Below are positions 1 through 64,000 of a stretch of 64,000 nucleotides of DNA, in pieces. The stretch's first letter is position 1. Each line of letters opens with the position of its first letter. The stretch is from Porphyromonas pogonae (GTDB lineage Bacteria > Bacteroidota > Bacteroidia > Bacteroidales > Porphyromonadaceae): the NCBI RefSeq assembly GCF_036320655.1, contig NZ_CP143258.1, positions 1,550,001-1,614,000 on the forward strand, read 5' to 3'. The position numbers and the translations under genes were made by a program. The notes under the pieces are model-generated. The model worked only from the letters and a program-made list of their open reading frames with translations. It was not told the origin of the DNA and ran no database searches.

Positions 1-53
1 TTGCTATGAATCATCCTGAAGCATTCAAAGCTATCGTTGCTAAGGTAAAATAA
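1..53 (+). CDS. 3' end of an unidentified gene
   Basis: Only the last 16 codons are in the window, reading AMNHPEAFKAIVAKVK and a TAA stop at 51-53. A good intrinsic terminator begins 28 bases later, which supports this being a real gene end. The stretch is too short for me to assign a family. Confidence 0.55.
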   Translation, partial: AMNHPEAFKAIVAKVK

Positions 54-80
54 TATACCTTATTTCGATAAAATATAAAA

Positions 81-120
81 GAGCGGGACAATGTGTTACT
101 ACTTTGTCTCGTTTTTTATT
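81..120 (+). terminator. Intrinsic terminator after the first gene
   Basis: The arms at 84-91 (CGGGACAA) and 104-111 (TTGTCTCG) pair with one G-U, with a 12-base loop, and six T residues follow directly. It sits just after the partial gene that ends at 53. Confidence 0.8.
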
Positions 121-203
121 TGTATTAATATATATGAAACTTGATAAAGAGAGTGAAGATCCCCGATACAGACCTTTACTATCAATTCCATCAAACGTTT
201 TAC

Positions 204-257
204 TCAAATAATCAAATCTGAAATGATTCCCTTAAATTGCTCCTGTGTAAGTTTCAT
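204..257 (-). pseudogene. Possible gene remnant (17 codons, then an in-frame stop)
   Basis: On the minus strand an ATG at 257 opens MKLTQEQFKGIISDLII and then a TGA. The same frame stays open after the stop, past 130. The peptide has the look of a real N-terminus, so this may be a decayed or fragmentary gene. It is equally possible that it is chance. I recognise no family. Confidence 0.15.
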
Positions 258-399
258 ATTGTTATTCTTTTTTTGTCCAAAAATCTAAGATAACATTCTT
301 GAGTCTTGCACACTTTTGGGATAGTATCTTAAGGCTAATCTTTATATCAATTAGCCTATTTTTTGATTTGCAAATTTATCTGTAACACTCCTAATAGTT

Positions 400-882
400 C
401 TAATACTTTCCTACGGGTTTACCATCTTTTATTCTGATGATTCTTTGATTGTTACTTCCTCTCCATAGAAGAGTGGGGTCATAGAGCTCTGAAATGTATG
501 GACCATCGATCAATGTATCTATATATTGCAACGGCTCAGATAGGTTTTTATCTTGCATTATCTCTTCTATGGTATATCCTGTGTAGCACCAAATTTTTAA
601 TTTGCATTGAGATTTAAGGTTTCTGAGTAACTCAGTCAGTTCACTTGGATTATAAAAGGGATCTCCTCCGGAAATTGTAATACCGTCAAGCAAGGGGTTA
701 GCATTGATCTCATCAATGATTTGCTCAATCATAAAATCAGTCAGGGGAATACCTGCAAGCGGATTCCAACTTTCGGGGTTATGACAGCCTTTGCATGCAT
801 GCCTACATCCTGAAAGGTAAATAGAATAGCGTAACCCCGGACCATCAATGATAGTCTCGCGATATATATTCAAAAGATTCAC
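400..882 (-). CDS. nrdG: Anaerobic ribonucleotide reductase-activating protein
   Basis: This is the radical-SAM activase (160 aa) that uses S-adenosylmethionine and a 4Fe-4S cluster to place the glycyl radical on NrdD. The cluster motif CX3CX2C is at C26, C30 and C33, and the GGDP motif that helps bind SAM is at 72-75. The only in-frame start is GTG at 882, since the frame closes upstream inside nrdD before any ATG. A purine-rich AAGAAAGGG lies a little upstream. It follows nrdD by 37 bases on the same strand, the usual order of the pair, and both are probably on one transcript. Length is normal for the family. Confidence 0.95.
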   Translation of the reverse strand: MNLLNIYRETIIDGPGLRYSIYLSGCRHACKGCHNPESWNPLAGIPLTDFMIEQIIDEINANPLLDGITISGGDPFYNPSELTELLRNLKSQCKLKIWCYTGYTIEEIMQDKNLSEPLQYIDTLIDGPYISELYDPTLLWRGSNNQRIIRIKDGKPVGKY

Positions 883-919
883 CCTGTGATATCCCTTTCT
901 TAATTCTGTAAATTGGCAA

Positions 920-3328
920 TTAGTGGTGTTTTACTCTGTCATGCTCTTCAGCTTGCTTGGCACTGTTCCAGCTATCAAGACTTCCTGTAAGATATCCCGT
1001 AATACGTCTGAGACGTGCTATCTGATCACTCTTGCATACAGGACATTTATCGTAGATTACTCCTTTGTATCCACAATTTTGACAAGTATCTACAGGGTGG
1101 TTAATGGAGCCATAGCCTATCTCTGCTTCTTTCATTGTACGTACAATTTTTAGAATTACTGAAACATTCTTTTTGGCTTCACCATCAAGTTCTACATAAG
1201 TAATATGGCCTCCACGTGTGATAGCATGGAAAGGTGCTTCACGTTTGATTTTTTCGAACATCCCAATATTTTCTTGTACATCGACATGGAATGAGTTTAC
1301 ATAATAATCTTTGTCTGTAACCCCCGGGATAATACCGTATTTCTTACGATCGATCTTTGTGAATCTGCCTGAGAGACCTTCAGCAGGAGTCGCTAAAACC
1401 GAATAGTTGAGATGATACTTGCGTTTGTACTCTTCCACTACATCATTGATCACCATAATGGCATCATAGAGAGTTTGCCATGCCAGATCATTGTGCCCAT
1501 GCCCTTCTCCGTAAAGAGCTACCATAGCATTGTGCCCCCCAATGAATCCGATACCGAGTGTCCCACTATTGATTACGTCTCCCACTTCATCTTGCATAGA
1601 GAGTTTAGCTCCACCTTTCCAAACGTCGTTACCCATCATAAAGGGGAACTGTCTTGCTAAGGCTGTGCGTTGATATTGGTATCTGTCATAGAGTTGATCA
1701 GCAATTAAAGTGGACATTCTACGCACTCCTTCTAAGAACATGATACGGGCTTCCTTTTGTATTTTGTGCTTGTCAGCATCAGGATACATTTCTTCTGTTT
1801 CCCTACGAGCTTGTATGGCTATACGCGGCATGTTCATAGAAGTGAACGAAAGATTACCTCTTCCTACAGAGCTTTTTTCGCCATTAAGGTTTTCAAATAC
1901 TCTGGTGCGACAACCCATAGTTGCTATCTCATAGAGGTAACGCTTAGGGTCATCTGCTCTCCATTTTTCATTTATATTATATTGGGTGTCAAGAAATACA
2001 AAATTTGGGAAAAGTGCTTTTGCTGTAGTGCGGCATGATTCTATAAGGAGGTCGAAGTTGGGAGTCTCGAACACAATGTCGCCTTTAAGTGCCGCATCGA
2101 AATCTTCCATTGCTTTCTCATAGTCCGCATCACAATAATTTATACCTTCTTTTACCTTGAAAATTTGGATAGGAAAGATAGGCACCTCACCTTTTCCAAG
2201 CCCTTCTTCTGTTGCTTTCAGTAACTCTCTGATGAGCATACGTCCTTCCAGACTCGTATCTGTACCATAATTAATAGAACTAAAGACTACCTGATTGCCT
2301 CCTCTTGAATGCATTGTATTCAAGTTGTGTATGAAGCCCTCCATAGCTTGGTGTGTATCTTTAGAAGTGTTGGCGTATGAATGCCTCAATGCGGCTCTGA
2401 CATCTTCTTGGGAGAAGTTAAACCCCGCTTTATTTAGTTCTTCGTTTATCCTATGGGCTTCCTCATCCGAATCCATAAGCTTTGGCTCTATGGTGCGAAC
2501 AGTTTCTTTCAATAGGGTTTGTTGTTCTGTAGATGGTGCTTTGAGACCGTTTTGCAGTTCCAAAATAAAGGCCAAACGTTCTGTCAGATGTTTTATAAAT
2601 GTTTTTCTGACCCCCGGCGCCATAAAGAAGTCAAAAGCAGGGATAGCTTGTCCTCCGTGTTGCTCATTCTGATTGGTTTGGAATACTATCGTAGCCAGCG
2701 TGGCATAGCTTTGAATATTCTGAGGCGTGCGTATGCTGCCGTTTTTAGTCTTGAATCCTCTTTCAAAAATATCTTCAAGGTCATATTGTACACAAGTCGT
2801 CGTTTTTGTGGGGTAGTAGTCCAAATCATGTATATGAATATCTCCGTGCTTATGAGCTCTGCTGTAAGTAAGAGGTAGAAGATACTTAGTTGTATAATCT
2901 TTGGTTACTTCAGAAGCAAAAGTCATCATTTGACCTGCAGGAGTATGAGCGCTCATATTAGCATTGCCGAGATTGACATCATTTTTTTCGATGGATACTA
3001 TGCCGTCCATAGTATGCTTGAGTGATGTCCTCTTATCACGCTCTACATTCCTCCATTCACGATAGATAATATATTTCTTTGCAATGTACGTATTATAGTT
3101 CATCAGCTCACGTTCCACAAGATCTTGTACTTCTTCTACAGCCAAAGTTGCATCCTGAGCTATCATTACATTATATTGTATTGATTGTATAATTTGCTCT
3201 AATCTTTTGGAGTCCTCTTGCACGCCGCCGGCACGGAAAGCCTTAATGATCGCTTGTCGTATCTTATCTCCGTTGAATGGCTGACGGCTTCCGTCACGCT
3301 TGATGATATATAGTTCTACGTCTTGCAT
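920..3328 (-). CDS. nrdD: Anaerobic (class III) ribonucleoside-triphosphate reductase
   Basis: This glycyl-radical enzyme reduces NTPs to dNTPs without oxygen, so the cell can make DNA precursors anaerobically. The 802-aa protein starts with an ATP-cone regulatory domain (about residues 1-95), then the ten-stranded barrel. It ends with a zinc site (C749, C752, C762, C765) and the radical motif RxxGY with Gly778. All diagnostic residues are intact. ATG at 3328; the promoter-like TAACTTTG at 3462-3469 lies about 130 bases upstream. nrdG follows directly. I did not see an NrdR box. Confidence 0.97.
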   Translation of the reverse strand: MQDVELYIIKRDGSRQPFNGDKIRQAIIKAFRAGGVQEDSKRLEQIIQSIQYNVMIAQDATLAVEEVQDLVERELMNYNTYIAKKYIIYREWRNVERDKRTSLKHTMDGIVSIEKNDVNLGNANMSAHTPAGQMMTFASEVTKDYTTKYLLPLTYSRAHKHGDIHIHDLDYYPTKTTTCVQYDLEDIFERGFKTKNGSIRTPQNIQSYATLATIVFQTNQNEQHGGQAIPAFDFFMAPGVRKTFIKHLTERLAFILELQNGLKAPSTEQQTLLKETVRTIEPKLMDSDEEAHRINEELNKAGFNFSQEDVRAALRHSYANTSKDTHQAMEGFIHNLNTMHSRGGNQVVFSSINYGTDTSLEGRMLIRELLKATEEGLGKGEVPIFPIQIFKVKEGINYCDADYEKAMEDFDAALKGDIVFETPNFDLLIESCRTTAKALFPNFVFLDTQYNINEKWRADDPKRYLYEIATMGCRTRVFENLNGEKSSVGRGNLSFTSMNMPRIAIQARRETEEMYPDADKHKIQKEARIMFLEGVRRMSTLIADQLYDRYQYQRTALARQFPFMMGNDVWKGGAKLSMQDEVGDVINSGTLGIGFIGGHNAMVALYGEGHGHNDLAWQTLYDAIMVINDVVEEYKRKYHLNYSVLATPAEGLSGRFTKIDRKKYGIIPGVTDKDYYVNSFHVDVQENIGMFEKIKREAPFHAITRGGHITYVELDGEAKKNVSVILKIVRTMKEAEIGYGSINHPVDTCQNCGYKGVIYDKCPVCKSDQIARLRRITGYLTGSLDSWNSAKQAEEHDRVKHH

Positions 3329-3461
3329 GATTATCTATTGTTTAATTGTTTTTAAATTGTTCTATTAAAAAGACTTGTGCGATGCCTTCCTTCATTAGAG
3401 TTACATTGATTATTCCTTGTAAGCAGATATTCAAAATGCTTTATTTTGCTTAGCCTTGAAG

Positions 3462-3469
3462 CAAAGTTA
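3462..3469 (-). promoter_or_regulatory. Likely -7 element of the nrdD promoter
   Basis: TAACTTTG read on the minus strand matches the Bacteroidota -7 consensus TAnnTTTG. The -33 TTG is not well placed: the nearest clear TTG is about 26 bases upstream, further than usual. This predicts a 5' leader of about 130 bases for nrdD. Confidence 0.45.
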
Positions 3470-3739
3470 GATAAAAAAAATCATCATTTGACCCTCAAAA
3501 ACTATCAAGAAACTGTTGTTTTTTAAGATAATTTTTCATCACCGACCTAACTTATTGTCTTTCAATTTTGTCGATTTTTACTGATGTTTTTACGTTTTTC
3601 AATTAAATTTTCAGCCTACTTTCTATTTGTCTAAAATAGTTTTTTTTGATTAGAATTCATAATTAACGGCTCTCTTTTTATGTTAATAATTTGAAAAAAT
3701 AGATATGTAATGAATATATATTGTCTGCTATCCTTTTTG

Positions 3740-3926
3740 GAGACCGTTGCATAGCAGGCAAATTGCTTCGTTGCTTGCGAGATTCGCACTTGGTCATTTA
3801 CCGGAAGTAAACTCCCTGTGCACTCACTCTTAGCGCCTTGCACTTTACCCTCTCTGCCCGGTCAAAGTGTCTTTTGTCGGTTTTGCCTCCAAAATCCACG
3901 AGACTGTTGACTTTTGCAGCAGTCTC
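3740..3926 (+). mobile_element. 187-bp MITE, copy A, with 5-bp target duplication
   Basis: The element starts GAGACCGTTGCA and ends with the inverted counterpart GCAGCAGTCTC. TTTTG occurs directly on both sides (3735-3739 and 3927-3931), a perfect 5-bp target site duplication. The interior is nearly identical to copy B at 27773-27959, which is the same length, and to the truncated copy C at 51638-51769. The right end forms a hairpin of its own (GAGACTGTTG pairing with CAGCAGTCTC). No transposase is encoded. The ends match those of the IS at 53311 (13 of the first 15 bases), so that element's transposase is the likely mobiliser. Confidence 0.85.
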
Positions 3927-3947
3927 TTTTGAGCTCATTTTAGTTTG

Positions 3948-3996
3948 TAAAAAAGATAATCCCCTATAATACATTATAAGTACTACAGGGGATTAT
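3948..3996 (-). terminator. Terminator of the M13 peptidase gene
   Basis: The arms ATAATCCCCT (3956-3965) and AGGGGATTAT (3987-3996) are perfectly complementary. On the minus strand the hairpin is followed by CTTTTTTA. It lies about 45 bases past the peptidase stop codon. Confidence 0.8.
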
Positions 3997-4041
3997 TTAG
4001 TTAAGCTTTACTTCAGTCCTGATATCAGACGCATGTAGCTT

Positions 4042-6090
4042 TTACCATACTACTACACGTTTTTCAGGAGCTAAGTACATTTTGTCTTCAGGCTTGATGC
4101 TGAAAGCTTCATAGAAAGGATCTATATTTTTCAGAGCCTGATTTACTCTCCATTTACCTAAGCTATGTACATCCATCTTGGTCAGACGAAGGATTTCTTC
4201 CGGTCTGATATTTTGCCCCCAAAGACGAGCATATGCAATAAAGAAACGTTGATCAGGAGTAAATCCGTCGATAGGATCAGCCTTTGTATCTTTGGATGCA
4301 TTTTTGAATGCCATATAAGAAATAAGGAGTCCACCTTGATCGGCAATGTTTTCACCTAAAGTAAGCTCTCCATTGGCATGTACGCCATCAGCAACCAATA
4401 TTTCACTGTACTGATCAGCTAATTTCTTACTTGCTTCATTGAATTTTTTACTATCGTCCTCTGTCCACCAGTCATTGAGATTCCCGTTTTTGTCGAAGTT
4501 ACGACCTTGGTCATCAAATCCGTGAGTCATTTCGTGACCGATAACTACACCTATAGCACCATAATTGACTGCATCATCAGCATCCATATTGAAGAATGGA
4601 GGTTGCAATATACCTGCTGGGAAGCATATTTCGTTGGTTGTGGGGTTATAATATGCATTTACAGTCTGAGGAGCCATTTGCCACTCTGTACGATCAACCT
4701 TTTTTCCTAGACGGCTCATATTATCTTGGTGTTCAAAACTTCTGGCTGATAATAGGTTTTCGTAGTAAGACTTGTTTTCGTCTATCTCGAGTTTACTATA
4801 ATCTTTCCATTTATCAGGATAGCCTATTTTAATAACAAAGCTATTGAGCTTCTCCAATGCTTTCTGTTTGGTTTCGCTACCCATCCACGAAAGACCTTTG
4901 ATGCGCTCCCCGAGTGCTGTTTGGAGATTTTTCACCAATTTGAGCATTTTGTCTTTAGCTTCTTTGGGGAAATATTTTTTTACATATATTTCACCCAAGG
5001 CTTCAGGTAATAATCCGTCTACAACATCAACAGATCTTTTCCAGCGAGCCTTCATCTCCATTTTACCGCTCAGTTTTTTTCCAAAGAATTCAAATTGTGC
5101 TTTTTGGAAATCATCGCTCAAAGCAGAAGCTGCGTCGTTGATTTCTTGAGCAACCATCCAATCTTTTATCTCTTCGATATTAGCCTTAGCAAACCATTTA
5201 TCGAATTTCGTAAAGTAGTCAAGTTGGCTTACGTTCATACTATCCAATGAGCCTAGATCTCTACCTTCAAAATACCCTTTCCAGTCAAAGCCCTTGTTTT
5301 CGTCAACGAACTTCTTCACCTTCAGCATGTGGTAGTTTTTGTACGTGTCTCTAAGCTCTGTACTGCTGTAAGAAATTTGTGCCAACTCTGTTTCGACTTT
5401 CAAATTATTTTTAGCAATTCTATCTATAGCAGAAGCATCGTATCCAGCCAACTGTGCTATCTTTTGAACATATTTGACATAGCCTTCACGTATAGACTTC
5501 ATTTCAGGGGTATTTTCCACATAATAGTCTTTGCTCCCTAGTCCAAGCCCTGTTTGTGCCAAATTGAAAACATTCATATCGCTGTTTACAAGGTCAGCTG
5601 AGACATAAGATGTAAACAAAGCACTTCCATACATCTTATCCTTTTTTGAGGCATATTTTATAATATCCTCTTTTGTTTTCAAATCCTGTATTTCTTGTAG
5701 CTCAGGCTTGATTGGTTCTACACCTAGCTTGTTGCGTTGAGCACTATCCATCGCCTGACGATACAACGTACCCACTCTATATTCGTTCGAGCCTTTTTTT
5801 GATTCTTTGGCTGATAGCTCTTCTACAATAGAGTGTATTCTTTCTTGTGCGCTATCACGTAGCAAGTCAAATGATCCGAATCGACTATACTCTGGCTTTA
5901 GAGGATTATTTTTCATCCAGTTACCATTGCAATACTGATAGAAATCATCTTGGGGACGTGCTGTAGTATCTAAAGCCGTCAGATCAATTGCGGGTACTTT
6001 GTGCATCTTTTCTGATGTCTTTTCCCCTCCGCATGATGTAAGTACAAGAGCTCCTATCAATGCGGGAGTTAAAATTGAGATTTTCTTCAT
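4042..6090 (-). CDS. pepO: M13 family zinc metallopeptidase, PepO/neprilysin-like lipoprotein
   Basis: This is a cell-envelope endopeptidase (682 aa) of the neprilysin family, which cleaves oligopeptides and in Porphyromonas has endothelin-converting activity. The signal peptide ends in the lipobox LTSC, so it should be lipid-anchored. The zinc site is complete: HEMTH at 519-523 and the ExxxD ligand motif in GENIAD (E580, D584). The C-terminus ends in VVW, as M13 enzymes typically end in a tryptophan. The nucleotidyltransferase gene lies 26 bases upstream on the same strand, so the two may be co-transcribed. A strong terminator follows. Confidence 0.95.
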   Translation of the reverse strand: MKKISILTPALIGALVLTSCGGEKTSEKMHKVPAIDLTALDTTARPQDDFYQYCNGNWMKNNPLKPEYSRFGSFDLLRDSAQERIHSIVEELSAKESKKGSNEYRVGTLYRQAMDSAQRNKLGVEPIKPELQEIQDLKTKEDIIKYASKKDKMYGSALFTSYVSADLVNSDMNVFNLAQTGLGLGSKDYYVENTPEMKSIREGYVKYVQKIAQLAGYDASAIDRIAKNNLKVETELAQISYSSTELRDTYKNYHMLKVKKFVDENKGFDWKGYFEGRDLGSLDSMNVSQLDYFTKFDKWFAKANIEEIKDWMVAQEINDAASALSDDFQKAQFEFFGKKLSGKMEMKARWKRSVDVVDGLLPEALGEIYVKKYFPKEAKDKMLKLVKNLQTALGERIKGLSWMGSETKQKALEKLNSFVIKIGYPDKWKDYSKLEIDENKSYYENLLSARSFEHQDNMSRLGKKVDRTEWQMAPQTVNAYYNPTTNEICFPAGILQPPFFNMDADDAVNYGAIGVVIGHEMTHGFDDQGRNFDKNGNLNDWWTEDDSKKFNEASKKLADQYSEILVADGVHANGELTLGENIADQGGLLISYMAFKNASKDTKADPIDGFTPDQRFFIAYARLWGQNIRPEEILRLTKMDVHSLGKWRVNQALKNIDPFYEAFSIKPEDKMYLAPEKRVVVW

Positions 6091-6116
6091 AAATAAATTA
6101 AAATTAGTTTGAGGTA

Positions 6117-7019
6117 TTAGAATAACTTGTTGGGGTATTCTCCGGCTTCCACTAATTTGTTGATCTTTGCTACTACACTTTCTCTGTCAGCAGCATAAGT
6201 AACCCCAAACCATTGGGCAGGAGTATCGAGTACTTCGCACGTTGCTTTTCCTTCTTGGATAAGTTGGTTTACAACGAGGGGGATAAAGAATTCACTTTTC
6301 TTTTCATTGATATGATTTTTGAGGAATTCTTTGAAATATTCATCTGAGAAAGCAAAATAATCCGGAGTGAATCCCCACATATTCATAGATACCGGGGTGT
6401 TGTCTTCGATACATTTTTCTTCTCCGTTTTCATCTTTAAAGCAAATATGGCCATTCTTGCGTTCAATGGCTGTACGTTCCACAACACTTGTTAGGAAGTT
6501 TTTGTCATTTACTTCACAAACCCCACGAGCTACAGATCCACTCTCACTCAAGGTGTTGCCTACATGATATCCTATCATGCAATACTCACCGTGGTGTCCG
6601 TTGAGTTCTTTGAGCTTTTTAGCCAATATTTCAAAACTGCTACGGCCATAGAAGTCATCGGCATTGATGACGGCAAATGGTTCTTTTATTGTTCCGGCTG
6701 CCATCATTACGGCATGATTGGTACCCCAAGGTTTTTCTCTGTTTTCAGGGCATGTAAAGCCTTCGGGGAGATTGTCCATGTCCTGATAAACGACCTCTAC
6801 CGGGATCTTATCTTTATATTTAGATACAATTTTCTCTCGAAAGTCTTTTTCAAAAGAGCGCCTGATTACAAACACCAGTTTACCGAATCCTGCGCGAATA
6901 GCATCGTAGATGGAGTAGTCCATAATAGTTTCACCGGAAGGACCCAGTCCGTCAAGCTGTTTCAAACTTCCATAACGACTGCCCATACCTGCAGCTAATA
7001 CATAAAGAGTTGGTTTCAT
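6117..7019 (-). CDS. Sugar-nucleotide-type nucleotidyltransferase
   Basis: The 300-aa protein has the NTP-transferase signature LAAGMGSRYG at residues 8-17 and a KQ shortly after, as in glucose-1-phosphate thymidylyl/uridylyltransferases. It probably activates a sugar phosphate with an NTP, but the substrate cannot be read from sequence. I chose ATG 7019: it places the glycine-rich motif at the N-terminus as in relatives, whereas the longer frame adds 24 unrelated residues. A TAACTTTG element on the minus strand near 7095-7102 could be its promoter. The M13 peptidase gene follows after 26 bases. Confidence 0.85.
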   Translation of the reverse strand: MKPTLYVLAAGMGSRYGSLKQLDGLGPSGETIMDYSIYDAIRAGFGKLVFVIRRSFEKDFREKIVSKYKDKIPVEVVYQDMDNLPEGFTCPENREKPWGTNHAVMMAAGTIKEPFAVINADDFYGRSSFEILAKKLKELNGHHGEYCMIGYHVGNTLSESGSVARGVCEVNDKNFLTSVVERTAIERKNGHICFKDENGEEKCIEDNTPVSMNMWGFTPDYFAFSDEYFKEFLKNHINEKKSEFFIPLVVNQLIQEGKATCEVLDTPAQWFGVTYAADRESVVAKINKLVEAGEYPNKLF

Positions 7020-7958
7020 TTTGAATAATGAGATTTTTATTTGATATTTTGTATTGTTACCAATGTCTAATCTGATATGAATACATATCACACAAAGTTA
7101 ATTATTTTTGGTTACAGCATCTATTATTCTGTCAAGACTTCTTATCATCGCATCTTTTAGAATCATTTGTATTCTACAGGAAATGAAAAATAGAGTGTTA
7201 TTAAACTCTTATATGAGGCCATTGATTTATCGTTTTGCTACATTGCTGTCCCATTAAAATCTAGGATGATATTTGAAATTTACCTGGTTACATATGCGTT
7301 TCTATTCAACGGGTTTCAATTTTCAAATATGCGGTCTAAAGCAGCCCTAGATATGCATAACGATAAATTGATTTTCTGCCCACTGATAGTATTCTTAGAT
7401 GGGAACAAATTCAACTATCATATACGGGCGACTGACCTATCGTATACGGACAATCGATTTATCGTACACGGACGACAGACTTATCGTACACGGACAATCG
7501 ATTTATCGTACACGGACAACAGACCTATCATAATAGAATTTTATATCCTCAACTTCAAGCAATTTATCTCTGGATTATAACTGCAAAGAGATGAAAAAAT
7601 GAAGTTATATATCCTTCAAGTATTGATTTTAAGGACAAGATAGAGGGCCTAATTGATCATGTATAAATTTCAGGAGGCATATATAAAAGTGTTTTAAATG
7701 CGGTAAGCATAGGTTAGACTTCTTTCTACACAGCCGGGTCAAACTACATCTTATTAGCAAAACGATTAAGGTAGGGGATTGTCAGCTATAAAATGAATAT
7801 CCATGGCTCCCTTATACTGAGCAATCCTTAACTCACCGATGACAACTAAGTATTTTGCAGTCACAAGAAAAACCGCTTTATGGGTAAAGCATTAAATATC
7901 TCTTGGTAAAATAATTATATGTTCTTAAATTTGACCGATTTTAACCAATAAATATTTT
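7020..7958. other. Long non-coding stretch before the fimbrillin gene
   Basis: The region of about 940 bases contains the 22-bp repeat array at 7416-7540. A 104-codon frame at 7266-7580 reads straight through the array. Because the repeat period (22) is not a multiple of three, the frame cannot carry a repeated peptide, and I do not call it. Beyond 7541 I see AT-rich sequence without clear genes, apart from a TTAGACTT at 7712-7719 that recalls the palindrome downstream of the other two arrays. Confidence 0.6.
7416..7540 (+). repeat. 22-bp direct repeat array 1 (five units)
   Basis: There are five full units of exactly 22 bp (starts 7416, 7438, 7460, 7482, 7504), followed by the end sequence TATCATAATAGAATT at 7526. 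The conserved part of the unit is TATCnTAyACGG; the remaining ten positions vary more. Units 2 and 4 are almost identical, as are units 3 and 5. The same array, also five units and the same end sequence, occurs at 28123 and 51206. There are no spacers, so this is not CRISPR. Confidence 0.9.
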
Positions 7959-9335
7959 ATGAAATACACAAATTTAGTTGGTGCATTGTTGATTATATTT
8001 ATTACCTCAAGATGCACATCAGATGTAGATCGTTATAACACACATCCGGGATCAAATTCGTCCCCTAAAACTCAAAAAGTTATTACGCTGAAGATCCATA
8101 AACCGGGCATTACACTGCGGGGTATGCAAGCAGATCCGATGGCATTGGTGAAAGAGTACACTCTTTATTTCTACGACCAATCCGGAGATTTTTGCTATCA
8201 AAAGTCGTTCAAAGCTACTTCCGGTAAAAATATCTATGATATAGATTTGGATTTGAAAAATGGGAAATATAAGCTTCTTGTCGTAGGGAATTCTTCCGAG
8301 CATGTAAAGGCTCATGCCTTGAGCCATATTGACAGTCTCTCTATAGATTATCCCTGCTCAATATATAAAACAATCAGCTTTGAGGATAACAATACAAAAA
8401 AGAGTAAAGTAGCAAGTATGCTCAATAAAGATGGTTTGATTGACATAACAATTGATAGTGAGAAGAGTAATATTCCTATTGAGGTTTCATTAGAGCCCAA
8501 TATCTGCCGCGTAATCGTCACGGGTAAACCTTTGGTTGAAAATGGTACCATTGACACACAAACTTTTTGGTTCGCCATAAACAGTATGGCTAAAGGCTCA
8601 AGACTGATAAAAGGCAAACAGATGATATCCAAAGAGGGATCACAAGTGATCTATCCGGAGACTTCGCTTTATACAGGATCGCTTTTGGCAGATAAGAGTG
8701 CCTTGATGGAAAAAATCTCTTGTTACAGTGACGATAATGACAAAGTCTTATGGTTGGTTGTCAAAGAGGCTCAAGATCCTCTTATATATAATGAAATAGG
8801 AGTATATGTAAAAGAAACAACTATAGATAAATCTGCATACCTAAAAGGATTGTGCCCTCATGTAATAATAAGAGTAAAATATCTGCCTAATAGTTTAAAT
8901 TTTGTTAGTCATGAAAAGAGCTGGGTATGTTTCAATGATAAATATTATACACTGGCGGAGTTTAGATCCGTGATATCCAATAAATCAAATCAAAGTATTG
9001 CATTACAAAGAGCAATAGAAAAGCTATCAGAAAGCAATAAACTCTTTACCAAGAGCTTTGACGTGGGAGGAATACAATATTATCACCAAGGGATCAACTA
9101 TTACATTGTATATATCGAACATTACAGAAATGACGATACCGGAAATGTGATCCTGGGAACAGTACGAAATCATGAATATCAGATACAAATAGAACGGATC
9201 ACAAAAAGGGGATTAGCTGAATTTCCTAATTTTAATATGAAAGAGATGGCTTTGGAGCCGATACAATCAAAAGGAGTGAAAACTGGAATTTCCCTATCTG
9301 AGAGTAAAATAATAAAACAAAAAGTATCGTTGTAA
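7959..9335 (+). CDS. Fimbrillin-family (FimA/Mfa1-like) surface protein
   Basis: This is a secreted 458-aa protein resembling the fimbrial subunits of Bacteroidales. The N-terminus has a hydrophobic signal with Cys19. A mid-N-terminal stretch (LYFYDQSG, then KLLVVGNSS) looks like the first fimbrillin domain. Near the C-terminus GTVRNHEYQIQI matches the VRNHxY strand typical of FimA/Mfa1 subunits. Fimbrillins are exported as lipoproteins, cut by an Arg-gingipain-like protease and polymerised by strand exchange. The lipobox reads TSRC, with Arg before the Cys, which is atypical. No other fimbrial gene is adjacent, so it is an orphan; it could be a shaft or a tip subunit. Confidence 0.7.
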   Translation: MKYTNLVGALLIIFITSRCTSDVDRYNTHPGSNSSPKTQKVITLKIHKPGITLRGMQADPMALVKEYTLYFYDQSGDFCYQKSFKATSGKNIYDIDLDLKNGKYKLLVVGNSSEHVKAHALSHIDSLSIDYPCSIYKTISFEDNNTKKSKVASMLNKDGLIDITIDSEKSNIPIEVSLEPNICRVIVTGKPLVENGTIDTQTFWFAINSMAKGSRLIKGKQMISKEGSQVIYPETSLYTGSLLADKSALMEKISCYSDDNDKVLWLVVKEAQDPLIYNEIGVYVKETTIDKSAYLKGLCPHVIIRVKYLPNSLNFVSHEKSWVCFNDKYYTLAEFRSVISNKSNQSIALQRAIEKLSESNKLFTKSFDVGGIQYYHQGINYYIVYIEHYRNDDTGNVILGTVRNHEYQIQIERITKRGLAEFPNFNMKEMALEPIQSKGVKTGISLSESKIIKQKVSL

Positions 9336-9469
9336 ATTTTACACAGTTTACTCTTAAACGTCTTTATCTATGCGCTGATTATCAATAATATAATATCATA
9401 AATCCTCTTGTGAATCTACATGTTGTTGTATCTTTAGGTGCACAAACTTGCAGATTTTCATGATAAATA

Positions 9470-9550
9470 GTCGCCCCTTAAAAAAGCTTATTTCAGCGAA
9501 ACACTAACCATCAGAATCGTTTTGCTGAAATATGATTTTTAAAGGGAGAC
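9470..9550. terminator. Long bidirectional hairpin between convergent genes
   Basis: The left arm from about 9474 to 9502 pairs with 9519-9546. The core is TTTCAGCGAAAC against GTTTTGCTGAAA, the T/A tracts flank it, and outer CCCC/GGG and GTC/GAC also pair. T runs follow the core on both strands, as expected for a terminator shared by the fimbrillin gene (plus) and mutS2 (minus). The stem, more than 25 bp, is longer than a terminator needs. Confidence 0.75.
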
Positions 9551-9613
9551 TAAGTAGTAAAGTAGCTATATTTTCACTATCATTTGATTGAGAGTGGGAG
9601 AAGAGATCAATAC

Positions 9614-12172
9614 TTATAGATCTACGATAGTGATGCCTGCTCCGCCAAACTGCACGTGCTCATCCTGGAAATGCTTTACGACAGCTAGGCTTGCTAGATA
9701 TTCCCGAATTGATATTTTGAGAGCTCCGGTACCTGTTCCATGTAAAATTCTGACTCTATTGATCCCTAATTGTACAGCTTCATCAATAAAATAAGAAATA
9801 GCTTGTACTCCTTCACTTGCCCTCATTCCTCTCACATCTATATCTTGTTTGAAATTAAGCCTTTTCTCATGAATTTGATCAATGATAGCATTATGGTTTG
9901 GATGAGTAGTACGGATATCTGATTTGATACTTTTGATCTCTTGTCCTGAAGCATGTACCAGCCTGTCTGTCTCAATAGTAGTTTTGATCATGCCCAAAGC
10001 TATAACGGCAGATCCATTTGCTTTGATTTCCAAGATGGACCCAATGGCTTTTTGACTTTTTATCTTTACATGATCACCAACCTTGAATTCTTGTTTATCC
10101 GTTTTTTGTTCAGATGAACCTGTTCGAGTAGTCGAAGTTTTAGCCGGGTTGTTTCGATTATTTTCTTGCTTCTCCTTTTTTCTTTCTTGCCTTCTTTTTA
10201 TTTTTTCAAGTTCTCGTTTGAGTTTATCTTTTTCCTCAGAAACGGAATCTTTTACATCTTCCAATGTCTTCTTGTAATTATCTAAAGAAGCACGGATTTT
10301 TTTTGTTTTTTCTTTCTCAGCTTCCGCTTCCTTGATTTCTCGTATGGTACGCTCTACCATCTTGCCTGAATCTGAGATGATTTGTAGTGCTTCCTTTTTG
10401 GCTTCTACAATGATTTTCTTCCGCTCTTTTTCTATCTTCTCAAGATTGTCTTTGTATAACTCTACCTCTTCGACCAGTCTCTTTTCTTCTTTTCTTATGC
10501 TGAGTCTTTTAGTTTCCCAATATCTTTTGTCACGCACAATATCTTGCAGATATTTGTCCATATCGATATAGTCAGTACCTACAATGGAAGTCGCTTCGTC
10601 AATAACGTCTTCGGGAATACCTGTCTTACGAGCTATTTCTATGGCAAAAGAGCTGCCCGGACGTCCTATAGCCAACTTGAACAGAGGTTTCATCTCATGC
10701 CTGTCATACAACATAGCTCCATTGATAAGGCCTAAGGTGTCTTCAGCATAATTTTTAATATTTTGGTAGTGTGTAGTGATGACTCCGAAAGATTTGTTGT
10801 CATTGAATTTTCTCAATAATGCTTGTGCTATGGCGCCGCCTATCTGAGGTTCAGTGCCGCCTCCGAACTCATCTATAAGGAGTAATGAATGTGAATTGCA
10901 ATTACGGGTAAAATACTTCATGTTTCGAAGATGAGAACTGTAGGTGCTTAGATCGTCCTCAATACTTTGCTCATCCCCTATATCAATAAAAAGATGCCCG
11001 AAAATACCTGCATGGGAGTAATTGCTTACAGGAATGGGCATACCGCACTGTAGCATATATTGCAAAATTCCCACTGTTTTGAGACATACAGATTTCCCAC
11101 CGGCATTGGGCCCTGATATGATCAGAATACGGCTGTCGGGATAAAGTAACTCTATGTCTAAAGGAACAATATCTCTCTGATGCAGTTTCAGTGTACGTAG
11201 TAGAAGTGGATGTTTGGCTTGATACCATTGGATTGTTGGTTTTTTGTGCAATATCGGTTTGATCGCTCCGTGTTCTATGGCAAAACAAGCTTTAGCCATA
11301 ATGAAATCAAATTTCCCAATGATAAGAAACAGAAAGATGAGTTCCTGAATATGAGGTCTTATTTTATTGGCCACCTCAATAAGGATGCGGATGATTTCTT
11401 TACGTTCTTCCGTTTCCAGTTCAGTAATTCTGTTATTGGCTTCTACTATTTCGGCAGGTTCTATGTAAACAGTCTTCCCTGTGGTAGACTCGTCGTGAAT
11501 GATCCCCTTGATTTTTCTTTTATGAGCAGGAGCTATAGGAATTACTAATCTACCGTCGCGAATGCTTGGATTGACATCTCCTTCTACCCAACCCTCCTTT
11601 TTGGCTTCGCGGATAATCCTGTGAATGGATCCCGAAAGGCTTTTTTCCAGTTGGTTGAGCTCTTTTCTTATTCTATAAAGCTCTTTGGAAGCATTGTCTT
11701 TGATTTTGCCTGTAATATCAAAAAGAGATCTGATATTAGACTCAATTTTGGGATAGGCAGGACATTCATCAGCGATCAATTTCAGATGAGGGTATAGGTG
11801 TTGTGCATCTTCACCCGGGGCATTATTGCTATGAAAGAATACATCCAATGCATTGGCTACAGCGAGAGTATCCGCTATATCCAATAATTCTTTTTCTTCA
11901 AGATAAGCTCCTTGAGGACGAAGGCTATTGAGCGATTCTCTTTTATCAGCGATCAAGAGAGAAGGGAATTCTGAGGCATGTTGTTTGATATCCATCATCT
12001 CTACAACTTCTGAGAGAAGACGGTCCACTTCTGCAAACTCGGTAGTAGCACCCATCTGATCGGCATATTCTTTGCCGATGCTGCTTGACGCATAAGATTT
12101 CAATATATGTCTTACTTCATCAAACCCTACTTTATTTTCAAAGTTAGAGGGATATGTTTCTAAGCGAAGCAT
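9614..12172 (-). CDS. mutS2: MutS2 family ATPase with Smr nuclease domain
   Basis: MutS2 binds branched DNA or collided ribosomes and is linked to suppression of recombination or to ribosome rescue; it does not act in mismatch repair. The 852-aa protein has the MutS-type lever and clamp region, a Walker A GPNAGGKS at 354-361 and a highly charged coiled coil at roughly 540-690. The C-terminal Smr domain (about 777-852) carries DVRGMR and HGTGTGAL. All parts are present. Its ATG overlaps the stop of rseP by one base (TAATG), so translation is probably coupled. Confidence 0.95.
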   Translation of the reverse strand: MLRLETYPSNFENKVGFDEVRHILKSYASSSIGKEYADQMGATTEFAEVDRLLSEVVEMMDIKQHASEFPSLLIADKRESLNSLRPQGAYLEEKELLDIADTLAVANALDVFFHSNNAPGEDAQHLYPHLKLIADECPAYPKIESNIRSLFDITGKIKDNASKELYRIRKELNQLEKSLSGSIHRIIREAKKEGWVEGDVNPSIRDGRLVIPIAPAHKRKIKGIIHDESTTGKTVYIEPAEIVEANNRITELETEERKEIIRILIEVANKIRPHIQELIFLFLIIGKFDFIMAKACFAIEHGAIKPILHKKPTIQWYQAKHPLLLRTLKLHQRDIVPLDIELLYPDSRILIISGPNAGGKSVCLKTVGILQYMLQCGMPIPVSNYSHAGIFGHLFIDIGDEQSIEDDLSTYSSHLRNMKYFTRNCNSHSLLLIDEFGGGTEPQIGGAIAQALLRKFNDNKSFGVITTHYQNIKNYAEDTLGLINGAMLYDRHEMKPLFKLAIGRPGSSFAIEIARKTGIPEDVIDEATSIVGTDYIDMDKYLQDIVRDKRYWETKRLSIRKEEKRLVEEVELYKDNLEKIEKERKKIIVEAKKEALQIISDSGKMVERTIREIKEAEAEKEKTKKIRASLDNYKKTLEDVKDSVSEEKDKLKRELEKIKRRQERKKEKQENNRNNPAKTSTTRTGSSEQKTDKQEFKVGDHVKIKSQKAIGSILEIKANGSAVIALGMIKTTIETDRLVHASGQEIKSIKSDIRTTHPNHNAIIDQIHEKRLNFKQDIDVRGMRASEGVQAISYFIDEAVQLGINRVRILHGTGTGALKISIREYLASLAVVKHFQDEHVQFGGAGITIVDL

Positions 12173-13494
12173 TATTTGATTAAATATCTGAATAGATCAT
12201 TGCCATTGGCATACAATACTAAGGCAAATAATAGGAGCATGCCTATCACTTGAGCCGTTACTAATATTTTCTGGCTTACCTTACGTCCTGAAATCATTTC
12301 AATGAACAAGAACATGATATGTCCACCATCCAATCCCGGAATAGGAAGGAGATTCATAACGGCCAGGATAATTGAGAGGAATGCGGTTATGCTCCAGAAG
12401 TCATGCCAATTGAATGGGTAAGGGAACAATTTGCCTATCGTACCAAAGCCTCCCATTTGTTTCGCTCCTTCTTTGGTAAAAACATATTTCATATCTCCCA
12501 CGTAGCTTTTCATTGTTCCCATGCCCTGGTCTATACCGGCTGGTATGGCATTGAATATGTTGTAAGATATATGATTGGTTTTATATACATCTGTTACTCT
12601 TTTCATGACTATGCCTATGTGCCCTGCTGTGTCTATTTTTACGGGAGTCGTAAAAAGTTCTCCATTGCGAGCAAAGGTAAATACGGACTCATTTCCTCGG
12701 AGTGAATTCATTTTGGTTAATGCATCTCTTACATCAGGCACAGAAGTACTATCAATAGCTACAAGACTATCACCCGGGAGCAGTTGCGCTTGGGATGCTC
12801 CTCCTGTTTTCATCACACTATCTATTACCAGAGGAAACTGTATGCTCATAAGCCCATTATTGGTGCGAAGCAAGCGTTCCATCATGTCTGATGGTATATC
12901 AATAGTAACTTTCTGACCATTTCTGAGAACCTCTACATCCTGTGCTTGGATGATTTTGCGCATAAATCCTCTGTCCAGCGCATCTTCTTTTTGGCCGTCT
13001 ACGGCAATGATAATATCATTGTCTTGAAAGCCGATATCTTTGGCTACATCAGAAAAAGCCATCCCTGAATGTATGTTTTCGGAGGGTAGCTGTATTTTAC
13101 CCCATGCCAAGCTAATACCTGTATAAATAAATATGGCAAGAATAGCATTGAAAAGGACTCCGGCAAACATGATAAGGAGTCTTTGCCACGCAGGCTTACT
13201 CCTAAATTCATAAGGTTGTGGTTCGCTTGCCATCTGATCAGTGTCCAAAGACTCATCAATCATTCCCGATATCTTACAATATCCACCTAAAGGAAGCCAA
13301 CCTATACCATATTCTGTATCGCTGCCTCTGGGCTTATATTTAAAAAGACTAAACCAAGGGTCAAAGAAAAGATAAAATTTCTCAACTCTTACTTTGAATT
13401 TACGAGCAAAAAGAAAATGCCCTAATTCGTGTATGAAGACTAAAATGCTTAGTGAAGCAAGTAGCTGTATTGTTAAACTGAAGAACGGACTCAT
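12172..13494 (-). CDS. rseP: RseP-type site-2 (intramembrane) metalloprotease
   Basis: This is a membrane zinc protease that cuts transmembrane segments, such as anti-sigma factors or signal peptides. Of its 440 residues, HELGH sits in the first membrane segment (22-26) and the second catalytic motif LDGGH is at 388-392 near the C-terminus. Two PDZ-like regions lie between them, which is the E. coli RseP arrangement. It follows dxr by 16 bases, a common pairing in bacteria, and overlaps mutS2 by one base. Confidence 0.95.
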   Translation of the reverse strand: MSPFFSLTIQLLASLSILVFIHELGHFLFARKFKVRVEKFYLFFDPWFSLFKYKPRGSDTEYGIGWLPLGGYCKISGMIDESLDTDQMASEPQPYEFRSKPAWQRLLIMFAGVLFNAILAIFIYTGISLAWGKIQLPSENIHSGMAFSDVAKDIGFQDNDIIIAVDGQKEDALDRGFMRKIIQAQDVEVLRNGQKVTIDIPSDMMERLLRTNNGLMSIQFPLVIDSVMKTGGASQAQLLPGDSLVAIDSTSVPDVRDALTKMNSLRGNESVFTFARNGELFTTPVKIDTAGHIGIVMKRVTDVYKTNHISYNIFNAIPAGIDQGMGTMKSYVGDMKYVFTKEGAKQMGGFGTIGKLFPYPFNWHDFWSITAFLSIILAVMNLLPIPGLDGGHIMFLFIEMISGRKVSQKILVTAQVIGMLLLFALVLYANGNDLFRYLIK

Positions 13495-13510
13495 TAATTA
13501 AATATATGAT

Positions 13511-14662
13511 TTAAATTTTATCTATCATTTCTATTGCGCTTTGGCGTATTACACGATCAGTTTCAATATAATCTTCTAATGACGGATGAGTTATAAATGT
13601 GTTTATTTGAAGACAACGGTCAATGAGGTCACTCATCTTCCTAAAGGAAAGCTTTTCTTCTAAAAAAGCTTTTACCGCTACTTCATTAGCTGCGTTTAGT
13701 GCACAAGGCTGATTGCCACCCTTGTCAATACATTCAAATGCAAATCTAAGATTAGGGAACCTTTCGGTATCGGGCTTTTCGAATGTAAATTGATATTGCG
13801 TAAAATCGAGCCTTGGATATTGATTGGGAATTCTATGAGTAAGCCCCAAGGCATAGCTTATGGGGAGTCTCATGTCGGGGATGCCCAATTGCGCCTTAAT
13901 AGAACCATCATGAAACTGTACCATAGAGTGAATAATGCTCTGCGGATGTATCAGAACATCTATCTGATGAGGTTGCATATCAAAAAGCCATTTGGCCTCG
14001 ATCATCTCAAAGCCTTTATTCATCAATGATGCTGAATCAATAGTTACTTTGGCTCCCATATCCCAATTAGGGTGTTTTAGAGCCTGTGCCACCGTTACTG
14101 TTTCAAGAGCCTGCCTATCAAAAGCTCTAAATGGTCCTCCGGAAGCTGTGAGTATAATCTTTTCGGGGTTTTGCACCTCGCCCATCAAGCATTGGAAAAT
14201 AGCAGAGTGTTCAGAGTCCACCGGTATAATAGCAGATTTGAACTCAATTGCCTTTTGAATAATCAGCTCACCTGCTACGACTAGGCTTTCTTTATTTGCC
14301 AAACCTATTACTTTGCCGGCTTCGATTGCTTTCAGTGTCGGTATAAGACCGGAATATCCCACCATTGCCGTAATAACAATGTGCACATCGGCCATAGTGG
14401 CAGCGTCTGCTATAGCTTGGTTGCCCGCCCATACTTTGATCGGCTTTGACTGAAGGGCGTCTTTGACAATAGAATAATGCTTTTCGTTTGCGATAACAAC
14501 TATTTCAGGCTCGAATTCTATGGCTTGCTCTATGAGGAGTTTATAGTTATTATTAGCTGTAATAGCATAGACCCTGAGCTGATCCCGATTGTCCTTAATA
14601 ATGTCTAACGTTTGAGTTCCTATAGAGCCGGTCGACCCTAAAATAGCAATATTCTTTTTCAT
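13511..14662 (-). CDS. dxr: 1-deoxy-D-xylulose-5-phosphate reductoisomerase
   Basis: The enzyme catalyses the second step of the MEP pathway, converting DXP to MEP with NADPH. At 383 aa it is normal length. GSTGSIG at 9-15 is the NADPH-binding loop, and the metal/substrate motif VDSEHSA and the SGG loop (TASGGPF) are present. It overlaps rimM by four bases (ATGA). Dxs, the first enzyme of the same pathway, is encoded elsewhere in this window at 57451. Confidence 0.97.
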   Translation of the reverse strand: MKKNIAILGSTGSIGTQTLDIIKDNRDQLRVYAITANNNYKLLIEQAIEFEPEIVVIANEKHYSIVKDALQSKPIKVWAGNQAIADAATMADVHIVITAMVGYSGLIPTLKAIEAGKVIGLANKESLVVAGELIIQKAIEFKSAIIPVDSEHSAIFQCLMGEVQNPEKIILTASGGPFRAFDRQALETVTVAQALKHPNWDMGAKVTIDSASLMNKGFEMIEAKWLFDMQPHQIDVLIHPQSIIHSMVQFHDGSIKAQLGIPDMRLPISYALGLTHRIPNQYPRLDFTQYQFTFEKPDTERFPNLRFAFECIDKGGNQPCALNAANEVAVKAFLEEKLSFRKMSDLIDRCLQINTFITHPSLEDYIETDRVIRQSAIEMIDKI

Positions 14663-15195
14663 AAGTCTAATAATCCGGAAGGGATAGTTAAGTTCATTTT
14701 TCGAGACTTCAAATCTATATCTTTGATGAGTTCTTCAGCAAAGGGCACCATGACTTCTTCTCCCGAAGGTGTGGCTATCAGTGCTAGAGTGTTGAGAGTA
14801 GAGTCATCAATATCTATAATCTTACCTATTCTTTTGTCTTCATCAAAGAGATCAAACCCTACGAAAAATTGAAGATCTTTTACTACACCTTCCTCTTCAC
14901 TATCAAGATATGTTTTGCTCAGATATACCGATAGGCCCACAAGCTCCATGGCTTGCTCTTTGGTATCAATATCTTTGAACTTGAGCAACGCTAATTCCTC
15001 GCCTTTGTCACGGTATCCCAAAAGTCTGAAAGGAACTAATAAATTGTTGAATTCAACCATTAGAAATACTGAAGAGTTTTCTTTATCCTCCAAAAGAGGG
15101 GATAAATCTACAGATAGCTTTGCATTAATTTCGCCTGAAATTCCATGTGGCTTGGAGAGTTTCCCAATTAAATCAAATTGATTCTTATCGATCAT
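14659..15195 (-). CDS. rimM: Ribosome maturation factor RimM
   Basis: RimM (178 aa) binds ribosomal protein S19 and helps mature the head of the 30S subunit. It has an N-terminal RimM barrel (IGKLSKPHGISGE) and a C-terminal PRC-barrel part (FVGFDLF, PSGEEVMVPF). Unlike many bacteria, it is not next to trmD or rpsP here. Instead it sits between murA (2 bases upstream) and dxr (4-base overlap). Confidence 0.93.
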   Translation of the reverse strand: MIDKNQFDLIGKLSKPHGISGEINAKLSVDLSPLLEDKENSSVFLMVEFNNLLVPFRLLGYRDKGEELALLKFKDIDTKEQAMELVGLSVYLSKTYLDSEEEGVVKDLQFFVGFDLFDEDKRIGKIIDIDDSTLNTLALIATPSGEEVMVPFAEELIKDIDLKSRKMNLTIPSGLLDL

Positions 15196-15197
15196 GT

Positions 15198-16505
15198 TTA
15201 AGAAAGTCTTGAAATTCTTGCACCCAATGCATTGAGTCGTTCATGAATATTTTCATATCCTCTATCGATTTGTTCAATGTTGTGTATAATGCTTGTCCCT
15301 TTGGCACTCATTGCTGCAATAAGCAATGCGATACCTGCCCGTATATCCGGTGAGATCATCTCAGCTGCTCTTAGGTTATATCTTTTGTCCAATCCGATAA
15401 CTGTGGCACGATGTGGATCACATAGAATAATCTGTGCACCCATATCGATGAGCTTGTCGACAAAGAACAGCCTGCTCTCAAACATTTTTTGATGTATCAG
15501 GACACTTCCTTTGGCTTTAGTGGCAACAACTAAAAAAACACTCAGAAGGTCTGGTGTGAGTCCCGGCCATGGAGCATCTGCTATAGTCATTATGGATCCA
15601 TCTATAAATGTTTCGATCTCATATCCATCATGTTTAGGGATAAATAGATCATCATTTCTTTGCTCTATAGTAATTCCTAAACGCTGGAAGGATGCGGGTA
15701 TGATACCCAGATTAGGTATACTTACATTTTTTATTGTAATTTCAGACTTTGTCATTGCAGCCATACCGATGAAGCTTCCCACTTCAATCATATCAGGCAG
15801 AAGACGATGTTCAGCACCGTGAAGTTCCTTCACTCCTTGAATTTTCAGCAGATTAGAACCCACTCCATCAATCTTCGCTCCCATTTCAATAAGGAGTTTG
15901 CATAATTGTTGTAAGTAAGGTTCGCAGGCTGCGTTATAAATTGTGGTTTCTCCTTCGGCAAGCACAGCAGCCATAAGCACATTGGCTGTACCGGTAACTG
16001 ATGCTTCATCTAATAAAATATAAGCTCCTTTGAGTTTGTCGCTTTTTATTTCATAGGATTTTATGGAAGGGTTATATTGACATTCTGCTCCTAATGCCTG
16101 TACGCCGATAAGATGTGTATCTACTCTTCTGCGTCCTATCTTATCACCGCCGGGTTTAGGAAAAATAGCGAATCCAAATCTTGAAATCAGCGGACCTAAA
16201 GTAAGAACAGAACCTCTCAGAGCCATACTTTTTTGCCGGTATTGATCTGATTTTAGATAATCTATATCAATATTATCAGCTTGGAATGTAAATACCCCTT
16301 TAGACTCTTTGGTTACTTTCACCCCCATATTTCTCAACAACTCAATCAGATTGTTTACATCCAAGATGTCGGGAACATTGTTTATGGTTACTTTCTCGGA
16401 AGTAAGTAATGTCGCTGCTACAATTTGGAGAGCTTCGTTTTTGGCTCCCTGAGGTTCGATAGTTCCTTTTAAGCTATAACCTCCTTCAATTACATATGAT
16501 GACAT
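15198..16505 (-). CDS. murA: UDP-N-acetylglucosamine 1-carboxyvinyltransferase
   Basis: MurA transfers enolpyruvate from PEP to UDP-GlcNAc, the first committed step of peptidoglycan synthesis. At 435 aa it is full length; the N-terminal KNEAL motif is present. The loop that carries the catalytic Cys115 in E. coli reads PGGDKIG here, so the Cys is replaced by Asp121. Asp at this place keeps the enzyme active but removes the target of fosfomycin, as known for mycobacterial and chlamydial MurA. rimM follows after 2 bases. Confidence 0.97.
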   Translation of the reverse strand: MSSYVIEGGYSLKGTIEPQGAKNEALQIVAATLLTSEKVTINNVPDILDVNNLIELLRNMGVKVTKESKGVFTFQADNIDIDYLKSDQYRQKSMALRGSVLTLGPLISRFGFAIFPKPGGDKIGRRRVDTHLIGVQALGAECQYNPSIKSYEIKSDKLKGAYILLDEASVTGTANVLMAAVLAEGETTIYNAACEPYLQQLCKLLIEMGAKIDGVGSNLLKIQGVKELHGAEHRLLPDMIEVGSFIGMAAMTKSEITIKNVSIPNLGIIPASFQRLGITIEQRNDDLFIPKHDGYEIETFIDGSIMTIADAPWPGLTPDLLSVFLVVATKAKGSVLIHQKMFESRLFFVDKLIDMGAQIILCDPHRATVIGLDKRYNLRAAEMISPDIRAGIALLIAAMSAKGTSIIHNIEQIDRGYENIHERLNALGARISRLS

Positions 16506-16562
16506 ATTATGTGTGTGTTTATTGAGGGTTTTATATGTATAGTCTAATTAAGGATACATAAG

Positions 16563-17156
16563 CTATTTTCTTTTGTATTTTTTGATACGCTTATTATCCC
16601 TTTTTTCAGGGGTATTGGGAATCGTCAATTTACAATTGTCAATATTCAGGTGAATTTTACCTTTAGACATATCATATAGATCACTGAAAATTTTTGAATC
16701 ATCAATATTATCTTTGTTCCATGCCATGTATGACCGTTTCATTTGCTTTGCAATAAGCTCAGATAGGGCGTTACGTTCCTCACCTTCTTCCATATTACAT
16801 GCTTTCTCTATTAGTTCATCAATAAGATTACCGTAATATCTGTAAGTTATCTTATGGTTAGGATATTCTATCTTGGATGGTTTTCTGATAAGTTTCTCTT
16901 TTGTGATAGTATTTTCGGGGAAGTCGACATCTAAATTAAAATCCGACATAATAGCCAAATGATCCCAATATATTTTATCAGATTGGTTATTGTCCTTGAG
17001 TTCGGGCGTCATTCCTTTCATTGTCTTGATAATCGTCCGTGCACAAATGTTTCTTTCATCCCTGTCCTCGATAGCCAGACAATGATCTACCATATTTTGG
17101 ACATTACGTCCATATTCAGGTAATGCCAATGGTTTCATTTTACTATTATATTTCAT
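16563..17156 (-). CDS. DUF4290 family protein, function unknown
   Basis: This 197-aa protein is typical of Bacteroidota. It has no signal peptide or membrane segment and a very basic tail (about the last 15 residues, RDNKRIKKYKRK). It contains the conserved N-terminal block PEYGRNVQNMVDHC. It is mainly helical and probably cytoplasmic. The place between pgi (37 bases) and murA (57 bases) is conserved in related genomes as far as I recall. No function can be inferred from the residues. Confidence 0.8.
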   Translation of the reverse strand: MKYNSKMKPLALPEYGRNVQNMVDHCLAIEDRDERNICARTIIKTMKGMTPELKDNNQSDKIYWDHLAIMSDFNLDVDFPENTITKEKLIRKPSKIEYPNHKITYRYYGNLIDELIEKACNMEEGEERNALSELIAKQMKRSYMAWNKDNIDDSKIFSDLYDMSKGKIHLNIDNCKLTIPNTPEKRDNKRIKKYKRK

Positions 17157-17193
17157 TACTCACAATTAATATTGATGATTCAAAATTTATTGA

Positions 17194-18540
17194 TTACTGA
17201 AGTTTCTTTTTTATTTCTTCAGTTTCTTTTTCATACCCCGGTTTCTCCAGCAAGGCAAACATATTACCTTTATATGCTTCTACGCCAGGTTGGTTAAATG
17301 GGTTCACTTCAAGCATATATCCACTTAACCCAACTGCTTTTTCGAAGAAGTAAAACAGCTGTCCGATATAATATTCATTTAATTGTGGTAGTGAGACCTT
17401 GATATTAGGGACACCACCATCAATATGAGCCATTTGAGTCCCCAGTTCAGCCATCTTGTTCACTTCGTCCACTCTTTTCCCCGATAGATAATTCAGTCCA
17501 TCAAGGTTCTGCTCGTCAGTTGGGATATGAAGTTCATTATCGGGGGTTTCTATGGAAATGATAGTTTCGAAAATATTTCTCTCACCTTCTTGTATCCATT
17601 GCCCCATAGAGTGGAGATCTGTGGTAAAATCAACGGCTGCATTGAAGATTCCTTTGTGATCTTTTCCTTCACTTTCGCCAAAAAGCTGTTTCCACCATTC
17701 GCCTATGTAATGAAGTTTAGGATGGAAATTACCCAAAATTTCAATCTTCTTTCCATTTTGATAAAGTGTATTCCTGGCTGCAGCATATTGAGCTGACATA
17801 TTATGGGCGAAGTCTACATCTTCTCCTACAAATCCAGACATATCTTTTGCTCCTTTTACCAATTCTTTTATGTTGAAGCCTGCAACAGCTATGGGTAATA
17901 ATCCTACAGGAGTAAGTACGGAGAAACGCCCTCCTACATTATCAGGGATGATGAAAGTTTGGTAGCCTTCACTATCCGCCAATGTTCTCAATGCTCCTTT
18001 CTTTTCATCAGTTATTGCTACAATAAGCTCTTTAGCTTTCGCCTTACCTACATTTTTCTCAAGTAGTTCTTTGAGCAGTCTAAATGCAATAGCGGGCTCA
18101 GTAGTAGTTCCTGATTTAGAAATGTTGATGATACCAAATCTTTTATCTTTCAAGAAGGAGAGCATCTCGGACAAATAATCTTCTCCAATATTATGACCTG
18201 CAAAAAGGATAATCGGATTTTTATGTGTGGGGTAATATGCCTCAAAGCTATTGCTCATTGCTTCGATAACTGCTCTTGCTCCCAAATAGCTTCCGCCTAT
18301 ACCTATACTTATAACATAGTCGCATTCCGATCTTAGAGTTTGTGCTACTGACTCGATTTTGTCAAAATCATGGTCTGATATTTCAGCCGGTAAATTCAAC
18401 CACCCGATGTAATCATTGCCCGCCCCGGTACCTTTGTGAAGGTACTCCATATATTGCTTGCTCTTGTTTTCCCAAGCATTGATTTCTTCTTGAGATACAA
18501 AAGATAATATTCCTTTTAAATCTAATTTAATATTATTCAT
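17194..18540 (-). CDS. pgi: Glucose-6-phosphate isomerase
   Basis: The enzyme interconverts glucose-6-phosphate and fructose-6-phosphate in glycolysis. At 448 aa it belongs to the short bacterial form (the E. coli enzyme is about 550). [13 protein letters not shown] and SKSGTTTEP are the two sugar-phosphate (SIS) loops, and [11 protein letters not shown] is the family signature. It is 20 bases from gpsA, so the operon links glycolysis with phospholipid and wall synthesis. Confidence 0.97.
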
Positions 18541-18560
18541 AATAATATTCTTTGTATAAT

Positions 18561-19565
18561 TTATTTAAAATTTTGCGCTAGTTTCAGTATTGCTTCTTTA
18601 GCAGGTGCTTTTTCATACAGTATCTCATATACTGTACTCATTATCGGCATATTTACTTGATATCTTTTATTTAATTCCCGTATACAATTGGCTCCATAGT
18701 AACCTTCTGCGATCATTGCCATTTCCATCTGCGCCGCTTTGACACTATAACCTTTGCCGATCATGTTGCCAAAAGTTCTGTTGCGACTATAATTGGAGTA
18801 TGCGGTAACTAATAAATCTCCGAGATATACAGATTCTGTAATATCTCTACCCAAGAGGTGTACAGTGTTGACAAAACTATTCATTTCAGATATAGCATTT
18901 GATATTAATACAGACTGAAAGTTGTCGCCATAACTCAATCCATTACAAATACCTGCAGCAATAGCATATATATTCTTCAATACTGATGCATACTCGATAC
19001 CTACAACATCTTTGCTGATAGCGCATCTTACAAAGTCATTAGAGAGGGTACTTGCTACTATGCTCGCTTTATTGATATCGAAACACCCTACAGTGAGGTA
19101 AGACATTCTTTCTTTCGCCACTTCCTCCGCATGGCACGGGCCTGATACCACCCCGATCATATCCATGGGCACATCCATTATATCCTGCAAATAGTCAGAT
19201 ACAAGTAGATTCTCATCCGGTACAATACCTTTAATTGCATTGATGAAAAGCTTACTTTTTGTACTCGAAGTTCTTACCCGTTTGAGGAATTGTTTTATAA
19301 ACGGAGAGGGCACGGCTAATATGACAGTGTCACTTGCCCTGAAAAAAGAATTAATATCAGAATCTGAGAAAAACTTGATTTTAGAAGTGTCAAATTCTGC
19401 TCCCGGGAGATATTTGGAATTTCTTCCGGTCTTTTTTATTTCGTCAATTTGCTTTGATGTACGCAATAGCCAATTAATTTTAGGCTCAGATTTTAGTACA
19501 ATCTTCGCTAGGGCAGTTGCCCAACTGCCCCCTCCCAAAATGCCGATATTACCAACCTCATTCAT
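18561..19565 (-). CDS. gpsA: Glycerol-3-phosphate dehydrogenase [NAD(P)+]
   Basis: The enzyme makes sn-glycerol-3-phosphate from DHAP, the backbone for phospholipids. The protein is 334 aa from the ATG at 19565; the codon before it is TTG and I do not use it. The nucleotide fold is [12 protein letters not shown] at the N-terminus, with Ala in place of the more usual Gly in the GSWGTALA motif. NAIKG and the AAG...GLSYGDN substrate region are intact. lysS lies 57 bases upstream. Confidence 0.95.
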
Positions 19566-19625
19566 CAAAACATTTCGATTTAAATATTACAATTGACTTT
19601 ATCATAAAATCATTAATAGCTATGA

Positions 19626-21350
19626 TTAGTTCAGCCAATTGCTTACAATATCAAGATTGAGAGATTCTATATCTAATTTATATTTCTTTTTTAGATCCAT
19701 CAAAGATTGCAATAATCTCCCCGGTTTATCTTTTTCTTTGAGCATATCTTCCACGGTAAGGTATCCTGCTTTATGCAATACAGGTACCCATTCTTCAGGT
19801 ACACCCTTTTGTGCAAATACCTCTTTACTATCTTTAGGCAATACTTTTTCCGGTCTCATTTGAGGGAATAGAAGCACTTCCTGTATACTTTCTTGACCTG
19901 TAATTAACATCACTAGTCTATCCATCCCTATACCCATACCGCTTGTGGGTGGCATGCCGTATTCAAGAGATCTGAGGAAGTCCTGATCAATATACATCGC
20001 TTCATCGTCACCTTTCTCAGATAATTTAAGTTGTTCTTCAAATCTATCACGCTGATCCAGAGGGTCATTTAGCTCAGAGTATGCATTAGCAATTTCCTTA
20101 CCATTGACCATGAGCTCGAAACGTTCTGTCAATTCCGGATTATTCCTATGTTCTTTAGTAAGTGGAGACATCGACTTGGGATAATCTGTGATAAATGTAG
20201 GTTGTATGTAAGTACCTTCACATTTTTCTCCGAAGATTTCATCAATGAGCTTTCCTTTACCCATTGTCTCATCTGCTTCTATATTGAGCTTTTTACATAC
20301 TTCACGCAATTCATCTTCATTCATGTTACTGATGTCAATACCGGTATTCTCCTTTATGGCATCAATCATTGTAACTCGCTTGTAGGGCGCTTTAAAGTCT
20401 ATTTCTTTATCTCCTACTTTTACTTTGGTTGTTCCGAGGACCTCCATGCATATATGTTCCAGCATTTGTTCGGTAAAACTCATCATCCAATTGTAATCCT
20501 TGTAAGAAACGTATATTTCCATGGCTGTAAACTCAGGATTGTGAGTCCTGTCCATGCCCTCATTGCGGAAGTTTCTGCTGAATTCGTATACTCCTTCAAA
20601 TCCGCCTACTATAAGTCTTTTGAGGTAAAGCTCATTTGCAATACGGAGATACAACGGCATGTCCAATGCATTGTGATGGGTAATAAATGGACGAGCTGCA
20701 GCTCCACCGGGGATAGGCTGCAATACCGGAGTATCTACTTCTATGTAACCTCTTTCATTAAAGAAGTTACGCATAGCATTGAATATCTTAGTTCTTTTTA
20801 AGAATATATCTTTTATATGGTCGTTTACTACCAGGTCTACATATCTTTGGCGATAGCGCATTTCTGCATCGCTGAAAGCATCATATACCACTCCATCTTT
20901 TACTTTGACCACCGGAAGGGGTTTCAAGCTTTTGGATAGGAATGTAAATTCTTGCGCATGGACTGATATTTCACCCATCTGGGTTCTAAATACAAAGCCT
21001 TTAATTCCAATGAAATCACCAATATCAAGTAGTTTTTTCAGAACGGTGTTATACAGGGTCTTATCTTCTCCCGGGCAGATGTCGTCACGAGTCACATATA
21101 TCTGGACACGCCCTTCAGAGTCCTGGAGTTCAAGAAAAGAAGCTTTACCCATGATTCGTTTACCCATAACACGCCCTGCGATGCTTACTTCCCTTTGGGG
21201 CGCATCATCTTTGAATGTGTCTAAAATTTCTTTTGAATAAGCTGTAACTGGGTATTCTTCAGCCGGATACGGGTTGATCCCAATAGCTTTCAATTCTTCG
21301 AGGCTCTGCCTTCTTATTATCTCCTGTTCACTAAGTTCTAAAATATTCAT
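19626..21350 (-). CDS. lysS: Lysyl-tRNA synthetase, class II
   Basis: This 574-aa synthetase charges tRNA-Lys. It has the N-terminal OB fold (GRVMGKR, about residues 60-160) and a class II core with RNFRNEG (motif 2) and [12 protein letters not shown] (motif 3). I set the start at ATG 21350 ([10 protein letters not shown]), as the upstream 23 residues are unlike the family. After motif 3 the protein carries an extra tail of roughly 70 residues ([21 protein letters not shown] onwards), longer than E. coli LysS. It looks like a helix-hairpin-helix type add-on. First gene of the lysS-gpsA-pgi stretch. Confidence 0.95.
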
Positions 21351-21471
21351 CTTTATATATTCGATATGAATGAAAGCTTGTATGATATGATAAAAAGTTC
21401 GGATCCATATACAATACAAGCTTTCCCTAAGCTATAAATTTACACAAAGATAGTTTTAATTAGTCAAAATA

Positions 21472-22350
21472 CTAAATGCGTTCGAGCACTAAATCAATAA
21501 GACCCTCAATGCTACCTTTATAATTGGTATTCATATTTTCAGCTCTCCTTCCTGCGATGATACAACACACTGTCATAGCTCTATGTCCCATAAGGGCTGA
21601 TAGACCTGCAAGCGATGAGCTTTCCATTTCATAGTTAGTGATGTGTTTGTCTTCAAAATTGAAGCTCTCAATCTTTTGATTGAGCTTGGGGTCTCTGAGA
21701 GCTAAGCGCAATTGACGCCCTTGCGGACCATAGAACCCATTAGCAGCTATGGTATTGCCTCGTAGTATATCATTTTGTGTTATTTGTTCAATGAGTGAGT
21801 TGTCCGATTTTACCACATAAGGTTTGAGACCCTCTATTTTCCAATCCAGTTGTTCCAGCAATGCTTCCTCAAACTTTTCATCTCTTACGCGTCCGCTGTG
21901 AGCATAAAAATAAAGTACTCCGTCAAAACCAATACTTCTTTCAGCGGCTACATAAGTGCCTATAGGACATTCTTCTTGTAACCCTCCAGAAGTACCCACA
22001 CGTACCAGTGTCAGTTGTTTGAAGTCATCCTTTACTTCTCGGGTATTGAAGTCAATATTGGCCAAAGCATCAAGCTCATTCATCACAATATCAATATTGT
22101 CTGTGCCTATCCCGTGGCTTAGCACTGTGATACGTTTGCCTTTGTATACACCTGTTATTGTATGAAACTCTCTGCTACTGATGTTGCATTCTATCGAGTC
22201 AAACCGTTGAGCCACCATATCTACTCTGCTCGGATCTCCTACCAAAAAAATCTTATCTGATAATTGTTCCGGTTTAATATGCAGATGAAACACTGATCCA
22301 TCTTCATTTATTATGAGCTCTGATGGTGGTATAATTCTTTTATTTTCCAT
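21472..22350 (-). CDS. Nucleoside phosphorylase, uridine-phosphorylase-like
   Basis: This 292-aa protein of the PNP/UDP phosphorylase family cleaves nucleosides with phosphate for base salvage. FLVGDPSRVDMVAQRF holds the GDP phosphate-binding loop, LTLVRVGTSGG the second phosphate-binding segment, and NYEMESSSLAGL the ribose-binding MExE-like motif. The exact base specificity (uridine versus purine) is not certain. It lies 29 bases from the TPR/PD40 gene on the same strand. Confidence 0.87.
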   Translation of the reverse strand: MENKRIIPPSELIINEDGSVFHLHIKPEQLSDKIFLVGDPSRVDMVAQRFDSIECNISSREFHTITGVYKGKRITVLSHGIGTDNIDIVMNELDALANIDFNTREVKDDFKQLTLVRVGTSGGLQEECPIGTYVAAERSIGFDGVLYFYAHSGRVRDEKFEEALLEQLDWKIEGLKPYVVKSDNSLIEQITQNDILRGNTIAANGFYGPQGRQLRLALRDPKLNQKIESFNFEDKHITNYEMESSSLAGLSALMGHRAMTVCCIIAGRRAENMNTNYKGSIEGLIDLVLERI

Positions 22351-22379
22351 AATATGTAGTTTTTAAAATATAAGTGTGA

Positions 22380-23813
22380 TTAGTTGTTTCTTAGTTCTAA
22401 CTCTCTTGTTTCTAATATGAGAGTTTGCAATTTTTGCTTTGCAGTCTCTTGCTTCTTCTCAAGTGCCACTATATCAGGAGTAAGCTGTGCTTTTTGTTCT
22501 GCTGAGCCTTCGGTGTATTTCTTTCTCAGTGAAAGTAGGTTTGTCTCAGTGATATTCAGCTCTTTCTGTAATTTCATCACTTCAGAAAATCGCTCCAATG
22601 CCATTGAGCTTTTGAAATCTTTGAGATAATGATATACCCTGTTTCCCGTAATTACAAAGTCAAACTCATATTCTTCCTTGGGCGATTCCTGTTTATTGTT
22701 TGATATTTCTGAGTTTTTTTCAGAAGTGTCTTTCAGTTCTTTCATGCTCTTGAGAGTAGCCCACATTTTTTTTACATCCGGATTGTCATCTGCTACAGGT
22801 ATAAACTCCTTGTTTTGTACAAAGGTGTATATGACTACAGAATCAGAAGACTGATACCGATCACTGACAAGATAGCCAATATTCTTAGCATTGTCAAAAG
22901 CTAATATATAGTCATTGAATGGTGAGTTGAAGGGCATTCCCAAGTGGGACGGCTCTAAGTATTCATTGTTGTCAAGATTGAATCTCGAGAAATATATGTC
23001 GTATCCACCTAGTCCATCCTCAGCATTCCGTGCAAAGTAAAGAGTAGTTCCGTCTTGTCTTATAAACGGAAAGTTTTCGTCTGCTGTGCTGTTGAGCTTG
23101 TCTATAGCTACGGGAGTAGACCACTTACCTCCTATAATACTTGATGTATAAAGATTGAGCGAACTGTCATTGCTTTGTTGAGATGAAAATACTTTATTGC
23201 TCTGCAACCCATTTATACATGCAGTCGCAATACTGCCTTTGTTTAGTGTTGTGACTTCTTGTTTTTGTAGAGTACCTTCGCCATGAGATAGTCTGATCGC
23301 TTTGAGCATTTCATGTTTGGGATAAACTGTACTATCAATTATGGTGAGTCGTTCTGTCTTATCAAGTAGCTTCTCTGCCTTGGATATCTTTTTTTCCAGT
23401 ATCATTGCTTGATGAGGAACTTCTTTCTTCCGTTTTTTGAGTGGAGCCGTATATTTTTCCAAAGAAGCTTTGGCTTTACCAAAATCATAGTTGTAATAAT
23501 AGGCCTCGGCAAGATAGATATGTCCTTGAGCACCCAATTTGGGTGCTAATGACTGAAAGAGGGTTAAAGCTATCTCAGGTTTGCCGTTATGTAGAGTGGC
23601 TTGCGCAATTAATAACTTGATATTCTTGTCTTTGGGGTTTTGGCTCTCTAGCTGCCTGGCCATAGTGAGGCTTTGCGCATAATTGCCATTGTTATAAAGA
23701 TTCTGAGCCTCTTCAAGACTTTGTCCCGTGGCGTAGTAACAATTATATGAAAATAATGACAATCCCAGGCACATTATTCCCATTACTTTTTTTATCAAAT
23801 TACGTTTCTTCAT
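22380..23813 (-). CDS. Secreted TPR and PD40 (WD40-like) repeat protein
   Basis: This 477-aa exported protein has a signal peptide (about residues 1-31, ending YATGQS), then TPR-like repeats at about 32-150 (YNNGNYAQSLTMA, YYYNYDFGKAKAS). Next is a stretch with PD40 beta-propeller motifs at about 245-330 (DENFPFIRQDGTTLYF, GGYDIYFSRF), and a helical coiled-coil tail rich in K, E and Q. The TPR plus PD40 order recalls type IX secretion and OmpA-like envelope proteins such as PorE, but no OmpA domain is present. It is probably periplasmic. I cannot assign a precise role. Confidence 0.75.
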   Translation of the reverse strand: MKKRNLIKKVMGIMCLGLSLFSYNCYYATGQSLEEAQNLYNNGNYAQSLTMARQLESQNPKDKNIKLLIAQATLHNGKPEIALTLFQSLAPKLGAQGHIYLAEAYYYNYDFGKAKASLEKYTAPLKKRKKEVPHQAMILEKKISKAEKLLDKTERLTIIDSTVYPKHEMLKAIRLSHGEGTLQKQEVTTLNKGSIATACINGLQSNKVFSSQQSNDSSLNLYTSSIIGGKWSTPVAIDKLNSTADENFPFIRQDGTTLYFARNAEDGLGGYDIYFSRFNLDNNEYLEPSHLGMPFNSPFNDYILAFDNAKNIGYLVSDRYQSSDSVVIYTFVQNKEFIPVADDNPDVKKMWATLKSMKELKDTSEKNSEISNNKQESPKEEYEFDFVITGNRVYHYLKDFKSSMALERFSEVMKLQKELNITETNLLSLRKKYTEGSAEQKAQLTPDIVALEKKQETAKQKLQTLILETRELELRNN

Positions 23814-23937
23814 CTAAAGAGTATTAATATTATTAGGGGAAGTAACTCTTACAGATGTAAAGATACACAATTTTATATTGCTTGCTATGGCTGCGTATGC
23901 TGTCTAATGGATACTTTATACTATATGTGAAGCATGA

Positions 23938-24897
23938 TTAACAGTTTTCGAGAGAACAAGATGTATTCTCAGGATCAAGTTCTATAGTCAGATGCTCTAT
24001 GTGATATTGTGCAGCAACATCCCTGATTTCTCTTTTGAATGCGGCTATTGTTTCAGGGGTACAGATTTTGTTACATCGATAAACTACGTGTATAGTCATA
24101 ATGTGACTCTCACCATCCAATGTCCAAAGATGTATATCATGAACAGAACATACATTAGGTATCTCCAAAATTTTGGTTTCCAGCCCGGCTCGATCTACAT
24201 CTGTAGGTACTCCTTGAAGCAATATTTTGAACGATTCCCTTAGATTGCGGTATACATTGTATAGTATCCACATTGTAATGCATAGTGATAATATGGGGTC
24301 CAATATAGGCACTTTTACAAACATCATTACCAAACTTACGATAAGTACTGCTATCCATCCCAATACATCTTCCAGCATATGGAGCATTACTGCTCGTTCG
24401 CTGAGCGAGTGTCCTAAGCGTAATCTCAATACTGCTGCACCATTTATGATCACACCGAATATTGCTAGAATAAGCATACCTTTGGCTTTAGGTTCTGATG
24501 GGTCGATGAGGCGCTCTACAGAAGCAATGATAACAAATACAGATCCCACGAGTAGTAAGATAGAAATGAGCAGTGCGCCCAGTAAAGCAAATCGCTTATA
24601 ACCATAAGTAAAAGTAGCGTCACGGCCTTTCTTGGACAACTTCTGAAGTCGCCATGCGATACCCAGAGATATAGAGTCTCCGAAATCATGCAAAGCATCA
24701 GACATGATAGCCACACTTCCGGTATAGATACCTCCTACAAGTTCTATAATAGCAAAAAAGATATTCAGGAAAAAAGCCGTGAGTATATTGCCCTCACTGT
24801 GATGACCATGCATGTGGGTATGATGATGTCCTTGATGACTATGGTTGTGACCGTGGCAACAATGCATGTGCTCTTGTGATTTATCTATATCATTCAT
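23938..24897 (-). CDS. Cation diffusion facilitator (zinc-type CDF) transporter
   Basis: This 319-aa inner-membrane exporter of divalent metal has a cytoplasmic N-terminal His-rich tail (HGHNHSHQGHHHTHMHGHH), six membrane segments and a C-terminal ferredoxin-like domain. The transport-site motifs are SDALHDFGDS (TM2) and HMLEDVLG (TM5, with H and D), as in zinc exporters. I took ATG 24897 (MNDIDKS); an in-frame ATG at 24906 is possible. A TAATTTTG element lies just upstream on the minus strand. The His-rich tail suggests Zn, but Co or Cd cannot be excluded. Confidence 0.92.
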   Translation of the reverse strand: MNDIDKSQEHMHCCHGHNHSHQGHHHTHMHGHHSEGNILTAFFLNIFFAIIELVGGIYTGSVAIMSDALHDFGDSISLGIAWRLQKLSKKGRDATFTYGYKRFALLGALLISILLLVGSVFVIIASVERLIDPSEPKAKGMLILAIFGVIINGAAVLRLRLGHSLSERAVMLHMLEDVLGWIAVLIVSLVMMFVKVPILDPILSLCITMWILYNVYRNLRESFKILLQGVPTDVDRAGLETKILEIPNVCSVHDIHLWTLDGESHIMTIHVVYRCNKICTPETIAAFKREIRDVAAQYHIEHLTIELDPENTSCSLENC

Positions 24898-25194
24898 AAT
24901 TGTCATCCATTTATTTATAATTACAAAATTAATTAATACTCTATCATATCCCATGACTACAGTATCCAAAAAATAAAAATACCCTCATGTAGGTATTGTA
25001 TGATAAGGTCCCGGTTCAGCTCAATAACCTTGTATCTTACATTTACGGCCTTTGTTTACTTCGATTTATATTATATGCCGTGATAGTGATAATGTTTTTA
25101 AAAACTTTGCATCATATTTCCTTTTATTAATTCTTTATATAATTAACTTTGTTGTCTATTTGAATCCTTATATCGGAGTAATTAATTTTGTAAT

Positions 25195-25941
25195 ATGCAA
25201 AACGATTCCATAGTAATAATCCCCACTTACAACGAGCGAGAGAATATTGCTCAAATGATTGAGACCGTTTTTAGTCTACCCAAAGCCTTTGATATCCTCA
25301 TTATTGATGACGGATCGCCTGACGGCACCGCGCAGATTGTAAAAACATTGCAATCCAATCACAGCAATCTATTCTTGGTCGAGCGTAGCGGTAAGTTGGG
25401 TTTAGGTACGGCATATATCGCAGGATTCAAATGGAGTCTTGCTCACAACTACGAATATATCTTTGAGATGGACTGTGATTTTAGTCATCCCCCCCATAAG
25501 CTTATTGACCTATACAATGCATGTGCGCAAGATGGGGCTGATGTAGCTATAGGATCCAGATATATAAAAGGTGGTAAGGTCAAGAACTGGCCTTTGGGTA
25601 GGATCATGATGAGTTACGGAGCATCTCTGTATGTAAAGGCTGTAACTTGGATGCCTGTCAATGACACTACTGCGGGTTTTGTTTGCTATAGGAGGCGTGT
25701 ATTGGAATCTATAGACTTAGATTCTATACACTTCAAAGGATATGCCTTCCAGATCGAGATGAAGTATACAGCCAGGTGCCTTGGATTTAAAATCAAAGAA
25801 GTCCCTATTACTTTTGAAAATAGGGTATTGGGTACATCCAAGATGAATAGTTCTATTTTCGGAGAAGCATTTACCGGAGTACTCAAACTCCGATGGTGGC
25901 GTATGACCAATAAATTTCCTAAAAGAAACAGTCAGCAATGA
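25195..25941 (+). CDS. Polyprenol-phosphate mannose synthase-like glycosyltransferase
   Basis: This 248-aa GT2-family enzyme resembles dolichol-phosphate mannosyltransferase (DPM1) and would move a sugar from GDP- or UDP-sugar to a polyprenyl phosphate. [11 protein letters not shown] at the start, DDGSPDGT, and MDCDFSHPP (the DxD-type metal site) are clear. No membrane segments are present after the catalytic domain. It overlaps pyrC by four bases (ATGA), so the two are translationally coupled. A TAACTTTG promoter element lies about 50 bases upstream. Confidence 0.9.
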
Positions 25942-27296
25942 GAATATATCTGAAGAATGCCACAATCATCAATGAGCGACAAACCTACCTTGGCTCAGTC
26001 ATTATAGAGAATGAGTGGATATCACGCATTGTAAAAGCGGATGAGCAGGAGGCGGAATATGCAGAGTCCATGCACTTTGATGAAGTGATCGATTGTGAAG
26101 GACTGCTACTCATCCCGGGTTGCATTGATGATCAGGTACACTTCAGAGAACCCGGACTTACCAAGAAGGCCGATATTATGAGTGAGAGCCGTGCTGCTAT
26201 TGCAGGCGGCGTTACGTCATTCATGGATATGCCCAATACCAACCCGCCTACTACTGTAACAGAACAACTCGATTATAAACTCCAAAGAGCGGCCGATACC
26301 TCTTGGGCAAACTATGCTTTCTTTTTTGGAGGTACCAATGATAATATCGAAGAAATCAAAAAAATAGATCCGCATAAAGTACCCGGGCTAAAGCTTTTTT
26401 TAGGCTCATCTACCGGCAACATGTTGGTCGACAACAAAGAGACCCTGAGCCGTATTTTCAAAGAAACAGATCTACTCATAGCCACTCATTGCGAAAAAGA
26501 AGAGATTATAAGGGCAAACAAGGAATTTTTCAAGAAAAAATATAATCAGGAAAATCTCAACATCTTTTTTCATCCCATAATCAGAAGTGCTGAGGCCTGC
26601 TATGAATCATCTTATGAGGCTGTATCTCTTGCACAGCAATATAATAGCCGATTGCATATCCTCCATATTTCTACAGCCAAAGAGTTGTCCTTGTTTCGCA
26701 ATGATATTCCACTCAAGGACAAACGAATAACCTCTGAGGTCTGTGTGCATCACTTATGGTTCAGTGATCAGGACTATGAATCCTACGGCAATAAAATCAA
26801 ATGGAACCCAGCTATCAAAACTATACAAGATAGAGACGCACTGCGCCAAGGGGTCAATAACAACCTGATTGATATCATTGCTACTGACCATGCCCCTCAC
26901 CTGTGGGAGGAAAAGCAAGGCAATTGTCTCAGTGCTGCCAGTGGAGGTCCTCTTATTCAATATTCTCTGCTCACCATGCTCGAAATGGCTCGTAGCGGCA
27001 TCTTTAGCCGTGAGACAGTGGTGGATAAGATGTGTCACCAACCTGCCGAACTTTTTCATATCCACAAGAGAGGATATATAAGAGAAGGTTATTACGCCGA
27101 TCTTGTTCTTGTAAACCCCAATGCTCAATGCACAGTTGATAAATCATCGATACTCAGTAAGTGCGGATGGTCTCCTTTTGAAGGACAAACATTCTCACAC
27201 GCAGTGGAGTATACCTTAGTCAATGGTTATATTGCCGTAAAGCAAGGTGTGGTTTCTGAGGAACGGCCTTCGGTAATGCCTTTGGTATTTTCGTAA
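25938..27296 (+). CDS. pyrC: Dihydroorotase
   Basis: The enzyme cyclises N-carbamoyl-aspartate to dihydroorotate in pyrimidine synthesis. This is the longer, class I type at 452 aa. The metal-binding start reads [16 protein letters not shown], which is the signature DxHxHxREPG with Gln in place of the first His (DQVH). The later metal ligands are in [15 protein letters not shown] and ATDHAPH. It overlaps the glycosyltransferase gene by four bases. A repeat-rich gap follows. Confidence 0.93.
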
Positions 27297-27570
27297 ACGC
27301 AAAAATCCCCCTGCGTTGGTATCTTATATGATGCAATCTTCATAGTATCCCAGCTATTATCCTGTAGTTATTACTCTACAGTTTTGCCCATTATTAAGCA
27401 CCCTTTTTGAGGTTGTAGATGTTTTACCATTATATGTCTGGTCTATCTATCGCGATTTACCCTCCTGCATGACTTGTCATAGCCAAATGCATCTACATCT
27501 ATCATTATGTCAGTATTTATATCTTTTATCATTTTTCATTTTAGTTTGTTTTAGCTCCATTTGCGGGCTA

Positions 27571-27602
27571 TTGACAAATGGGGTGCTAATATTGTATCTT
27601 TG
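27571..27602 (+). promoter_or_regulatory. Strong Bacteroidota-type promoter (cassette 2)
   Basis: TTGACAAA at 27571 is the -33 element and TATCTTTG at 27595-27602 the -7 element, with 21 bases between TTG and TAT. The whole unit is strikingly close to the promoter at 50876-50906: TTGACAAA, then a G-rich stretch, then TTGTATCTTTGTAA. Confidence 0.75.
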
Positions 27603-27654
27603 TAACCAAACGCTAAAAATATCTTCATAACTATCCATAGGCAATAACGAACTC

Positions 27655-27772
27655 ATGAGTATGAAAGCAAATATCGTAAATATATCTAGTTATACCGAGG
27701 TTTATAGCCTTCATAACCATAGTATAAACGACGGGGGCATGCTTTCAATTATAGTAGGCAGAAAGCCATATA
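27655..27772 (+). pseudogene. Short ORF interrupted by MITE copy B
   Basis: The ATG at 27655 opens MSMKANIVNISSY and runs to PY at the MITE junction. With the MITE and one target copy removed, the frame would close within two codons, giving a peptide of about 40 residues that ends MLSIIVGRKPYR. In place of that, the present frame runs on into the MITE for 20 further codons. The last codons align in frame with the end of the short ORF at 50985-51086 (MLSIIVGRKP against VLQFIVSRP), with several synonymous changes. It lies 53 bases after the promoter. Coding status is unproven. Confidence 0.3.
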
Positions 27773-27959
27773 GAGACCGTTGCATAGCAGGCCAATTGCT
27801 TCGTTGCTTGCGAGATTCGCGCTTGGTCATTTACCTGAAGTAAACTCCCTGTGCACTCACTCTTAGCGCCTTGCACTTTACCTTCTCTGCCCGGTCAAAG
27901 TGTCTTTTGTCGGCTTTGCCTCCAAAATCCATGAGACTGTTGCAAAAGACAACAGTCTC
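27773..27959 (+). mobile_element. 187-bp MITE, copy B, with 5-bp target duplication
   Basis: The element has the same length and ends as copy A: GAGACCGTTGCA at the left, CAACAGTCTC at the right. ATATA flanks it on both sides (27768-27772 and 27960-27964), a perfect 5-bp duplication. The right end has a perfect 10-bp hairpin (GAGACTGTTG at 27933-27942 with CAACAGTCTC at 27950-27959). It has inserted into the short ORF that follows the promoter at 27571, so it is younger than that cassette. Confidence 0.88.
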
Positions 27960-28122
27960 ATATAGGTAACCATGTAGCTATGAATCTTAGGTAAGTATAC
28001 TCAGATACTTCTCATTATTACCGCTTTCCTATTTCTTGTATTATGAAGCTTTTTGTGTTACTATCGTTTTTCAGAACTCCTTATTGCTTTATCATAAATT
28101 CTTGTAGATAAGTCCATCGACT

Positions 28123-28246
28123 TATCATAGACGGATGACTGACTTATCCTATACGGTCAATTGACTTATCGTACACGATCGATCGCTTTATCCTATACAG
28201 TCATTGATCTTATCATATACGGATCATTGACTCATCATAATAGAAT
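28123..28246 (+). repeat. 22-bp direct repeat array 2 (five units)
   Basis: Five units of exactly 22 bp start at 28123, 28145, 28167, 28189 and 28211, followed by the end sequence CATCATAATAGAAT at 28233-28246. The units are more diverged from each other than in array 1 but keep the TATCnTAyACGG core and the period. The end sequence matches that of arrays 1 and 3. Confidence 0.9.
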
Positions 28247-28406
28247 CAAATACATTGGAAGAGATATGCTTGATTTATACCGAGGAGTGAAAATATATAA
28301 TATGTGGCCATGCCAACTTTTAATTATTTATTTTTGGCTTTAAAATTACCCCTACTGTTTATTTAGCTCTTATTTTTCTGCTATTTTAGGGTCGAAAATT
28401 GTGTTT

Positions 28407-28431
28407 CTTATTTAGACTTAGTCTAAATAAG
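28407..28431. promoter_or_regulatory. Perfect 25-bp palindrome, operator-like
   Basis: The arms CTTATTTAGACT and AGTCTAAATAAG are perfectly complementary around a single central base. The spacer from the end of array 2 is 160 bases, exactly as for the related sequence at 51489 after array 3. No T run follows in either direction, so it is not a usual terminator. It has the size and form of a site for a dimeric repressor (compare DtxR/MntR-type sites), but no gene starts close by. Confidence 0.5.
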
Positions 28432-28548
28432 TCATGACTTGTAACTAAGCTATACCTTATTTTAATTGATTTTTAGGCTTGTTAAATATATTTAATTGTA
28501 ATTATCACAGTATGTTACTGCTATTACAAATACTAAAAATAAATGTAT

Positions 28549-28737
28549 TCAAACTATCATTTTGTCAGAATGATATTCTATATTTCTTATGCAGAATATG
28601 CAAGCATCAGATGCGATAATTGAATGATTGTTATTATTTTGCTTATCGAGTAATTCCACCTTATGGTTTATAAAAGAGATAGGACATTTATCAAAGTTCA
28701 GCATGGTCAACTCTTTGCTGAACTGTTTGTTTTTCAT
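28549..28737 (-). CDS. Possible small protein (62 aa), unknown
   Basis: The ORF starts MKNKQFSKELTML and includes an Asn-rich run (KQNNNNHS) and three Cys. It has no membrane segment or signal peptide. The N-terminus looks like a genuine start, but no good TAnnTTTG element lies upstream and I know no family. It points away from the DMT transporter gene and is not present at the sister gap near 51 kb. It may be chance in AT-rich DNA. Confidence 0.25.
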   Translation of the reverse strand: MKNKQFSKELTMLNFDKCPISFINHKVELLDKQNNNNHSIIASDACIFCIRNIEYHSDKMIV

Positions 28738-28959
28738 AATATTTAATCTTAATCTGTTCCTAACAAAACAGATACATTTGGGTGTTTTCTATACGCAGGG
28801 TGATGTCACTTAACACCGTTGTATTTATACATAGCAATAATGTTTATAGGTTGAGACCGATTCATCTTATGCTTATATGCTTATTTATATCTAATTGATC
28901 TTGTCCTAATTATCATGAATGATGCCTATTTTCAATTAATAAATATTGGTAAATTCATG

Positions 28960-28987
28960 TTGTTATACTACAGGTTTAGTACTTTTG
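28960..28987 (+). promoter_or_regulatory. Promoter of the DMT transporter gene
   Basis: TTG at 28960 and TACTTTTG at 28980-28987 fit the Bacteroidota consensus with 17 bases between them. The ATG at 29020 follows 32 bases after the -7 element. Confidence 0.6.
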
Positions 28988-29019
28988 TCGGGACATTGTT
29001 TATTAATTGAGATTCAAAT

Positions 29020-29934
29020 ATGGATACCCGGGTAAGTCGATACTCCTTTAAAGGACATGCCTATATTTTAATTGCCACAGCCTTGTGGGGCATCAATGCA
29101 CCCATAGGAAAGCAAGTGCTTAGCTACCTTGATGCTACCACAGTAGTAGGGTTTAGGTTATGTGGCGGGTTGATGTGCTTTTGGCTTCTTTCACTATTTT
29201 TACCAAGGGAGCATGTTGAGACCAGAGATAAAAGAGCATTATTACTTGCAGGTATTTTTGGGGCATTGCTCAACCAAGGGTTATTTATATTCGGCCTATC
29301 CAAAACATCACCCATCAATGCTTCTATCATTACTACTACGTCACCAATCATCACTATGATCTTAGCGGCTATCTTTCTCAAAGAGCCGGTAACACAAAAA
29401 AAGGTTTTAGGGGTGTTCATTGGTTTGGTAGGTGCCCTTGTACTTATTTTTACTAATCATGCGGCAGTAATATCCGGACAACAGGGTAGTATTTGGGGAG
29501 ATATCATGGTCCTTATTGCCCAATTTTCATTTGCATTTTATCTGACTCGTTTCAGGGGCCTTATTGGTAAATACTCTGTAGTGACGTTGAACAAATATAT
29601 GTTTTTGTCTTCATCGGTTTGTATCTTGCCTTTTGTGTTTATAAAATATCAAACAATCAATTGGGTGGATATTCCTCAAAATATTTGGTTAAGACTTGCA
29701 TTCGTGGTGGTAGGTGCCACATTTCTTACTTATATTTTGATGATGTATGCCCAAAAGATGCTCAAGCCTACTATGCTGAGTATGTACAACTATGTACAAC
29801 CTATTGTGTCTGCTATATATACGGTGGCAATAGGGATGGATACTTTTGGCCCGGACAAAATACTTGCAGTTGCACTTGTATTTGTAGGTGTCTATATTGT
29901 TACAACCAGCAAAATCAATCCCAAGGTGAAGTAA
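29020..29934 (+). CDS. DMT-superfamily transporter (two EamA domains)
   Basis: The 304-aa membrane protein has ten hydrophobic segments arranged as two EamA repeats (about residues 10-145 and 160-297), ending in a short basic tail (KINPKVK). TALWGINAPIGK is a typical first segment. These proteins move amino acids or other metabolites across the inner membrane; the substrate is unknown. It is a single gene with its own promoter, downstream of the repeat-rich gap. Confidence 0.9.
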   Translation: MDTRVSRYSFKGHAYILIATALWGINAPIGKQVLSYLDATTVVGFRLCGGLMCFWLLSLFLPREHVETRDKRALLLAGIFGALLNQGLFIFGLSKTSPINASIITTTSPIITMILAAIFLKEPVTQKKVLGVFIGLVGALVLIFTNHAAVISGQQGSIWGDIMVLIAQFSFAFYLTRFRGLIGKYSVVTLNKYMFLSSSVCILPFVFIKYQTINWVDIPQNIWLRLAFVVVGATFLTYILMMYAQKMLKPTMLSMYNYVQPIVSAIYTVAIGMDTFGPDKILAVALVFVGVYIVTTSKINPKVK

Positions 29935-30099
29935 CTTTTTTGATATACCTATTTATTCGCATATCGTTGTTGATCGCGGTATCTTGTAACAGGTCTGATA
30001 TTTTTTGATGCAATGATGAAAGGTATAAAGGTATATAGAAAGAAAGGAAATATGATTGTTTTTTAGCAACTTTGTAAATCTATAAAATTAATATCAAGG

Positions 30100-31095
30100 A
30101 TGAATAAAAAAATGATAACCATAGGAGCTTGTTGTGTATCTATTGTCTTGGCCTGTTTTACAGGTTGTGGTCATAAGACTCAGCAAACAGACTCCGCTGA
30201 GAGTTCAGATACTGTATCCGTTGAGCATAATAATATCACGTTCAATGCCGACAGTGCTTATCAATATATTGCAGATCAGGTGGCTTTTGGTGCTCGTGTA
30301 CCCGGATCCAAGGCTCACAAAGCTTGTGCTGAATGGATGGAGGCTAAATTTACAAACTGGGGCCATCAGGTGATTGTGCAAAATGCCGATCTTAAAGCTT
30401 ATGACGGGACTATATTACCCTCTAAAAACATTATTGTAAGCATAAACCCTCAAAACAAACAGCGTATTCTGCTTATGGCTCACTGGGATACCCGTCCTGT
30501 TGCAGACCAGGATCCTGATCCTAAAAAACGTAAGACTCCGATTTTGGGTGCCGATGACGGAGCCAGTGGCGTAGGGGTTCTGATGGAGATGGCTCGGCAG
30601 TACGCCATTGATAAACCTTCAGTAGGCGTGGATATAGTTCTTTTTGACTCTGAGGATTATGGAACTCCCAATGATGATAATTCATGGTGTTTGGGATCGC
30701 AATACTGGGCAAAAAATCCCCATGCGCCGGGGTATACCGCGGATTTTGGGATCTTGCTGGATATGGTTGGATCCAAAGATGCAACATTCTTTTACGAGGG
30801 TTACTCTAAAATCTATGCATCACGCATATTGAATCTGGTATGGGATACTGCTTCACGATTGGGCTATGGTAAGTTCTTTAAACAAAGTGACGGTGGTACT
30901 ATGACGGATGACCATGTACCTGTTATAAAAGAATTGAAGATACCCTGTATCGATATTATCAATTATAGCAATGAGAATTCAAAAGGGTTTGGTGATTATT
31001 GGCATACCCATGAAGATAATATGAATATCATTTCTACCGAAACACTGCGTGCAGTAGGCCACACTGTGATGACGGTAATAAAAGAATATAAATAA
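30100..31095 (+). CDS. Glutaminyl-peptide cyclotransferase-like M28 lipoprotein
   Basis: This 331-aa envelope protein is of the animal-type (type II) glutaminyl cyclase group found in Bacteroidota. It would turn N-terminal Gln of exported proteins into pyroglutamate. The signal peptide ends in the lipobox FTGC (Cys23). The zinc-site segments are AHWDTRP, ADDGASG, FDSEDYG and WHTHEDN, with DDHVPV before the last. Many exported proteins in this phylum begin with Gln after signal cleavage, which explains the partner. A short operon of sufE, GH92, hemG and an M64 peptidase gene follows. A plain M28 aminopeptidase is the alternative. Confidence 0.88.
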   Translation: MNKKMITIGACCVSIVLACFTGCGHKTQQTDSAESSDTVSVEHNNITFNADSAYQYIADQVAFGARVPGSKAHKACAEWMEAKFTNWGHQVIVQNADLKAYDGTILPSKNIIVSINPQNKQRILLMAHWDTRPVADQDPDPKKRKTPILGADDGASGVGVLMEMARQYAIDKPSVGVDIVLFDSEDYGTPNDDNSWCLGSQYWAKNPHAPGYTADFGILLDMVGSKDATFFYEGYSKIYASRILNLVWDTASRLGYGKFFKQSDGGTMTDDHVPVIKELKIPCIDIINYSNENSKGFGDYWHTHEDNMNIISTETLRAVGHTVMTVIKEYK

Positions 31096-31120
31096 CACTT
31101 GGACGTAAATCGAAAATAAA

Positions 31121-31540
31121 ATGACCATTAACGAAATTCAAGACGAGATTATAGCTGAATTTTCCGGATTTGATGATTGGATGGATAAGTATGAACTGCT
31201 CATAGAGATGGGAAATTCATTGGATCCGATGCCCGAAGACGAGAAAACACCCGCTCATCTCATAGAAGGTTGTCAAAGCCGTGTATGGATTACCGCAGCC
31301 ATGCAGGACGGTAAGGTACATTATCAGGGCGAAAGTGATGCCATCATTGTAAAAGGGATTGTATCTCTCCTTTTGAGAGTACTCAATGACCAAAAGCCCC
31401 AAGACATTATTGAATCTGATCTCTATTTCATAAAAGAAATTGGGCTTGATGAGCATTTGTCTCCTACTCGTTCCAACGGATTGGTAGCCATGCTCAACCA
31501 AATGAAGATGTATGCAGTGGCTTTCGCTGCTCAGCAATAA
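31121..31540 (+). CDS. sufE: Cysteine desulfurase-associated sulfur acceptor SufE
   Basis: SufE (139 aa) takes persulfide sulfur from SufS for Fe-S cluster assembly. The acceptor Cys51 lies in the conserved LIEGCQSRVW. It starts 25 bases after the cyclase gene. It is separated here from any sufBCD or sufS gene. Confidence 0.93.
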   Translation: MTINEIQDEIIAEFSGFDDWMDKYELLIEMGNSLDPMPEDEKTPAHLIEGCQSRVWITAAMQDGKVHYQGESDAIIVKGIVSLLLRVLNDQKPQDIIESDLYFIKEIGLDEHLSPTRSNGLVAMLNQMKMYAVAFAAQQ

Positions 31541-31583
31541 TTACTGATTCTCCAACAAACAATATTATTTTAAGTATAGTATC

Positions 31584-33848
31584 ATGTCCCACAGACATAT
31601 TTTATTTTCTTTATGTGCTTTCTCTTTAGTTTTTGTCGGTTGTAAATCTAAAGAAAAGGCACAAACTATTGATTATGCCGCTTTTGTAGATCCGTTTATA
31701 GGCACAGGTGCTCATGGCCACACTTTTCCCGGTGCTACACGCCCCAATGCTATGGTACAGCTTAGTCCTGATACACATTTATTAGGATGGGAGGCTAGTA
31801 GCGGATATCATGATGATGATAACGTAATTTATGCATTCTCTCACACGCATTTGAGTGGTACCGGTATCGGCGATATGGGGGATGTAGCTGTATTGCCTTA
31901 TTCGGGAGCCGATAGTCTCAAGCCTGTAGCAACCTTTGATAAGAAGTCTGAAGTTGCTGTACCCGGCTATTACAAGGTTGCACTGAACAACTTCAACATA
32001 CAAGTAGAGCTTACGAGTACGGACAGAGTAGGTGTGCATAGATATAAATACATCAACCCCTCTGATAGGCGTATCATGCTCGACTTGGGGCATATATTAC
32101 AACCTAATTGGGGGCATAAGGTGGTGAAAAATGAAGTGACTATGCTCAATGATAGCACAATCTTCGGTACTTATTATACCAAAGGATGGGCGGAACATCA
32201 TCGCATGAGTTATTACATGGTACTTAACACAAAAGCTGATAGTATGGCCCTCATGCGTGACGGAATGCGTGAAGCTGTACAATATCCGATGAGTTTGACT
32301 GACACAGCAGATGTCAAACTGCATATTTATTTACCCGATGGCAAAGAGGATGTTTTGGTCAAGGTCGCATTATCACCTGTTAATCCTGATGGTGCTCTCA
32401 AGAATCTCAATGAAGAGATGCCAGGATGGAATTTTGATGATATCAAGGAAGAAAGTCGCAGTCAATGGAATAAAACGCTTTCTAAAATAAGCATTACCAC
32501 ACAGGATACAGCTGTTTTGAAGAATTTCTATACGGCCATGTATCATATGTACATAGCTCCGTATAATTATCAGGATGTAGATGGTAATTACTTAGGAATG
32601 GACAAGCAAGTACATAAGCAGGATAGCAAGAACGGACATTATACCGTTTTTTCCATTTGGGACACTTATAGGGCTTTGCATCCCTTGCTCACTATCATTG
32701 ATCCGACCAAAGCCCAAAAATATGGCAGAAGTCTTATATCTGATTACAGAGAGGGTAGTATTATACCCCGTTGGCCATTAGCTTCTAACTATACAGGCTG
32801 CATGCCGGGCTACCATAGTGTGAGTATCCTGGCGGATCTGGTAGCTAAGGGATTGGTTGATGGAGAAGACCTCAAAGAGTGGGCTGAAGCTGCTTACAGA
32901 ACAGCCATTTATCGCCCTGATCTGGATGAGAAGTTCAAGGGTACACGTGAACATGACCTTATTACCAAGCATAATTACTATAAGGACAAATATGGATTTG
33001 TTCCTGCCGATTCTGTACATGAGTCTGTATCATGGGCTGTAGAGATGGCATATGATGACTGGTGCATTGCTCGTATTGCCGAAGCTGTAGGAAATGACAG
33101 CCTACGCAAAGCATATGATGAGAAAGCGATGTTTTATAAAAAATACTGGGATCATGAAACTAACCTAATGCGTCCCATCATGAGTAATGGAAAATTCAAA
33201 ACCCCATTTAATCCTCGCTATTCTACACACGGGGAGAATGACTATACAGAGGGTAATGCCTACCAATGGAGTTTTTATGCACCCCATGATATGGATGGTT
33301 TTATAAGCTTGATGGGCGGAAATCATATATTGCAGGCTAATCTTGACACGCTCTTTACTACTTCATCCGAACTAGAAGGCAAACCAGCCGGGGATATTAC
33401 CGGACTTATCGGACAATATGCTCATGGCAATGAGCCCAGCCACCACATTGCTTATCTTTATAACTGGACCAAAACTCCATATAAAACTCAGGAGATACTA
33501 GACTCTATACTTTATACTTTTTATAAACCTGCACCGGACGGTATCATCGGGAATGAAGATTGTGGGCAAATGTCGGCATGGTATGTGATGAATGCATTGG
33601 GATTTTATCAGGTATGTCCCGGTAAGGCGGAGTATATCATAGGACGTCCATTAGTTGATGAAGCTGTAATTCCAGTCAAAGGCGGTATATTTACCATCAG
33701 AGTACAAGGCAATAGTCGCAGTAACAAATACGTGGTATCAGCAAAGATCAATGGTAAGCCTCTATCTAACAATACATTTAAACACCGTGATCTTAAAGCC
33801 GGTGGTTTACTTGAGATTAAGATGAGTTCAAGCCCTAATGGAAAGTGA
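31584..33848 (+). CDS. GH92 alpha-mannosidase lipoprotein
   Basis: This 754-aa glycoside hydrolase of family 92 is a calcium-dependent exo-alpha-mannosidase acting on host N-glycans or mannans. The lipobox VGC ends at Cys20, so it should be envelope-anchored. The family start DPFIGTGAHGHTFPGA is followed later by GNEPSHHIAYLYNW and NEDCGQMSAWY, which hold the catalytic acids and calcium ligands. Which linkage (1,2, 1,3 or 1,6) it cuts is not readable. Its end overlaps the hemG ORF by 11 bases if the first ATG of that ORF is used. Confidence 0.95.
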   Translation: MSHRHILFSLCAFSLVFVGCKSKEKAQTIDYAAFVDPFIGTGAHGHTFPGATRPNAMVQLSPDTHLLGWEASSGYHDDDNVIYAFSHTHLSGTGIGDMGDVAVLPYSGADSLKPVATFDKKSEVAVPGYYKVALNNFNIQVELTSTDRVGVHRYKYINPSDRRIMLDLGHILQPNWGHKVVKNEVTMLNDSTIFGTYYTKGWAEHHRMSYYMVLNTKADSMALMRDGMREAVQYPMSLTDTADVKLHIYLPDGKEDVLVKVALSPVNPDGALKNLNEEMPGWNFDDIKEESRSQWNKTLSKISITTQDTAVLKNFYTAMYHMYIAPYNYQDVDGNYLGMDKQVHKQDSKNGHYTVFSIWDTYRALHPLLTIIDPTKAQKYGRSLISDYREGSIIPRWPLASNYTGCMPGYHSVSILADLVAKGLVDGEDLKEWAEAAYRTAIYRPDLDEKFKGTREHDLITKHNYYKDKYGFVPADSVHESVSWAVEMAYDDWCIARIAEAVGNDSLRKAYDEKAMFYKKYWDHETNLMRPIMSNGKFKTPFNPRYSTHGENDYTEGNAYQWSFYAPHDMDGFISLMGGNHILQANLDTLFTTSSELEGKPAGDITGLIGQYAHGNEPSHHIAYLYNWTKTPYKTQEILDSILYTFYKPAPDGIIGNEDCGQMSAWYVMNALGFYQVCPGKAEYIIGRPLVDEAVIPVKGGIFTIRVQGNSRSNKYVVSAKINGKPLSNNTFKHRDLKAGGLLEIKMSSSPNGK

Positions 33849-35229
33849 GATGGAAGAGTTGGATGTGATAGTAATAGGTGCCGGACTTACGGGACTTACT
33901 ATAGGATGTCACCTGAAGAGAGCCGGAAAAAAGGTTCTTTTATTGGAAAAGGATTCTGTAGCAGGTGGACAAATAAGAACCATGCATCGTGATGGGTTTG
34001 TATATGAATTGGGCCCTAATACGGGATCTGTGTCTACACCCGAAGTCAAAGAGTTATTTGAGTTGCTTGGTGATAGGGTAGAGCTTGAGGTGGCTGATAA
34101 GGAGGCATCCAATCGATTGATTTGGAAGGGCAATACTTTTCATCCAATCCCTTCTTCGCTGTCGGGAGCCTTATTTACTCCACTGTTTACATGGTATGAC
34201 AAATTTAGAATTCTGGGAGAACCATTCAGAAAGAAAGGAATTGATCCTAACGAAAGTGTAGGGTCATTGGCACAGAGAAGACTTGGTAAATCCTATCTCC
34301 AATATGCGGTAGATCCTTTCTTGGGAGGGGTTTATGCCGGTGATCCATGCAAGTTGGTTACTCGATATGCCTTGCCTAAGCTTTATAATCTTGAGGCTGA
34401 CCATGGGAGCTTTGTCAAGGGAACCATTCACAAGATGAAGCAACCCAAGACAGAACGTGATCGTAAAGCTACTAAGGAGGTGTTTTCAGCCAAGGGTGGT
34501 TTTGGTAATCTTATTAAGGCTATGAGTGAATATATATCTTCTGATAATATTCATCTTTCGGCAAATATAATATCATTGAAGAGAGGAGATGATGGAGTAT
34601 TCGACGTATGCTATGATGATGAGAAGGGAACCCGACACGTACTACGATCACGCAAAGTCGTTACCACGGTGGGAGCGTATGCACTCGGGACTATTTTATC
34701 AGATGCTTCTGTGGAGGACGTTGCACAGATAAGTAAGTTGCAATACGCCCCTGTCATCGAAGTCGCTGTGGGTTATAAGCAGATCAAGCCCTATAAGTAC
34801 AAAGCTTTCGGAGGGCTTGTTCCTTCTATTGAAAAACGCAAGATACTGGGTATTTTGTTTCCTTCGGACTGTTTCCAAGGTCGTGCACCGCAGGGGGGGG
34901 CATTGTATACTATTTTTATGGCAGGCATCAAGCATGCGGAGTATCTTGATATGACTGATGATGAATTGAAAGAGATTGCACTCTGCGAACTCAACGCAAT
35001 GCTGAATATTGATCCCGATATAAAACCTGATCTGATACATATAAGTAAATACCCATATGCTATAGCCCAATACTATGCCGATTCAGGTGAGCGGTTTGAT
35101 GCGATTGATCGCATAGAGCGAGCTTTCCCCGGTCTTTATCTTGGCGGGTCAATCCGTGATGGTATTGGTATGGCTCATCGTATTACACAAGGTACACATA
35201 TTGCACAACATATTATTGATAGCTTATGA
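33838..35229 (+). CDS. hemG: Protoporphyrinogen oxidase (HemG/HemY type)
   Basis: The 463-aa flavoprotein oxidises protoporphyrinogen IX (or coproporphyrinogen) late in haem synthesis. The FAD-binding GAGLTGLTIG is at about residues 13-22 and the C-terminal LGGSIRDGIGMAHRI closes the FAD site. The start could be ATG 33838, inside the GH92 gene, or ATG 33850, just past its stop. I list the longer form. It overlaps the M64 gene by four bases. No other haem-synthesis gene is in the window, so it could serve uptake-based or partial haem metabolism; the family also includes other FAD amine-oxidase-like enzymes. Confidence 0.9.
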   Translation: MESEMEELDVIVIGAGLTGLTIGCHLKRAGKKVLLLEKDSVAGGQIRTMHRDGFVYELGPNTGSVSTPEVKELFELLGDRVELEVADKEASNRLIWKGNTFHPIPSSLSGALFTPLFTWYDKFRILGEPFRKKGIDPNESVGSLAQRRLGKSYLQYAVDPFLGGVYAGDPCKLVTRYALPKLYNLEADHGSFVKGTIHKMKQPKTERDRKATKEVFSAKGGFGNLIKAMSEYISSDNIHLSANIISLKRGDDGVFDVCYDDEKGTRHVLRSRKVVTTVGAYALGTILSDASVEDVAQISKLQYAPVIEVAVGYKQIKPYKYKAFGGLVPSIEKRKILGILFPSDCFQGRAPQGGALYTIFMAGIKHAEYLDMTDDELKEIALCELNAMLNIDPDIKPDLIHISKYPYAIAQYYADSGERFDAIDRIERAFPGLYLGGSIRDGIGMAHRITQGTHIAQHIIDSL

Positions 35230-36524
35230 ATAAAATGATTACAAGGGGCATAATGCCCCTTTTTATTTTACTGAGTATCGCCCTTTTTCCAAGTAAGGCA
35301 CAACAGTTCGATGTTTTCTTTGCAGATAGTACGCTTCGCCTGGATTATATCTTTGCCGGAGATACTAAACAAGTCAACATTTTCCCTGAAGAGCTTAATA
35401 TGCTCGATGGTTGGAGTGGTAGGCGACATAATCTGGACAAGCTCCCTCTTGAAGGCAATGGACAAATAGTGGTTAGAGATCAAAAAAGCGGAGCTGTGAT
35501 TTATAAGACTAGCTTCTCCTCTCTTTTCCAGGAATGGTTGTCTACGGACGAGGCTGGTGTGACACAGCGTTCGTATGAAAATATTTTTCTTGTTCCTTAT
35601 CCCAAAATACCTGTCAATGTCTCCATTACTTTGGAGAATATGCATCGTAAGATAATAGCTCACCATGAAATGAACATTGACCCAAAGGATATACTAATAC
35701 ATCAGAGGTCTGATTCTCACGTAATTCCTCATGAATATCTTGTCAAAAGTGGTAGCCCAAGCAGTTGTATTGACGTTGTGATTATGGCTGAGGGATATAC
35801 TTCGAAAGAGATGAGTACATTTATGATTGATGCTCGCAAGGCATGTGATGCTTTATTTTCGCATGAGCCGTTCAAATCCAATAAGTCTCATTTCAATGTT
35901 ATTGCCGTAAAGTCTCCTTCAGAAGATAGTGGTGTGAGCGTACCCCGTGATCATACGTGGAAGAATACACCCTATGGATCCCACTTTGATACTTTCTATA
36001 GCGCCAGATATCTTACCAGCCGAAGGGTGAAGGCTATACATAATGCTCTCTCAGGCATACCTTATGAGCACATAATTATCCTTGCTAATACAGATGTATA
36101 TGGCGGTGGCGGTATATACAACGCCTTTACATTGACAACTTCTCATAACAAAATGTTTGAGCCAGTAGTAGTGCATGAGTTTGGACATAGCTTCGGAGGT
36201 CTTGCCGATGAGTATTTTTATGACAATGATACTATGACAGACTCTTACTCACGAACTACAGAGCCATGGGAACAGAATGTAACTAATTTGGTTGCCTTTA
36301 AAGGCGAAAAATGGTCAGGTCTTATTCGTAAAGGGACACCTACTCCAACTCCTGTGGATTTGAAAGATAAAGTGTTAGCTGGATTATATGAAGGCGCGGC
36401 TTATAGCATGAAAGGTTTTTACAGATGTAGCTATGACTGCCGGATGCGTACAAATGAAGCTCCCGGATTTTGCCCTGCATGTCGCTTGGCATTGGAGAAT
36501 TTGATCAAATTTTATTGCCAATAA
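35226..36524 (+). CDS. M64 family (IgA-peptidase-like) secreted metallopeptidase
   Basis: The 432-aa protein has a signal peptide (about residues 1-25, cleaved near SKAQQ). The zinc motif is HEFGHSFGGLADEY with HEFGH at 317-321. Before it lies the M64 pattern VVIMAEGYT and the N-terminal beta-sandwich part. M64 enzymes of gut and oral bacteria include IgA-cleaving proteases, but the substrate of this one is unknown. At the C-terminus two CX2C-like Cys pairs (CSYDCR, CPAC) suggest disulphides. Last gene of the glutaminyl cyclase cluster. Confidence 0.9.
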   Translation: MNKMITRGIMPLFILLSIALFPSKAQQFDVFFADSTLRLDYIFAGDTKQVNIFPEELNMLDGWSGRRHNLDKLPLEGNGQIVVRDQKSGAVIYKTSFSSLFQEWLSTDEAGVTQRSYENIFLVPYPKIPVNVSITLENMHRKIIAHHEMNIDPKDILIHQRSDSHVIPHEYLVKSGSPSSCIDVVIMAEGYTSKEMSTFMIDARKACDALFSHEPFKSNKSHFNVIAVKSPSEDSGVSVPRDHTWKNTPYGSHFDTFYSARYLTSRRVKAIHNALSGIPYEHIIILANTDVYGGGGIYNAFTLTTSHNKMFEPVVVHEFGHSFGGLADEYFYDNDTMTDSYSRTTEPWEQNVTNLVAFKGEKWSGLIRKGTPTPTPVDLKDKVLAGLYEGAAYSMKGFYRCSYDCRMRTNEAPGFCPACRLALENLIKFYCQ

Positions 36525-36747
36525 GCCGATATTTGCTCCTTATATATCGGGGAGTGAAGGAGCTTCTGAGATTGATTGATTATTAAGTATAATATATTTA
36601 ATTATTCTCGTATTATTTTTCATATAGATTACCCTATTAAAATAGAAAGCTAAAGCAAAGGATTCAAAGAATTATCTATAACTTTGCTCGCAAAATAAAA
36701 TTATTATTTTCCACAAAAAAGAATCTTTGTTAGATAATTATTCAAAT
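36525..36747. other. Spacer between the M64 and threonine dehydrogenase genes
   Basis: Two overlapping short hairpins lie directly after the M64 stop: CCGATAT with ATATCGG, and GCTCCTT with AAGGAGC. The two cannot form together. Further on, TAACTTTG at about 36678 could be the -7 element for the next gene. Confidence 0.4.
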
Positions 36748-37704
36748 ATGAAAAACATTCTGATTATAGGCTCTACCGGACAGATCGGATCGGAGCTAAC
36801 TATGACGTTGAGAAAGCATTATCCGGAAGGACAAGTAGTAGCAGGTTATATACCGGGAGCCCCGCCTGTGGGAGAGTTGCTTGAGAGTGGACCATCCGAA
36901 GTGGTTGATATCACTGATGCTCAACAGATAGCGGATGTTGTGAAAAAGTACAAAATCGATACTATTTACAATCTTGCAGCTTTATTAAGCGCTGTTGCCG
37001 AGGCTAAGCCGCAGTTGGCATGGAAAATCGGGCTAGGTGGACTTTTCAATGTTTTGGAAGTTTCGCGTGAGCTTGGTTCTGCTGTGTTTACTCCCAGTTC
37101 TATCGGAGCTTTTGGTAATGACACCCCCAAAGATAAAACACCTCAAGATACAATCCAACGTCCCAAAACTATGTATGGTGTAACCAAGGTAGCAGGTGAA
37201 TTATTAGGAGATTATTACTTTAAACGCTTTGGTGTTGATACTCGTTCGGTGCGATTCCCCGGTCTTATCTCTAATGTAACACCTCCAGGAGGCGGTACCA
37301 CAGACTATGCCGTGGATATTTATTATGCAGCCGTCAAGGAAGGAAAGTTTGTATGTCCCATCAAAGAGGGTACTTATATGGATATGATGTATATGCCGGA
37401 CGCTTTGCGTGCTTGTATGGAACTTATGGAGGCTGATCCTTCAAGACTTGTTCATCGCAACTCCTTTAATATTGCGTCAATGAGCTTTGAACCTTCACAG
37501 ATAGCAGCAGCAGTCAGGAAATTGGTGCCAGGCTTTGAGATGACCTACGATGTTGATCCTTTGAGACAAAGCATTGCGGAATCATGGCCTAATTCATTGG
37601 ATGATACCTGTGCCCGTCAAGAATGGGACTGGACTCCTTCCTATGATCTTGACTCTATGAGTAAAGACATGATAGAGAAGTTGAAAATCCGTTTCGGAAA
37701 GTAA
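36748..37704 (+). CDS. L-threonine 3-dehydrogenase, SDR (epimerase-like) type
   Basis: This 318-aa NAD-dependent enzyme of the short-chain epimerase family oxidises L-threonine to 2-amino-3-ketobutyrate. GSTGQIG at 8-14 binds NAD, TPSSIGAFG and YGVTK give the catalytic Ser/Tyr/Lys, and PGGGTTDYAV is the sequence that separates threonine dehydrogenases from sugar epimerases. I use ATG 36748; the seven codons before it start with TTG and are not needed. A strong terminator follows at 37724. The RNA from the riboswitch at 38193 points toward the 3' end of this gene on the other strand. Confidence 0.9.
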   Translation: MKNILIIGSTGQIGSELTMTLRKHYPEGQVVAGYIPGAPPVGELLESGPSEVVDITDAQQIADVVKKYKIDTIYNLAALLSAVAEAKPQLAWKIGLGGLFNVLEVSRELGSAVFTPSSIGAFGNDTPKDKTPQDTIQRPKTMYGVTKVAGELLGDYYFKRFGVDTRSVRFPGLISNVTPPGGGTTDYAVDIYYAAVKEGKFVCPIKEGTYMDMMYMPDALRACMELMEADPSRLVHRNSFNIASMSFEPSQIAAAVRKLVPGFEMTYDVDPLRQSIAESWPNSLDDTCARQEWDWTPSYDLDSMSKDMIEKLKIRFGK

Positions 37705-37723
37705 GTATTTTCTGACAATCATA

Positions 37724-37764
37724 CAAAAGCGGGATGTCATTTCGATGACCATCCCGCTTTTTTA
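37724..37764. terminator. Strong terminator after the threonine dehydrogenase gene
   Basis: AAAAGCGGGATGTCAT and ATGACCATCCCGCTTTT form a long stem with one bulged C and a TTCG loop. T runs lie on both strands, so it can stop transcripts from either side, including RNA coming from the riboswitch on the minus strand. Confidence 0.88.
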
Positions 37765-38017
37765 ATAGTATTCCGAAAGTAACCTATACACCTAGAAAGG
37801 TTATGCAATAAGGATCCAAAAATAAAACCTCCGGAAATAAAATAACCTAATGTCGCTCATTACACCAAGTCTTTTATATCCCGAAGGCTTTAATTCACTA
37901 AATTATTATGGCAAATAATAATTTAAAAGTTCTCTCTGCGTGAGAACGGTTTCCTAAGTGGAATTTTTGACATGAAGTTTATTTCATTGTCATAGCTTTC
38001 CTCGAAGCTGCAGAAAA
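37765..38017 (-). other. Region downstream of the cobalamin riboswitch, without a gene
   Basis: On the minus strand, RNA leaving the aptamer reads this stretch. It contains a small hairpin at 37929-37947 (GTTCTC with GAGAAC, followed on minus by TTTTAAAT), which could be the expression platform terminator. Beyond it only tiny frames occur (16 codons ending at 37923, and one of 19 codons further down). There is no coding gene for a B12 transporter or enzyme between the aptamer and the end of the threonine dehydrogenase gene. Confidence 0.6.
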
Positions 38018-38193
38018 GTTTTGCAGGTCTTCTGGCTTTCAGCCTAATTATCCGGCACCTTCCCAAGAGTACAGAACTATCAGTGGTTAATCGCGGATCT
38101 TCAAACAGCTGATTACAGCAGCGGGACTGCTTAGGATTTACACCTAATTCCCTTTTAAGCATTTACACCATATAGTGCTATGCACAAAACCTA
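38018..38193 (-). ncRNA. Cobalamin (B12) riboswitch aptamer
   Basis: Read on the minus strand, all conserved blocks of the B12 riboswitch appear in the right order. They are TATGGTG, AAAGGGAA, AGGTGTAAATCC, GCAGTCCCGCTGCTGTAA, CCACTG, GGGAAGG, and the B12 box AAGCCAGAAGACCTGC at 38023-38039. The ends (GGTTTTG...TGCA and TGCAAAAC) can pair as P1. It lies just 3' of ridA on the same strand. I see no gene that it could control in cis. Whether it prefers adenosyl- or hydroxocobalamin is not clear. Confidence 0.95.
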
Positions 38194-38195
38194 TA

Positions 38196-38203
38196 CAAAG
38201 ATA
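38196..38203 (-). promoter_or_regulatory. Likely -7 element of a dedicated riboswitch promoter
   Basis: TATCTTTG on the minus strand ends three bases before the first paired base of the aptamer, so transcription would begin at or next to P1. A TTG is found 24 bases upstream within the end of ridA, slightly far but usable. It suggests the riboswitch RNA is made independently of ridA. Confidence 0.55.
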
Positions 38204-38213
38204 TATAAATAAT

Positions 38214-38594
38214 TTAGTCCTTTACAGCAATGACCTCAATTTCTACTAAACCATTTTTTGGTAATGTTTTTACAGCTACCGCAGAGCGTGCAGGAAAATC
38301 GCCTTCAAAATTCTTCTGATATACATCATTCATTGCTGTAAAATTTCCCATATCAGAAAGAAAGCATGTAGTTTTGATCACATGACTCATCTCAAAACCT
38401 GCCTCACTGAGCACTGCCCTAAGATTGCGAAATACTTGCTCTGTTTGGGCAGTAATATTATCGGATACAAAGTCACCTGTCTCTGGGTCTATTCCCAGTT
38501 GACCTGATGTATACAACGTGTTATTAACCTGAATAGCTTGGCTGTAAGGCCCTATAGCGGCGGGAGCCAATTGGGTTGAGATTACTTTTTTCAT
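38214..38594 (-). CDS. ridA: RidA family enamine/imine deaminase
   Basis: The 126-aa protein hydrolyses reactive enamines such as 2-aminoacrylate formed by PLP enzymes. YTSGQLGIDPETG and the substrate Arg in ARSAVAV are in place, with the EIEVIAVKD end typical of the family. It is the last gene of the dnaN-to-ridA row, 22 bases after rlmB. Functionally it fits with threonine and serine metabolism, and the threonine dehydrogenase gene is the next one along, on the opposite strand. Confidence 0.95.
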   Translation of the reverse strand: MKKVISTQLAPAAIGPYSQAIQVNNTLYTSGQLGIDPETGDFVSDNITAQTEQVFRNLRAVLSEAGFEMSHVIKTTCFLSDMGNFTAMNDVYQKNFEGDFPARSAVAVKTLPKNGLVEIEVIAVKD

Positions 38595-38616
38595 AAGATT
38601 GTAGTAATATTTAGAT

Positions 38617-39357
38617 TTAATGAATATTTTGTTGTCTGATTACTTCATATACAAGGATCCCTGCTGCTACGGATACATTCAGTGAGCCTATAGATCCTGT
38701 TTGGGGTATGGTGACAATTTTGTCAGCCAATCGCAATGTTTCTTGGGAGGGGCCTGTATCTTCAGCACCCATCACAATACCCAAAGGTAAGGATAAGTTC
38801 TCTTCCGTAAATATATTTTCTGTTTTTTCTGAAGCTGCTACGACTTGTATGCCATTGTCATGTAACATCCGTATTGCAGCAGGTATAGAGCTTACCCTAC
38901 ATACTGGAATGCGATGTAGTGCTCCGGCAGAAGTTTTAATTGCATCACCTGTGACGGATACGCTGTTTCTTTCTGGTATAATGATAGCATCTACGCCGGC
39001 GCATTCTGCAGTACGTGCTATGGCTCCGAAGTTTCTTACATCTGTGAGGCCATCAAGTAACATTAAAAATGGACTTTTACCATTTTCATAGAGCATGGGG
39101 ATTAGTTGATCAAGTTGAGTATACTCAATATCACACAGGAATGCGATAATGCCCTGATGATTCTTTTTCGTTATCCTATCCAATTTCTCTTGAGGTACAT
39201 TCAATACGGGTACCATCTGTTCTTTGGCAAGAGCATATATTGAATCCGTATCTTCTGTTTTGAGACCTCGTTTTATAAATATCTTGTCCAATTGCTTGCC
39301 GGCTTCAAGAGCTTCAAGCACGGGATGAACACCGTATATAAGTTTGTTATCTTTCAT
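38617..39357 (-). CDS. rlmB: 23S rRNA 2'-O-methyltransferase, RlmB/TrmH type
   Basis: This 246-aa SPOUT methyltransferase would methylate G2251 (E. coli numbering) in the 23S rRNA P loop. The N-terminal substrate-binding domain (YGVHPVLEALEAG) is followed by the knot domain with LLDGLTDVRNFGAIARTAE, MGAEDTG and SIGSLNVSVAAGI. recN lies six bases upstream and ridA 22 bases downstream. Confidence 0.94.
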   Translation of the reverse strand: MKDNKLIYGVHPVLEALEAGKQLDKIFIKRGLKTEDTDSIYALAKEQMVPVLNVPQEKLDRITKKNHQGIIAFLCDIEYTQLDQLIPMLYENGKSPFLMLLDGLTDVRNFGAIARTAECAGVDAIIIPERNSVSVTGDAIKTSAGALHRIPVCRVSSIPAAIRMLHDNGIQVVAASEKTENIFTEENLSLPLGIVMGAEDTGPSQETLRLADKIVTIPQTGSIGSLNVSVAAGILVYEVIRQQNIH

Positions 39358-39363
39358 TATTGA

Positions 39364-41031
39364 TTATGAATGTGATTGTTCTAATAATTGCTTTGCTGCA
39401 GCCAGTGATATTTCAGAGAGGTTATTGCCACTCTGCATGCGGGCTATCTCTTCTATACGCTCTTGTTTACTCAACTCTTTGATAGTACTAACGGTGGTGT
39501 CGTTTGTGGAATCTTTGTAAACGAAGTAATGAGAATTACCGGAGGCAGCTATCTGTGGTAGATGTGTGACGGCTATGACTTGCATAGTATGTCCCATCCG
39601 CTGAAGGATAAAACCGATCTTTTCTGCAATATCGCCTGATACACCTGTATCTATTTCGTCAAAGATTATTGAAGGTAAGCTTTTTTTATCAGCAATGAGT
39701 GCTTTGAGAGAGAGCATCAAGCGTGATATCTCACCTCCTGAGGCAATATTGGCTACGGGCTCAATCGGTAACTCTTTATTTGCTGAAAATAAATAGGTAA
39801 CTTGATCATATCCCGTTTCATGTAAATCAGGATACTTTGCAAAAGCTATATCAAATCGGATAAAGGGTATTCCCAGCTCTTTGAGACTCTCAATCAATTT
39901 GGTTATTATATGTTGTGCTGCCTTATGCCTATGGGCACTCAGCTCCTCCGCCAAGAGGGTGAGTTCCTTATGTTTTTGGCTTAATTCAGCCTTTAGCTCT
40001 TGGATGAGATTGTCCGAATTGGACAGAGTCATTAGTTTCCTTTCTAATTCATCCTTGAAAGCTATTAACTCATTAGATGTAGTAACATTATGTTTGAGTA
40101 ATAAAGAATTCAGTGCATCAAGCCTTTCTCTGATTATCGATAATCTCTGAGGGTCATAATTGATTTTTTCCGACTCTCTGGATATTGTTTGTGCGATATC
40201 CTCTAATTCGAGTTGTATGCTGTGAAGACGTGTAAACAATTCCTCTGATTGAGGATAATATTTTGCTGTCGCATTCAGGCTATCATGAGCATATTTTAGA
40301 CATGACATAGCATTGCAGTCATTCTCATATAAGGATTCGTAAGCATTGGTCAACCCCAGTTTGATATCTAAAGAATGAGATAGTATTTTTTCTTCCTCCT
40401 CCAGTTGTTCCAGTTCGTCAGGTTGGGGATTTAGCTCGTTAAGCTGATTCCATTGGAATTCCATATAGTCCTGTTCTTTCTTTCCTGCTTCCAATGCTTC
40501 CTCTTTATTTCTCAGGACTTCCTTGAGCTTATTATATTCGTTATAATGACATTTGTATTCTTTGAGCAAATTTTGGTTGCCGGCGTATAAATCTAGCACA
40601 CTCAATTGGAAGTGTGTATCGCCTAAAAGTAAATTCTTGTGTTGAGAATGGATGTCAATAAGGTGCTCAGAAAGTATTTTGAGTAAACTTACCGATGCCG
40701 GAGTATCATTGACAAAAGCTCTGCTTTTTCCTTTTACGGATATTTCACGTCTGACAATACATTCATAATCATCCACATCAATTTCCGCCTCGGATAGAAT
40801 TTCTTTTATCTCCGTCCCTATATTTGTAAAGGATGCCTCGATGATACACTTATCTATCCCCGGCCGTATAACAGAGGGATCAGCTCTATTGCCTGTGAGC
40901 AGAGATAGTGCACCTAGAATAATACTTTTTCCTGCTCCTGTTTCTCCTGTAATAACAGAGAAATGAGGATGGAATTGTATCTTAAGCGACTCTATTAGTA
41001 CATAATTTTTGATATATAGTGTATTGAGCAT
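39364..41031 (-). CDS. recN: DNA repair protein RecN
   Basis: This 555-aa SMC-like ATPase acts in double-strand break repair. Walker A GETGAGKS is at 29-36, a long coiled coil is in the middle (about 150-380), and the ABC signature (ASGGEISRLMLSLK), Walker B (IIFDEIDTGVSG) and H-loop (VTHLPQIAA) are near the C-terminus. It sits between the DUF4835 gene (11 bases) and rlmB (6 bases). Confidence 0.97.
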   Translation of the reverse strand: MLNTLYIKNYVLIESLKIQFHPHFSVITGETGAGKSIILGALSLLTGNRADPSVIRPGIDKCIIEASFTNIGTEIKEILSEAEIDVDDYECIVRREISVKGKSRAFVNDTPASVSLLKILSEHLIDIHSQHKNLLLGDTHFQLSVLDLYAGNQNLLKEYKCHYNEYNKLKEVLRNKEEALEAGKKEQDYMEFQWNQLNELNPQPDELEQLEEEEKILSHSLDIKLGLTNAYESLYENDCNAMSCLKYAHDSLNATAKYYPQSEELFTRLHSIQLELEDIAQTISRESEKINYDPQRLSIIRERLDALNSLLLKHNVTTSNELIAFKDELERKLMTLSNSDNLIQELKAELSQKHKELTLLAEELSAHRHKAAQHIITKLIESLKELGIPFIRFDIAFAKYPDLHETGYDQVTYLFSANKELPIEPVANIASGGEISRLMLSLKALIADKKSLPSIIFDEIDTGVSGDIAEKIGFILQRMGHTMQVIAVTHLPQIAASGNSHYFVYKDSTNDTTVSTIKELSKQERIEEIARMQSGNNLSEISLAAAKQLLEQSHS

Positions 41032-41042
41032 ATCCCGTTCGT

Positions 41043-41945
41043 TTACTTATATGTTTGAGTAATCAATGTAGGAAAATTCTTAGTTAGGAATGCGTTAATA
41101 TACGTTTTATCATCATAATCCATCCTTTCACTCATAAGCAAAATTTCTTGCATTTTATATCTCAGCAGGAGATAAGTGAGTGAGTTTGGAATCTTATTCG
41201 AGATAGGTTCCAGTAGCTTGATAATAGGTAGTAGCGTATGCCGAAATAATACATCATGGGAGGCTAATTCATCCAAATAAAGTCTATGGTAGCGATACCA
41301 AAAGTTTCGGAAAGCATTAAGAACATCTGTGTTGGAAATCAGTCCATCATATAAAAACCTTCGACTTTTGGATAACCTTTTGTCCCAACCGCTCCAATCG
41401 AATTGTGACGAAGCTATGGAGACTATCTGTTCCAATTTGTGGAGCTGATCTTCACCTCCATGCTCAGCAAAGCTCTCATTGTTTAGAAAAGTAATAAGTG
41501 TACAGTAATAGTATAAGATGGCTGATAAGTTATTACGCACATTGCTCAATTCATTACTACTCTCTTTGAGGTCGTCAATATTGAAAGCAATATCATCATC
41601 TTTGATGTTTAGCAGGGGTGTATAATAATCTGAATTGTACACAGGTCTGAGTGCAGACACAACCAAAGAAGCTTTGATATTACCCAAATCATCCATTTGG
41701 GTTAAGGTAAAGACAAAGTTAGCATTAACCTTTTCTTGTTGTAAGAATTTGGTCTCAGTCCAAGTATTCAGATTGATATAATCACTAATTTGTCGTTTCA
41801 GTTCATTTATCAGTGTTGTAGATGCATTGTTGGTGTATTTCACATCGAGGCTTACCGTCGCCTTGATCTCCTGACCATATAGAGGACGATACTGCAATGC
41901 TATTGCAGTCAATAAGAATATGAAGCCTTTGCAAATGATTTTCAT
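41043..41945 (-). CDS. DUF4835 family exported protein (PorD-like)
   Basis: The 300-aa protein has a signal peptide (about residues 1-24, cleaved after YGQ). It matches the DUF4835 pattern: short beta-rich N-terminus, then DYYTPLLNIKDDDIAFNIDDL and a helical C-terminal half. The family is common in Bacteroidota and, as I recall, linked to type IX secretion under the name PorD. That link is not shown by anything in the sequence. Place and overlap with coaBC (four bases) are as in related genomes. Confidence 0.8.
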   Translation of the reverse strand: MKIICKGFIFLLTAIALQYRPLYGQEIKATVSLDVKYTNNASTTLINELKRQISDYINLNTWTETKFLQQEKVNANFVFTLTQMDDLGNIKASLVVSALRPVYNSDYYTPLLNIKDDDIAFNIDDLKESSNELSNVRNNLSAILYYYCTLITFLNNESFAEHGGEDQLHKLEQIVSIASSQFDWSGWDKRLSKSRRFLYDGLISNTDVLNAFRNFWYRYHRLYLDELASHDVLFRHTLLPIIKLLEPISNKIPNSLTYLLLRYKMQEILLMSERMDYDDKTYINAFLTKNFPTLITQTYK

Positions 41946-43150
41946 CGAATAACCTTCTCAATATAATCTACAATATCTTGTGCAACATGCTCTTTTGCCT
42001 TAAGCTCATAAACCTCTTTATTTCCACTTTTATCAAAAATGGTGATAAGATTAGTAGAATGTCCGAAGCCTGCCCCTTCATGTTTGAGAGAATTGAGTAC
42101 GATCATATCCAAATTTTTATTCCGAAGCTTCCTTTGTGCTTCTTCTTCTCCGGAAGACGTCTCCAAAGAGAACCCTACAAAATATTGCTTATCTGTCTTT
42201 TCTTTGCCAAATGTTGCTGCTATATCAGGATTCTTTATCAATGAGATATTTATTTCGTCTTTTGGCTCGCGTTTCATCTTCTCTTCAAATGATATAGACG
42301 GTCTATAATCGGCAACTGCTGCACTAAAAACGGCAATATCAGTTGTGGAAATATATTTTTTACAAGCTGCAAGCATCTCTAGAGCCGAAGTTACTCGGAT
42401 TATTTTGATGTTTTCATCTTTAGGACTCAATGAACTTGGGCCCAAAACCAAAGTAACATCGGCTCCTCTATCTCTAAATTCATTAGCTATGCATATCCCC
42501 ATTAATCCTGTGGAGTGGTTGCCGATGAAGCGCACCGGATCAATGTTTTCATATGTAGGTCCTGCTGTAATCAGAATTTGTTTCCCTTGCAGACTTTGCT
42601 TTTTAGCAAAATGCGATTTCAATCTCTCTACAATCACTTCCGGCTCTTCCATGCGTCCTTTGCCCACTAAATGGCTGGCTAACTCTCCTTCACCAGGCTC
42701 AATGATGATATTTCCTCTGCGCTTGAGAATCTCAAGATTCTCCTGAGTACTTGGATGAGCAAACATATCAAGATCCATAGCCGGTGCGATAAAAACATCG
42801 GCTTTGGCTGAGAGGTAGGTTGTTATGAGCATATTATCGGCAATGCCATGAGCCATTTTACCTATTGAGGCAGCTGTAGCAGGAGCTATCAGCATAGCAT
42901 CTGCCCACAATCCTAAATCCACATGACTATTCCATGTCCCATCTCTCCCCGAAAAGAATTCACTGATCACCGGTTTTGATGTCAATGCAGATAATGTAAT
43001 AGGAGTAATAAACTCTTTACCGGCGGGAGTGATTACGATCTGAACTTCTGCTCCCTCTTTTATTAAAAGTCTTGTCAGCACCGCAGCTTTATAAGCAGCT
43101 ATGCTTCCTGTTATCCCTAGAACAATATGTTTACCTTTGAGATTACCCAC
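41942..43150 (-). CDS. coaBC: CoaBC: phosphopantothenoylcysteine decarboxylase / synthetase
   Basis: This bifunctional 402-aa flavoprotein makes 4'-phosphopantetheine for coenzyme A. CoaC is about 1-185, with GITGSIAAYK and the catalytic His in SHVDLG (His76). CoaB is about 190-400 with ITAGPTYENIDPVR and SAAVADYRP. Two CoaC residues differ from E. coli: the PxMNxxM motif reads PAMDLDM (Asn125 to Asp), and the flexible-loop Cys158 is Ser159 in ELASHLVGKGRM. The start is GTG at 43150, because the frame is closed two codons upstream by the exonuclease stop; no ATG is available. Confidence 0.95.
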   Translation of the reverse strand: MGNLKGKHIVLGITGSIAAYKAAVLTRLLIKEGAEVQIVITPAGKEFITPITLSALTSKPVISEFFSGRDGTWNSHVDLGLWADAMLIAPATAASIGKMAHGIADNMLITTYLSAKADVFIAPAMDLDMFAHPSTQENLEILKRRGNIIIEPGEGELASHLVGKGRMEEPEVIVERLKSHFAKKQSLQGKQILITAGPTYENIDPVRFIGNHSTGLMGICIANEFRDRGADVTLVLGPSSLSPKDENIKIIRVTSALEMLAACKKYISTTDIAVFSAAVADYRPSISFEEKMKREPKDEINISLIKNPDIAATFGKEKTDKQYFVGFSLETSSGEEEAQRKLRNKNLDMIVLNSLKHEGAGFGHSTNLITIFDKSGNKEVYELKAKEHVAQDIVDYIEKVIR

Positions 43151-43153
43151 GAG

Positions 43154-43918
43154 TTAGATATTATTAGCGAGTCTGATACGTGTAAAACAATTTTTGGTGT
43201 CAAGCGTGAAATTGGATTGCATGATCCAACCGTAATAACCCGGATCTTTCTGTAAAACATCCGTAGCCTTCTGTCCTCTGTATTTACCAAAATTAATAAC
43301 TTCTTCTGACTTATCATTATACACAAGACAACCTGCAAAGTCAACGTTATTATTAAATCTGGAGAAATCTGATAAGAATGCTACATCGTTCTCCAAATCT
43401 TCATATTTATCCAGTTGCCCCTGCAATACTTCATAAGTAGCATAAGTGTCTGCCTCAGCAGAATGTGCGTTTTCAAGAACCTTACCACAGTAAAACTTAT
43501 AAGCAGCTTCCAGTGTACGTTTCTCCATTTTGTGGAATATTGTCTGCACGTCTATTAATTTCCTCTTGGAGAAATCTACATCAATACCTGCTCTCAGAAA
43601 TTCTTCCACGAGCATCGGTACATCAAAACGATTGGAATTGAACCCAACAATATCACACCCTTCAATCCATTGATATAAGCTTTTAGCCACCTCTTTAAAT
43701 TTAGGGCAGTCTTGTACATCTTCGTCCGTGATTCCATGGATAGCTATACTTTCTTTGGGGATAGGCATATCCGGGTTAATTCTTCTCGTTTTGGTTTCTT
43801 CCAATCCATCAGGACTAACCTTGAGTATAGATATTTCTATAATTCTATCGTTGGATAGATTAACCCCCGTAGTCTCGAGGTCAAAAACTATAATAGGATT
43901 TTTGAGTTTCAGTTTCAT
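43154..43918 (-). CDS. DnaQ-like 3'-5' exonuclease
   Basis: The 254-aa DEDD-family exonuclease has DLETTGVN (Exo I) near the N-terminus, VGFNSNRFDVPML (Exo II) and HSAEADTYATYEV (Exo III with H and D). After about residue 180 comes a small C-terminal domain (NFGKYRGQKATDVLQKDPGYYGW) seen in Bacteroidota homologues. It may act as proofreading subunit or in repair. Its ATG shares one base with the stop of dnaN, which suggests co-translation with the clamp it could work with. Confidence 0.9.
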   Translation of the reverse strand: MKLKLKNPIIVFDLETTGVNLSNDRIIEISILKVSPDGLEETKTRRINPDMPIPKESIAIHGITDEDVQDCPKFKEVAKSLYQWIEGCDIVGFNSNRFDVPMLVEEFLRAGIDVDFSKRKLIDVQTIFHKMEKRTLEAAYKFYCGKVLENAHSAEADTYATYEVLQGQLDKYEDLENDVAFLSDFSRFNNNVDFAGCLVYNDKSEEVINFGKYRGQKATDVLQKDPGYYGWIMQSNFTLDTKNCFTRIRLANNI

Positions 43919-45060
43919 TATTCACCGATAAGTTTCATAGGGATAATAAGATTACATAGTTCTATGCCATCTTCATTCTCATTAGGGTATATGATTCCAG
44001 CTCTTGTCTGGTCTGCAAGACATATAGTAACTTCTTCTGAAGTAATATTCTGTAAGATAGTCTGGAGCATATTAGAGTCAAATCCTATCCTGATATTGAT
44101 GTCCTCTTCTACACATTGGCAAGGAACATGCTCTTCTGCTGCTACAGAGAAGTCTATATCATTTGCCGATAGTTTGATGTCATTATCATGGATTTCCAGT
44201 CTTACCATATTGCTAGCTTGGTTAGAGAACACAGCCACACGTTTAGAGGCAGAAAGAAGGAGCTGTTTGTCTACAACAATATGGAATGGGTTATTCTCTG
44301 GTATTACACTGTTATAGTTGGGATATCTTCCCTCCAGCAGACGAGAAGTAAGAGTGAATCCGGACAATTCGAAATGTACGTATTCATAATCATAGCTCAC
44401 TTTTGCCTCCTTGTCCTCTTTGGGTAGTAATGTGCGAGTCAAGAGCATACATGCTTTTTTAGACAGAGAGAAAGAGGTATGTGTGGGACTCTTGATGTTA
44501 TTATTGGTATGCTTTACCAAGATTCTTCCGTCAGAAGCAACAAACACGAGTTTATCTTCGTAGAAATCCATATATACTCCCGTCATGATAGGACGTCTTT
44601 CGTCTGTGCTGGATGCAAACAATGTTGATAGCAAACCATCTAATAACGCTTTGGGATCAATTACCGTTTTTTCTGCGGTGGGCTTTAATTCCTTAGCAAT
44701 GGGGAAAGTCTCGTTTGACTCCACTACTAAGCTGTAGAGACCATTGTTGTAAGTAATGGAGGCCTCCTTGCTCTTTATATTTATATCAAAAGTAATGGGT
44801 TGATCAGGCAGCTCCTTAATGGCTTCCAGTATCATTCTCTCCAATACCGTAAAGGCTCCATCTTCTCCCTGATTATTTACTTCAAGTTTAGTCGTTATTC
44901 GGTTACCCATGTCAGCAGCAGTCAGTGTAAGCTCATTTCCTTTGAGCTCAAACTGAATGTTACCCAGGATAGGCATGGTCATGGTACTTTTAGGAGAAAT
45001 TACTCTGGCAACAGCTTGTAGGTGCTGTAGAATCTCATTACTTGCAACTGTAAATTTCAT
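43918..45060 (-). CDS. dnaN: DNA polymerase III beta subunit (sliding clamp)
   Basis: The 380-aa clamp keeps DNA polymerase on its template. Three clamp domains of about 120 residues follow each other; LLEGRYPNYNSVIPE marks domain two and the C-terminal LIIPMKL is the partner-binding end. It is not next to dnaA here. A TATATTTG element lies upstream on the minus strand. First gene of the block down to ridA. Confidence 0.97.
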   Translation of the reverse strand: MKFTVASNEILQHLQAVARVISPKSTMTMPILGNIQFELKGNELTLTAADMGNRITTKLEVNNQGEDGAFTVLERMILEAIKELPDQPITFDINIKSKEASITYNNGLYSLVVESNETFPIAKELKPTAEKTVIDPKALLDGLLSTLFASSTDERRPIMTGVYMDFYEDKLVFVASDGRILVKHTNNNIKSPTHTSFSLSKKACMLLTRTLLPKEDKEAKVSYDYEYVHFELSGFTLTSRLLEGRYPNYNSVIPENNPFHIVVDKQLLLSASKRVAVFSNQASNMVRLEIHDNDIKLSANDIDFSVAAEEHVPCQCVEEDINIRIGFDSNMLQTILQNITSEEVTICLADQTRAGIIYPNENEDGIELCNLIIPMKLIGE

Positions 45061-45167
45061 AATTTATTCCTCTATATGGGTTTTTGTTTAATTTACAAAT
45101 ATAATCATTTATGGGCATATTCATTGAGTATTTCCGCTAAGACTATATAGTGTATAATACATATTTT

Positions 45168-45284
45168 ATGCTTTTGATAATTTGGGTACTCATTGTGTCT
45201 ATAGGAGGATTATTGTATGGTAAGAGATCCTGCCAATTATCTCGCAAGAAAGCCAAAACCGGAGGTGAAATTATAAAGCTTTAG
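45168..45284 (+). CDS. Possible 38-aa single-span membrane protein
   Basis: The ATG at 45168 opens MLLIIWVLIVSIGGLLYGKR, one hydrophobic span of about 17 residues followed by a basic tail (SRKKAK) with one Cys. This fits a small inner-membrane protein with the tail in the cytoplasm. A strong terminator lies 17 bases after the stop. No TAnnTTTG promoter element is clear upstream. No family recognised. It could be chance. Confidence 0.35.
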   Translation: MLLIIWVLIVSIGGLLYGKRSCQLSRKKAKTGGEIIKL

Positions 45285-45301
45285 GTTAGATGATAATATA
45301 A

Positions 45302-45337
45302 AAACAGGCGACAAAGAAAAAACTTTGTCGCCTGTTT
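45302..45337. terminator. Strong bidirectional terminator
   Basis: AAACAGGCGACAAAG and CTTTGTCGCCTGTTT are perfectly complementary (15 bp) around six bases, with T runs on both strands. It closes the tRNA-Pro transcript on minus and the possible small membrane protein on plus. Confidence 0.9.
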
Positions 45338-45343
45338 TTGTTG

Positions 45344-45418
45344 TCGGGGTGACTGGATTCGAACCAGCGACCACACGCCCCCCAGACGTGTACTCTAACC
45401 GGACTGAGCTACGCCCCG
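45344..45418 (-). tRNA. tRNA-Pro (anticodon GGG)
   Basis: On the minus strand the sequence begins CGGGGCGTAGCTCAG and folds as a cloverleaf. The anticodon loop is CTGGGGG with GGG at 34-36, and the T arm is CTGGTTCGAATCCAG. CCA is not encoded. In the acceptor stem position 6 is C and position 67 is A, a mismatch; the other six pairs are normal. It reads CCC and CCU codons. Confidence 0.95.
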
Positions 45419-45447
45419 ATTGCGTTGCAAAAGTAAGACATTTTTAT

Positions 45448-46506
45448 TTATCCGCCAAAGGTTTCACGATAGAAATCAAGGCCTTTTTTCAAAATTTCTT
45501 TGTCTTCTATTTCAATTGCCTTTGTTTCACCGGGTTGTGCAAGGCCGATGAAACTAATTTTATTTCCGGCATTTTTCTTATCATGCGTCATATATCCTAT
45601 GATGGAATCATAGTCCTTGCAGTTATAAGCATAAGGTGAAAAATTTTCTCTGCAAATTTGAACTAATTGATAGAGTGTTTTCGTAGATGTCCCTAGTAGT
45701 GATGACGTCAGATATAGTTCTATGATCATGCCTATTGCTACCGCTTCCCCATGTTTGAGTGGGGCAAGTTGCTTATAATGGCTGAGGCTCTCAATGGCAT
45801 GTCCAAAGGTATGTCCGAGGTTTAAGATTTTTCTCAAACCACTTTCTTTGAAGTCAGCAGCTACAATAGACTCTTTGAAAATTACATTTTCAGCAACAAT
45901 GTCTTTCCATTCTTCTCCTGTAAGTGCAAGGGGATCCGTCATGCAGCATTTCTTCCAGCTTTCCATCCCACCCAAGAGTGCATGTTTGATTACCTCTGCA
46001 TACCCAGAGAGCAAATCAGGAATAGCTTGCGTGCTCAAGAAGCAGGTGTCAATTATAACTTCTTCCGGCATATAAAATACACCTATGATGTTCTTTATCC
46101 CTTGGTGATTTACCCCTGTCTTCCCTCCTGTAGAAGCGTCTACCATGGCCAAAAGGGTTGTGGGGATGTTAATTGTTTTAATCCCCCTCATGTAGCATGA
46201 AGCTACATACCCCCCCAAATCTGTAACGACTCCGCCACCGATATTTACCAACAAGGACTTTCTTGTTGCTCCTTCAGCTATAAGCCATTCCCATAAATCT
46301 GTGGCTGAGTCTATGCTTTTTGACCTTTCAGAAGCTTCGAATACCTGCAAGTGGGTAGGGTGTAACATGGATAAAATATCTTTTAATGCCCCCTCCTTAT
46401 GTAGATTATAAACCTGGCTATCACATAATATAAATAGAAAGTCGTGAGGTATCTCTGCAATTGCAGAGATACACTCACGACCCAATGAATTATATATGAC
46501 GCGCAT
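45448..46506 (-). CDS. aroB: 3-dehydroquinate synthase
   Basis: The 352-aa enzyme catalyses the second step of the shikimate pathway, turning DAHP into dehydroquinate with NAD and a metal ion. NIGGGVVTDLGGYVAS binds NAD; PTTLLAMVDASTGGKTGVN and LNLGHTFGHAIE (metal His) are clear. It follows alaS by 22 bases. Confidence 0.97.
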   Translation of the reverse strand: MRVIYNSLGRECISAIAEIPHDFLFILCDSQVYNLHKEGALKDILSMLHPTHLQVFEASERSKSIDSATDLWEWLIAEGATRKSLLVNIGGGVVTDLGGYVASCYMRGIKTINIPTTLLAMVDASTGGKTGVNHQGIKNIIGVFYMPEEVIIDTCFLSTQAIPDLLSGYAEVIKHALLGGMESWKKCCMTDPLALTGEEWKDIVAENVIFKESIVAADFKESGLRKILNLGHTFGHAIESLSHYKQLAPLKHGEAVAIGMIIELYLTSSLLGTSTKTLYQLVQICRENFSPYAYNCKDYDSIIGYMTHDKKNAGNKISFIGLAQPGETKAIEIEDKEILKKGLDFYRETFGG

Positions 46507-46528
46507 GATATTACATTATACTATGGCA

Positions 46529-49159
46529 TTACATCACACCTGCTTCTTTCAGCACCGCATCTATAGCTTCTTTCAAGCCCGCACTGTTTTTGCCGCCTGC
46601 TGTAGCAAAGTGTGCTTGGCCTCCGCCACCTCCTTGAATAAGTTTGGAAGCGTTTCTTACCAGTTGCCCTGCATTGAGCCCTTTTTCGGTGAGGTCTTTG
46701 GATAGCATCACGGTGAGATTACACTTATCTTTGTCCGATGTTCCGGCTACAAATATAAATGAGTCTTGCGGAGCTGTTTCACCTGAGATCTGAAAAGCAA
46801 GATCTTTTACCTGATCAGCAGGCATTTCATCATGCAAGGTATAAACTCTTATGCCATTCTCTATAAAGTGTTTAGAGATAATTTCCGCTTTTACAGAGGC
46901 TATGCGCGCTTTGGCAAATCCCTCAACTTCTTTTCGGAGCTGTGAGTTCTCTTCCATTAGTTTTTGGATACCTTTGAGCAGGTTGGGGTTGTTATTGAAG
47001 AGCCCTTTGACTTCGTTGAGCAAATCTTCCTGCTCGTAAATATACCTTTCTGCACCTTTACCCGTAACAGCTTCAATGCGTCTTACTCCCGCAGCTACAG
47101 AGCTTTCAGAGATAATGCGAAAAGATCCTATCATGCCCGTCGAGGGGATATGTGTACCTCCGCATAATTCTACCGATGTACCATATTTAAGCACACGTAC
47201 TTCGTCTCCATATTTTTCTCCAAAAAGAGCCATAGCACCCATAGCCTTAGCTTTTTCTATGGGTAGATCTCTGTATTCTTCCCGTTGCAAATCCTTTCTT
47301 ATTTTAACATTGACTAGCATTTCTACTTCACGAAGTTCTTCTGCTGTCACTTTAGAAAAATGTGAGAAGTCGAATCTCAGAACTTCCGGGCTTACAAATG
47401 ATCCTTTTTGTTCTACATGATTACCCAGCAACTCGCGCAATGCCTCGTGCAATAAGTGTGTTGCAGTGTGGTTGGCTTCTGCTGCACGTCTTTTTTCCTG
47501 ATCTATCACAGCGAAGAATGTCTCATCAATGTTCTCTGGTAGTTTGTTCATGAGATGAACGGCTAGGTTATTTTCTCGTTTGGTATCGAATATAGCATAT
47601 TTATTGCCTTCTTCATCTTGCAGATAACCACTGTCACCTACTTGTCCACCCATCTCAGCATAAAACGGGGTAGAGGTCAAAACTACTTGATAATACTCCT
47701 TATTTTTCTGTTTTACTTGTCTGTATCTGATGATTTCAGTATCACTCTCGGTCAAATCATAACCGACGAACTTACTTTCGCCTTCATGTACACTCACCCA
47801 GTCTCCCGCATCAACAGCGGCAGCGTTGCGTGCACGTTCTTTTTGCTTCTGCATTTGCTCGTGAAATCCCTTCTCATCCACGGTCATCTTATGATCTTCC
47901 AGGATGAGTGCCGTCAAGTCCAGAGGGAAACCATAAGTGTCATAAAGTACAAAAACGTCTTCACCATTGAGCATTGTTTTGCCAGATAGTTTGGCCTCTT
48001 CTACTTTTTTGTCCAAGAGGCGTATTCCTGTTTCCAGAGTGCGCAGGAAACTTTCTTCTTCTTCTTTCACCACCTTCTCAATGAGCGTTTTGTTGGCTTG
48101 CAGTTCGGGATAAGCATCGCCCATTGTTTCGATAAGAACCGGTAGCAGACGGTACATGAAGGGAGCCTTTCTATTTAGGAAAGTATAGCCATATCGTACT
48201 GCACGGCGCAGGATACGACGGATCACGTAACCGGCTTTGGCGTTTGATGGTAGTTGCCCGTCGGTAATGGCAAAAGCTATGGTGCGTATATGGTCAGATA
48301 TAACACGCATGGCAATGTCTGCTTGCTCCTCCTTGCCGTAAGTGATTCCTGTCATAGTGCTTAGCGCATCTATGAGGGGGGTGAATATATCCGTGTCGTA
48401 ATTGGATGTCTTGCCTTGGATGGCCATGCAAAGCCTTTCAAATCCCATTCCCGTATCAATTACCTTTTTGGGTAGGGGTTCCAGGCTACCATCTGCTTTA
48501 CGATTAAATTGCATAAACACCAAATTCCATATCTCTATTACTTGCGGATGGCTTTGGTTTACCAATGTGAGCCCATCTACCTTTTCCTTTTCAGCCTGAG
48601 GGCGTATATCAATATGTATTTCCGAGCAAGGTCCGCAAGGTCCTGTGTCACCCATTTCCCAGAAATTATCATGTTTGTTACCATTGATAATACGTTCTTT
48701 GGGCAAGAATTTTGCCCAGATATCAGCAGCTTCATTGTCTCGTTCCAGTTTGTCCGATTCGGCTCCTTCAAAAACTGTTACATAAAGAATATCCGGCGAT
48801 ATCTTCAATACATCTGTAAGAAACTCCCATGCCCATTCTATTGCTTCCTTCTTGAAATAATCCCCAAAAGACCAGTTGCCAAGCATCTCAAACATAGTGT
48901 GGTGGTAGGTATCGCGTCCTACTTCTTCCAGATCATTGTGTTTACCGCTCACTCGCAGGCATTTTTGCGAGTCCGCCACACGGGCATATTTTGCTTCTGT
49001 ATTTCCCAGGATAATATCCTTAAATTGGTTCATACCTGCATTTGTAAACATGAGTGTGGGGTCTCCTTTGATCACCATAGGGGCGGAAGGAACGATGTGA
49101 TGCTGTTTGCTTTCAAAAAAAGCTTTGAATGAATCTCTGATTTCTTTAGATGTCAACAT
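46529..49159 (-). CDS. alaS: Alanyl-tRNA synthetase
   Basis: The 876-aa class II synthetase charges tRNA-Ala and edits mischarged Ser/Gly. The catalytic core is at the N-terminus ([28 protein letters not shown]). The editing domain has HTATHLLH and [10 protein letters not shown] (zinc site HxxxH plus C/H), and the C-Ala domain ends with the glycine-rich [15 protein letters not shown]. Full length. aroB follows closely and may be on the same transcript. Confidence 0.98.
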
Positions 49160-49485
49160 ATTAATTTAATGCAATGTCTTTTTTTATTTGAATACAAAAA
49201 TAGGCTAATTTTACGGATATGCGTTTTTCGAACACACTTTTTACATTCAATTATAGCTACTTGGCAGATAATAAGATTATTAAAATAACTGAACAAGAGG
49301 GGCAAACAACTCAGTAGTGCATCAATAGATGGTGCAATGTTATTATCACTCATGCATATACAATCATTTTACCACGCTATTTTAAAAAAATTATCTGTTT
49401 GTCCTATGGCTTTCTTTTTTATTTTTATAATTGTGTATTTTTGTGGCAAATTATATTGCACTGTAGCAATATTTAAAATTATAGG
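49160..49485. other. Divergent promoter region between alaS and the acyltransferase gene
   Basis: TATTTTTG at about 49436 on plus fits a -7 element for the acyltransferase gene. In its leader a short hairpin (ATATTGC at 49453, GCAATAT at 49466) lies some 14 bases before the ATG. The 66-codon minus frame here overlaps the alaS start and looks spurious. Confidence 0.5.
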
Positions 49486-50625
49486 ATGGGAAATATAGCT
49501 TCTAATGTCTTTGCAGACACTAAGCCTCATTATAATATTCTGGATGGATTGCGAGGAGTTGCGGCACTGATGGTATTGATTTATCATGTGTTTGAGGGTT
49601 TCTCTACAAGTCCTGTGGATCAGTGGTGCAATCATGGATATCTGGCTGTCCAATTCTTTTTTATACTCTCAGGCTTTGTTATAGGTTATGCTTATGATGA
49701 CCGCTGGAAGCGAATGGGTGTTGGAGAATTTTTCAAAAGAAGGCTTATTCGTTTGCACCCTATGGTAGTAATGGGGATAATATTAGGAGTGGCTGCGTTT
49801 ATCATCCAAGGTAGTGTAAAATGGGATGGATCTCCTGTATCTATTTCTTATGTGATATTGGCAATGCTGTGTACCCTTTTTATGATTCCTGCAGCACCCG
49901 GGTCAGCCATTGATATCAGGGGCAATGGAGAGTTGTTCCCATTGAACGGACCTTATTGGTCTTTGTTTGTGGAATATATCGGCAATATTTTATACGTTTT
50001 ATTTCTACGGCATTTATCCAATCGTATTTTGACTATACTTGTTGCTATTACAGGAGTAGGTATGGCGTGGTATGCCATAGGCAATGGCTCTGGTTATGGG
50101 CATTTGGGGGTGGGGTGGACGATGGACAATCATTATCTCGAAGCAGGCATTCTTTCTATGACTTTTTGTTTTTCGATAGGTCTACTAATATCAAGAGTAT
50201 TCAAACCAATACATATCCGTGGGGCTTTTTGGATTTGTAGCCTAGCTGTGATTATTTTGACATCCATACCACATTTGGGAGGCACTCAAATGCCATGGTT
50301 AAACGGAATTTATGATACAATCTGTGTTGCAGTCTTGTTTCCTTTGGTAATCTGGGTGGGTGCATCGGGCAAAACAACAGATACTAAATCCGCTGCAATC
50401 TGTAAATTTTGGGGTGATGTCTCTTATCCTATGTATGTGGTGCATTACCCTTCGATGTATCTCTTTTATGCATGGGTCTGGAACAATGGCTTTACATTGC
50501 GACAAACTTGGGCTGTTGGCTTGACGCTGATTGTTGGTAATATAATCTTGGCATATTTCTTCTTGAAAGTATATGATATCCCGGTACGAAGATGGCTTAG
50601 TAAAGTCTGTTTGACCAAGAAATAG
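49486..50625 (+). CDS. Membrane acyltransferase of family 3 (OafA/NodX-like)
   Basis: The 379-aa protein has about ten membrane segments and the family start YNILDGLRGVAALMVLIYHVFEGF, with the catalytic His in YHVF. RRLIRLHP, with a second conserved Arg, follows about 50 residues later. Such proteins acetylate or succinylate surface polysaccharides or lipids from the cytoplasmic side. The acceptor is unknown and no sugar genes are adjacent. Confidence 0.92.
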   Translation: MGNIASNVFADTKPHYNILDGLRGVAALMVLIYHVFEGFSTSPVDQWCNHGYLAVQFFFILSGFVIGYAYDDRWKRMGVGEFFKRRLIRLHPMVVMGIILGVAAFIIQGSVKWDGSPVSISYVILAMLCTLFMIPAAPGSAIDIRGNGELFPLNGPYWSLFVEYIGNILYVLFLRHLSNRILTILVAITGVGMAWYAIGNGSGYGHLGVGWTMDNHYLEAGILSMTFCFSIGLLISRVFKPIHIRGAFWICSLAVIILTSIPHLGGTQMPWLNGIYDTICVAVLFPLVIWVGASGKTTDTKSAAICKFWGDVSYPMYVVHYPSMYLFYAWVWNNGFTLRQTWAVGLTLIVGNIILAYFFLKVYDIPVRRWLSKVCLTKK

Positions 50626-50875
50626 AGGCCATAAGCTTTTATTCCTATTGTTTGGATATAGCTCTATTCAGATCAGACAAAGTGTTGCATGGCGTAAAGT
50701 TTGCATCATATTCTTGGTTATGTGAAGGTATTGACCCTTCTACGCCATAGGTTTTATCCGAAATAATTGTTTGCAGTATATTGTCGTTTTAAGGAAATAA
50801 TCTTACATTTTGTCAGCTTTTATTGTATTATGATGCTACTTCATGTTTTCAGACGTTATCAGCAATCGAGGGTAC

Positions 50876-50906
50876 TTGACAAAGGGTGATTCATGTTGTA
50901 TCTTTG
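50876..50906 (+). promoter_or_regulatory. Strong Bacteroidota-type promoter (cassette 3)
   Basis: TTGACAAA at 50876 and TATCTTTG at 50899-50906 are separated by 20 bases from TTG to TAT. Nearly the whole unit is shared with the promoter at 27571, which points to a common origin and not simply to consensus. Confidence 0.75.
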
Positions 50907-50984
50907 TAATTGAATTTTTTATATCCTTTATTGATAACATAACTTAGAGACAAATTAAGACTAATTTATACAGAGGTAGCAATT

Positions 50985-51086
50985 ATGAACACTATGACAA
51001 ATAATACCTTGCGGATAAATGAAGAGTATGGGTGCCCATCCTTGAATAAGTGTGATGTATTGCAGTTCATCGTTTCCAGACCTTGA
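50985..51086 (+). CDS. Possible 33-aa peptide of the cassette family
   Basis: The ATG follows 78 bases after the -7 element, behind TATACAGAGGTAGCAATT, where GAGG may serve as a weak ribosome site. The peptide starts MNTMTNNTLRIN and ends DVLQFIVSRP. The last ten codons align in frame with those of the short ORF at 27655 (MLSIIVGRKP). Several third-position changes are silent, which is some evidence for coding. It contains two Cys and has no signal peptide or membrane span. It could be a leader peptide or a small secreted or toxin-like peptide; no family is recognised. Confidence 0.35.
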   Translation: MNTMTNNTLRINEEYGCPSLNKCDVLQFIVSRP

Positions 51087-51205
51087 TCTCTTAAACATTG
51101 TAGAAATCATTATGATTATCATAATCTTATACAGTTTTTTTGCTGTCCTCTTTCACAGCAAATAATGTACTTTATCCTTCCAACTTCACTTATCTTTGTC
51201 CGATC

Positions 51206-51328
51206 TTTCATAATAGGTCATCAGACTCATCCTATACGATCGATAACTCTATCCTATACGGACGATAGATTTATGTATACGGACGACAGACTTATCATAC
51301 ACGGATGATTGACTCATCATAATAAAAT
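51206..51328 (+). repeat. 22-bp direct repeat array 3 (five units)
   Basis: Units start at 51206, 51228, 51250, 51272 and 51293; the fourth has lost one base (21 bp) and the first is degenerate. The end sequence CATCATAATAAAAT at 51315-51328 matches the other arrays with one change. The core TATCnTAyACGG is kept in units 2 to 5, with C for the first T in unit 2. Confidence 0.85.
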
Positions 51329-51488
51329 TACTGTTAGTGCCCTCATGTTTCTTAGATCTATGCTTTTCTGTGAAAAATATTATTTAACCAGAATATATAA
51401 TTCAGTTTTTCATTTTAAGAATGAAATATGACGATTGCCTTTATTTAGCTATCTTTTTCAGTGGGTCATTAACCTAAAAAAGCCTTTT

Positions 51489-51513
51489 CTTATTTAGACT
51501 TTGTGCAAATAAG
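51489..51513. promoter_or_regulatory. Imperfect counterpart of the 25-bp palindrome
   Basis: CTTATTTAGACTTTG followed by TGCAAATAAG has the same outer arms and left half as the perfect palindrome at 28407-28431, but the right half is changed. It stands after the same 160-base spacer behind its array. Confidence 0.45.
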
Positions 51514-51637
51514 CTATACATTGTAACTAAGCCACCATTGATTTTATTGAAAATACCTATTTATTTAATTTACTTACAATGGCTATAATCAAATGATTAT
51601 GCAGATTCTTTGGGAGCAATAGGGGGAGGTGTATTTT

Positions 51638-51769
51638 GACATTTTGACCGGGTAGAGAAGGTAAAGTGCAAGGCGCTAAGAGTGAGTGCACAGGGAGTTT
51701 ACTTCAGGTAAATGACCAAGCGCGAATCTCGCAAGCAACGAAGCAATTGGCCTGCTGTGCAACGGTCTC
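51638..51769 (-). mobile_element. Truncated MITE, copy C
   Basis: On the minus strand the first 132 bases of the MITE (GAGACCGTTGCACAGCAGG onwards) are present with few changes against copy B. The right end with its hairpin is missing; similarity stops after GTCAAAATGTC. No target duplication can be recognised, as expected after loss of one end. It lies between cassette 3 and the asnA terminator. Confidence 0.85.
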
Positions 51770-51854
51770 CAAAAGTGACTTCCTGTTGTGTCCTTAGTAA
51801 TACCTTATTCAAAGTGTAGATGGGTATGATGAGCAAACATCTTTATATGTAAAA

Positions 51855-51897
51855 TAAAAAGCGGGTGCGACAAAATAGAAATTTTGAAACACCCGCT
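51855..51897 (-). terminator. Terminator of asnA
   Basis: AGCGGGTG (51860-51867) pairs with CACCCGCT (51890-51897), and further A/T pairs form inside. On the minus strand the stem is followed by a T run (TTTTTATTTTA). It lies 37 bases past the asnA stop. Confidence 0.82.
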
Positions 51898-51934
51898 CCA
51901 CTGAAAATATATAATTAATAGGCAAACGTAAATC

Positions 51935-52972
51935 TTAAATAAGATGGATACGGTGGCTCATTGCTTGGGAGCGCATATCCTGTGGCCATATGCTCGACTG
52001 TATCTCTCCAATATGAGCTTTACGAAGATAATACATGCACAGGCGTGACTGACCTATACCACCACCGATAGAAAGGGGGAGCTCTTCATTGGCAAGTCTT
52101 TGATGAAAATAAAGATTCAATTTTTCTTCTTGTCCTCTAATGCTAAGTTGTTGCTTTAGGGTCATGGGATTCACTCTAATTCCCATCGAGGAAAGTTCCA
52201 TGCCTTTGGAAAGGATCGGATTCCAGATGAGAAGATCTCCGTTGAGCCCTACATAACCGTCTTCGTTGACAGAACACCAGTCATCATAGTCAGGTGATCT
52301 GCCGTCATGAGGTTCACCATTGGAAAGAGAGGCTCCTATGCCTATGATAAAAACAGCTCCGTATTTTTCACATATAGCATCTTCGCGTTCTTTAGCTGAT
52401 AATTCGGGGTACTGCATGAGAAGTTCCTCGCTATGAATAAATTTGATGCTCCGAGGCAAGCAAGGCTCAATACTGGGGAAAAGTTCGTAAACCATAAATT
52501 CGGTTCGTAACATGGCTCCATAGATTCGCTCAACAATATCTTTGAGAAATGCCAGAGATCGCTGTTCAGGTGTGATTACCATTTCCCAATCCCATTGATC
52601 TACATATAGAGAATGGAGATTGTCAAGTTCTTCGTCCGCTCTGATGGCATTCATATCCGTATAGATGCCATATCCTTCTTTAATATCATATTCAGCGAGC
52701 ATGAGTCGTTTCCACTTGGCTAGGGAGTGTACAATCTCAGCACACTGCTCATTCATGTCTTTGATAGGAAATGTTACGGGTCTTTCTATACCATTGAGAT
52801 CGTCATTGAGACCAATGCCTTTTTCTACAAAAAGTGGAGCCGTAACTCGTCGTAGTCTTAGCTCTGAAGAAAGGTTGGCCTGAAAAAAATCCTTTATACT
52901 TTTAATACCGAGTTCGGTTTGTTTGAGGTTTAGGAGAGGTGAATATCCTTCCGGAATATACAATTTTGACAT
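51935..52972 (-). CDS. asnA: Aspartate--ammonia ligase (asparagine synthetase A)
   Basis: The 345-aa enzyme makes asparagine from aspartate, ammonia and ATP. It is related to class II aminoacyl-tRNA synthetases: KGIGLNDDLNGIERPV, QWDWEM and the C-terminal GGIGQSRLCMYYLRKAHIGE are family hallmarks. I use ATG 52972 (MSKLYIPEG); nine codons upstream are dropped. TATATTTG on minus at 52997-53004 is a good -7 element. Confidence 0.95.
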   Translation of the reverse strand: MSKLYIPEGYSPLLNLKQTELGIKSIKDFFQANLSSELRLRRVTAPLFVEKGIGLNDDLNGIERPVTFPIKDMNEQCAEIVHSLAKWKRLMLAEYDIKEGYGIYTDMNAIRADEELDNLHSLYVDQWDWEMVITPEQRSLAFLKDIVERIYGAMLRTEFMVYELFPSIEPCLPRSIKFIHSEELLMQYPELSAKEREDAICEKYGAVFIIGIGASLSNGEPHDGRSPDYDDWCSVNEDGYVGLNGDLLIWNPILSKGMELSSMGIRVNPMTLKQQLSIRGQEEKLNLYFHQRLANEELPLSIGGGIGQSRLCMYYLRKAHIGEIQSSIWPQDMRSQAMSHRIHLI

Positions 52973-53310
52973 AAAAAATAAATTACTAATGAATGACAAA
53001 TATAGTAATAATTAATTTCAAATAGTTGCTATTTGTGTCTTAATTTGACCATAATGATTTTATTTTTCCTTTCTGGGTGTGTTATTGTTTGTATATTATA
53101 TGTTTATATGTGAGTTTTGATATTTGTGTTTATTGCTTGGTCAATTTTCATCTTACCACCTCAATGTAAAGCTCGTGCAATGTAGTGGTCAATCTAATTA
53201 TGAAGTTGTGCAAGGAACTATTAGAAATAATATCCGATTGGGGCACCCTAATCATTGAAAAGAGGTATAACAGGCCTATATGTACCTTTTATGCAATTGA
53301 TTTATTATAT
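52973..53310. other. Spacer between asnA and the IS element
   Basis: The spacer holds the asnA promoter on minus, then AT-rich sequence with no gene that I can support. Its last five bases (TATAT) are one copy of the IS target duplication. Confidence 0.5.
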
Positions 53311-54639
53311 GAGACCTTTGCATGGTAATTTGGCGAAAAATAGTATCGTAAAAGCTTGTATGTTAGCCATATATTTAGTATATTGTAGTATAAAATTCAG
53401 TAGTTTATTATGGCAAACAAGCAAAAAAACACACAAGAAGAGGATGTAACCTTTGGAGACATTCTTTATCAGAGACGATATCGTAAGGTTCAAAATGAAT
53501 TTTTGAATCAAATTGACCAATTGATTGATTGGCGCCCCATCCGTACGTTGATCAATAAGAAATATACGAAGAGACAGAATGCAGTTGGGGCACCTGCCTA
53601 TGACGTGATACTTCTTTTTAAGATGTTGCTTTTGGAAACGTGGTACAATCTCAGCGACGTTGCCTTGGAGGAGCGTGTAAATGATTCCATTTCTTTTTCT
53701 CGCTTTTTAGGATTGAAGCTGGAAGAGGTTTCACCGGATCACAGCACGGTGAGTCGGTTTCGTACCTCCTTGACAGAGCTTAATCTAATGGATCCACTCT
53801 TAAAGATGTTTAACAAGCAATTATCCAAGCATCATATTTCAGTAAGAGAAGGCGTATTAGTGGATGCAAGTATTGTAGATACCCCCCACAAGCCTAATGG
53901 CTGTATCACGATTGAGGTGGCCGAGGATCGTGAAGATACACGTAGCGAGGAAGCTAAGAAGGCGGAGGCGGATTATCAGAAAACCGTGGTTCGTCAGCGC
54001 AAAGGAACCGATGAAGAAGGCAGATGGGTGTACAAGCATGGATACCGGTATGGATACAAGAAACATGTGATGACGAATGTTCAAGGGATAGTTCAAAAGG
54101 TGATTACCACTCCTGCCAATCGTAGTGATACGAAGGAGTTCATCCCACTATTGGAAGGAGAGGAAATTCCCAAAGAGACACCTGTTCTTGCGGACAAAGG
54201 CTACGCCTCGCGGGAGAATAGAGCATACTTACAAAGTCATGGATTACGAGATGGGATAATGCACAAGTCTCATCGAAATAGACCGTTAACGGATATGCAG
54301 AAAGCCTTTAATAAATCTATAAGCCCTATACGAAGCACTATCGAGCGTACCTTTGGAAGCATCTGTAGGTGGTTCCATGGAGGGCGATGTCGTTACCGAG
54401 GGTTAGCAAAAGCACACACTCAGAACGTTATCGAAAGCATCGCCTTTAACCTTTATCGGACTCCGGGGATAATTGTGTCCCATTGTGTCGGATAGTGTGA
54501 GAAAGCCCTCTTCGGAGCCCCTCTTTGGAGCTCCGAAGGGGGAAGGGGGGCATGTTCCGATAAATATTTCCGGGATTTCGATCAGTTTTCACCCCAGTCT
54601 ACCCATCCTTTTTTACCCTTTACATTTTTCAAAGGTCTC
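53311..54639 (+). mobile_element. Complete IS5-family insertion sequence, IS1126/ISPg1-like
   Basis: The element of 1329 bp starts GAGACCTTTGCATGG and ends TTTTTCAAAGGTCTC, giving a perfect 10-bp inverted repeat (GAGACCTTTG). TATAT flanks both sides (53306-53310, 54640-54644); because the flank is repetitive the duplication could be read as 3 or 5 bp, but 5 bp agrees with the MITEs here and with IS1126 as I know it. It contains one intact transposase gene and therefore should be active. It has landed just upstream of the thyA promoter without breaking a gene. Confidence 0.92.
53410..54495 (+). CDS. IS5-family transposase
   Basis: The 361-aa transposase has an N-terminal DUF772-like DNA-binding domain (VILLFKMLLLETWYNLSD, DHSTVSRFR). 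The DDE catalytic domain is complete: first Asp in LVDASIVD, second Asp in VLADKGYAS, Glu in STIERTFG followed by the R/K cluster typical of IS5. There is no frameshift. The length equals that of IS1126-type transposases as I recall. It would also be the natural source of activity for the 187-bp MITEs, which share the ends. Confidence 0.95.
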   Translation: MANKQKNTQEEDVTFGDILYQRRYRKVQNEFLNQIDQLIDWRPIRTLINKKYTKRQNAVGAPAYDVILLFKMLLLETWYNLSDVALEERVNDSISFSRFLGLKLEEVSPDHSTVSRFRTSLTELNLMDPLLKMFNKQLSKHHISVREGVLVDASIVDTPHKPNGCITIEVAEDREDTRSEEAKKAEADYQKTVVRQRKGTDEEGRWVYKHGYRYGYKKHVMTNVQGIVQKVITTPANRSDTKEFIPLLEGEEIPKETPVLADKGYASRENRAYLQSHGLRDGIMHKSHRNRPLTDMQKAFNKSISPIRSTIERTFGSICRWFHGGRCRYRGLAKAHTQNVIESIAFNLYRTPGIIVSHCVG

Positions 54640-54656
54640 TATATTTAGAGTCTGGG

Positions 54657-54690
54657 TTGTTTTCTTATGAGGGATTAATAACTAAATTTG
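54657..54690 (+). promoter_or_regulatory. Likely thyA promoter, just outside the IS
   Basis: TTG at 54657 and TAAATTTG at 54683-54690 lie between the IS end (54639) and the thyA ATG at 54696. The spacing is 3-5 bases longer than usual. The leader would be almost absent, five bases between the -7 element and ATG, so the true start may be a little different. Confidence 0.4.
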
Positions 54691-54695
54691 CATCC

Positions 54696-55490
54696 ATGAA
54701 TCAGTATTTAGATCTTCTTCGACACATTCAGGATAATGGCAGTGTGAAGTCCGACCGCACCGGTACTGGCACTAAAAGTGTATTTGGCTACCAGATGAGA
54801 TTTAATCTGGAGGATGGATTCCCGTTATTGACGACCAAGAAATTACATTTGAAAAGCATTATCTATGAGCTTCTATGGTTTCTTAGAGGCGATACGAATG
54901 TAAAGTACTTGCAGGATCATGGTATACGTATCTGGAATGAATGGGCTGACGATCAAGGTGATTTGGGGCCTATATACGGATACCAATGGCGATCTTGGCC
55001 TGATTACAACGGAGGCTATATTGATCAGATTAGCCAGATTATAGAGCAAATAAAACATGAGCCGGATAGCAGGCGCATCATCGTGAGCGCATGGAATGTG
55101 GCCCAATTGCCTGAGATGCATTTGGCTCCTTGTCACTGTTTCCTGCAATTTTATGTCAATGAGGGGAAGCTCAGCCTGCAACTGTATCAAAGAAGTGCAG
55201 ACGTATTTTTGGGGGTTCCTTTCAACATCGCATCTTATGCGTTGTTGCTCATGATGATAGCACAAGTTACCGAGCTTAAGGTCGGTGAGTTTGTGCATAC
55301 TTTGGGCGATGCACATATCTATCTCAATCATTTGGAGCAAGTAAAGTTACAATTGTCACGTACACCACGTGAGTTGCCTGTGATGACTATAAATCCTACA
55401 GTAAAGAATATATTTGATTTCAAATACGAAGACTTTGAGTTGGAAGGGTACGACCCTCATCCGCACATACCCGGTGCAGTATCAATTTAA
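54696..55490 (+). CDS. thyA: Thymidylate synthase
   Basis: The 264-aa enzyme methylates dUMP to dTMP with methylene-tetrahydrofolate. The active-site Cys is in [22 protein letters not shown] and the C-terminal IPGAVSI are standard. I use ATG 54696 (MNQYLDLL), which gives the E. coli length; the longer frame would reach to the IS end. folA follows 15 bases later and regenerates the folate used here. Confidence 0.97.
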
Positions 55491-55505
55491 GCAAATGATG
55501 TAATC

Positions 55506-56006
55506 ATGAAGATTTCAATTATTGTAGCAGTGGCTGAGAATAATGCCATAGGTATAAACAATAAGATGCCATGGCATTTGTCCAATGACCTTAAGCGGTT
55601 CAAGTCTATAACTTCCTCACATATTATTATTATGGGTAAGAATACTTATTATTCTTTGCCCAACGGAGCTTTACCCAATAGAGAGAATCTTGTGTTGTCG
55701 TCATCTTTGGATAGCTTGCCGGATGCTCAATGTTTCAAAAACGAAGAAGAATTGAAAAAATATCTTCTTACTCGTAACGATGATGAAGTATTTGTGATAG
55801 GCGGTGGCAAGATATATCACTCTATGCTCCCTCAGGCTGACAAGATGTATTTGACGGTAGTGCACAAATCTTACCCTGAAGCTGATACATTCTTTCCTGA
55901 GTTTGATAGGAATGAATGGGAAGTGCTGGAGCAACAATATATACCGGCCGATGATAAAAACGATGAGGCAAGTACTTATTACGAATTAGAACGTAAAAGA
56001 AACTAA
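55506..56006 (+). CDS. folA: Dihydrofolate reductase
   Basis: The 166-aa enzyme reduces dihydrofolate to tetrahydrofolate. [21 protein letters not shown] is the N-terminal substrate/cofactor loop, [12 protein letters not shown] and [13 protein letters not shown] are the NADPH-binding parts. It is the trimethoprim target type. thyA is 15 bases upstream and hisS 17 downstream. Confidence 0.96.
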
Positions 56007-56023
56007 GAAAAATAAAAAGATAT

Positions 56024-57388
56024 ATGCAAAAGCCATCAATACCCAAAGGGATGAGGGACTTCGGAGCAAAAGAAATGGCTCGGAGAAATTATATATTCAA
56101 CACCATAAAAGAAGTATATGCCCTCTATGGTTACAATCAGATAGAAACACCCACAATGGAAAACTTGTCCACTTTGATGGGCAAATACGGAGAAGAGGGA
56201 GATAGGCTGTTATTTAAGGTGCTCAATTCGGGAGATGTACTCAAAGACTTCTCCACAGAAGAGCTCTGTGAGAAGAACTCCTTGCGCTTTGCATCCAAGG
56301 CTTGTGAAAAGGGATTGAGGTACGACCTCACTGTTCCTTTTGCTCGTTATGTGGTGATGCACCGGGAGGAAATATCTTTTCCTTTCAGACGTTTCCAGAT
56401 ACAGCCGGTATGGCGTGCTGATCGACCACAGAAGGGGAGATATAGAGAGTTTTACCAGTGCGATGCAGATGTCATAGGATCGGACTCCTTGATGAATGAG
56501 GTAGAGCTTATCCAAATTATCAATGAAGTATTTTCCAGATTAAATATTTCGACTAAAATACTACTCAATAATAGAAAAATACTCACCGGTATAGCAGAAG
56601 TAGTAGGTGAGGCCGATAGAATTGTAGATATCACTGTAGCAATAGATAAACTCGATAAGATTGGTCTTGAGAAGGTGAGTCAAGAACTTATTGATAAAGG
56701 TTTTGCTCAAGACACGGTGGATAAATTGCAGCCTTTGATCAGTCTAAGTGGTGACAATAATGAGAAACTGGAACAACTGGAAGAGCTGATACAAACTTCT
56801 GAGATAGGACTCAAAGGTATCGAAGAACTACGCTACATCCTTAATTATATCCAAAAGCTACCCATGCGCTCTGAGCTGGAGATTGATCTGAGTTTAGCAC
56901 GAGGGTTATCCTATTATACGGGAGCTATTTTGGAGGTAAAAGCCACGGATGTACAGATGGGTAGTATTACCGGAGGCGGTAGATACGACAATCTTACCGG
57001 TATATTTGGTTTGCCGGGACTATCTGGTGTAGGGATCTCCTTCGGAGCAGATAGGATTTATGATGTGATGAATGAATTGGACTTGTTCCCTCAAGAAGCA
57101 ATTGTCTCGACTCAAATTCTTTTTGTAAATTTCGGGAAAACGGAGGAAGAATATCTGGTGAGTGTAGTAGCTCGGTTGAGAGGTAAAGGGATACGTGTGG
57201 AGTTTTACCCCGAATCAGCGAAAATGAAGAAGCAAATGAGCTATGCAAACAATATGCAGATACCTTTTGTTGCTCTTGTAGGCGAAGAAGAAATTAAACA
57301 TCAAGTAATTAATCTTAAAAATATGATCACCGGTGAGCAAAAGACCATCACAGAGCAAGAACTCATGGAAATGTTCGCTGAAAAATAG
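56024..57388 (+). CDS. hisS: Histidyl-tRNA synthetase
   Basis: The 454-aa class II synthetase charges tRNA-His. Motif 1 is around IPKGMRDFG and the following helix; [14 protein letters not shown] is motif 2 and [14 protein letters not shown] is the histidine-specific HisA block. [13 protein letters not shown] and [15 protein letters not shown] form motif 3. It is probably read with thyA and folA from one promoter. Confidence 0.97.
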
Positions 57389-57450
57389 AATAGATATCAC
57401 ATACGATACGGTTTCTTTTATTCAAAAACGGGAATCAGATATATATTGAA

Positions 57451-59367
57451 ATGGAAATCTCACAGAAAACTACTGCATATAAATTATTGTCCGATATAAA
57501 TAACCCTTCTGACCTCAGGAAACTACCGGAAGAGCAACTGAGCATCGTTTGTGATGAGTTGAGGTCATTTATACTCAAAGTATTATCGGAGCATCCCGGA
57601 CATTTAGGGTCAAGCCTTGGTGCCATTGAGCTTACGGTGGCTTTGCATTATGTTTTCAATACGCCCTATGACCGTATTGTGTGGGATGTAGGCCATCAGG
57701 CTTATAGTCATAAGATACTGACAGGAAGGCGAGACTCCTTCAATACCTTGAGGCAATGGGGGGGGATATCAGGCTTTCCGTCTCCTTCGGAAAGCGAATA
57801 TGATACATTTGCAGCAGGACATGCGTCAAACTCAATCTCTGCTGCTTTGGGGATGGCTGTAGCTGCCGCAAAAAAGAATGAGGATCGCATGGTTGTAGCT
57901 GTGATAGGAGATGGTTCTATGACAGGGGGACTGGCTTTCGAAGGGTTAAATAATGCATCTTCATTTCCCAACAATCTTATCATTGTGCTCAATGACAATA
58001 ATATGTCTATTGACAGGAACGTAGGAGGTCTCAATCATTATATGGTAGACCTTATCACAAGTAAAACCTACAACACTGTTCGATATGATGTATATAAAGG
58101 TCTGAAAAAGCTCAAATTGATTGATGAATCCAAGAGGAAAAGCGTTCAACGGTTTAATAACAGTTTCAAGGCGCTTCTTTCAAAGCAGAGTTCATTTTTC
58201 GATGGGTTTTGTATTCGTTATTTTGGCCCTATTGATGGACATAACGTACATCGTCTGGTGCAGGTCCTTACTGATATAAAGTCGATGAAGGGACCCAAAA
58301 TATTACATGTAAGTACAATAAAAGGTAAGGGATATGCTCCTGCAGAAAAGCAAGCCACAGTATGGCATGCTCCGGGATTGTTCAATGTCTCTACAGGAGA
58401 ACGTGCCCCACAAAAAGAGACCGAGCCTCTGCCTCCTCGGTATCAAGATGTCTTTGGACAGACTTTAGTCGAATTTGCTCGTGAGGATGAACGTATTGTG
58501 GGTGTAACACCTGCTATGCCTACAGGATGCTCCATGACTTTTATGATGCGGGAATTCCCAGATAGAACTTATGATGTAGGAATTGCCGAAGCTCATGCTG
58601 TGACTTTTTCCGCAGGTCTCGCCAAAGAGGGCATGATTCCTTTTTGCAACATATATTCTTCTTTCATGCAGAGAGCATATGATCAGCTGATTCATGATGT
58701 AGCTTTGTTGAAAGAACATGTGATATTCTGTTTGGATAGAGGAGGGCTTGTAGGTGAGGATGGTGCTACTCATCAAGGGGTATTTGATATTGCATATTTG
58801 AGGTCGATACCCAACATGGTTGTATGTGCACCCATGAATGAGGTGGAACTCCGCAATCTTATGCTCACGGCATATCAATTCCAAGAGGGGCCTATGGCTA
58901 TAAGGTATCCGCGAGGTAGAGGTGTGATTGTTGATTGGAAGCAACCTCCTCGGGCTCTTCCTATAGGTAAAGGATGTGTAATCAGAGATGGTAACAAAAT
59001 TGCTTTTTTGAGTATAGGACACATCGGAAATGAGGTAGTAAAAGCTTGTGAGTTACTGTATGAAGCAGGTTATACTCCGGGACACTATGATATGATATTT
59101 GTAAAACCTCTTGATGAAGAGCTCCTGAGACAAGTGTCATCGCAGTATCAAGCTGTGATTACAGTGGAAGACGGATGTCTAAAAGGCGGTATGGGATCTG
59201 CTGTAGGCGAATTTATGCTTGACAATGATCTTAATATTAAGATGAGAAGGATAGGGGTTCCGGATGAATTTATTGCTCACGGTACTCCTCGGGAACAATA
59301 TGAATATTGTAAGATGGATGCCCGGTCTATATATGAGGTGGCCATTGAGCTTTATAATCAGTTATAA
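57451..59367 (+). CDS. dxs: 1-deoxy-D-xylulose-5-phosphate synthase
   Basis: The 638-aa thiamine-diphosphate enzyme joins pyruvate and glyceraldehyde-3-phosphate, the first step of the MEP pathway. [20 protein letters not shown], the TPP motif [16 protein letters not shown] and the transketolase region with the catalytic Glu in [15 protein letters not shown] are present. The last domain has the transketolase C fold. Partner of dxr at 13511. Confidence 0.97.
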
Positions 59368-59407
59368 CAATATGTGCCGCGGATAAAACTCTCAAACAAA
59401 ACAAGAA

Positions 59408-60748
59408 ATGCGAATCGTTATTGCCGGAGCCGGTGAAGTGGGAACGCACTTGGCAAAAATGCTATCACACGAGGATCAGGATATTATACTTATAGACTCT
59501 GATCCGGACAGACTTGCTTTTGCAAGTCGGAGACTGGAACTAATGACTCAAGTAGGTAACCCTACGTCCTTGATAGATCTTCAGGAAGCAGGGATCAATA
59601 AGGCTGATCTTTTTATAAGTGTTACTCCGGAAGAGTCTACTAACATTACTGCTTGTATGTTGGCATCAAAACTCGGAGCCCAAAGAACCATAGCCAGAAT
59701 CAATAATCATGAATATCTTCAAGGTGATAATCATGACTTTTTCGAGGAAATGGGAGTAGATTCAATGATCTATCCTGAGGAATTGGCTGCAATTGAGATT
59801 GTATCCACCATCGGTAATCCATGGGCAAGGCAATATATCGAATTATTCAACGGCTCTATTGTCTTAATAGGAGTCAAAGTCCGTGAGGGAGCTCCGTTGG
59901 TTGGAAAATATCTGCACGAGCTTCATAAAGACAATAATAAGATGTTTCACATTGTGGCTATAAAGAGGGATTTTGAGACTATTATTCCATCAGGTTACAG
60001 TCAGGTGCTTCATAATGATATTGTCTTTTTTACATGTTCACCGGATAGTATTGAAGATGTAAGAAGAATGGCAGGCAAAAGGAATCCTGCTGTAAAAAAG
60101 GTAGTGATTATGGGAGCTAGTCGCATCGCACTCAGAACCATTATGCATCTGCCTTCCCATATCAAGGTCTGCCTGATAGAACAGAATAAGCAGAAATGTT
60201 TAAATCTAAGCTCTGTAGTGCCGTCGAATGTGGAAATTTATCACGGAGATGGACGTGATCCGTTGATCTTGAAGGAGGTAGGATTGGAAGAAGCTCAGGT
60301 GTTTATAGCCTTATCGGAAAACTCTGAGACGAATGTTTTGGCTTGCCTTGCGGCCAAAAGATACGGTGTCTTTAAGACTATAGCCAAAGAAGAAAATATA
60401 GATTATATCCCTTTGGCATACCGCCTGGACATAGGCACCCTTATCAATAAAAAATTGATGGCTGCCGGACACATATATCGTTTACTGCTTGGTGTGGATA
60501 CCAGCTCTGTAAAATGCCTTACTGTAGCCAATGCTGATGTTGCTGAGCTTATTGCAAAAAGGAACTCAAAAATAACCCAAAAGCCTATAAAAGACTATAA
60601 ACTCAGTCCTAATATAACATTTGGGGGACTGGTGAGGAATGGCGTGCCTATGATGATCAATGGGGATACACAAATTGAGCCTTATGATCATGTGGTTGTA
60701 TTTTGCCATGATATATCGATGAGCAAATTAAAAGATTTTTTTAGCTAA
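59408..60748 (+). CDS. trkA: Trk potassium uptake regulator TrkA
   Basis: This 446-aa peripheral membrane protein binds NAD(H)/nucleotides and gates TrkH. Two RCK_N/RCK_C pairs occur in tandem (about 1-220 and 225-446). The first nucleotide fold has GAGEVGTHLA with all glycines; in the second it reads GASRIALRT, so the second site has lost the central glycine pattern and may not bind in the usual way. trkH follows 19 bases later. Confidence 0.95.
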   Translation: MRIVIAGAGEVGTHLAKMLSHEDQDIILIDSDPDRLAFASRRLELMTQVGNPTSLIDLQEAGINKADLFISVTPEESTNITACMLASKLGAQRTIARINNHEYLQGDNHDFFEEMGVDSMIYPEELAAIEIVSTIGNPWARQYIELFNGSIVLIGVKVREGAPLVGKYLHELHKDNNKMFHIVAIKRDFETIIPSGYSQVLHNDIVFFTCSPDSIEDVRRMAGKRNPAVKKVVIMGASRIALRTIMHLPSHIKVCLIEQNKQKCLNLSSVVPSNVEIYHGDGRDPLILKEVGLEEAQVFIALSENSETNVLACLAAKRYGVFKTIAKEENIDYIPLAYRLDIGTLINKKLMAAGHIYRLLLGVDTSSVKCLTVANADVAELIAKRNSKITQKPIKDYKLSPNITFGGLVRNGVPMMINGDTQIEPYDHVVVFCHDISMSKLKDFFS

Positions 60749-60767
60749 TATTTATTATCTCTGGTTT

Positions 60768-62222
60768 ATGTGGAAGATTAATGGCAGATTTATTTTCAAG
60801 ATTTTGGGAATAATGTGTTTGATTGAAAGCGTCTTTGTCCTTCTTACCGTTGCTGTAGCATTGATATATAGAGAAGACGTGATGCCTTATTTTTCCACGG
60901 CCATGTGTATGGTTATAGCAGGAGGTCTCTTTATTCTTATGGGTAAGAAGACCGATGAGTCTAATGTGAGTACTCGCGAAGGCATGCTTACAGTGACCCT
61001 TACATGGATAACACTATCTCTCTTTGGGATGATTCCTTTTCTGCTTTCGGGCGTGACCGATAATGTCACAGATGCTTTTTTTGAGACGATGTCCGGGTTT
61101 ACAACTACAGGAGCTACTATGTTTCCTCAAGTATCCTTTTTCCCAAAAGCTCTTTTGTTTTGGCGTAGCATAATACAATGGCAAGGAGGTGTAGGGATCG
61201 TTGTGTTTACTGTAGCTCTACTACCTCTTTTCAATGGTGGACAAGCCAGCCACTTATTTAACTCAGAATCTACAGGAATAACTCACGACAGATTCTTACC
61301 CCGTATTACTGAGGTAGCCAAACGGCTATGGGGGGTATACATTGCCATTACTTTAGTCTTGATCGTATTACTTCTGATAGGTCCCATGAACCTCTTTGAA
61401 TCCGTGTGTCATGCATTTACCTGTGTAGCTTCCGGGGGGTACTCCACAAAAGATAATAGTATCGCGGATTTTAACTCTCCTTACACGGAGTATGTGCTGT
61501 CTGCTTTTATGTTTATCAGTGCCTTGAATATTACGCTTCTTTATTTCTCTTTTACAGGAAAGCCATCTAAGTTATTTAAAGATGAAGAATTTAGGACATA
61601 TGGTATTTTTGTGACAATATGTATTGTAATATGTACTTTATGGCTATGTCGCTTGAATATGTATGATACTTTTGAGAGTAAATTTAGACATGCGCTTTTT
61701 CAAGTTATGACCTTTGCATCGAGTACGGGATATACTACTGCAGATATAAACCTGTGGCAACCTTTCTTTTGGATGATGGCTATAGTAATGATGTCTATCA
61801 ATGGCTGTGCAGGTTCTACCTGTGGCGGCATAAAGACCGGACGTTTTCTTATTCTGATCAGAAATCTGGGTAATGAATTTAAGAAACGTACACACCCCAA
61901 TCTGGTAGTATTGGTGAAGCTCAATGGACATCAAATCCAAAACAGCGTGGTACATCAAGTAATAGCTTTTATATTCTTGTATATTTCATTGATGATTACC
62001 GGAGCTATGATCATGATGTTTGATGGTTCTCTGTTTGCTGACAGTATTGGTGCTGCAGCTGCATGTATCAGTAACTCCGGCCCCGGAGTGGGGGCTTATA
62101 TGGCTAATATGGCATCGGCAGGAGTATTATCAAAATGGGTATTGAGCTTCCTCATGCTTGCAGGGAGATTAGAAGTGTTTACAGTGATGAGTATATTGTC
62201 CACTTCATTCTGGAGAAGATAA
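60768..62222 (+). CDS. trkH: Trk potassium transporter, TrkH
   Basis: The 484-aa membrane pore protein has four M1-P-M2 repeats. The selectivity filters are readable as TTGATMF, CVASGGYST, SSTGYTTAD and SNSGPGVGA, each with the needed central Gly. It imports K+ together with TrkA. Ends convergently 44 bases from the next gene. Confidence 0.95.
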   Translation: MWKINGRFIFKILGIMCLIESVFVLLTVAVALIYREDVMPYFSTAMCMVIAGGLFILMGKKTDESNVSTREGMLTVTLTWITLSLFGMIPFLLSGVTDNVTDAFFETMSGFTTTGATMFPQVSFFPKALLFWRSIIQWQGGVGIVVFTVALLPLFNGGQASHLFNSESTGITHDRFLPRITEVAKRLWGVYIAITLVLIVLLLIGPMNLFESVCHAFTCVASGGYSTKDNSIADFNSPYTEYVLSAFMFISALNITLLYFSFTGKPSKLFKDEEFRTYGIFVTICIVICTLWLCRLNMYDTFESKFRHALFQVMTFASSTGYTTADINLWQPFFWMMAIVMMSINGCAGSTCGGIKTGRFLILIRNLGNEFKKRTHPNLVVLVKLNGHQIQNSVVHQVIAFIFLYISLMITGAMIMMFDGSLFADSIGAAAACISNSGPGVGAYMANMASAGVLSKWVLSFLMLAGRLEVFTVMSILSTSFWRR

Positions 62223-62266
62223 ATCTTCCTTAAACCCTGTCGTCTCTGCCTTTTATTTCTTACTAT

Positions 62267-62611
62267 CTATTTTAGCTTATCTGCCAGTATTTCTTCTGCT
62301 ATAGCGACAGACTGTGTGCACGGTACTTTGAGATTTTGTTTAAGGTCCTTGCATGTCACTCCCCCTAATCTTTTACGGAATTCCTCCTCTATTTCTTGTG
62401 CTTTAGCCGAGTCATTTATAATTTGTTTGGCCGCGTATAAAGCTCCGCATATTCCATTTTCGGCACGTCCGCCTCCTTTAGGACGATATTCTAATTCTAT
62501 AGTCTCGTCAGAAAGTTTAGTAATATCTTGAAAAGACTTTTGTATGGCCTGAGCACAGTTCCAGTGGTTACTTTCATTATGAAAAAACTCTAAGGATTTG
62601 TTCCTGTTCAT
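62267..62611 (-). CDS. C_GCAxxG_C_C family protein
   Basis: The 114-aa protein has the four spaced Cys of this family: NCAQAIQ, then GGGRAENGICGAL, VTCKDL and VPCTQS. The glycine-rich block and the Cys pattern suggest a redox or metal-binding role, which is not proven. It is a single gene, convergent with trkH. Confidence 0.85.
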   Translation of the reverse strand: MNRNKSLEFFHNESNHWNCAQAIQKSFQDITKLSDETIELEYRPKGGGRAENGICGALYAAKQIINDSAKAQEIEEEFRKRLGGVTCKDLKQNLKVPCTQSVAIAEEILADKLK

Positions 62612-62660
62612 GTCGTGATATATTTATGTACTGTAAATTTAGTAAGAATATTAATAAGAA

Positions 62661-62696
62661 ATTCGCTTTACAGCTCCAAAAAGCCGTAAAGCGAAT
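62661..62696 (-). terminator. Terminator of the PPi-phosphofructokinase gene
   Basis: ATTCGCTTTAC (62661-62671) and GTAAAGCGAAT (62686-62696) are perfectly complementary (11 bp). On minus it is followed by TTCTT only, a modest T run. It is 31 bases after the stop codon. Confidence 0.7.
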
Positions 62697-62727
62697 AGAT
62701 ATGATGTGAAAGCTATTTTATTATAAA

Positions 62728-64000
62728 CTATAGCTTGCTTTGCTCGAGTTCTAGTGTCTTGGATGGTTTATCGCAAAGCTCAGGACCTCCAAAATATTGT
62801 ATAGGACCAGGGTAGATGTAACATACATCTTGTGCCCAAGTATCTCTATTTGCAACAAAATACTTGAACGGATTTCCATTCAGATCCACAAGTGCTTTTT
62901 GAATAACAGGCTTCAATTCACCATGACGACGCTCCATATTCATCATCATTGTGGTAGGGATACCTCCTGCAATCCACTCTTCAGAAGGAGCTGTGGTATT
63001 CATGATAGAACTCATATAACCTGTAACTCCCGCTGCTGCCAAACATGCAGCATTACGCCCCAAAGCATAGCAATAGTCTGAATCGAAGTTTGATGGCATA
63101 GCACAACGGCCTTCATATCCGAAGAAGTGTGTGATTGTGGAGAATTTTCCATTGTATTTACCTTCTTCATGCCACTTATCAAGCCTAGCTTTTACCATCT
63201 CGGCAAGGAGCTTTTCTGTTTCAATAAGAGATACCTGTACATTACCATGAGGATCACGATCCAAAGTCAGCTGACGTGCAACCAATGTTGGTAAGCTTGA
63301 GTAGATAGCCGAATTCTTGGCAGAAAGTTTTCTTATTACATATTCTCTCTGTTTCTTGGCTCCGATAAGTTTGAATTCGGCCTCGTGTGATGCCATCAAG
63401 TCATTGAGTTCTGCAATAAGATGTTTCATAGCAGGGATAAACTCAATTAGCCCCTCAGGAATCAAAACCGTACCGAAGTTCTCGCCTTTAGAGGCTCTTT
63501 GCGCTACGATTTCTGCAATATAAGTAACCACATCGTCCAAGGACATGTTGTTAGCTTCTACCTCTTCAGAGATGATAGTCACGTTGGGTTGGACTTGTAA
63601 AGCACACTCAAGAGCTATGTGCGATGCTGAGCGACCCATTAGCTTGATAAAGTGCCAGTACTTGCGTGCTGAGTTACAGTCACGCTGTATATTACCTATC
63701 ACTTCACTGTAAACTTTGGTAGCTGTATCAAAGCCGAATGATGTTTCGATTTGATCATTCTTTAGGTCTCCGTCAATAGTCTTTGGGCAACCCAATACCT
63801 GAACCGGTGCATTGATAGACTTGTAGTATTCGGCCAATACGGCAGCGTTGGTGTTCGAATCATCACCACCTATGATAACCAAAACAGAGATGTTGAGTTG
63901 TTTGAGTATCTCAAGACCTTTGTCGAATTGTTCTGTTTCTTCAAGTTTTGTACGTCCCGAACCTATAATATCAAACCCTCCCGTATTACGGTATTCATCA
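62728..64000 (-). CDS. pfp: Pyrophosphate-dependent phosphofructokinase (PFP), 5' end outside the window
   Basis: The visible 424 codons are the C-terminal majority of the enzyme that interconverts fructose-6-phosphate and fructose-1,6-bisphosphate with PPi as phosphoryl donor. [10 protein letters not shown] has Asp in the position that is Gly in ATP enzymes, and PKTIDGD holds the catalytic Asp; both indicate PPi use. [12 protein letters not shown] and PEGLIEFIP follow. The frame is open to the window edge (...[18 protein letters not shown]), so the ATG lies beyond 64000. It belongs to the long (about 550-aa) PFP group. Confidence 0.95.

What the first reader, a model, noticed from the sequence alone, without database searches (positions are those of the whole stretch)
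37770..38206. Orphan cobalamin riboswitch with its own promoter and no gene to control
A textbook B12 aptamer lies on the minus strand (38193 to 38018), three bases after a TATCTTTG -7 element. Downstream there is no coding gene: the RNA would pass a small hairpin with a short T run (37947 to 37922) and then run into the 3' end of the threonine dehydrogenase gene on the opposite strand, with the bidirectional terminator at 37724-37764 before it. Established precedents are Rli55/EutX and AspocR in Firmicutes, where a B12 riboswitch controls a non-coding or antisense RNA. The same could hold here: the product is either a short B12-controlled RNA or an antisense transcript of the dehydrogenase gene. 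The alternative is that a B12-transport gene once stood here and was deleted.
Basis: partly seen in the sequence, partly recalled or inferred. Interest (0 to 1): 0.78.

Follow-up and report, generated by a model that had tools for sequence, protein, structure and literature searches.

The report
Vitamin B12 switch controlling an antisense RNA
A vitamin-B12-sensing RNA switch with no gene after it is the front half of a conserved small RNA, found in Porphyromonas and Parabacteroides, whose back half matches and probably blocks the start of the gene for a B12-dependent enzyme, so that the enzyme would be made only when B12 is there.

Summary
In detail: an RF00174 aptamer at 38204-38005 (minus strand, 97.4 bits) with no gene after it. 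Each of the 23 riboswitch-bearing genomes of the genus has exactly one aptamer of this class (23 of 85), mostly beside differing genes. The same RNA occurs in 10 named Parabacteroides/Tannerellaceae genomes and matches no Rfam family at threshold. Its conserved UUGCC-loop hairpin and "UUUAGUG" tail, noticed through conservation before any target was known, complement the translation start of mutA (B12-dependent methylmalonyl-CoA mutase), 153 kb away. Pairing is seen in 17 of 23 Porphyromonas genomes and in the Tannerellaceae with readable leaders. mutA ranks first among 332 sampled start regions here by complementarity (second by duplex energy). sRNA and leader co-vary overall (p about 0.001; 0.02 without the two strongest clades). 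Proposed: low B12, RNA made, mutA start blocked; high B12, RNA off, mutase made. Transcription, B12 dependence and repression are inferred. Unresolved: the off-switch, six genomes' pairing, the AUGAGC loop. A new variant of the AspocR/Rli55 kind.

The parts
38196..38203 (-). promoter -7 element TATCTTTG (Bacteroidota type TAnnTTTG, consensus recalled)
   Evidence: read; TAnnTTTG lies between -40 and +25 of the aptamer start in 21 of 23 orphan-class copies and in 51 of 62 other aptamers; for the other two (G005, G017) I read one further upstream
38005..38204 (-). cobalamin riboswitch aptamer (RF00174)
   Evidence: 97.4 bits, E 4.5e-23, full length
37994..38009 (-). class-specific hairpin AGCUUCGAGGAAAGCU directly after the aptamer
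   Evidence: CTTCGAGG in 18 and CTACGAGG in 5 of 23 orphan-class copies, in 0 of the 62 other aptamers of the genus
   Evidence: by eye the stem letters differ while GCAG is kept in G000, G008, G010, G022
37898..37926 (-). seed hairpin, 12-bp A-U stem with loop UUGCC
   Evidence: minimum-energy and centroid fold; hairpins around the homologous GCC are predicted in some other species but not all
37905..37915 (-). seed block 1, UUUGCCAUAAU, perfect complement of mutA -3..+8 (AUUAUGGCAAA, with the start codon)
37894..37904 (-). seed block 2, AAUUUAGUGAA, perfect complement of mutA leader -19..-9 (UUCACUAAAUU)
   Evidence: mutA start at genome C1:1435175, 153 kb away
37827..37892 (-). intrinsic terminator, long hairpin with AAUGAGCG apical loop, then TTTTATTTTT
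   Evidence: AUGAGC is 37855-37860

Best explanation
A B12-riboswitch-controlled, trans-acting antisense small RNA. Transcription starts just before the aptamer and, when B12 is scarce, runs about 370 nt to the terminator at 37892-37827. The 3' part shows a hairpin with a UUGCC loop, followed by UUUAGUG. These pair in two blocks with the mutA mRNA from -19 to +8, over the start codon, and block translation of mutA and of the following mutB. When a cobalamin binds the aptamer, production of the functional RNA is cut off and the mutase is made. An OFF riboswitch thus gives ON control of a B12-dependent enzyme. Shown by sequence: the aptamer, the conserved RNA, the terminator, the complementarity and its overall co-variation. 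Inferred: transcription, B12 dependence, the step at which B12 acts, and repression.
For: One aptamer of this class in each of 23 riboswitch-bearing genomes of the genus, 23 of 85 aptamers. Genes after seven copies that I classified are all different. Same RNA in 10 named Parabacteroides/Tannerellaceae genomes and two unnamed Bacteroidales genomes. No Rfam family for the 3' part at threshold. The conserved stretch was noted as complementary to an AUG-GCA-AA start, with mutA as candidate, before mutA was searched. Complement over the mutA start with a perfect block of at least 8 nt in 17 of 23 Porphyromonas, and in the 9 Tannerellaceae with a readable leader. mutA ranks 1 of 332, 1/109, 1/113, 1/91, 1/103, 2/109 and 3/93 among sampled start regions in seven genomes. 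Cognate beats non-cognate pairs overall (10 clade representatives, p 0.001; leader alone 0.003), e.g. GTGATTAGA with TCTAATCAC (G010, G022), GTATTGTGA with TCACAATAC (G006, G008), TTTTGTTGCC with GGCAACAAAA (G005, G017). In one Tannerellaceae genome the RNA gene directly follows mutA-mutB on one 5.3-kb contig (L278 contains L427). G003 and G007 lack both B12 riboswitches and mutA.
Against: No expression data. Six of 23 Porphyromonas genomes (G015 and the five of the G001 clade) show no convincing seed pairing; that clade has only a shared 10-nt complement in a much longer leader. In G014 and G018 only one 9-nt block pairs, and G014's own pair scores below several non-cognate pairs. The cognate pair is the best of its row in only 2 of 10 clades and the best of its column in 2 of 10; without G006 p is 0.008, without G006 and G010 it is 0.02, and leader alone without G006 it is 0.03. 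With the whole 3' part as query, controls at or above mutA are 5 of 331, 2 of 108, 3 of 112, 0 of 90 and 16 of 92. By duplex energy mutA is second in G000 (a start that reads MANKQKNTQEEDV..., which I take for a transposase, is better) and sixth of 93 in G004. No conserved intrinsic terminator was seen between aptamer and seed. The AUGAGC loop is unexplained. Seeds of species other than G000, G012 and Parabacteroides were marked out after their mutA leaders had been seen. Five genomes of other Bacteroidales families have no such RNA.
Confidence: 0.82

Rival explanations
1. The RNA is a real, conserved, B12-controlled small RNA, but mutA is only one target or not the main one.
For: Only 331 other start regions of this genome (464 kb of 2.9 Mb sampled) were compared; other starts with ATGGCAA score nearly as high. 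The AUGAGC loop is conserved and matches no site near mutA or mutB in 30 of 33 genomes.
Against: mutA is the top or near-top start in seven genomes, sRNA and leader co-vary overall, and in one genome the RNA gene follows mutB.
Confidence: 0.12
2. The RNA works by binding a protein, as Rli55 does with EutV, through the terminator loop AUGAGC.
For: AUGAGC loop in 10 of 18 Porphyromonas copies and in 9 of 9 Tannerellaceae loci that were found without using the loop, while its stem changes.
Against: The loop is absent or altered in other Porphyromonas clades that keep the seed; AUGAGC does not fit the A-x-x-G hexaloop rule for ANTAR RNAs (recalled); no protein partner is known.
Confidence: 0.04
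3. Antisense transcript of the dehydrogenase gene on the other strand.
For: Convergent orientation.
Against: Terminator at 37892-37827 precedes the gene end at 37704; in the other genomes compared the dehydrogenase homologue lies elsewhere than the orphan aptamer.
Confidence: 0.01
4. A dead aptamer left after loss of a B12-transport gene.
For: Of the seven other hits in this genome four precede transport-like genes, by eye.
Against: Gene-less arrangement and class-specific hairpin are kept in 23 genomes, seed and terminator in most of them and in Tannerellaceae.
Confidence: 0.01

Closest known systems
AspocR (Rli39) of Listeria monocytogenes
   Same: B12 riboswitch in front of a non-coding antisense RNA that keeps B12-dependent metabolism low without B12; reported to act in trans, probably on translation (PMC8079631, passages read)
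   Different: AspocR is encoded opposite its target pocR and hits a regulator; here the target lies 153 kb away, is the B12 enzyme gene itself, and pairing is short and bipartite over the start codon; different phylum
Rli55 of Listeria (and EutX of Enterococcus, recalled)
   Same: B12 riboswitch controlling a trans-acting RNA of about 450 nt (PMC8079631, passages read)
   Different: Rli55 holds the EutV protein through ANTAR elements; here the evidence is for base pairing with an mRNA
SreA/SreB (SAM riboswitches acting on prfA, Listeria)
   Same: a riboswitch transcript acting in trans (only the title of the prfA paper seen in a reference list; names and details recalled)
   Different: there the terminated riboswitch itself is the regulator (recalled); here a dedicated RNA follows the aptamer
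GibS and other trans-encoded Bacteroides sRNAs
   Same: trans-encoded base-pairing sRNA in Bacteroidales (PMC7366714, passages read)
   Different: not described there as riboswitch-controlled; the text held has no 'cobalamin' or 'B12'

Membership tests
Cobalamin riboswitch (RF00174) | score over the Rfam gathering threshold with the consensus fold | tested here: met
   97.4 vs 31.5 bits, positions 1-189 of 189
Cobalamin riboswitch (RF00174) | binds a cobalamin | not testable with these tools
   in-line probing or binding assay needed
B12-riboswitch-controlled regulatory RNA (AspocR/Rli55 kind) | aptamer followed by its own terminated non-coding RNA, no gene | tested here: met
   non-coding judged by eye from the lack of a shared ORF
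B12-riboswitch-controlled regulatory RNA (AspocR/Rli55 kind) | target serves B12-dependent metabolism | tested here: met
   predicted target mutA: TIGR00642, 791 bits over cut-off 617 in this genome; mutB-like ORF starts 15 nt after the first base of the mutA stop codon
B12-riboswitch-controlled regulatory RNA (AspocR/Rli55 kind) | RNA shortened when B12 is present | not testable with these tools
   needs a Northern blot; no conserved intrinsic terminator between aptamer and seed
AspocR proper (cis antisense) | encoded opposite its target | tested here: not met
   target start at C1:1435175, RNA at about C1:1588190-1587820
Rli55 proper | ANTAR hairpins and an ANTAR antiterminator | not tested
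   no ANTAR search was run; AUGAGC does not fit the recalled A-x-x-G rule
Any Rfam sRNA family | 3' part matches a curated family | tested here: not met
   only sub-threshold hits in 37700-38100; nothing but Cobalamin, tRNA, SRP and a group II intron over threshold in 10 related loci

The most novel reading that the evidence does not exclude
A previously undescribed sRNA family of Porphyromonas and Tannerellaceae joins a B12 aptamer to a start-codon antisense that has co-evolved with the mutA leader, turning an OFF riboswitch into cofactor-gated ON control of methylmalonyl-CoA mutase, and so into a B12-set switch for the fate of succinyl-CoA: propionate with B12, and the riboswitch-controlled 4-hydroxybutyryl-CoA dehydratase route without it.
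Probability: 0.75. Interest if true: 0.87.

Novelty: new variant of a known kind. Interest (0 to 1): 0.83.

Why it matters
It would be a B12-riboswitch-controlled trans sRNA with a named, co-evolving target in Bacteroidota, a phylum for which my literature searches showed none. In Xylanibacter ruminicola, mutA/mutB are the only propionate-pathway genes raised by cobalamin in both RNA and protein, and the authors call the mechanism unknown and not apparently due directly to riboswitches (PMC11575231, passages). Here is a testable mechanism of that kind in other families of the order; I did not find it in the one Prevotellaceae genome checked. It also shows that "orphan" riboswitches in annotation can be the sensors of regulatory RNAs.

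Tried and rejected
Dehydrogenase antisense and deleted-gene ideas: rejected (see rivals). The hairpin at 37947-37929 as the end of the RNA: rejected, weak U-run and not kept as a terminator in relatives. AUGAGC loop as a match for mutA/mutB: GCTCAT within 80-100 nt of a start in only 3 of 33 genomes. Seed complement as a 16-mer in the whole own genome: not distinctive alone (117 hits with up to 3 mismatches, 77 for the reversed control); the test became meaningful when limited to start regions. Early two-mismatch hits led to a groEL-like start and small ORFs and were dropped. A cross matrix with cruder sRNA pieces for all 23 genomes was hard to read and was replaced by 10 clade representatives of 33 genomes (repeated with drop-outs). 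Wider Bacteroidales: a strict pattern searched in 393 genomes hit 14, only G139 and G322 real by sequence; it misses variants, the window's own copy included. Five genomes of other families (10 aptamers, one cut by a contig end) have no such RNA. A planned covariance model was not built, because the terminator arms vary too much in length for the alignment. Distance to the next gene does not by itself define the class: 12 of the 62 other aptamers also have no ORF of 120 aa within 400 nt, and some orphan-class copies have an ORF 200-270 nt away.

Literature: eight searches of open PubMed Central papers, seen as listings, and passages of six papers showed no description of this RNA; subscription papers and most preprints were not covered.

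Full report
The element. Rfam's cobalamin model matches 38204-38005 on the minus strand over its full length at 97.4 bits, the best of eight hits in this 2.92-Mb genome (one of the eight, 27.4 bits, is under the cut-off). A TAnnTTTG box (TATCTTTG, 38203-38196) lies at its start. Upstream on the same strand is ridA, which ends at 38214 (Ribonuc_L-PSP). Downstream there is no ORF of 120 aa or more for 2.3 kb. The RNA after the aptamer folds with z = -5.3 (0 of 200 shuffles as good) into, among others, a small GCAG-loop hairpin, a 12-bp hairpin with loop UUGCC, and a long terminator hairpin (37892-37827) followed by TTTTATTTTT. It ends the RNA about 115 nt before the stop codon of the gene called threonine dehydrogenase (Pfam says only NAD-dependent epimerase family).

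It is a class, not an accident. Among 26 genomes of the genus, 23 have cobalamin riboswitches, 85 hits in all. I fetched all 85 with up to 3 kb of downstream sequence where the contig allowed. In 18 of them, one in each of 18 genomes, CTTCGAGG follows directly on the aptamer; in five more, one in each of the other five genomes, CTACGAGG does. Neither follows in any of the other 62. Genes after seven of these 23 copies, each from a different clade, are a radical SAM protein, an Asp-Al exchanger, methionyl-tRNA synthetase, a phosphorylase, an M20 peptidase, an M3 peptidase and a GH20 enzyme. ridA is the upstream neighbour in G000, G010 and G022 only. Contig lengths and names tie some handles to organisms: G008 P. 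gulae, G010 P. macacae, G005 P. endodontalis, G009 P. loveana, G012 oral taxon 278, G023 P. uenonis.

The 3' part is conserved. By eye, most of the eighteen CTTCGAGG copies share the order: CUUCGAGG hairpin, a variable part, (U)UGCC(A/G)UA or similar, UUUAGUG or a clade-specific replacement, then a terminator. In 10 of the 18 the terminator loop is AUGAGC; one of the 62 other aptamers has a similar chance match. In this genome the loop is closed by UGU/ACA instead of UGG/CCA, a compensatory change. A tenth Parabacteroides, cut by its locus end, appears. Six of these ten were checked with Rfam and are cobalamin riboswitches. They carry nearly the same module, "UUUUGCCAUAAUAAUUAG" plus a terminator with GCGGGAUGAGCUCCGC or close to it. 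Five of its 17 predicted terminator pairs show changes on both sides, while some other pairs are broken in one to three sequences. In 393 Bacteroidales genomes a strict pattern for the module hit 14, of which two are true by sequence, both in one family; the pattern misses variants such as the window's own. No Rfam family reaches its threshold on the 3' part.

The target. The stretch UUUGCC(A/G)UAAUAAU is the complement of an AUUAUUAUGGCAAA translation start, the variable purine facing the U of AUG. I wrote this down with mutA as candidate before searching for mutA. The 16-mer search of the whole genome alone was not distinctive (117 hits against 77 in the reversed control), but one three-mismatch hit, 1435167-1435182, turned out to be the start of mutA (TIGR00642, 791 bits; start at 1435175). 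Here the pairing is two perfect 11-bp blocks, mutA -3..+8 and -19..-9, with five leader bases bulged between. A mutB-like ORF starts 15 nt after the first base of the mutA stop codon, and a TAnnTTTG box lies 56 nt before the start, so the site would be inside a short leader.

Across species. A complement over the mutA start, with a perfect block of at least 8 nt at the homologous place, is present in 17 of 23 Porphyromonas genomes; in G014 and G018 it is a single 9-nt block. It is also present in the nine Tannerellaceae with a readable leader. The tenth, L278, is cut just before the mutA ATG; there mutA, mutB and then the orphan riboswitch lie in this order on one 5.3-kb contig (L278 contains L427), so that the RNA gene follows its proposed target operon. 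Pairing is not convincing in G015 and in the five genomes of the G001 clade, where only a 10-nt complement (CAACACACAC) in a much longer leader is shared.

Co-variation. G010 and G022 have GTGATTAGA against TCTAATCAC. G006 and G008 have GTATTGTGA against TCACAATAC and CTTTTGCC against GGCAAAAG. G004 has TTAGTGGATT against AATCCACTAA. G005 and G017 have TTTTGTTGCC against GGCAACAAAA. G019 has TGGTTTGCC against GGCAAACCA. With one representative from each of 10 clades, cognate pairs score 36.8 on average against 31.6 for non-cognate pairs (permutation p = 0.00095, 0.0011); with the leader alone, 25.7 against 21.7 (p = 0.0035 and 0.0027). This is an average effect: because most clades share CACTAAA and ATGGCAA, the cognate pair is the best of its row in only 2 of 10 and of its column in 2 of 10. 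Without G006 p is 0.008, without G006 and G010 0.02, and leader alone without G006 0.03. The clades are related, so p values are approximate.

Controls within genomes. Against start regions of other ORFs from sampled stretches of the same genome, mutA ranks 1 of 332 (this genome), 1 of 109 (G006), 1 of 113 (G012), 1 of 91 (G010), 1 of 103 and 2 of 109 (two Parabacteroides) and 3 of 93 (G004). By duplex energy the ranks are, in the same order, 2, 1, 1, 1, 1, 2 and 6. With the whole 3' part as query the ranking is weaker (5 of 331, 2 of 108, 3 of 112, 0 of 90 and 16 of 92 controls at or above mutA in G000, G006, G012, G010 and G004). The seeds of G000, G012 and Parabacteroides were noticed by conservation before mutA was known; those of other species were marked by homology after their mutA leaders had been seen.

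Genome content agrees. G003 and G007 have neither a B12 riboswitch hit nor mutA (G007 is 88% complete). G020, 54% complete, has mutase fragments and no riboswitch hit. In this genome another B12 riboswitch precedes a gene that I read, by eye, as 4-hydroxybutyryl-CoA dehydratase, and a paper reports such a riboswitch in Tannerella (PMC7160235, passages). The two arrangements fit one logic: without B12 the mutase is off and a B12-independent route from succinyl-CoA is on. This is inference.

Mechanism and gaps. Most likely, low B12 lets the RNA be made; the UUGCC loop meets GGCAA of the mutA start, the pairing spreads to UUUAGUG, and initiation is blocked. B12 would stop production of the functional RNA. 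How it does so is open: no intrinsic terminator between aptamer and seed is conserved, so a Rho-dependent stop, a change in seed access or a change in stability are all possible. The AUGAGC terminator loop is unexplained. Five genomes of other Bacteroidales families, with 10 riboswitches, have no such RNA, so I do not claim it for Prevotella or Bacteroides.

Known or new. The logic is that of AspocR and Rli55 in Listeria (PMC8079631, passages), but the RNA, its phylum, its target and its distant, bipartite pairing are different. Eight literature searches did not show it described. I file it as a new variant of a known kind. The open result in Xylanibacter, mutase raised by cobalamin by an unknown mechanism (PMC11575231, passages), shows that the question is live.

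Noticed in passing
genome C1:409109-409323 (-) and 407256-407459 (-), locus L132: Two cobalamin riboswitches 1.65 kb apart on the same strand, the second before a 4-hydroxybutyryl-CoA dehydratase-like gene, with no ORF of 120 aa or more on that strand between them; the upstream one looks like another orphan of a different class.
   Followed up: partly
genome C1:1801254-1801451 (-), locus L136: Weak eighth cobalamin hit (27.4 bits, under the cut-off) about 320 nt before a 379-aa ORF with a signal-peptide-like start.
   Followed up: no
G006, G008, G009 and the G001 clade (L187, L190, L194, L208): Cobalamin riboswitch in front of a gene that reads, by eye, as an ATP-cone ribonucleotide reductase.
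   Followed up: no
window 37855-37860 (-) and relatives: Terminator apical loop AUGAGC kept in 10 of 18 Porphyromonas copies and 9 of 9 Tannerellaceae loci found without using the loop, while stems change; no role found.
   Followed up: partly
L278 (Tannerellaceae MAG, 5,346-base contig): Here mutA, mutB and the orphan riboswitch RNA lie in this order on one strand; the RNA gene starts roughly 90 nt after the mutB-like ORF.
   Followed up: partly
G001, G021, G023, G024, G025 (L125, L165): Orphan aptamer followed by about 1 kb without a large ORF before a strong terminator at about +1026 (+1174 in G023).
   Followed up: partly
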